Virus record (IMG/VR): IMGVR_UViG_3300046529_000415 | Location: 1 to 25,267 of that record | Reading direction: 5' to 3' (one strand) | Length of the DNA: 25,267 nucleotides | DNA from: a virus | Shown here: one piece after another, positions 1 through 25,267 of the stretch | Layout: each line of letters starts with the position of its first letter | Position numbering within the stretch: position 1 is the first letter of the stretch | The notes under the pieces: generated by a model | Databases searched by the model: none | Seen by the model: the letters and a program-made list of their open reading frames with translations, nothing else | Told to the model about the DNA's origin: nothing | Made by a program: the position numbers and the translations under genes

Positions 1-110
1 CGAGCTGTCACGACAGGCAAAAGCGTTTCATCGAAACCCGCGGCCACAGCATCGAGGTCGGCGACGACGGCTGGCCGATAGACCCGAATCATCCGGCAAA
101 CAGGAGCTGA
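1..110 (+). CDS. 3' end of an unidentified protein (partial)
   Basis: An open frame enters from the left edge (first complete codon at base 3) and stops with TGA at 108-110. The 35 visible residues are polar and end in DPNHPANRS. The stop lies 3 bases before the next start, and the AGGAG that serves the next gene sits inside its last codons, which is the packed layout seen elsewhere here. Too little is present to assign a family. By position it could be a packaging or head gene, but this is inference from context only. Confidence 0.5.
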   Translation, partial: SCHDRQKRFIETRGHSIEVGDDGWPIDPNHPANRS

Positions 111-113
111 GCC

Positions 114-455
114 ATGCCGCTCGCGATCGTAGACGGCCCGACCATTGCGGCCGGTGAATCACTTTCGGACGGCGCCGACTGCTCGGGCGGCACCATCGTG
201 CGGCTTACGATCCCGCAGGAGTTCACGCCGGCCAATCTGACGTTTCAGGTTTCGAGCGACGGCAACGGTTACAACGATCTGTTTGCGGCGGACGGCACCG
301 AGGTCACGGTAGCGGCGAAGCCGAGCACCGGCATCGCGGTGAGCGAGCATTGGACGAGGTCGATCAACTTCATCAAGTTCCGCTCGGGATCGCGCAGCCA
401 TCCAGTGGCGCAGCACGTGGACTGCAAATTCGCGATTGCGGTCGAGACCGCATAG
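114..455 (+). CDS. Small conserved phage protein of unknown function
   Basis: A 113-residue protein without recognisable catalytic motif, signal peptide or membrane segment. It alternates short polar and hydrophobic stretches (TIVRLTIPQEF, LTFQVSSDG, SINFIKFRSG), suggesting a beta-sandwich. The ATG at 114 has a good AGGAG seven bases upstream (102-106). It sits directly before the protease/capsid gene, so a minor head or decoration role is possible, but this is only a position-based guess. Reading frames on the opposite strand here are less convincing because they lack ribosome sites. Confidence 0.7.
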   Translation: MPLAIVDGPTIAAGESLSDGADCSGGTIVRLTIPQEFTPANLTFQVSSDGNGYNDLFAADGTEVTVAAKPSTGIAVSEHWTRSINFIKFRSGSRSHPVAQHVDCKFAIAVETA

Positions 456-476
456 CCGGAAGTGAGGAGACCTGCC

Positions 477-2612
477 ATGGGTATGCGCCAACGTCAGGGC
501 GATCTCTATCCCGATCTCGACGAGTCCTATATCGATTTCATGGGCCGCTGCGGCGATGAGATCGGCGACCAGGATGTTTGCCAGTTGATCTGGGAGGACG
601 CCTGGGACGAAGACAAGGGCGCGGCAAAGGACGTTTGCTACAAGACCCACGCTGGCCAGGTCAACGGATTAGAGTTTGTGCTGTCGGATGAAACGCCCGA
701 CCGCATGGACGACGTCATCATGTCCGACGCCTGGGATCTGGCGTCGTTCCAGAAAAACCCGATTGCACTGTTCAATCACAACAGCAACGCGCCGATCGGC
801 AAATGGACGGGCGTTCGCGTCATCGACAAGCAGTTGCGCGGACACCTCGAGCTGGCGCCCGCCGGCACCAGCGACCGCATCGACGAGATCCGCAAGCTGA
901 TCGACGCCGGCATTCTGCGCGCCGTCAGCGTCGGTTTTCGTCCGAAGGAATCCAAGCCGCGGCCGGAATCCGATTACGGCGTGTTCTTCACCAGGGCCGA
1001 ATTGGTCGAGACCAGCTTGGTCTCGGTGCCGGCAAACCCGAATGCGCTGGCCATCGCCAAGTCACTCAAGATTTCGCCCACGACCATCGATCTCGTTTTC
1101 GCCGGGAAAGGCAAAGGACGCGGGATCGCACGGCGCGGGCTCACCGGCGGGCAAGCCGATACGCGACCACAGTTAAGAAAGGGCACGACCATGACGTCGT
1201 TTGCTCAACGGATCACTGCTTGCGAGCAGCGCCTGAACGCGCTTCGCGACCAGCTTGCAGACCACTACGACAAACTCGACGACAGCAACGTCAGTGACAC
1301 GCAGCTCGGGGTTTCCGACGAGATCAACCAGAAAATCAGGCAAGAAGAGCGCGCGCTTGCCTCGTTGCGGGAATCCGAGCGCAATCTCGGCGCCGAATCC
1401 GATAGCGGCCATTCGTCGGGGAGGTCGCTGGCTCTGCATCAGGCCACCGCTGTTCCCGTGCCGCAGAGAGACAAGGCCACGCCGCGGCCCTTCAGTCTTG
1501 CGCCTGCCAAAAAGCTCGACCCGCTCGATCTGCTCGTGCGGATGGGCGTCGTGCAATTGTTTGCGCACCGGCAGCGCAAGCCGCTCGACCTGGTCTTGCG
1601 CGAAATCTATGGCGACGACGAACTGCACAAGGCGGCGCTTGCCTGGCACATGCGCGCCGCTAGCGCGATCGCGCAGACTGCCGTCACCGGATGGGCGGCA
1701 GAACTCGCGCAGACGACCTATACGGCGTTCATGGACGCGCTCTATCCGTCGTCGATCTTTCCGAGGTTGTCGGCGCTGGGATTGTCGCTGACCTTCGGTC
1801 CCTACGGCAAGATCGTCATCCCGACGCGGGCCAACACGCCGACGATCGCCGGATCGTTCGTCGGTGAAGGACTCCCGATCCCGGTTCGTCAAGGCTTGTT
1901 CACGTCTCAGACGTTGACGCCCAAGAAAATGGCCGTGATAACCACTTTTACCCAAGAACTCGAGGATCACAGCCAGCCGGCGATCGAGGGTCTGCTGCGC
2001 GACGCGGTGCAGATGGACACGGCAATCGTGCTCGACAGCGTCCTGATCGATGCCAATCCGGCGACCACAGTTCGTCCCGCCGGCATCCTCAACGGCGTTT
2101 CCGGCTTGACGCCGACCGCCGGCGGCGGTTTCACGGCGTTGACCGGCGACATCAAGCAGTTGACCGGCGCGCTGTTGACGGGAACCAAGGGCAATGTCCG
2201 CAATCCGGCATGGCTCATGAACCCGCAACAGGTCAACAGCATCGGCCTGACCGCGGCGCCAGGCGCGGGCGTTTTCCCGTTCCGCGACGAGATCAGCCAA
2301 AAGCGATTGAGCGGATGGCCGGTGATCGACTCCGGTTCTGTGCCGGTCGGCACAGTGATCGTGATCGACGCCGCAGACTTCGTCTCGGTCGGTGGCGAGG
2401 CTCCGCGGTTCGAAATCAGCGACCAGGCCACGCTTGTTTTCGATGACACGGCGCCGGGAGATATCGGCACGACTGGTTCGCCAAATGTTGTTGGCGCGCC
2501 GGCCAAGTCGATGTTTCAGACGAACAGCTACGCTTTGCGGCTTCTGCTCCCCATAAACTGGACGGTGCGACGCACGGGCGTCGTGGCGTGGGCGGCGGGC
2601 GTCACCTGGTAG
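477..2612 (+). CDS. Fused HK97 prohead protease and major capsid protein
   Basis: A 711-residue polyprotein that should both form the capsid shell and mature it. Residues about 55-195 match the HK97 prohead protease family (S78): the putative catalytic His is in LFNHN (H101), the Ser in RAVSVGF (S151), and the family's VPANPNA follows at about 184-190. Residues about 239-330 are charged and coiled-coil-like, as expected of a scaffold/delta domain. From about 350 to the end is an HK97-fold capsid core (VGEGLPIPV, LDSVLID, AGILNG). In most HK97-like phages protease and capsid are separate genes. I chose ATG 477 because GAGGAG lies seven bases upstream; an earlier in-frame GTG at 462 is part of that ribosome site. 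An internal start at 1191 could yield capsid alone. The portal follows rather than precedes this gene. Confidence 0.92.
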   Translation: MGMRQRQGDLYPDLDESYIDFMGRCGDEIGDQDVCQLIWEDAWDEDKGAAKDVCYKTHAGQVNGLEFVLSDETPDRMDDVIMSDAWDLASFQKNPIALFNHNSNAPIGKWTGVRVIDKQLRGHLELAPAGTSDRIDEIRKLIDAGILRAVSVGFRPKESKPRPESDYGVFFTRAELVETSLVSVPANPNALAIAKSLKISPTTIDLVFAGKGKGRGIARRGLTGGQADTRPQLRKGTTMTSFAQRITACEQRLNALRDQLADHYDKLDDSNVSDTQLGVSDEINQKIRQEERALASLRESERNLGAESDSGHSSGRSLALHQATAVPVPQRDKATPRPFSLAPAKKLDPLDLLVRMGVVQLFAHRQRKPLDLVLREIYGDDELHKAALAWHMRAASAIAQTAVTGWAAELAQTTYTAFMDALYPSSIFPRLSALGLSLTFGPYGKIVIPTRANTPTIAGSFVGEGLPIPVRQGLFTSQTLTPKKMAVITTFTQELEDHSQPAIEGLLRDAVQMDTAIVLDSVLIDANPATTVRPAGILNGVSGLTPTAGGGFTALTGDIKQLTGALLTGTKGNVRNPAWLMNPQQVNSIGLTAAPGAGVFPFRDEISQKRLSGWPVIDSGSVPVGTVIVIDAADFVSVGGEAPRFEISDQATLVFDDTAPGDIGTTGSPNVVGAPAKSMFQTNSYALRLLLPINWTVRRTGVVAWAAGVTW
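1175..1193 (+). promoter_or_regulatory. Candidate internal ribosome site and start for separate capsid synthesis
   Basis: Within the protease-capsid frame, AAGAAAGGG (1175-1183) lies seven bases before an in-frame ATG at 1191. It falls exactly at the junction between the protease's basic linker and the scaffold-like domain. Initiation here would give a capsid precursor of 473 residues without protease, which would supply the excess of shell subunits over protease. This is seen in sequence; its use is inferred. Confidence 0.5.
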
Positions 2613-2636
2613 CCTGGCAACATAGGAGTTAGCAAA

Positions 2637-2945
2637 ATGGCAGAGCATGAAGACGTGAAAAAGCGTCTCGCCGACGAGCGAGCCGCGCGCGAGAAAACCC
2701 AGGCCGAGCAGCGCGAAGCGCAGAGTGCGGTGAAGCCAACCCCCACTCAAGCCGAGAATGATCTTGCGGCGTCTGGTGTGCATGTATCCGAGCATGAACC
2801 CGACGGCTCGCCGGAAGAGGTCTCGCCGCACGTCAAGCGGCAGGCTGAGGCAAACAAGCCGGCAGCAGGCCGCGGAGATTATTCGACGAGGGCCATGGAC
2901 AAGCCGACACCGGCGCACGAGCACGAGCCAAAAGCAAAGCCGTGA
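2637..2945 (+). CDS. Small highly charged protein between capsid and portal
   Basis: A 102-residue hydrophilic protein. The first 35 residues are rich in Glu, Lys, Arg and Ala with heptad-like spacing (VKKRLADERAAREKTQAEQ), probably a helix or coiled coil; the rest is Pro/His/Glu-rich and looks disordered. AGGAG precedes the ATG. The stop codon directly abuts the portal start, so the two are probably co-translated. No family is recognised. A scaffold or portal-associated role would fit its place and composition but is not shown by any motif. Confidence 0.7.
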   Translation: MAEHEDVKKRLADERAAREKTQAEQREAQSAVKPTPTQAENDLAASGVHVSEHEPDGSPEEVSPHVKRQAEANKPAAGRGDYSTRAMDKPTPAHEHEPKAKP

Positions 2946-4340
2946 ATGAACGCGACCTCGTGGTTGTCACGCATCGCGAAGCTGGTGCGCAAGGGCGAGG
3001 GCGACTTTCGCCCTGGCCCATACTACCTGCCGGTCACGGGCGGCTGGCTGCCGGATGGGGCCGGCTGGAATTGGTGGCAGCAGGGCTACGATCCGGTCTC
3101 GGGGCCGCGCTCGGCGATGGTAGAGGCTTGCGTTTCGGCATACGCCCAGACGATCGCGATGTGTCCGGGCGATCATTGGCGGCTGAACGCCAAGGGTGGC
3201 CGGGAGCGGGTCAAGTCCTCCGCCCTCTCCCGCCTCTTGCGCTATCCCAACGATTATCAATCGATCAGCGACTTCATGCTGAACGTGACGCGGTCGCTCT
3301 ACCTCGAAGGCAATGCCTATGCGCTCGCGCTGCGCAACGACCGCTTCGAGATCGACGAGCTCCATTTGATGGACCCGATGAATTCCCGTCCGCGGCTCGC
3401 GACGAATGGCGAGGTTTTCTATCAACTGTACGGCAACGATGTCATTCAGCGGCGCCTCGGCGCCGATGCGCTGCTCGTGCCGCAGCGCGATGTCTTGCAT
3501 ATCAAGCTGCACACGGTGCGCCACCGCATGCCGACTCCGCTCGTCGGCGAGTCGCCACTGGTCGCTGCTTACAGCGATATCGGCGTCAGCACCGCGATCA
3601 TGAATCAGCAATACGCGTATTACCGGAACGAGGCGCGGCCGAGCGCGGTACTTACGACCGACCTCACGATGGACAAGGACCAACTGCAGGCGCTGCGCGA
3701 CCGCTGGAACGAACAGGCCAAGGGTCTGCACCAGGGCGGCACGCCGATTCTGACTTCAGGGCTCAAGGTCCAGCCATGGACGTCGGCCGGCAGGGAAGCG
3801 GCCACCGCGGACATTCTCAAGCTGTCGAATGAGAACATCGCACTGGTGTATCGGATACCGCTGCAGATCCTTGGGTTTGGTGGCGCGACGTTCTCGTCGA
3901 CCGAAGCATTGATGCAAGGCTGGAAAGCGTCCGGTCTCGGCTTCGCGCTCAATCACATCGAAGAATCGATCGGAAACCTTTTCCAGCTCTCGGGCGTGCC
4001 GGACGAATATGTCGAGTTTGACACCGGCGCGCTTTTACGCTCGGCGCAGAAAGATCGCATCGAGTCGCTGGCCCGCGGCGTTCAGGGCGGCATCTACGCG
4101 CCAAACGAGGCGCGCGAGATGGAAGGTCTCGATAGCGTCGAATTCGGCGACGAGCCCAGATGCCAGCAACAAGTGGTGCCGCTATCTGCCGCTGCTGGTA
4201 TTCCATCAGCACCGCCAGCGCCGGGGCCTCCTTCGGCACCGGCAGCGCCAGTCGATAAACCAACTGCGAAGATTTTCACGATGCCGGTAAAAAGGTCAGA
4301 GGGCGATATAATCAGATCGCGTGCCGCCCGCTTCATGTGA
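2946..4340 (+). CDS. Phage portal protein, HK97 type
   Basis: A 464-residue portal (PF04860 family), the dodecameric ring at one capsid vertex through which DNA enters and leaves. Family features include an early acidic/aromatic stretch with an AMVEACVSAYAQTIA helix, the LYLEGNAYAL segment, the DVLHIKLH strand, and the conserved late block with IPLQILGF, TFSSTEALMQGW and FALNHIEESI, followed by LLRSAQKDRIESL. The length is typical. The last 60 residues are Pro/Ala-rich, probably a flexible tail. It starts immediately after the previous stop. Downstream the operon is interrupted by a hairpin and an HNH gene that looks inserted. Confidence 0.93.
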   Translation: MNATSWLSRIAKLVRKGEGDFRPGPYYLPVTGGWLPDGAGWNWWQQGYDPVSGPRSAMVEACVSAYAQTIAMCPGDHWRLNAKGGRERVKSSALSRLLRYPNDYQSISDFMLNVTRSLYLEGNAYALALRNDRFEIDELHLMDPMNSRPRLATNGEVFYQLYGNDVIQRRLGADALLVPQRDVLHIKLHTVRHRMPTPLVGESPLVAAYSDIGVSTAIMNQQYAYYRNEARPSAVLTTDLTMDKDQLQALRDRWNEQAKGLHQGGTPILTSGLKVQPWTSAGREAATADILKLSNENIALVYRIPLQILGFGGATFSSTEALMQGWKASGLGFALNHIEESIGNLFQLSGVPDEYVEFDTGALLRSAQKDRIESLARGVQGGIYAPNEAREMEGLDSVEFGDEPRCQQQVVPLSAAAGIPSAPPAPGPPSAPAAPVDKPTAKIFTMPVKRSEGDIIRSRAARFM

Positions 4341-4352
4341 TAAAATGCGCGA

Positions 4353-4380
4353 CGGAGTTGATGCGCAAACATCAACCCCG
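4353..4380 (+). other. Stem-loop between portal and HNH gene
   Basis: A seven-base perfect stem GTTGATG/CATCAAC closes a six-base loop (CGCAAA). Beyond one A-C mismatch it extends by CGG/CCG, giving ten pairs in all. No T-run follows, so it is not a canonical terminator. Just downstream the ribosome site of the HNH gene (AGGAGG, 4401-4406) lies in the loop of a second, five-pair stem (CAACC/GGTTG, 4395-4411). The two hairpins may control expression of the inserted gene or mark the left edge of the insertion. Confidence 0.55.
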
Positions 4381-4418
4381 CCACTTGACAAGCAACCTTT
4401 AGGAGGGTTGAGGCTGCC

Positions 4419-5096
4419 ATGCCCAAAATCACCGATATCACGGGCGAGACATTTAATCGACTGACCGTCGTTCGCGCGGACGGTCGCAACAATGATGGCA
4501 AGATACACTGGCGGTGTCATTGCGTTTGCGGCAACGAGACATTAGCGACAGCGTATCAATTAAAATCTGGCCACAAAAAATCTTGCGGATGTTGGAGGGT
4601 TGAGAACGGAGCCATTGTCTCTACGAGACATGGGGGCGCCAAGCGCACGGAAATAACACGGCTCTATAGAATCTGGGGCGGCATGCTCAACCGATGCAGC
4701 AATCCCAACAATCAAGCATTTCCCCGTTACGGAGGTCGCGGCATTTCTGTTTGCGATGATTGGCATTCATTTCCGGCATTTCGCGATTGGGCAGAGAAAA
4801 ATGGATACCAAGACGATCTGGCAATCGACCGCATCGACAATGACGGCAACTACGAGCCGAGCAATTGTCGTTGGGCCACCTACAAAGAGCAGGGACGCAA
4901 TCAGCCGCAGAATCGCGCGGTCATTCGTTCCGACGGACGACGCTTCGCTTATGTAGCGGACGCCGCGCAGGCGACCGGAACGACGACATCGCAGATCGCG
5001 AGCGCAATCAGGCGTAATGGGACTTCTGGAGGTTTCGGTTGGCGGTACGATGAGCAACAACGGCAGCAATCTACTGGAAGCGCCAGCCGCGCCTGA
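4419..5096 (+). CDS. HNH-type homing-endonuclease-like protein with NUMOD-like tail
   Basis: A 225-residue free-standing nuclease of the kind that spreads between phages. An N-terminal Cys cluster (CHCVCG at 33-38, CGC at 56-58) suggests a small zinc-binding domain. The central block (about 82-155) carries RYGGRGI and the degenerate HNH-like core IDRIDNDGNYEPSNCRWAT. Residues about 178-210 resemble a NUMOD1 DNA-binding motif: VADAAQATGTTTSQIASAI followed by GGFGWRY. Base composition is visibly AT-richer than the flanks. AGGAGGG lies upstream of ATG 4419. After Y210 the remaining 15 residues are an out-of-frame reading of the next gene's start, so the native stop appears lost at the insertion edge. 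Nuclease activity is inferred from the family. Confidence 0.88.
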   Translation: MPKITDITGETFNRLTVVRADGRNNDGKIHWRCHCVCGNETLATAYQLKSGHKKSCGCWRVENGAIVSTRHGGAKRTEITRLYRIWGGMLNRCSNPNNQAFPRYGGRGISVCDDWHSFPAFRDWAEKNGYQDDLAIDRIDNDGNYEPSNCRWATYKEQGRNQPQNRAVIRSDGRRFAYVADAAQATGTTTSQIASAIRRNGTSGGFGWRYDEQQRQQSTGSASRA

Positions 5097-5529
5097 GGCT
5101 GAAGCTCTGCTCGAGGGATGGCGCGACGCGCTTGGTCACGCACTCGCGCAAGAACGGAAACAGTGGCAGCGCGGGCTTGATCTGATCGAGGCGCAGGCGC
5201 AAACGACGATCGCCGAACTGCGGGCCAGTAATGCCGAGCTCCGCGGTGAGATTTTGCGGCAGCTCGCGGCGGTGCGCGACGGTGTCGATGGCGCACCAGG
5301 ACCGGCAGGACCGGCCGGCGAGAAAGGCGACGCAGGACTGCCCGGCGAGAAGGGCGAGAATGCCGACGCTATCTTGCTGCCGCCCGAGCTGGCCGAGCAG
5401 GTCGCAAGTGCGGCGCGCCTGTTGCACGAGTTGCCGCCGATCGGCGAACGCATGCCGTCAGGGCGGGTGCTGCGCATCGAGCGGGACGAGAATGGCGCGC
5501 TCGTGCCGATCTATGAGCCGCAGTCGTGA
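5050..5529 (+). CDS. Collagen-like phage protein with coiled coil
   Basis: A 159-residue protein: an acidic N-terminus, a probable coiled coil (about 33-77, with AQTTIAELRASNAELRGEIL), nine Gly-X-Y triplets (78-104, such as GAPGPAGPAGEKG), then a globular tail ending in VPIYEPQS. The coiled coil would nucleate a trimer that the collagen stretch continues, as in other bacteriophage collagen-like fibres. ATG 5050 is preferred because the HNH domain of the upstream gene ends one codon earlier. A longer in-frame start at 5017 (MGLLEVSV) only re-reads the HNH coding sequence. A GGAGG at 5028-5032 is rather distant from 5050. Likely a virion surface or fibre component; exact place unknown. Confidence 0.85.
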   Translation: MSNNGSNLLEAPAAPEAEALLEGWRDALGHALAQERKQWQRGLDLIEAQAQTTIAELRASNAELRGEILRQLAAVRDGVDGAPGPAGPAGEKGDAGLPGEKGENADAILLPPELAEQVASAARLLHELPPIGERMPSGRVLRIERDENGALVPIYEPQS

Positions 5530-5891
5530 TCGTCAATCTTTCGGAAGCCGCCAGCAACGCGATACTCGATCGGCTGACCACCATGATGGACGGCGGCACC
5601 ATCGAGCTGTCGTCGGATAACGGAGAAACACTCGCGGTGCTCAAACTATCCGATCCGGCAGCCGATGCCGCCAGAGGCGCCGAGCTGGTATTCAATGAGA
5701 TCGCCGAGGAAGACGCCGCGCTTGCAGAGGGCAATGCCTCGTCCGCGCGCGTTATCGCTGCTGACGGCAGCGAGGTGTTTTCTTGCGATGTCGGAGATGA
5801 ACAATCCGATGCGGTCATCAAGCTCAACACCACCAGCATTTATCGGAACGGCCCGGTGCGGCTGACATCTTTCCGCCTGGGGATGCCGTAA
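5526..5891 (+). CDS. Small acidic phage protein, unknown
   Basis: A 121-residue acidic protein starting at a GTG that overlaps the previous stop (GTGA), so it is probably translationally coupled. The second half has regular strands (VIAADGSEVFSCDVG, NTTSIYRNGPVRLTSFRLG), consistent with a beta-rich accessory virion protein. The first half contains a hydrophobic helix (LSEAASNAILDRLTTMM). No recognised motif. Its place between a collagen-like gene and another beta-rich small protein suggests it belongs to a surface-structure subcluster; the specific role is unknown. Confidence 0.75.
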   Translation: MIVNLSEAASNAILDRLTTMMDGGTIELSSDNGETLAVLKLSDPAADAARGAELVFNEIAEEDAALAEGNASSARVIAADGSEVFSCDVGDEQSDAVIKLNTTSIYRNGPVRLTSFRLGMP

Positions 5892-6269
5892 ATGGCGGTC
5901 AATTACGATGCAGCGACGAAAACGGCTCGGATGGCCGCCACGATCCTGCAGATCGATGCCAATGCTTCGCCTGCTTACATCGAGATATGCACGGCGTCGT
6001 TTGCCGCTACGCTCGTCACCATCACGCTGTCCGATCCGAGCTTCACGGAATCGGGCGGTGTTATCACCATGGCAGGGGCGCCTAAATCGGGGATTGCCAC
6101 CGCTGCCGGCACCGCGGCGGTGGCGCGCATTAAGGATGGCGGCGGCACCACCAAAGTGAACAACCTCACGGTCGGCACTAGTGGCGCCGATATCAACTTG
6201 AATTCGGTGTCAACAGCGATCGGACAAACTGTCACGATCACCTCGGCGACGATCACGCACGCGACATGA
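5892..6269 (+). CDS. Small beta-rich phage protein, unknown
   Basis: A 125-residue protein rich in Ala, Thr, Gly and Ile, starting with the base after the previous stop. Strand-forming segments recur (FAATLVTITLSDPSF, GGVITMAGAP, TVTITSATITHA) with the phrase LTVGTSGADINLN near the C-terminus. This pattern recurs in uncharacterised proteins of many tailed phages and suggests a beta-sandwich accessory virion protein; that comparison is from memory, not a search. Neither signal peptide nor membrane segment is seen. It overlaps the next start by ATGA. Confidence 0.78.
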   Translation: MAVNYDAATKTARMAATILQIDANASPAYIEICTASFAATLVTITLSDPSFTESGGVITMAGAPKSGIATAAGTAAVARIKDGGGTTKVNNLTVGTSGADINLNSVSTAIGQTVTITSATITHAT

Positions 6270-7051
6270 CCGCCCACCTCGTTAGCGACGAAAACGTCGT
6301 TCACACCACCGAGCAAAGCAGCGGCAAGGTCCATACCAATCATGGCCATCCGATCGTTGGAACGCTGCAAGAGGTCGTGGGCACGCTGGTGGCAACCGAG
6401 GCCGGCGATACCCCAGCGATCACGGGACTGACCGGCCTTTTTGGCACGCTTGCAGCAACCGAAGCGGCCGACACAACCGCAATCGCCGGACTGGCCGGCC
6501 TTATCGGCGCGCTCGCCATAACGGAAGGCGTCGATACCGCTGCCTTTGCCGGAACGATCTCGGCGCCGGCGATTACCGGCGCGCTGGCTGCGATCGAAGC
6601 GGCAGATGTTGCTGCCCTTGCGGGCGCGGTCGGTCTCATCGGTACGCTCGCCGCAACGGACCAGGCCGATGTATTTGCCGCAGCCGGCATCGTCGCTGCG
6701 GCCGGCGAGATCATCGGCTCGCTCGATGCCGTCGAAGGTGCGGACACTGCGGCATTCGCCGGTGTTGTGCCTGTCCCGATTACCATCACTGTCGGCGGCG
6801 GTTACTATCCGCCAGAGAGGCCGCTCCCGGTCGAGGGCGCCGGCCATGGCATTCTGCCCCGGATCGAGGGCGAGGCGCATGGCGTCGTCGTTATTGCAGG
6901 CGAGGCGGCGGCGCTATTGCGCGGCCTCGTTGGCGAAGCGGCTGGATCAAGTGCGGCGCGGCTTATCAACCTCGTGGGCACTGCTTCCGGGCAACATGAC
7001 CTCGTCGAGGATGATGAAGCCGCCGCTATCGTCTGGATGTTGGCAGCATGA
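6266..7051 (+). CDS. Repeat-containing Ala/Gly/Thr-rich protein
   Basis: A 261-residue protein dominated by about six degenerate 20-25-residue repeats (residues about 39-170) with consensus G-T-L-A-A-T-E-A-A-D-T-x-A-x-A-G followed by a variable spacer. The C-terminal 90 residues carry another loose pattern (GEAHGVVVIAGEAAALL) and end in an acidic stretch. An alternating strand/turn solenoid is likely. A related repeat style (VEAASAADxVDG) occurs in the gene at 21380-21808, inside the tail-fibre cluster. Start and stop both overlap neighbours by ATGA. It sits between collagen-like genes and is probably virion-exposed. No enzymatic motif. Confidence 0.8.
   Translation: MTAHLVSDENVVHTTEQSSGKVHTNHGHPIVGTLQEVVGTLVATEAGDTPAITGLTGLFGTLAATEAADTTAIAGLAGLIGALAITEGVDTAAFAGTISAPAITGALAAIEAADVAALAGAVGLIGTLAATDQADVFAAAGIVAAAGEIIGSLDAVEGADTAAFAGVVPVPITITVGGGYYPPERPLPVEGAGHGILPRIEGEAHGVVVIAGEAAALLRGLVGEAAGSSAARLINLVGTASGQHDLVEDDEAAAIVWMLAA
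6380..6776 (+). repeat. Degenerate coding repeats of 20-25 codons
   Basis: Six imperfect in-frame repeats starting at GTLVATEAGDT, GTLAATEAADT, GALAITEGVDT, GALAAIEAADV, GTLAATDQADV and GSLDAVEGADT. The glycine and the acidic D/A pair are the best-kept positions. DNA identity between copies is only moderate, so this is an old or selected protein-level repeat rather than a recent amplification. Confidence 0.75.
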
Positions 7052-7785
7052 CCACTCCTGGCCCGAAATATTCGCTGCTCGACGGGCTTAGTACCTGTCT
7101 TGCTGTGGCCCAGCGGGCGCTCCTCGAGGTGCGGGCGCTTGCACGGACTCCGGGGCCAGAGGGCAAGCGCGGGCCTGCCGGCGAGCGCGGCGAAGCCGGC
7201 AAAGCTGGACCAGCAGGGCCGGCGGGACGTGCCGGCATCGATGGCAAGAATGGCGATCCCGGGCCAGAGGGCAAGCCCGGTGGCCTGCCGGTGGCGCGCG
7301 ACTGGACACCCGGCATCGTCCACTACGCGGGCACCGTCGTCGCCCATGCCGGCGGCGCCTTCCAGGCCACCCGCGACACCGGACAAGCGCCAGGTCATTC
7401 TGACTGGATCTGCCTGGCGCGGCCCGGACGCGATGCCGCGATGCCGACGGTGCGCGGAACCTTCGCCGAGGGCGAAACCTATGCGGCGCTCGACATCGTT
7501 GCACTCGGCGGGTCAAGTTTCATTGCCCGCCAGGATGCCCCTGGGCCGTGTCCGGGGGCCGCCTGGCAGCTTATCGCCTCGGCGGGCAAGCCGGGCAAGC
7601 CCGGCCCGAAGGGCGACCACGGGGCTCCTGGCGCGCGTGGCGAGCGCGGAATGGCGGCGCCGACCATCGTCGGCTGGCGCATCGATCGCGAGGCCTATAC
7701 GGCGCAGCCGGTCATGTCCGACAACAGCGAGGCGCCGGCGATCGAGATGCGGGCCTTCTTCGAGCAGTTTCACGAGGGGCGGTGA
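7048..7785 (+). CDS. Collagen-like protein with two carbohydrate-binding-module-like domains
   Basis: A 245-residue protein. After a short helix (LLDGLSTCLAVAQRALLEV) come about 14 Gly-X-Y triplets (GKRGPAGERGEAGKAGPAG region, nt about 7150-7284), then two tandem modules with the Trp/Tyr/Gly spacing of CBM5/12-like chitin-binding folds (ARDWTPGIVHYAGTVV..WICLARPG and VRGTFAEGETYAALDIV..WQLIASAG), a second run of eight triplets (GKPGKPGPKGDHGAPGARG), and a C-terminal globular part. A trimeric rod with sugar-binding heads is the natural reading: a virion fibre that contacts a host polysaccharide. CBM family membership is inferred from residue pattern only. It starts with an ATGA overlap. Confidence 0.85.
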   Translation: MTTPGPKYSLLDGLSTCLAVAQRALLEVRALARTPGPEGKRGPAGERGEAGKAGPAGPAGRAGIDGKNGDPGPEGKPGGLPVARDWTPGIVHYAGTVVAHAGGAFQATRDTGQAPGHSDWICLARPGRDAAMPTVRGTFAEGETYAALDIVALGGSSFIARQDAPGPCPGAAWQLIASAGKPGKPGPKGDHGAPGARGERGMAAPTIVGWRIDREAYTAQPVMSDNSEAPAIEMRAFFEQFHEGR

Positions 7786-8432
7786 TGGCCGACGTTTGGG
7801 TCAAGGTGCTGGCGCCGGCCGACAGCTATGCGCTCGTCACGCTGGACGAGATCAAAAGCATCCTCGGCCTGCCGCCAACCAATACCAGCGAGGACGCGCA
7901 GTTGCAGGCGTGGATCGACCAGTACAGCGACGTCATCGCGACGATGTGCCAGCGCGTGTTCGCCTACGAGCAGGTCGCCGAGACCTGGCGCGGCGACTCG
8001 ATGCCGTTCGACAGTCCGCGGCTGTTTCTGACGCACTATCCGGTCGCCGACGCCGATATCGTCTCGGTGGAATCGCCACGCGGCAACGTCCTCGACCCGG
8101 CGAGTTACGAGATCGAAAACCTATCCGGCAAGATGCGCATCGAAGGTGCCTGGACCGAGCCGGTCACCGTGACCTACAGCGGCGGATATCAGTTGCCCGA
8201 TGCCGCGCCGCCGGCGCTCAAGGCAGCGGCCACGCTATTGATCCAGGCGGCGCGGCTGCAGCAGCGCTTGAACGCCACCGGCGGCGTCCGAATGGTCCGG
8301 CATGGCGATACCATCGTTCAGTATTACGATCCGCTGCAGGTACTCGGTAAGGCCGCACCCACCGCGCCATTGCAGGCGGCAGCCGACACCGCGGCCGGCT
8401 TGCTCAGCGCATATACGCGTTTCTATGTGTGA
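7785..8432 (+). CDS. Head-tail connector protein, gp6-like
   Basis: A 215-residue connector-ring protein that would attach below the portal. The N-terminal half is helical, with the family's opening phrase (LVTLDEIKSILGLPP, then DAQLQAWIDQYSDVIATMC). The middle is strand-rich (PVTVTYSGGYQLPDAAPPALKAA), typical of the long gp6-like forms. The C-terminus is helical. The start ATG shares its A with the preceding TGA and follows GAGGGGCGG. A longer upstream reading in the same frame is out-of-frame collagen sequence and is rejected. The last codons lie in a 22-bp tandem duplication. Confidence 0.85.
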   Translation: MADVWVKVLAPADSYALVTLDEIKSILGLPPTNTSEDAQLQAWIDQYSDVIATMCQRVFAYEQVAETWRGDSMPFDSPRLFLTHYPVADADIVSVESPRGNVLDPASYEIENLSGKMRIEGAWTEPVTVTYSGGYQLPDAAPPALKAAATLLIQAARLQQRLNATGGVRMVRHGDTIVQYYDPLQVLGKAAPTAPLQAAADTAAGLLSAYTRFYV

Positions 8433-8454
8433 ATATACGCGCGTTTACGTGTGA
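8411..8454 (+). repeat. 22-bp imperfect tandem duplication over a stop/start junction
   Basis: Bases 8411-8432 and 8433-8454 match at 18 of 22 positions; both begin ATATACGCG and end GTGTGA. Read in register, the first copy encodes YTRFYV-stop, the end of the connector protein, and the second encodes YTRVYV-stop. The second copy is therefore a relic of the same gene end. Because 22 is not a multiple of three, the duplication shifts the phase between the two genes and changes which GTG can start the next one. Confidence 0.8.
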
Positions 8455-9097
8455 TGGTTTTCACGTGAAACACTACGAGGTGCAGCGCGAGTGGGAGGGC
8501 GGGACGGCATTCATCATTGCCGGCGGGCCGTCGGTGCTCGAGCACGATCTCGCGCAGTTGCGCGGCCGGCGGGTGATCGTCATCAACTCGAGCGTCCATG
8601 CGGCGCCCTGGGCCGATTTTCTCTACTTCGGCGATTGGCGATGGTGGAACGAGCCGGAAAACCGGGCGGCGGTCGCCGCCTTTGGCGGACGTGTCGTTAC
8701 GACCTCGCAGATGGTGCGGAATGCGAAGGTGCTGCTTTGCCGCAAGGTCGATCCGCCGGGATTGGCGCAGGCGCCCGATTGCCTGACGCAGAAATGGACC
8801 TCGCTCACCGGGGCAACGAACCTGGCGGCGCACTTGGTGGGACGCGGCGGAACGATCGTCTGGCTCGGCGCCGACGGCAAGGCGGCTGCGGACGGCCGGC
8901 TCTGGCACCACAAGCCGCACCGGTGGGGGCCGAGACCGGATCGCTACGATCGCCAGCGCGGCGATATCGCCACCATGGCGGCGCCGTTGCGGTCGATGGG
9001 CATCACGCTGCTCAACGCCAGCCCGGGCAGCGCCTATGCGGATCTGTGGCCGGTGGTCGGCCTTGAGGAGACGCTCGGCCAGCGGCGGGCGGCTTGA
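8429..9097 (+). CDS. DUF115/MptE-like Rossmann-type protein
   Basis: A 222-residue protein with an N-terminal strand-loop FIIAGGPSV (28-36), VIVINSSVHAAPWADFLYFGD (49-69), and later GATNLAAHLV and TIVWLGADG (142-150) before a His/Trp-rich segment. This layout resembles the DUF115/MptE-like fold found in motility-associated sugar transferases (Maf) and in phage proteins sometimes labelled norphogenetic protein. GTG 8429 overlaps the previous stop (GTGA) and is used here. GTG 8465 is a strong alternative, because the intervening 12 codons derive from the duplicated end of the previous gene. It precedes a GT9-like gene and a methyltransferase, so a role in building or attaching a sugar is plausible. 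The substrate is unknown. Confidence 0.75.
   Translation: MNIRAFTCDGFHVKHYEVQREWEGGTAFIIAGGPSVLEHDLAQLRGRRVIVINSSVHAAPWADFLYFGDWRWWNEPENRAAVAAFGGRVVTTSQMVRNAKVLLCRKVDPPGLAQAPDCLTQKWTSLTGATNLAAHLVGRGGTIVWLGADGKAAADGRLWHHKPHRWGPRPDRYDRQRGDIATMAAPLRSMGITLLNASPGSAYADLWPVVGLEETLGQRRAA
8457..8472. promoter_or_regulatory. parS-like palindrome
   Basis: The 16-mer centred on CAC/GTG contains a perfect 12-bp palindrome TTTCACGTGAAA (8459-8470). It matches the canonical chromosomal ParB site TGTTTCACGTGAAACA at 14 of 16 positions: the right half is exact and only the outermost two bases of the left half differ. It lies at the possible GTG 8465 start. No parA or parB is visible in the window, so any binding would be by host ParB. 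Function is inferred from sequence likeness alone. Confidence 0.45.
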
Positions 9098-9984
9098 GGC
9101 CTGCGGAAGCAGTCCTGGTCCGCGGGATGTGGGGGCTCGGCGACAACATTTATTCGCGGCCGTTCGTGCGCGCCGCGGCGGCGCAATACGAGGTCTGGCT
9201 CGAAACGCCATGGCCGGAACTCTACGAGGATCTCGACATAAGGTTCGTTCTCGGGAAACGCCGACTGCGAACACAGCTCAAGAACATGGCGCGGCAACGC
9301 CCAGAGCGATGGTCGCGGCCGTTACCGATGCGCGAGGTCAAGGTTTCCTACGGCGGTGATCTGAGGACGGCCTCGATCGTCCATGCGCTCGAACGCAAGT
9401 GGTCGGCGCTGCGGGTCGCCTTCGATCCGGCGTTGTTCGATCTGCCCGACATGGGGCCGTCGCCGATCGGGTCTGAACGCCCGATCGCGGTGGTGCGGCC
9501 GGTGACGGTGCGCGCCGAATGGCGCAATCAGGCGCGCAATCCGCGACCGGAATATGTGGCCGCCCTGGCGGCCGAGCTGATGATGACGCACACGGTAGTC
9601 GCGGTCGCCGATCTCGCGGCGGGGCAGGAATGGGCGGTCGGCGAACTGCCGCCGGCACATCGATACTTCGTGCGCGGCGAGTTGGACGTGCGCGAGCTGC
9701 TCGCGCTGGTGCGCGAAGCCGACGTGGTGATCGGCGGCGTCGGTTGGATCGTGCCGGCCGGGCTGGCGCTGCAGTCTCGGACCTTCGTGGTGCTGGGCGG
9801 TCACGGCGGACACAACGCGCCTGAGAAAGTCACCGATCCGCGGCTCGACTTGAGCCGCATCGGCTTTGCAATGCCAGAGGCCTTCTGCGGATGCACGAAC
9901 ATGTTGCACGACTGCGACAAGAGGATCGCGGACCCGATCGGACAGTTCCGCCGCTGGTCGAGCAGCTTTCGCGCCGCCGCCTGA
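9094..9984 (+). CDS. Glycosyltransferase family 9-like protein
   Basis: A 296-residue protein with hallmarks of heptosyltransferase-like GT9 enzymes. The N-terminal phrase GLGDNIYSRPFVRA (14-27) matches the usual Gly-Asp plus Pro-x-x-Arg-Ala loop. The second half has VVAVADLAAGQEW, the READVVIGGVGWIVPAGLAL helix, a VVLGGHGG turn, and a late Cys cluster (C265, C267, C274), similar to the PC.C..C ending in many GT9 proteins. It begins with a TTG overlapping the previous stop (TTGA); GTG 9118 and ATG 9127 are possible later starts. Such enzymes move a sugar from a nucleotide donor. Here the acceptor is unknown and could be a virion protein. The C-terminal coding region overlaps the methyltransferase. 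Confidence 0.72.
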   Translation: MRPAEAVLVRGMWGLGDNIYSRPFVRAAAAQYEVWLETPWPELYEDLDIRFVLGKRRLRTQLKNMARQRPERWSRPLPMREVKVSYGGDLRTASIVHALERKWSALRVAFDPALFDLPDMGPSPIGSERPIAVVRPVTVRAEWRNQARNPRPEYVAALAAELMMTHTVVAVADLAAGQEWAVGELPPAHRYFVRGELDVRELLALVREADVVIGGVGWIVPAGLALQSRTFVVLGGHGGHNAPEKVTDPRLDLSRIGFAMPEAFCGCTNMLHDCDKRIADPIGQFRRWSSSFRAAA

Positions 9985-10577
9985 CCTGGTGGCCGCAGCT
10001 CGGCATCGGCTGGTATCCTGTCGATGCGGTAAACGCGCCTTACGATCAAGCGTATTTTGACCAGTTCGACCGCAATGCAAGGACACCGATTGGCCGCGCT
10101 TTGATGTCGGCGCGCTGCGACTTCGTCGAGCGGCACTATCGGGGACCGTTGATCGACATCGGCATCGGCTCGGGCGCGTTCATCGAATGCCGGCAAGCGC
10201 GACAGCAAAAGACCTGGGGTTACGACATCAATCCGGCCGGACTGAAATGGCTCGAAAAACGGATGCTGCTGATCGATCCGTATCTCGTGCCGTTTCAGGC
10301 CATGACGATGTGGGACGTGTTCGAGCACATGGCGGATTTCGAATTGCTGCTCGCCAACTGCCGGGAATGGCTGTTCGTCTCGCTGCCGATCTTTCGCGAC
10401 GCCGAGCATGCGCTGCGCTCGAAGCATTTCAAGCCAGCGGAACATTGTTGGCATTTCACCCGCGACGGGCTGTTGTTTGCGATGAACTCCTGCGGCTTCA
10501 CCATGGTGTCGGAAAGCGCGGTCGAAACCGATCTCGGCCGCGAGGACATCGGAACTTTCGCGTTCATACGTAAATGA
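9891..10577 (+). CDS. Class I SAM-dependent methyltransferase
   Basis: A 228-residue methyltransferase with a clear motif I (LIDIGIGSGAF, residues 87-97), an acidic post-I strand end (GYDINPAG, 110-117) and the DVFEH motif (142-146) in place of the usual D-x-x-E-H segment. No DPPY or NPPY DNA-methylase motif is present, so a small-molecule or sugar target is likelier than DNA. The start is uncertain. ATG 9891 has AGAGG about ten bases upstream but gives a 94-base overlap with the previous gene, and its first 30 residues look like an out-of-frame reading. The conserved part begins at LTWWPQLG (9981), where only a CTG overlaps the previous stop. It groups with the two sugar-type genes upstream. 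Confidence 0.82.
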   Translation: MHEHVARLRQEDRGPDRTVPPLVEQLSRRRLTWWPQLGIGWYPVDAVNAPYDQAYFDQFDRNARTPIGRALMSARCDFVERHYRGPLIDIGIGSGAFIECRQARQQKTWGYDINPAGLKWLEKRMLLIDPYLVPFQAMTMWDVFEHMADFELLLANCREWLFVSLPIFRDAEHALRSKHFKPAEHCWHFTRDGLLFAMNSCGFTMVSESAVETDLGREDIGTFAFIRK

Positions 10578-10951
10578 CAATCGACTATAGCGCACTGATG
10601 TACGACCCGGTCTATGCACGGCTCGGCGTGCCTGCGGTGCTGACCGTGGCCGGCAGCGATGGCGCCGAGGTCGATATCACCGTGATCGATGACACCCGGC
10701 CGGCGGCCGTGCCGATCTCGACGCAAACCCAGAGCACCGTGGCGGCTCAGGTCAGCAACGTCGGGCCGGGCGCGTTCGCCCGCATCTATGAGCTGACCGA
10801 AAAGGGCATCGCCCGTGCCGATTACGCCGACGCCGTGCTCGCCTTCAATGGCCGAACCTGGGTCGTGCGCTCGTGGGATCTGCGCGGCAGCCCGATGGGC
10901 GAGGACCAGGGCGAAGTGCGGTTCGCCCTGAAGGCTGCCGCCGTTGGTTGA
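10574..10951 (+). CDS. Head-tail joining/head-completion candidate
   Basis: A 125-residue protein starting with ATGA overlap. It opens with MTIDYSALMYDPVYARLGVPAVLTV and contains a strand-rich core (VDITVIDDT, AFARIYELTEKGI, GRTWVVRSWDLRG). Size, fold impression and the place just before the tail-terminator candidate match small neck proteins of the head-tail joining type (lambda FII-like). I see no motif that proves it. It overlaps the next gene by eight bases, so the two are probably made together. Confidence 0.65.
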   Translation: MTIDYSALMYDPVYARLGVPAVLTVAGSDGAEVDITVIDDTRPAAVPISTQTQSTVAAQVSNVGPGAFARIYELTEKGIARADYADAVLAFNGRTWVVRSWDLRGSPMGEDQGEVRFALKAAAVG

Positions 10952-11399
10952 CGTTCGCGAGGAGATCCTGGCCCGGCTGCTCGTGGTGGTAGCCGGCATT
11001 CCAAACATCAAATCGGCCCAGCGCAACAATACCGAGATCCCCGAAGACCTGTTGCCGGCGGCGCTCGTGTTCGACGGCGACGAGGAAACCGACGACGCGG
11101 CTGATTTGTCGATGCGGCCTTCAAACCGGCCGAGCATGGTCCGCATGCATCCGGAGATCATCATCGCGCAGCAGGCCGACGAGGTCGGGTCCGATCTCAC
11201 TACCTTGCGCCGGGAGCTGATCAAGCGGGTGCTCACCGATACCGAACTCAACGAGCAGATCGTCAAGACCGGACGGAACGGCAACGGCGCGATCCGCTAT
11301 CTCGGCTGCCAGACCGATCTCGGCTTGGGGCGCTCGCTGCAGGGGGCGCTGCGCGCTCAGTTCATGTTCAAGTACGCACTCAAAATAGAGGACTTATAA
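10944..11399 (+). CDS. Tail terminator/tail completion candidate
   Basis: A 151-residue protein beginning at TTG 10944, eight bases inside the previous gene. It has the alternating helix/strand layout of tail-terminator proteins: REEILARLLVVVAGIPNI at the N-terminus, a central strand (SMVRMHPEIIIAQ), the helix TTLRRELIKRVLTDTEL, and a final strand ALRAQFMFKYALKIEDL. Such proteins cap the tail tube and join it to the head. The position immediately before the tail-tube gene is the usual one for this role. Assignment rests on position and secondary-structure pattern. Confidence 0.7.
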   Translation: MVDVREEILARLLVVVAGIPNIKSAQRNNTEIPEDLLPAALVFDGDEETDDAADLSMRPSNRPSMVRMHPEIIIAQQADEVGSDLTTLRRELIKRVLTDTELNEQIVKTGRNGNGAIRYLGCQTDLGLGRSLQGALRAQFMFKYALKIEDL

Positions 11400-11402
11400 G
11401 CC

Positions 11403-11930
11403 ATGCCCACGTCACCCAACGTCGCGAACTATCACATCGGCAAAGGCATCGTCAGCTTCAAGGAAGTCGGCAGCTCGACCTTCACCGATCTCGGCAACGC
11501 GCCGAAGTTCATCTATACGCCCGCAGTCAACAAGAAGGAGCACTTCTCGGCCCGCGAGGGCGTCAAGACCAAGGACTTCACCGCCATCACCCAGATCGGC
11601 GCGACCATCAAGGTTACGCTCGACGAGGTCACCGGGGAGAACCTCGCCATGTTCGCGCTCGCCACGTCGGGCACCGATACCGATGGCAACGTTACGCTGT
11701 CCGGCCTGTCTAAGGCCGAGTTCGTCGGTGAAATCAAGGTGGTCGGCACCAATGATATAGGCCAGCAGGTCGACTTCCTCGCCACCGTCTCGTTTGTGCC
11801 GACCGGCGATTTCTCGTTCATCACCGACGCCGACGATTTCACACTGATCGAGCTCGAGGCCGAGGTGATGAAGAGCCCTGGCGGTGACTTCGGCGTCTGG
11901 ACTATCCGCGACGAAACCCCATCGGCATAA
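11403..11930 (+). CDS. Major tail tube protein
   Basis: A 175-residue protein with a GAGG-type ribosome site and ATG start. The pattern is that of tail-tube/major tail proteins: an N-terminal Gly-rich strand (YHIGKGIVSFKEVGSS), an early LGNAPKFIYTP, a long core with REGVKTKDFTAITQIGATIKVTLDEVTGENLAMFAL, and a final strand pair before a short polar tail. The helix ENLAMFALATSG is characteristic of this family. It lies between the terminator and chaperone genes, the standard siphophage order, and should form stacked hexameric rings along the tape measure. Confidence 0.87.
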   Translation: MPTSPNVANYHIGKGIVSFKEVGSSTFTDLGNAPKFIYTPAVNKKEHFSAREGVKTKDFTAITQIGATIKVTLDEVTGENLAMFALATSGTDTDGNVTLSGLSKAEFVGEIKVVGTNDIGQQVDFLATVSFVPTGDFSFITDADDFTLIELEAEVMKSPGGDFGVWTIRDETPSA

Positions 11931-11940
11931 GGACAACAGC

Positions 11941-12411
11941 ATGGCTGACCTATTGGACATCGCCCCGTCGACCGCGGTCGAGGTCGTCAAGATCGACGGG
12001 TTGCGGGTCAATGTGCGCGGCGTTTCGGTCGACGCGATCGCGTCCATCGTGGCCCGGTTTCCCGAGCTGAAATCGTTGGTCGACGGCGGCTCTGGCGACA
12101 GCTTCCTGCCGCGCCTGATCCAAGGCTGCGGCGCGGCGGTCGGGCCGATCATCGCGGCCGGCTGCGGCCATCTCGCCGACGAAGCCTACGAGCAGCACGC
12201 CGCCAAGCTGCTGCCCGAGCACCAGATGAAATTCCTCAAAGCCATTTTCGGGCTGACGTTCCCAAACGGAATCGGCTCCTTCGTCGAGGAACTGACGGGC
12301 CTCATCGGCGGGGCGGGCGAAGGGGCAAAGACCGTCAAGGTGCGCTTGCGGAAATCGCCCTCGCCGTCGTCGCCCTCGGCCGACGCGGATTCCCGCCCAA
12401 CTTTGCAATGA
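11941..12411 (+). CDS. Tail assembly chaperone, G-like product
   Basis: A 156-residue mostly helical protein with AAGGA before ATG 11941. The first 130 residues look like a G-type tail chaperone that would bind the tape measure (IDGLRVNVRGVSVDAIASIVARF, then EHQMKFLKAIFGLTF, SFVEELTGLIGG). The last 25 residues become Ser/Pro/Arg-rich (RLRKSPSPSSPSADADS), while the -1 frame is open and protein-like there and continues into the next small gene. A longer GT-like product by programmed frameshift is therefore possible. The reading to the zero-frame stop is annotated here. An in-frame start at 11884 inside the tube gene is less likely. Confidence 0.82.
   Translation: MADLLDIAPSTAVEVVKIDGLRVNVRGVSVDAIASIVARFPELKSLVDGGSGDSFLPRLIQGCGAAVGPIIAAGCGHLADEAYEQHAAKLLPEHQMKFLKAIFGLTFPNGIGSFVEELTGLIGGAGEGAKTVKVRLRKSPSPSSPSADADSRPTLQ
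12322..12336 (+). other. Candidate -1 frameshift region in tail chaperone
   Basis: Zero-frame codons here are GGG GCA AAG ACC GTC. A -1 slip at GCA-AAG would keep Lys (AAG to AAA) and enter the frame that reads GALAEIALAVVALGRRG and then joins the 12408 gene without a stop. No canonical X-XXY-YYZ heptamer is present, so the exact site is uncertain. Independent start at ATG 12408 remains an alternative. Confidence 0.35.
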
Positions 12412-12560
12412 CGCTGACGCCGCGCCAGATCGCGGCCTATCTCGAGCTCGGCGAGCAGCTCGATCGCATGGAACGGGCGAACGACCTCGCCATCACCGCC
12501 ATCGCGGCACAGGGCGATCAGAAGGCGATCGAGAAGACGCTCAAGGAGTTGGGGGGGTAG
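12408..12560 (+). CDS. Tail assembly chaperone, T-like extension
   Basis: A 50-residue helical frame (TLTPRQIAAYLELGEQL at the start, then RMERANDLAITAIAAQGDQ, ending KTLKELGG and TAG). It starts at an ATG overlapping the previous stop by ATGA. The same frame stays open far upstream and reads ALAEIALAVVALGRRGFPPN just before the ATG, as expected if this is the downstream half of a G/GT frameshift pair. In siphophages the T part helps bring tube subunits to the tape measure. It may be made alone, by frameshift, or both. After it the + strand operon is broken by a minus-strand gene. Confidence 0.75.
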   Translation: MTLTPRQIAAYLELGEQLDRMERANDLAITAIAAQGDQKAIEKTLKELGG

Positions 12561-12622
12561 AACAGGATTCGTCTATCTGCTTCTTTCGCACTTCGCGACG
12601 CAACATGACGCGCACTCACCAA

Positions 12623-12883
12623 TCAGTGCCCGCACCGATGCCCGTCACACTCGATTCTGTCTTTTTCCTTGGCATCTTGTATCGTCTGCCACTGAAGGTT
12701 TTTTTGGTCGTTGGTGCCGCCATTCCTGAGCGGAATTATGTGGTCAATCACATATTCTCTGCGAGGGCCGGAAGGGGGATTCTCGCGTTCGAACTTCCTC
12801 ACGGCAGACGACGAACGTCCGTCAGCAAAAGCCGGCGCTGTAATGCCCGCTATGATGGCCAGCGCCAAAACGAACTTCTTCAT
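12623..12883 (-). CDS. Small exported HNH nuclease-like protein
   Basis: An 86-residue protein on the minus strand, the only convincing gene on that strand. Residues 1-20 form a clean signal peptide (two Lys, a hydrophobic core, AFA before a likely cleavage). The mature part has the HNH-type core YVIDHIIPLRNGGTNDQKNL followed by QWQT and a late KDRIEC, the arrangement of small exported HNH-motif proteins common in proteobacteria. ATG 12883 is chosen over a longer in-frame reading from 12970 because AGGGGA precedes it and the signal peptide starts there. The gene interrupts the chaperone-tail operon. The 62 bases on its 3' side and 167 bases on its 5' side (12884-13050) hold no other convincing gene or recognisable promoter. 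A periplasmic nuclease or superinfection-exclusion role is only a hypothesis. Confidence 0.82.
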   Translation of the reverse strand: MKKFVLALAIIAGITAPAFADGRSSSAVRKFERENPPSGPRREYVIDHIIPLRNGGTNDQKNLQWQTIQDAKEKDRIECDGHRCGH

Positions 12884-13050
12884 TATTTTTTCCCCTGATT
12901 TGCAGCCCTTTGGCCCTGCAATCGCCGATACGAGCAAGGAGTTACGGTGGATTCGTTGGCTGGGTTTCATGGGATCAAACGTCTACCCAGGCGCCAAAAC
13001 GTCGTCTTGTCATTCCGTGCCACGCAGTTGCTTATTGGTGCCAATCTGCC

Positions 13051-13587
13051 GTGAAGCTCGTCTTTTCTGAGCACGAATCGGCCATCGAGGCGCTGATCGC
13101 GCAGATCCAAAGCCAGGTTGCCGATGCCGAGGCCGGGGCCGTACAGGACGCCGCCAAGCTGGCGGTCACCCTGGGTCGGGCGAACATCGCGGCGGCCGGG
13201 TTCCCGGCTCAATGGCAGAAGGCGTTGACGTCCAAGTTCTTCCCGAACAAAGGCGGCGATCCGGCGGCATTGATCTTCGATACCAGCCGGTTCGCCGGCG
13301 TGTTCGAGCGCGGCGCTAGAATCAGCGGCCGGCCGCTCCTGTGGCTACCACTCGAGGGGAATTTACCGACCGGCATCCATACGCCTCGCGCATACCGCGG
13401 CAGGCTGGTGTCGGTGAACGTCGCGGGTAAGCCACCGCTGTTGTTCGACGCCGGCCACCGGGAGTTGGGCCCGCTGTTCGTCGGAGTGAGCCAGGTCAAC
13501 ATCCGCAAGCGGTTCGATCTCTATCGCATCTTCGCGCAGGCGGCGGCACAGATGCAGGACTTCTACGAAAAACGGATCAAGGGCTGA
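13051..13587 (+). CDS. DUF6441-like minor tail/capsid-associated protein
   Basis: A 178-residue protein between the chaperones and the tape measure. It shows the pattern I associate with phage DUF6441: a helical N-terminus (HESAIEALIAQIQSQVADA), then GRANIAAAGFPAQWQKAL, a central FDTSRFAGVFERGARISG followed by LLWLPLEG, and a C-terminal FDAGHRELGPLFVGVSQVNI with a basic helix. GTG 13051 is taken as start because the sequence becomes protein-like there; upstream in-frame codons to 12910 read as non-coding. No clear ribosome site is present, perhaps because the minus-strand insertion separated this gene from its old leader. The function of the family is unknown. Confidence 0.75.
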   Translation: MKLVFSEHESAIEALIAQIQSQVADAEAGAVQDAAKLAVTLGRANIAAAGFPAQWQKALTSKFFPNKGGDPAALIFDTSRFAGVFERGARISGRPLLWLPLEGNLPTGIHTPRAYRGRLVSVNVAGKPPLLFDAGHRELGPLFVGVSQVNIRKRFDLYRIFAQAAAQMQDFYEKRIKG

Positions 13588-13593
13588 TCATCG

Positions 13594-16380
13594 ATGGCCA
13601 GCAAGACGATAAGCCAGCGCATCACGCTCGAGGGCAGCGATGACATCAAGAAGCAGCTTGAAGCGCTGGGCAAGGCCGGTGAGACATCCTTCAAGCAGAT
13701 CCAGGACGCGGCCCGGAACACCAAGATCGATCCGGCCCGCGTGGATGACACCAAGCAGGCATTCGACCGTCTCGGCACCGCCGGCCAACAACTGGGGACT
13801 CAATTCAAGGCGCTGGCCGAAAGTGTCGTCTCGTTCGGAAGCCAAGGCACCAAGTCGGCCCTCGATGTCGCAACCGGATTACAGAAGACCGCCGCAGCGG
13901 CGCAGCAGGTCGGGAGCGCGATCGGGCAGGCCTCCCAGCAGATCGGCGCATCCGGAGAATCCGCCAGCGCCAAGCTCGTCTCGACAGCGACCGCATTTAA
14001 GCTCGCCGCCGCCGGCGTCGTGGCCGCCATCGCAGCGCTCACGTCGTCACTGACCAAGGGCGCGGTAGAGACCGGCGCCGCGCTCGTCGATCAGGCGGAA
14101 AAACTTAAACTGACCACCGCGCAATGGCTGGAGCTGCGCAAGGCGGCCGCCAGTGCCGGCATATCCGTCGATGACGTTCAAAAATCGTTATCGAAGATAA
14201 GTGGGACGGCGGCTGATGCGAAGGGCGGGATTGCGCAACTGGGAAGTGCGACCGATCAGGCGGTCAAAACTGCAGATGGCGGCACTGTCATCATCAGAAG
14301 GTTCAACGACACCACTACGGATACGAAGGGCAAAGCCAGTGAGGCAGCGACCGAGCTGCGCAAGCTCGGCGTTAGCATGCAGACCATTGCGACCGGGGAC
14401 ACGCTCGCCATCGCGCGAGCCGCTGCCCTGGCCATTAACAATATAAAAGATCCCGCGGCCCAGGCGGCGGCCGGCATCAAGATCTTCGGCGACAATTGGA
14501 AGGACACCATTAAGGTTCTGGTCGCTGCGAACACCGCCACGGTCGAGCAGGCAAAGACTCTGGCGGAGGCCGGAAAGGCCTCGCGCGACTTGAGCGCGCA
14601 GCAGGCCAATACAGCAAAGGCCGTCAAGGGCGGATGGGATGATCTGACAAAGGCGATCCGCGCCACCAAGGATCAGATCGGTGCGGTATTTCTCACTGGC
14701 GCACTGGCGCAGACCGAATGGCTGACGAAGCTGGTCGACGGCTCGCGCGAGCTGCTGAGGATATGGCTGGGGCTTTCAGATCAGAAGCAAGCGACCTTTG
14801 CGTCCGCTCCCGAAGACAGTGCGATCCAGACCACGTTCAAGGTTCTGATCGCGGTCGGTCAGCAGCTCGCCGGGATATGGCGCGATGTTCTGGTGCCGGC
14901 CGGCGCGGCGCTCTTGGGCATCGTCGAGCAGATTGCGGCGAGTTTCGAGGGCGTCTCGAAAAGTCAGGTGGCGGCGTTCTTCATCACGGCGGCGGCTGCC
15001 GCGGTCGCCCTAGCGGTCGCATTCAAAGGCATCGGCTTGGTGCTGTCGCCGTTCACGGCGTTGATTTCCTTGTTCGCCAGCTTCGGCCCCATCCTGATCC
15101 CGCTGGTCGCGCTGGTGGTGCTGTTCTGGGATCAGATATCGGCCGGCGCTGCCAAGGCGGCGGCGTTGATCCCCGAATCGCTGGCGCAAATAGTGGAATC
15201 GTTCAAGCTTTTGTTCGCCGGCGATTTCGCGGGGTTCTGGGCTCAGTTTAGCGCAGCCGCGGTCATTGCATTTCAGACTATCAGCCAGGAAGCGCAGAAG
15301 GTGCCATGGGTGAAGACCCTGGTCGACGGCTTCAAGACAATCGGCGCACAAATCCCGGGGACCATCCAATTGATCGTGAGCGGTTTGATCGCGCTCGGGA
15401 ACGCCGCCACCGGCGTGGCCAATATCATCAACCGCATTTTCGGCACGGAATTGACAGGGACCGATATCGCAGCGATTGCCATTATTGGAACGATGACCGG
15501 CGCTTTTGTAGCGCTGGCGGCGGCCATTGCAATCGTCAACGGCGCAATAACGTTGATGGCGACGGCTTGGGGACTTGCTTCGGCCGGAATGGCTGCTTTC
15601 GGTCTGGCAGCGTCAACGATTAGCATTGTCGGCATTGTAATCGTGGCGATCATCGCCGTGCTGGCTCTGCTCGTCCTTTACTGGCCGCAGATAAAGCAGG
15701 CGGCTATCGATGCAGCCGATGCCATCGATGCCAAATGGCAGGCGCTCAAAGCTACTTTCGACGCTTGGATCACGACGCCAGTCGGCAATGCCTGGCAGTG
15801 GATCAAGGACACGTGGGACGGCATCATAGGCTACATCAGCACCAAGATAGATGAGGGCAAGGCCCTGATTTCAGAATGGGTCACGACCCCAGTCGCGAAT
15901 GCCTTTCAATGGCTCAAGGACAAATGGAATCAACTGTTCGGCGGCAGCGGCACGCTCGGTGCCGACCTTGGCCTCGGCGACATCGGCAGCCACGCAGGCG
16001 GCGGACTGCTGGGCGGTCGCGGCAGCGGCACGTCCGATTCGAATCTGATTTGGGCTTCGCGTGGTGAACACATCATGCCAGCGCGGGCGGTGGCGCAACC
16101 CGGCGTGCTGGCTTTCCTCGAGGCGCTGCGGCGATCGGGCGGCAACCTGCGTGATGTGCTCGACGGCATGGGCCGCTTTGCGCTCGGCGGGCTTGTGCAT
16201 GCGCCGATCGGTATCCCGGCATTCGCCGGGGGCGGCATGAATGCCGTTACGATCAATTTCCCCGGCTTGGCGCCAATCGAGGGTTTGCGCGCCTCGTCTA
16301 GTGTAGTTGACGAATTGCGCAAGGCCGCGGCGTTGGCGCAGGTCAGAAGCGGCGGCAGAAAACCTTCTCGGTACAGCTAG
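13594..16380 (+). CDS. Tail tape measure protein
   Basis: A 928-residue protein whose length should set tail length. The N-terminal 130 residues are polar and helical (TISQRITLEGSDDIKKQLEA). There follow long Ala-rich helices and several hydrophobic segments (about 133-155, 459-512, 625-660 and 675-697, the last with SIVGIVIVAIIAVLALLVLY), as usual for tape measures that cross or contact the inner membrane. Two repeated Trp motifs (WITTPVGNAWQWIKDTW, about 725, and WVTTPVANAFQWLKDKW, about 761) lie 36 residues apart. The C-terminus has GGGLLGGRGSGTSDSN followed by RGEHIMPARAV, a conserved end in alphaproteobacterial tape measures. No lysozyme or peptidase domain is apparent. Confidence 0.92.
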   Translation: MASKTISQRITLEGSDDIKKQLEALGKAGETSFKQIQDAARNTKIDPARVDDTKQAFDRLGTAGQQLGTQFKALAESVVSFGSQGTKSALDVATGLQKTAAAAQQVGSAIGQASQQIGASGESASAKLVSTATAFKLAAAGVVAAIAALTSSLTKGAVETGAALVDQAEKLKLTTAQWLELRKAAASAGISVDDVQKSLSKISGTAADAKGGIAQLGSATDQAVKTADGGTVIIRRFNDTTTDTKGKASEAATELRKLGVSMQTIATGDTLAIARAAALAINNIKDPAAQAAAGIKIFGDNWKDTIKVLVAANTATVEQAKTLAEAGKASRDLSAQQANTAKAVKGGWDDLTKAIRATKDQIGAVFLTGALAQTEWLTKLVDGSRELLRIWLGLSDQKQATFASAPEDSAIQTTFKVLIAVGQQLAGIWRDVLVPAGAALLGIVEQIAASFEGVSKSQVAAFFITAAAAAVALAVAFKGIGLVLSPFTALISLFASFGPILIPLVALVVLFWDQISAGAAKAAALIPESLAQIVESFKLLFAGDFAGFWAQFSAAAVIAFQTISQEAQKVPWVKTLVDGFKTIGAQIPGTIQLIVSGLIALGNAATGVANIINRIFGTELTGTDIAAIAIIGTMTGAFVALAAAIAIVNGAITLMATAWGLASAGMAAFGLAASTISIVGIVIVAIIAVLALLVLYWPQIKQAAIDAADAIDAKWQALKATFDAWITTPVGNAWQWIKDTWDGIIGYISTKIDEGKALISEWVTTPVANAFQWLKDKWNQLFGGSGTLGADLGLGDIGSHAGGGLLGGRGSGTSDSNLIWASRGEHIMPARAVAQPGVLAFLEALRRSGGNLRDVLDGMGRFALGGLVHAPIGIPAFAGGGMNAVTINFPGLAPIEGLRASSSVVDELRKAAALAQVRSGGRKPSRYS

Positions 16381-16386
16381 AGAAAA

Positions 16387-16410
16387 GGCCTCAGCAGTTA
16401 AGCTGAGGCC
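16387..16410. terminator. Perfect 9-bp hairpin after the tape measure gene
   Basis: GGCCTCAGC and GCTGAGGCC pair perfectly around AGTTAA. The stem starts seven bases after the tape measure stop. On the + strand it is followed by CTCGTTCTCC, not a U-run. On the minus strand it is followed by TTTTCT, so it is a better intrinsic terminator for antisense transcription. On the + strand it may attenuate or stabilise mRNA. The two-way reading is from the sequence; activity is not shown. Confidence 0.65.
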
Positions 16411-16420
16411 CTCGTTCTCC

Positions 16421-16490
16421 ATGCCCTGCCATGCCGGGCCGTGCCAAGCCGTACCATACCGTGCCATACACCGCCCGGCCACGCCGCGCC
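16421..16490. repeat. Degenerate pentanucleotide array (NNNCC)
   Basis: Fourteen consecutive phased pentamers: atgcc, ctgcc, atgcc, gggcc, gtgcc, aagcc, gtacc, atacc, gtgcc, ataca, ccgcc, cggcc, acgcc, gcgcc. Thirteen end in CC and most in GCC; the complementary strand reads as GGCAT/GGCAC units. No convincing gene covers 16381-16537. A five-base unit does not keep a coding frame, so this is not a normal protein repeat. Confidence 0.65.
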
Positions 16491-16537
16491 CAGTCACCGT
16501 GCCTTTTACCTGACAAACGCAACCTGGTCGATAGCCA

Positions 16538-16918
16538 ATGCCTCAAATGACTCTGCTTGAAATCGACGGCATTGATTTTTCACCGTATGCCTCGCGCGGT
16601 ATCGTGATGACGTTAGAGCCGATCACGCAGGCGGCGAATGTGGCGCGCGATTGCCGCGGCGCCCTGGCGGACATCTCACTCGAACAGTTCCGGCAATACA
16701 AGGTTACGATCACCTGCACTGACCATGAGGCGCCCGAACTTACCGGCATTTGGCCCGGGGCGGACGTCACCATTGTCTGCATTCCCGGCCTCGGCGTCGC
16801 CAACACGACCGGCGATGTGCTGACCATTCTCGCCAAGGTGACGGCGTGGGATACGTCGCGCGACGAATGGGCGGCAGAAATCGCGTGGAAATTGGAATGC
16901 GAGCAGAGGACCGTCTGA
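16538..16918 (+). CDS. Small tail/baseplate protein
   Basis: A 126-residue beta-rich protein (MTLLEIDGIDFSPYASRGI, QYKVTITCTDHEAP, DVTIVCIPGLG, DVLTILAKVTAWD) with a C-terminal EIAWKLECEQ. It lies between the tape measure and the hub candidate, where siphophages encode distal-tail or minor tail proteins. Length and strand pattern suit a small baseplate adaptor. The ATG has no clear ribosome site, and it follows the 157-base non-coding stretch with the hairpin and pentamer array, so its initiation may be controlled differently from the rest of the operon. Confidence 0.72.
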   Translation: MPQMTLLEIDGIDFSPYASRGIVMTLEPITQAANVARDCRGALADISLEQFRQYKVTITCTDHEAPELTGIWPGADVTIVCIPGLGVANTTGDVLTILAKVTAWDTSRDEWAAEIAWKLECEQRTV

Positions 16919-16919
16919 G

Positions 16920-17213
16920 ATGTACGAGTTCGACGACGAATTGAGCAACTTGTTAGCGACCGTAAGCGTCGGCCGGACGCGCCTCAGCAACGCTCTTGCG
17001 TGGGACCCTCAGGGAGGCAATCCGATCACCACCATGCCGCAACTGCTCGCACAGACGCGGACCGATTTGCTTCGCCGGCGGATGTTCGGCCGAAAGTGTC
17101 TCGCCAGATTGGAACAGGCACTCGCCGAGCACGGCTTGCATCTCGCCGATAATGTTTCGCAGCCATTGCACGAGCAAAACTGGGCGTCCGGTATGCTGAG
17201 TGAATTGGGCTGA
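16920..17213 (+). CDS. Stand-alone RNA polymerase alpha C-terminal-domain-like protein
   Basis: A 97-residue protein whose core resembles the C-terminal domain of bacterial RNA polymerase alpha (PF03118). TRTDLLRRRMFGRKCLARLE (46-65) followed by QALAEHGLHL aligns with the alpha-CTD stretch of form [20 protein letters not shown] plus KDVLASRGLSL, including the helix-hairpin-helix Gly-x-Lys (G57, K59). The N-terminal ELSNLLATVSVGRTRLSNAL corresponds to the first helix, but Gly and Arg stand where E. coli has R265 and N268, so the DNA-contact face seems only partly kept. A short insertion (DPQGGNPIT) is present. AGAGGA lies nine bases before the ATG. It sits between tail genes. It could modulate host or phage transcription, or be a helix-hairpin-helix fold reused in the virion. 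Confidence 0.75.
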   Translation: MYEFDDELSNLLATVSVGRTRLSNALAWDPQGGNPITTMPQLLAQTRTDLLRRRMFGRKCLARLEQALAEHGLHLADNVSQPLHEQNWASGMLSELG

Positions 17214-17216
17214 CCC

Positions 17217-19199
17217 ATGCCCGTCGGAATGCCGTACTTTGCCTGGATCGACCCGGGCGAGACGGTATTCGGGCCCGAGCATCTGCGCTGGGACGAAAGC
17301 GTGTTCTCGTTCACCTTGAAGCAGGACGAGGGCGACCCGGCGAGCCTGACTGTGGTGGTGCGCCGGCCGCGCAATGACGCCGGCGATGCGATCGGCCTAC
17401 TCGGCCCCGGTCGCAAGATATGGGTGTGGTTCGCGCTCGACTGCGGGCCGGACCTGATCCGTTTTCGCGGCCGGCTCGTCGGCGTCCCGACCAGCATCTT
17501 CGAGGAACTGGTGACGCTGGAGTTCGTCGCGCGGCCGATGGACCTCGTGGCGCAGAAGGCAGCGCTCGCCGACACGCTGCGTGTGTTGCCGTATTACGAC
17601 GAGGTGGTGATCGATCCGACGCGGCGCACCGATCCCGAGGTCGTGCTCGAGGGTTATAGCAAGCTCTGGCATTACGATCGGGAGACTCTCGTTCTGACCG
17701 TGTCGGACGAGATCACCGGCGAGGACGGCCTGGTCGAATTCGATGGCGCCAGCGAAGGCGGCAAGGTGCTCTATGACGGCCTCAGCCTCAACCTCACCAG
17801 CGGGCCGCTGGCGCGTGTCGATGTCAGCGCCGAATATACCTGGACGCAATCGGCGCAAGGCACAGTCGACCTGACCGACTATCTGATCCGGAATTGGCCG
17901 GATTCATATCGAGGCATGATCACGTCGTACAGCCTGACGGCCGACAATTGGCCGAAAGCGGGGGCCGGGATCGGTGATGGCTGGGTCGTCGCCAATGCGA
18001 GCGCTGACACGCCCTATAGCCTTCAGGTCAAGACCAGGCTTTCTGGCAGCAAGCTGACGGTGACGAACCCGGACACCGGGTGGTTCGGCACTTCGAGCTA
18101 TACCACCACGTTCGAGGATACGCAGAGTTATGTCGACGCGCCGATTGGGCTGGGTTTTTCCGAGCTGGTGACCAGCGACACCATCACCACGGGGAAAAAT
18201 AATTCGTACAGCCGCAGCTATTCGGCCACGGGTGCCTTTTTGCCGTTGAACTATACCAATGTCACGCTGGTGGCGGCCTACACGGCGAACCGGCAATGTA
18301 CCGAGGTCGTGACGTTCTCGCTCTATGCCGATGTGCAGCCCGTCCTGACCGATCCGGCCGACGGCGAGGCGCTCGTCGTCAACGATGTCAAATCGGTCAA
18401 CCTGAGCGAAACGATCGGAACAGGCGTGGATGCCTATGTGCCGATCGGCGATCCGCGGCGGCGGTCTTATATCGCGACCGATCGCGGCAATCGAAGCCTC
18501 GAGCACCTGATCGCGCTGGCGCGGGCGCATCTGCTGCAACGGGCGCGCGTCGTGGAAATCGCGTTTGCGCCGAAACTGTCGCGCATGCCGGAAATCACGT
18601 TGCGCAAGAACGGCTTTCTGGTCGAGCCGCGGGTGGGCGAAGCGCTGGGCAAGATCATCGGATATTCGCTGGCGTTGGACGGCTCGGACGGGCACATCAA
18701 GTGCGAGGTCCGCATCGGCTGCGCCATCGGGTACGGCGGCTCGGCCGTGGCGGCTGGCGGCGACCCGACTTATTGCAGTATCGATTATGTCGGTGCCGAC
18801 TACCAGCAGTTCACCGGTCGCACGGTTCTGTTCGACACGTCGGTCGGCTATGAGCCGCCTGTCGCTGATCCGAACGACGACGGGATCGAGTTCCTGTCCG
18901 TTCTCAGGGCAGAGGATGTAATCGAGACGCCGCTCGTCGTCGAAAATCCGGCCTCGGCGCAGGCACCGCTACTGTTTAAAGCCGGCCAGTTTGCCTCGGT
19001 GCCGATCAGTGGCGCAGACATCGACCAGATGAAGACAATTCCCGCGGCGCGGAGCCAGGCTATCAATGATGCGTTGAAGCAATACGAGACCAAGGCGACC
19101 TTCAAGCTCAAGAGCATGTCGCGGCAGTTTTCCAGCGACTACGCGGTGCAAGTCAGCGATCTCAAGGTGCCAACCGGCTACGACCTGGAGGCAGTATAA
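17217..19199 (+). CDS. Baseplate hub / tail-tip protein candidate
   Basis: A 660-residue protein starting four bases after the previous stop. The N-terminal 120 residues are strand-rich (ESVFSFTLKQDEGDPASLTV, RKIWVWFALDCGPDLIRFRG), like the first domain of hub proteins of the gp27/late-control D type, which clasp the tail tube. The middle is a long Thr/Ser/Tyr-rich beta region. A Lys/Arg helix segment (SLEHLIALARAHLLQRARVVEI, about 425-446) is followed by a beta domain (GKIIGYSLALDGSDGHIKCEV). The C-terminus ends with LKVPTGYDLEAV. The hub call rests on size, position and strand pattern; no enzymatic motif is seen. Confidence 0.72.
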   Translation: MPVGMPYFAWIDPGETVFGPEHLRWDESVFSFTLKQDEGDPASLTVVVRRPRNDAGDAIGLLGPGRKIWVWFALDCGPDLIRFRGRLVGVPTSIFEELVTLEFVARPMDLVAQKAALADTLRVLPYYDEVVIDPTRRTDPEVVLEGYSKLWHYDRETLVLTVSDEITGEDGLVEFDGASEGGKVLYDGLSLNLTSGPLARVDVSAEYTWTQSAQGTVDLTDYLIRNWPDSYRGMITSYSLTADNWPKAGAGIGDGWVVANASADTPYSLQVKTRLSGSKLTVTNPDTGWFGTSSYTTTFEDTQSYVDAPIGLGFSELVTSDTITTGKNNSYSRSYSATGAFLPLNYTNVTLVAAYTANRQCTEVVTFSLYADVQPVLTDPADGEALVVNDVKSVNLSETIGTGVDAYVPIGDPRRRSYIATDRGNRSLEHLIALARAHLLQRARVVEIAFAPKLSRMPEITLRKNGFLVEPRVGEALGKIIGYSLALDGSDGHIKCEVRIGCAIGYGGSAVAAGGDPTYCSIDYVGADYQQFTGRTVLFDTSVGYEPPVADPNDDGIEFLSVLRAEDVIETPLVVENPASAQAPLLFKAGQFASVPISGADIDQMKTIPAARSQAINDALKQYETKATFKLKSMSRQFSSDYAVQVSDLKVPTGYDLEAV

Positions 19200-19582
19200 T
19201 GTTTGAAGTCATCGTTCGCCCCGTCGTGTTTCCCAATATCCGGCCACCTGCGGCCAGAATGTTGGCACCGGAGAGCAATCCCGACCAGGGCTTTGCCACT
19301 ATCAGCGGAACGGGCGGCAAGCTCATCGATCTGCCGCATAGCTGGAGCGCCAGCCACACAGAAACGAAGCAGCAGCAGGAAACCAAACGGCAATATGACA
19401 CCGAGAAGGTCTATCAAAAAGATGACAGCGGCACGATCAACAGGGACAACTTCATCGAGGTCGAACGCTTGAAGAAAGTCAGGCTCGATGACGGAGGCGA
19501 CCTCGGCCCGACAAAGGTTATTTATGCTGATCCGCCGCGTTCCGACAATGTCGAGACGACGGGCACGGACTTGGTGCGCTAG
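19199..19582 (+). CDS. Small tail-associated protein, unknown
   Basis: A 127-residue protein whose ATG overlaps the hub stop (TAATG). The first 50 residues are Pro-rich and mildly hydrophobic (FEVIVRPVVFPNIRPPAARML). The middle is very polar with many Gln/Lys (ETKQQQETKRQYDTEKVYQK). The end is acidic. No domain is recognised. It is tightly coupled to the hub gene, so a tail-tip accessory or chaperone role is a reasonable inference but nothing more. Confidence 0.7.
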   Translation: MFEVIVRPVVFPNIRPPAARMLAPESNPDQGFATISGTGGKLIDLPHSWSASHTETKQQQETKRQYDTEKVYQKDDSGTINRDNFIEVERLKKVRLDDGGDLGPTKVIYADPPRSDNVETTGTDLVR

Positions 19583-19585
19583 CTC

Positions 19586-20392
19586 ATGACGATCGTCTAT
19601 GTCACCACCGGCGCCTGGGGCGCCGGCACCGGCGCGCCGAACAGCGCGGCGCAGGTTGACGGCAATTTCTACGATGTCGATCAGCGCATTGTCGACTTGA
19701 ACGCCGCGCTCGCCGAAGGCAAGCGCATCGACACCGTCACCTATACCGCCAACAGTATGACGTTCCACTTCACCGATGGAACGACGCAAGTCATTCCGCT
19801 GCCGGTCGCCGTCATCACATATGTGGGGCAGTGGACGAACGGCACGCCGTATACGATCGGCCAGATGGTCTCGGTTCGCGGCCTGGGCATGTATCAGGTG
19901 CTCGGCAGCCACACGACGCCGCCATTGCCGGCGGCTTTCGATCCGAATGCGACGGACGGCAGCACCGACGAGAATCCGCTCTATTCGTTCTGGATGCCGC
20001 TCTATGATGTGAATTACGACGCTGCGATCTTCGTGCCAGGCACCATCCAGCGCACCGCGGGCGAGGTACTGTTCCAGGCCGTTGCCGGCCGGACCATGCA
20101 ACTGGTGAGCGGGAATGCACACGCCTATGCCTATCTGGATGTCGGCAATGAGGCGACCGGGGCCACCGAGATCATCCTGGCGATCGAAAGAAACCGGGTC
20201 GAGATCGGCAGCATCACCTTCGCTGCCGCAGGCGACATCGACACTGGTGGCGGACAGAGCGGCGCTTTCAACATTCCCGCCACCGTGGATTTTGCCGAAG
20301 GCGATATTTATGCAATCCGGATCATACAGTCCGACAACGCCGGGCCGTCCGGTCTGTCGGTGACGCTGCCGTTCCTGCGCACGGACATCTGA
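19586..20392 (+). CDS. Tail fibre-like protein
   Basis: A 268-residue protein. The opening (TTGAWGAGTGAPNSAAQVDG followed by NFYDVDQRIVDLN) is a common start of phage fibres in this host group. A strand-turn middle (MTFHFTDGTTQVIPLPVAVI, GQMVSVRGLGMYQVLGS) leads to a C-terminal beta domain of about 120 residues (RTMQLVSGNAHAYAYLDVG, IEIGSITF-like strands, VTLPFLR) suited to a trimeric tip. No protease or lyase motif is visible. It overlaps the next gene at the stop. Likely part of the host-recognition apparatus. Confidence 0.75.
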   Translation: MTIVYVTTGAWGAGTGAPNSAAQVDGNFYDVDQRIVDLNAALAEGKRIDTVTYTANSMTFHFTDGTTQVIPLPVAVITYVGQWTNGTPYTIGQMVSVRGLGMYQVLGSHTTPPLPAAFDPNATDGSTDENPLYSFWMPLYDVNYDAAIFVPGTIQRTAGEVLFQAVAGRTMQLVSGNAHAYAYLDVGNEATGATEIILAIERNRVEIGSITFAAAGDIDTGGGQSGAFNIPATVDFAEGDIYAIRIIQSDNAGPSGLSVTLPFLRTDI

Positions 20393-21393
20393 TGTCGTAC
20401 TCCCAGGACGCGCTGACGCGCATCTTCAATGTGCAGTGGGACGAAGGAGCAGTATTTGTTTACGGCACATTGACAAACTTGTACTGTGCGAAAGTCGCGG
20501 GGAAATCGATAGATCACCAAACAATTTCCCTTCCCGGCGCTGGAGAGTTCGGAGTCTCGGTCTTGGCTAGCTCCTTTAGCGTGATCATCAAGAATGAGGG
20601 GACGCCAGATGAGAAACGCACGCCGGCCTTTGTGGTTTGCGGCAACTCGTCCGAATGGGTTGATGTGGATGACGGCGCTGGAAATGAGATAAGATTGCTT
20701 CGCTATCATACCTATATTTATTACTCGAATGATGGGTTGAATTGGACAGTTGCCTTTGATCATGCCGGAACTATGCCATCCGTAACGGAACCATCGAATG
20801 GCGCAAATCCGGTGGCGTTGGTTTGGGATAAAAAGAATAATGCATTCTTTTATGATCAAAATGATGCCCTGAAGGATCAAGTTTTTGAATCGTCGGATGG
20901 TGTGAGTTGGGCCGAGGTCAGCAGCACGCCCACCGAAGGTGCCGACCCTGATACCTATAAGTCGGCGTTTTTACCGCATTGCGAGGGCAATGATTGTTTT
21001 GATGAAAGGGGGCATCATGTGCCGGACGGTGTCATGAGCGCGCCTAGCGCCGTGACAGCAAAACCGGTCAAGCCGCCGATAATAAACTATGCGGACGGCA
21101 CCAGCACCGTCAGCTTCGCCAGTGGCGATCCGTTGGAGACTTGGGGGTCCGGTCAAGTTCAGGTTACCGAAGAGACTGTCGACAGCACAGGAACGAAGAC
21201 CGTATCCGTTCCGGGTGTGCCGAAGGTGTTTTGCGTAGCGGTGTCCGGCAGCCTTATAATGGCTGGCGGGGCGGCTGACATTGCGGGTGAAAACGGGGCC
21301 GTCGCCATATCACTGGATCTCGGCGTGACTTGGAAAACGATAGCCGGGCACGACAGTCCCGTCACCACCATGGTTGCGGATGCTCGTCTGTAA
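20392..21393 (+). CDS. Tail fibre/tip protein with sialidase-type (BNR-like) repeats
   Basis: A 333-residue protein with three Asp-box-like phrases (YYSNDGLNWTVAF, FESSDGVSWAEV, ISLDLGVTWKTI) of the S-x-D-x-G-x-x-W kind found in sialidase and BNR beta-propellers; no sialidase active-site set is evident. The middle (about 20640-20900) is AT-richer than its surroundings (for example AATAATGCATTCTTTTATG), suggesting exchanged host-range sequence. A second half is rich in Thr and Ser (TVSFASGD, VTEETVDSTGTKTVSVPG). It overlaps genes at both ends. A receptor-contact or carbohydrate-binding role is inferred from the repeat type and position. Confidence 0.72.
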   Translation: MSYSQDALTRIFNVQWDEGAVFVYGTLTNLYCAKVAGKSIDHQTISLPGAGEFGVSVLASSFSVIIKNEGTPDEKRTPAFVVCGNSSEWVDVDDGAGNEIRLLRYHTYIYYSNDGLNWTVAFDHAGTMPSVTEPSNGANPVALVWDKKNNAFFYDQNDALKDQVFESSDGVSWAEVSSTPTEGADPDTYKSAFLPHCEGNDCFDERGHHVPDGVMSAPSAVTAKPVKPPIINYADGTSTVSFASGDPLETWGSGQVQVTEETVDSTGTKTVSVPGVPKVFCVAVSGSLIMAGGAADIAGENGAVAISLDLGVTWKTIAGHDSPVTTMVADARL

Positions 21394-21808
21394 CGTCAGC
21401 TTGCTGCGTCGGCATGCAGCCATCGCGGCCGACATTACCGAGGCCGCCGCCGCATTGGACGCACCGGGCACAGGGAACGTCGTGTTCGCGACGCTGGTCG
21501 ACGACCCGGCCTCGGTCGGCGAACACGTCGATGCATTCCTCGGCCAGATCATGGTCGAGGCGGCGAGTGCGAGCTCGACCGTCACTGCAGGGCTTACCTA
21601 TGCAACCGCGATTGTCGAGGCGGTTTCTGCGGCCGATACGCTCTCGGCTGCAGTGCCTCGAACCGGGTCGGTGGTGGAGGCGGCAAGTGCGGCCGATCTG
21701 GTCGATGGCTCCAAGATTGCCGGTTCGCTCTTCGACGGCGTCTTGGCGCTCGATGGCCCAATCATGCCGAGGACACCGCAACCGACCGTGATCTACATCG
21801 AAGGATGA
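21380..21808 (+). CDS. Ala/Val-rich repeat protein in fibre cluster
   Basis: A 142-residue protein with four to five loose repeats of about 20 residues (MVEAASASSTVTAG, IVEAVSAADTLSAA, VVEAASAADLVDGS, SLFDGVLALDG). The repeat style resembles that of the 6266-7051 protein, so the two may be distant relatives or use the same fold. ATG 21380 is taken as start; TTG 21374 is an alternative. Either choice overlaps the previous gene by 14 to 20 bases and no good ribosome site is visible, so a later start is also possible. Probably an accessory fibre/collar component. Function unknown. Confidence 0.65.
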   Translation: MLVCNVSLLRRHAAIAADITEAAAALDAPGTGNVVFATLVDDPASVGEHVDAFLGQIMVEAASASSTVTAGLTYATAIVEAVSAADTLSAAVPRTGSVVEAASAADLVDGSKIAGSLFDGVLALDGPIMPRTPQPTVIYIEG

Positions 21809-21813
21809 TATAA

Positions 21814-23616
21814 GTGGCTTTCTACGACACCACTTTCTATTGCAACGCTGGCGACCAGAGCACGACGGGCCACTATGCCGTCGCGAAGAGGCCGCAAAAC
21901 ACCGCGGTCGTTGCGGGTCAGCTATGCCGCCAGTTCACAGCGCCTGCGGTCGGCAGCGAGCGGGTATTTGTCTGCATCGTGGCGGGCACGACTGCGAACG
22001 TTACCGACGCGACCTGGGTGCTCACACGCGGCGCCAAGACCACGGACGGCACCGCGACGTGGCAGGAATGCACCGGGATGGCCGCCGTCAACGGCGACCT
22101 GACCAACACCGTTAATTGGACCCAGGCCAAGGCGATCGGCGCGCCTACGCTTGGCGCGATTATCCAGCGTAACAATGGCGCGAGCTACTGGATTTGCACC
22201 ACGGCTGGCTCGATGGGAGCGAGCGAACCTGCGTGGCCGAACAACACGGCAGGGACCACGCAGGCGGACGGAACGACGACGTGGACGTGCCTGGGCGCGG
22301 TCGGCAATTTCACCAAGGGCGCAGCGCCGCATGCACGGCTCGCCAATGCTTGCGCGGTGTCTTGGTTTGCTGTCGGCAACACGATCTACGTCGGCGACAA
22401 CCACGCCGAGTCGCAGGCAACGACCATCACCATCACGCCGCTGGCGAATCAGGCAACGATGGGCAGGATCGTCTGCCATAACCATTCCGGCAGCTATCCG
22501 CCGGCAGCGACCGATCTGGCGACCACAGCGACGATCTCGACAACCGCGGCGGCGAGCATCAATTTTAATCCTACTGGAACATTTTATGTTTATGGGTTGA
22601 CGTTCATTGCCGGCGTCGGACAATCGACTGGAGCAGTTATACAGCTCACTCCTTCTAATGTTTTTTACTATTTCGACAACTGTACTTTCAAAATAGCTAC
22701 CACCGCGAGCGCTGGTGCGGCCATAGGTGTAAGCACCAGCGCTGCTGGTAACGTATTCTGGAACAATTGCCAAGTCAGCTTTGGTAATGCTGCGCAATAT
22801 ATTGTTCCTGAAATAGTTAATTTTACCTGGGCCAACACCGGGCAGGTATTGGCAAGCGGATCGACGGTGCCGACCAATCTTGTTGGTCAGTCTGCCGGTA
22901 GTTTTTTGAGCAATGTCACGCTCGAAGCCCTCGATCTTAGTCAGGTTACTTCTGTTTTTGGGATGCCGACCAACGTTTCGCAAGGCAACTGGGTCGCCAA
23001 GGACTGCAAGCTCAACGCTTCCGCGACGTTTGCGACCCCGCTGAACACCGGTCAAGCAGTTCAATACATACGTGCCGATAGCGGGGTCACTGCCTACAAG
23101 TCAGCGCGCTATCTTTATGAAGGCACCGAGACGACGGAGACCTCGATCACCCGCATCGGCGGCGCTGTCGATGCGGCTGGGCAGGCGCAGTCCCGCAAGA
23201 TTGTCACCACGTCGAACCCGCAATGGCTGCGGCCGTTCAAAGCCGAGCCCTACGCAATATGGAATCCGACTACTGGCGCTGATGTGACCGTGACCGTATT
23301 CGGCACCATCAACGCCGGTGCGCTGCCGAACAATGACGACATCTGGCTGGAGGTGGAATACCTCGGCTCGTCGTCGGTCCCGATCGGCACTATCGTCGCC
23401 TCGACGAAGGCCAACCTGCTGGCGGCGAACGCGGCAGTGTCGTCGGACGGCTCGACCTGGAACGGCGGCGGCAGCGGCGCAGGCTGGAGCCCATTCAAGC
23501 TCACCATAACGCTATCCTCGCCGCAGCCCGGCATGGCCGGTTACTTGCACGCGCGGGTGCGCGCCGCGAAGCCGAGCACGACGGTCTATATCGATCCAAA
23601 GATCGTTCTTACTTGA
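21814..23616 (+). CDS. Large tail fibre / receptor-binding protein
   Basis: A 600-residue protein with AAGGAT eight bases before a GTG start. The N-terminal 180 residues contain repeated Trp-based units (TTDGTATWQECTG and ASYWICTTAGSMGASEPAW then TTTWTCLG) typical of phage fibres. About 200-400 has the Asn/Ser/Thr ladder of a right-handed beta-helix (TFYVYGLTFIAG, VFYYFDNCTFKIAT, NVFWNNCQVSFG). The C-terminus is a separate beta-sandwich (IWLEVEYLGSSSVPIGT, LHARVRAAKPSTTVYIDPK). DNA at about 22560-22960 is clearly AT-richer than the flanks, as expected if the beta-helix segment is exchanged between phages. Carbohydrate depolymerase activity is possible but no catalytic set is identified. Confidence 0.82.
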   Translation: MAFYDTTFYCNAGDQSTTGHYAVAKRPQNTAVVAGQLCRQFTAPAVGSERVFVCIVAGTTANVTDATWVLTRGAKTTDGTATWQECTGMAAVNGDLTNTVNWTQAKAIGAPTLGAIIQRNNGASYWICTTAGSMGASEPAWPNNTAGTTQADGTTTWTCLGAVGNFTKGAAPHARLANACAVSWFAVGNTIYVGDNHAESQATTITITPLANQATMGRIVCHNHSGSYPPAATDLATTATISTTAAASINFNPTGTFYVYGLTFIAGVGQSTGAVIQLTPSNVFYYFDNCTFKIATTASAGAAIGVSTSAAGNVFWNNCQVSFGNAAQYIVPEIVNFTWANTGQVLASGSTVPTNLVGQSAGSFLSNVTLEALDLSQVTSVFGMPTNVSQGNWVAKDCKLNASATFATPLNTGQAVQYIRADSGVTAYKSARYLYEGTETTETSITRIGGAVDAAGQAQSRKIVTTSNPQWLRPFKAEPYAIWNPTTGADVTVTVFGTINAGALPNNDDIWLEVEYLGSSSVPIGTIVASTKANLLAANAAVSSDGSTWNGGGSGAGWSPFKLTITLSSPQPGMAGYLHARVRAAKPSTTVYIDPKIVLT

Positions 23617-23630
23617 CGGAGAAAAGGATT

Positions 23631-24218
23631 ATGGACGAGCAGGAACGCGCAAAGGCGCGCGAATGCAACGACGCATTCGTAATTCGTGGAAGCGGTCTCG
23701 GAGAGCATGCGGAAGCGCACGGTCGCTACGAGATCGAATGCATCGGGGCGGACGGCAAGCTCAAATGGCGCGATACGATCGACAACGTGGTCACCACCGT
23801 CGGCAAGAACCTGGCACTGGACTCGTTCCTCGCCGGGGCGGCGTACACGGTGACCGGGCCTTACATGGGCCCGATCTCGTCGGTGTCCTATACGGCGGTC
23901 GCGGCCGGCGACACGATGGCGTCGCATACTGGATGGCTGGAGGCGGGCGGCATCAACGCACCGACCTATACCGGCAACCGCAAGACCGCGGTGTGGTCGG
24001 CGGCCTCGGCGGGGTCTAAGGCGCTGTCGGCGGCACTGTCGTTCGCCATCACGAGCACCGGGACGATAAAGGGCGCATTCCTATGCTTCGGCAGTGGGGC
24101 GGTCGCCACCAAGGACGACGCCAACGGCACGCTGTGGTCGGCCGGCACGTTCTCGACCGGCGACAAAGCGGTGGTGAATGGGGATCAGTTGAACGTCAAT
24201 TACTCGACAAGTCTTTGA
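23631..24218 (+). CDS. Phage tail fibre-associated protein
   Basis: A 195-residue protein. ATG 23631 is preferred because AAAAGGA precedes it; a TTG at 23613 inside the previous gene is the longer alternative. After a charged N-terminus, the phrase GKNLALDSFLAG (about 60-71) and later strands (VSYTAVAAGDTMASHTGW, GNRKTAVWSAASAG, LSFAITSTGTIKGAFLCFG) form a Ser/Thr/Gly/Ala-rich beta domain that I recognise as common in phage proteins of unknown function at the end of tail clusters. A fibre cap or chaperone is a guess. The 61 bases after its stop hold nothing I recognise. Confidence 0.75.
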   Translation: MDEQERAKARECNDAFVIRGSGLGEHAEAHGRYEIECIGADGKLKWRDTIDNVVTTVGKNLALDSFLAGAAYTVTGPYMGPISSVSYTAVAAGDTMASHTGWLEAGGINAPTYTGNRKTAVWSAASAGSKALSAALSFAITSTGTIKGAFLCFGSGAVATKDDANGTLWSAGTFSTGDKAVVNGDQLNVNYSTSL

Positions 24219-24279
24219 TCTTTCTACTGTTTTCTCCTCTGGACGGCAAGATCTTCATCGACAGCGCGAGACTATAACC

Positions 24280-24507
24280 ATGGTCGTCTCCGAAGAGGCC
24301 GCGAAGGTCGCAAACACCGCGATCGACGCCATGAAGTCAACGCCGCTCGCGATTGCGCTTCTGCTGGTGAACATCGGATTTCTCAGCTTCGCGGCCTATG
24401 TGCTCGGGCAGGTCGCCGCAAACGCCTCAGAGCGCAACAAGACGCAGAGCGATCTAATCGCCAGCCTTGTCCGCGATATCCGCGACTGCCGAGCGCCGAC
24501 GCCATGA
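24280..24507 (+). CDS. Single-membrane-span protein, holin candidate
   Basis: A 75-residue protein with one hydrophobic segment (about residues 22-45, LAIALLLVNIGFLSFAAYVLG), a short polar N-terminus and a charged C-terminal helix (SERNKTQSDLIASLVRDIRD). It overlaps the endolysin start by ATGA, the usual holin-endolysin arrangement. Size and topology match small single-span holins, but also anti-holins or spanin-like accessory proteins. The call comes from topology plus neighbourhood; no sequence family is recognised. Confidence 0.65.
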   Translation: MVVSEEAAKVANTAIDAMKSTPLAIALLLVNIGFLSFAAYVLGQVAANASERNKTQSDLIASLVRDIRDCRAPTP

Positions 24508-25267
24508 CCACGCAGCTCCGCGGCAAGGTTTCGTGGTTCGGGGGGCCGAACGACACTGGCATCTCATCGAGCGAAGGGCTCGCCTTCATCTACTCGGTCG
24601 ACATGGCGCCGCACCTGTTCCTGCCGACGCAGCCGCCCGGCACGACCGGGCTGGCGCGCAGACTCGATCCGAGCAAATTCTACATCGCGTGCCGGTGGGA
24701 CTACGAAGCCCCAGGCACGTCCAAGGACGACTTGCTCGATGTCACAGTTTTGGTGCGCGCGCCCAAGACCGGCAAAGCGTTCATCTGCGACCCGGCGGAC
24801 TGGGGTCCGCACACCAATACCGGGCGCGTCGCTGACATCTCGCCCGGCCTCATGGACGCGCTCGGCATCCAGACCGACGACGAGGTAGAGGTGACATTTC
24901 CGTTGGAACAGGAAGGAGCAGCCGCCGTGCCATACGATCGCGTCGCCATATCTTCCGGCCATGGCGCCCTGGTGCGAGGCGCCAGCGGGGTGCTCGACGA
25001 GGTCGACGAGGCGCGCCGCGTAGTCGAAGCTGTGGCCGACAAGCTCGCCGCGCGCGGCGTCGATGTCGTGGTGTTTCACGACGACACCTCGACCACGCAA
25101 AGCCAGAACCTCGATGCCATCGTGTCGTGGCACAACAAGCAGGACCGCGAGCTGGACGTGAGCGTCCATTTCAACGCCTACGTCGAAACAACGAAGCCGA
25201 TGGGGACCGAGGTGCTCTACGTCACCCAGTCTGCGCTCGCGGGCGAGATGAGCGCGGCCATTGCGGA
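24504..25267 (+). CDS. Endolysin: DPBB-like domain fused to N-acetylmuramoyl-L-alanine amidase (3' partial)
   Basis: At least 254 residues, cut by the window end. Residues about 5-132 look like a double-psi beta-barrel (RlpA-like: KVSWFGGPNDTG, FYIACRWDY, KAFICDPADWGPHTNTGRVA then DISPGLMDALGI). Residues from about 143 are an Amidase_3 zinc amidase that would cut the peptide side chain from muramic acid. Visible metal ligands are H153 in SSGHG, E169 in the helix DEVDEARRVVEAV, and H222 in SVHFNAY. The catalytic Glu near the C-terminus lies beyond the window. The start ATG overlaps the holin candidate's stop. No signal peptide is present, so export would need the holin. The N-terminal barrel may be a cell-wall-binding or glycan domain. 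Confidence 0.88.
   Translation, partial: MTTQLRGKVSWFGGPNDTGISSSEGLAFIYSVDMAPHLFLPTQPPGTTGLARRLDPSKFYIACRWDYEAPGTSKDDLLDVTVLVRAPKTGKAFICDPADWGPHTNTGRVADISPGLMDALGIQTDDEVEVTFPLEQEGAAAVPYDRVAISSGHGALVRGASGVLDEVDEARRVVEAVADKLAARGVDVVVFHDDTSTTQSQNLDAIVSWHNKQDRELDVSVHFNAYVETTKPMGTEVLYVTQSALAGEMSAAIA

Follow-up and report, generated by a model that had tools for sequence, protein, structure and literature searches.

Sequence comparison strongly supports the view that the late operon of a family of soil phages carries a swappable moron cassette. In the virus record that we analysed (25,267 bases, hereafter the window), the cargo of this cassette is a minus-strand gene (12623..12883) encoding a predicted HNH nuclease of 86 residues. 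The insertion of the cassette, its antisense orientation, the signal-like N-terminus of its product, an element shared with other inserts, cargo exchange and a recent spread of the version with HNH cargo can all be read from the comparisons below. We propose tentatively, at a little below even confidence, that the secreted nuclease is exported to the periplasm and cuts entering phage DNA, resulting in superinfection exclusion.

An optional insertion site in the tail operon

The genes on both sides of the insertion are encoded on the plus strand. Those for the major tail protein (11403..11930; PHROG 807, E 6.4e-19) and the pre-tape-measure protein (11941..12411; PF23789, E 4.1e-11) lie upstream, and the last ORF before the site is a 50-residue chaperone-like one (12408..12560; PHROG 13355, E 9.5e-12). 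The first gene after the site encodes a DUF6441 protein (13051..13587; PF20039, E 1e-9) and is followed by the tape measure gene (13594..16380; PHROG 3547, E 2.5e-12). A sequence-only reading of the window had the minus-strand HNH gene splitting the chaperone genes from the DUF6441-tape measure block, and the PF23789, PHROG 13355, PF20039 and PHROG 3547 matches bear this out.

The same reading called the gene inserted and proposed a comparison with phages that lack it. We collected 91 loci (L046–L136) through their pre-tape-measure and DUF6441 proteins; out of 199 loci that were confirmed, the best 80 were kept. Both anchors are present in 85 of the 91; the other 6 were dropped. This left 53 distinct loci, that is, loci not identical in sequence, so that near-copies count separately and one contig may have stood under two locus identifiers before collapsing. 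Among the 53 so selected, the site between the chaperone-like ORF and the DUF6441 gene holds no gene in 32 and an insert of 259–635 bp in 21; the empty sites show that the gene is an insertion. At the 32 empty sites the flanking genes nearly touch or overlap, with gaps of −11 to 68 bp, most commonly −4.

All 21 inserts encode a minus-strand ORF with a hydrophobic, export- or anchor-like start at a threshold of 2.0, compared with 180 of 1,006 control windows (18%), these being length-matched antisense windows from elsewhere in the loci. At a stricter threshold of 2.2 the counts are 19 of 21 and 110 of 1,006; the GC content of the inserts is 0.548 against 0.624 in the surrounding loci, and this lower value may shift the hydropathy background of the control.

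A predicted HNH nuclease with a signal-like start

The 86-residue product starts MKKFVLALAIIAGITAPAFA, with DG directly after it. This N-terminus has a short positive stretch, a core of hydrophobic residues and an AxA site, and it is on these features, rather than on a dedicated predictor, that we base the call of a Sec-like signal peptide (residues 1–20; codons at 12824..12883, minus strand). The Pfam HNH match covers 21 residues (44–64; E 5.1e-4) and, at 20.6 bits, stays a little below the curated cut-off, which is 21.4. The Pfam search of the protein returned HNH models only, with no DNA-binding or NUMOD-type domain besides the HNH core and no DUF4041 or GIY-YIG domain. The GC content of the gene is 0.540, compared with 0.620 for the window. 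A chance ORF is untenable because distant relatives, at 28–49% identity, keep the same strand and frame. Two plus-strand ORFs across the gene (12605–12898 and 12711–13070) were set aside, as it is the minus frame that the relatives bear out.

In an alignment of 24 family members, residues R23, F31, Y44, V45, D47, H48, I49, L52, N62, W65, K74, D75 and E78 are invariant. They include the landmarks of the putative nuclease core, which runs from D47-H48 via N62 to D75 (12659..12745, minus strand). Most members have a hydrophobic N-terminus and several cysteines, of which the window protein retains only C79 and C84. An AlphaFold2 model (mean pLDDT 74.5; block means 85–92 over residues 31–80) predicts a helix, strand, strand, helix arrangement with strands at 44–48 and 63–67 and the second helix at 68–81. 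The top structural matches of the model are HNH nucleases, namely Cas8f-HNH (Z up to 6.8) and the Geobacter HNH nickase Gme (Z 5.5), with colicin E9 lower; none reached a Foldseek E of 0.001 or below. As in these HNH nucleases (PF01844), the predicted core is beta-beta-alpha and carries the DH ... N signature, with D47-H48 ending the first strand and N62 standing before the second. Unlike canonical HNH nucleases, the window protein scores under the Pfam cut-off over a short match and its third His is replaced, by A71. The nearby invariant D75 may take the place of this His; it lies 13 residues past N62, which we take to be the position of a metal ligand in colicin E7. On the sub-cut-off match, the 24-member alignment and the predicted fold together, we assign the protein to the HNH nucleases by family and predict that it is active. 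The signal-peptide HNH protein described by the sequence-only reading holds, with its coordinates exact.

The gene lies in the tail block and does not adjoin terminase genes, the position by which we would class an HNH protein as a packaging one. Two other HNH proteins are encoded in the window. One, whose 3' end lies at the left edge (1–110, corresponding to L146:8950-9261; Pfam 27.8 bits), is probably of the packaging type. The other, of homing type, follows the portal gene (4419–5096, plus strand; PHROG 374, E 1.6e-63) and is separate from the exported protein.

A protein 96–100% identical in its best segment is encoded at 13 loci on viral contigs, and a search begun from a phage relative found 29 further, more distant loci, also on viral contigs. 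One of these (L045) looks like an ordinary HNH protein and lacks the other features of the family. Among 50,697 records of known phages a relative is present in one (MW202512), to which window positions 11500–14500 show no DNA match. The family profile matches 2 of 289 bacterial genomes in the class of G001 (Aminobacter), a genome that served as an arbitrary centre of the search. The sole bacterial match of a genome-contig scan (L016) was discarded, its similarity being confined to the signal peptide of an otherwise unrelated protein. A literature search by titles and abstracts, outside subscription papers and preprints, brought up no study that we recognised as dealing with an exported phage nuclease of the HNH type.

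The distant relatives are encoded in sense, at many loci overlapping the preceding neighbour by a few bases, and some lie in lysis regions. At L030:4398-6487 the order is holin, DUF5675, a coiled-coil ORF, the HNH relative and then a spanin-like lipoprotein gene, and a lysozyme gene lies 1.7 kb downstream of the relative at L018. Such settings favour a nuclease made late, which would, within the lysis programme, degrade DNA freed at lysis or block reinfection of the dying cell. We consider this unlikely for the window protein: its gene runs antisense to the late operon in this lineage, where unrelated envelope cargo also takes its place, and a relative on a bacterial contig (L151) adjoins an integrase-like ORF (by eye). 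A nuclease acting to block entry could be of use in both the moron and the lysis settings, whereas clearing of DNA at lysis fits the lysis setting only.

A two-box element shared by unlike cargos

Upstream of the HNH gene, on the same strand, lies a single copy in the window of a two-box element (13007..13043), in which TGGCAC-N7-CAA occurs twice, about 21 bases apart. It is a candidate promoter or operator and a candidate cassette border, and the leader between it and the HNH start (12884..13006, minus strand) differs in length among HNH carriers. The element is conserved upstream of unlike cargos: 19 of the 21 inserts match it by regular expression; the misfits are L062, which deviates by one base, and L081, which has a single box. 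Two scans of all viral contigs with exact patterns, derived from the hotspot sequences, gave 21 copies on 20 contigs, every one directly before the start of a late gene on the opposite strand. That gene encodes a DUF6441 protein for 19 copies and the large terminase, TerL, for two. A looser pattern has background, with 32 matches against 7 for the reversed-pattern control on 20 contigs.

Across 18 loci the element stands 7–13 bases from the late gene and 53–123 bases from the cargo start (323 in L051). Because the spacing varies little on the side of the late gene and widely on that of the cargo, the element may serve the late gene instead. A second cassette speaks to its affiliation. This one (L148:13239-13666, with a near-copy at L169) is on the phage contig that also carries the L092 insert (G302), and lies antisense between terL, identified by the Pfam TerL model, and an ORF that we take for the small terminase, which has no Pfam match. 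Its element is 3 bases from the terL start and its secreted-protein gene is 83% identical to the cargo of L112. The neighbour differs between the two sites and the element and type of cargo are kept, which indicates that the element belongs to the cassette; a promoter role is only a candidate.

These observations invite a broader reading, in which the cassette is a system of its own: a two-box element paired with an antisense gene whose product is an exported effector, able to occupy different late-gene junctions (ahead of DUF6441 or of terL), with the effector swapped either in full or from the end of a shared anchor onwards. Near-identical prophages would in this way get different envelope defences, with the HNH member acting, once secreted, as a nuclease that breaks down the DNA of rival phages in the periplasm. 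We regard this broader reading as possible, though rather doubtful.

A simple scan of positions 12300–13300 found no sigma-70 promoter-like site and no intrinsic terminator-like site. The description of the gene as self-contained therefore stands in part: a conserved element does precede it, and no sigma-70 promoter or terminator match accompanies it. We weighed the element as a sigma-54 promoter, TTGGCACG being similar to the −24 box, and rejected this because the −12 box misfits (judged by eye). At L149:7150-8652, a small ORF and the gene for a tyrosine integrase follow a degenerate copy of the element, which might mark genes expressed in the lysogen.

RNA folding after the HNH gene (12540–12640) is no more stable than in shuffled sequences. 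The missing terminator-like site downstream, together with the overlap of some cargo ORFs with the 3' end of the chaperone-like ORF, would suit a minus-strand transcript that silences tail genes in related phages as they come in, the protein being secondary. There is a precedent in STnc6030 of prophage BTP1, an antisense RNA reported to confer exclusion (PMC7067206). All 21 inserts retain their protein features, however, and conservation of the nuclease family at the protein level extends to unrelated contexts, so that we think a purpose in the RNA very unlikely.

Variety and exchange of cargo

HNH cargo is present in 6 of the 21 inserts (L046, which is the window, L053, L065, L066, L067 and L069). 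Five carry lipoprotein-like or anchored proteins whose last residues are GHRCGGRAASERKGG or close to it (L051, L054, L062, L071 and L092), and another anchored type, in L048 and its near-copy L050, matches PHROG 14275. Cargo is of secreted type in L073, L077 and L112 and a small membrane protein in L072, L076 and L125, and L081 and L094 make up the remaining two inserts. One more membrane cargo was found later (L159–L161). The GHRCGG tail seen in some cargos has a match in PHROG 14503 (E 4.3e-6), whose annotation is moron membrane protein. The C-terminus of the HNH protein, GHRCG, resembles this tail. A PADLOC match of the L094 cargo to LmuB (E 0.0014) covers a short stretch and was taken as chance.

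As a class these cargo proteins are predicted to be exported, and they are mutually unlike. This would also be expected if they gave the host some other envelope benefit, such as DNA uptake, nutrient scavenging or competition, and had no part in phage exclusion. Such a benefit, DNA scavenging included, has no evidence of its own, and a specific role with DNA is suggested by the HNH member only; we judge it improbable.

The HNH cassette has spread recently. In nine pairs the HNH gene is 98.1–100% identical in DNA, compared with 74.7–89.9% for the DUF6441 gene and 88.9–99.8% for the pre-tape-measure gene, and it is this far greater likeness of the HNH copies than of the adjoining DUF6441 genes that points to spread of the cassette. 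Ten full-length near copies were compared with the window gene: two are identical and eight differ at 4–5 of 258 bases, three of these changes being synonymous codon changes. Moreover, L005 and L012 have the same HNH gene beside a different pre-tape-measure allele (72%).

Near-identity amid diverged flanks at one site, and a predicted HNH fold, could also mean that the gene spreads as a homing endonuclease, its product cutting the empty site. We find this very improbable indeed. The signal peptide would carry the protein out of the cytoplasm, Pfam gave no match to a DNA-binding domain other than the HNH core, the phage encodes a homing-type HNH protein elsewhere (the gene after portal), and non-nuclease cargo is swapped at the same site. 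L092 and L094, two phages that are nearly identical, illustrate such a swap. Their flanks are 99.6, 99.3 and 95.4% identical and their cargo genes 54.8%; the two proteins have the first 16 residues in common, a shared anchor, and then differ. Exchange at this site therefore needs no nuclease. The suggestion that the gene behaves like a moron has good support from the empty sites, the antisense orientation, the low GC content (0.54 against 0.62), the exchange of cargo, the upstream element and an integrase on the containing contig.

Proposed function and known systems

The unit consists of the two-box element and a small gene whose predicted product is exported or anchored in a membrane; it is placed antisense at a late-gene junction in a temperate phage lineage and exchanged between phages, and in the window phage its cargo is a putative secreted HNH nuclease. 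The element would drive transcription in the prophage and the HNH protein would be exported to the periplasm. There it would act as a nuclease, cutting phage DNA during entry, and the lysogen would thereby gain superinfection exclusion. Several observations count against cutting at entry by a moron product: the scan without sigma-70 promoter or terminator matches, the element spacing that fits service to the late gene, the lack of a PADLOC match for the HNH protein, A71 in place of the third His, and the distant relatives in sense and in part in lysis regions. The phage tail may also shield incoming DNA within the periplasm.

Morons are a known kind, and the cassette is one of them. Envelope morons such as HK97 gp15 and lambda bor and lom are small envelope proteins made by the prophage from optional sites among the late genes, and the cassette resembles them in encoding a small envelope protein at an optional late-gene site. 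What is unusual is the common element and the exchange of cargo; we know of no envelope moron of this sort with the two-box element or an HNH cargo.

Tab of Pseudomonas phage JBD26 is described as a minus-strand moron within the late operon that has its own promoter, is expressed from the prophage and acts on the tape measure protein of invaders (PMC10884400). The HNH cassette is likewise a small minus-strand gene inside the late operon, and the second cassette, at L148, adjoins terL too. The described target of Tab marks a difference, as nothing suggests the tape measure protein as target of the exported nuclease. SNIPE, which is reported to cut phage DNA at injection, has a transmembrane helix, DUF4041 and a cytoplasm-facing GIY-YIG domain (PMC13190303). 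Like SNIPE as so described, the window protein would be an envelope-tied nuclease that cuts phage DNA at entry; it differs in being an 86-residue HNH protein with a cleavable-looking signal.

A single site at which small exported proteins are swapped behind a common element provides a ready list of candidates for envelope exclusion, and L092 and L094 are a matched natural pair for comparing cargo. If the HNH member works as proposed, secreted nucleases would join the means by which a lysogen stops DNA entry. The two-box element can be used as a probe for more such cargo.

Lifestyle and host range

A contig of 49,087 bases includes the entire window without a single difference and encodes a tyrosine integrase (Pfam E 6.7e-17), which supports a temperate state. 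Among 297 genomes from the order of G001, none has a relative of the L112-type cargo and four have a distant relative of the pre-tape-measure protein (31–42% identity). The window phage also encodes, in its early region (L147:2200-2871) and on the other strand than the tail genes, a 223-residue protein that has a signal-like start and no Pfam or PHROG match. Collagen-like G-x-y stretches occur in two plus-strand ORFs of the structural region (5017–5529 and 7048–7785 of the window).
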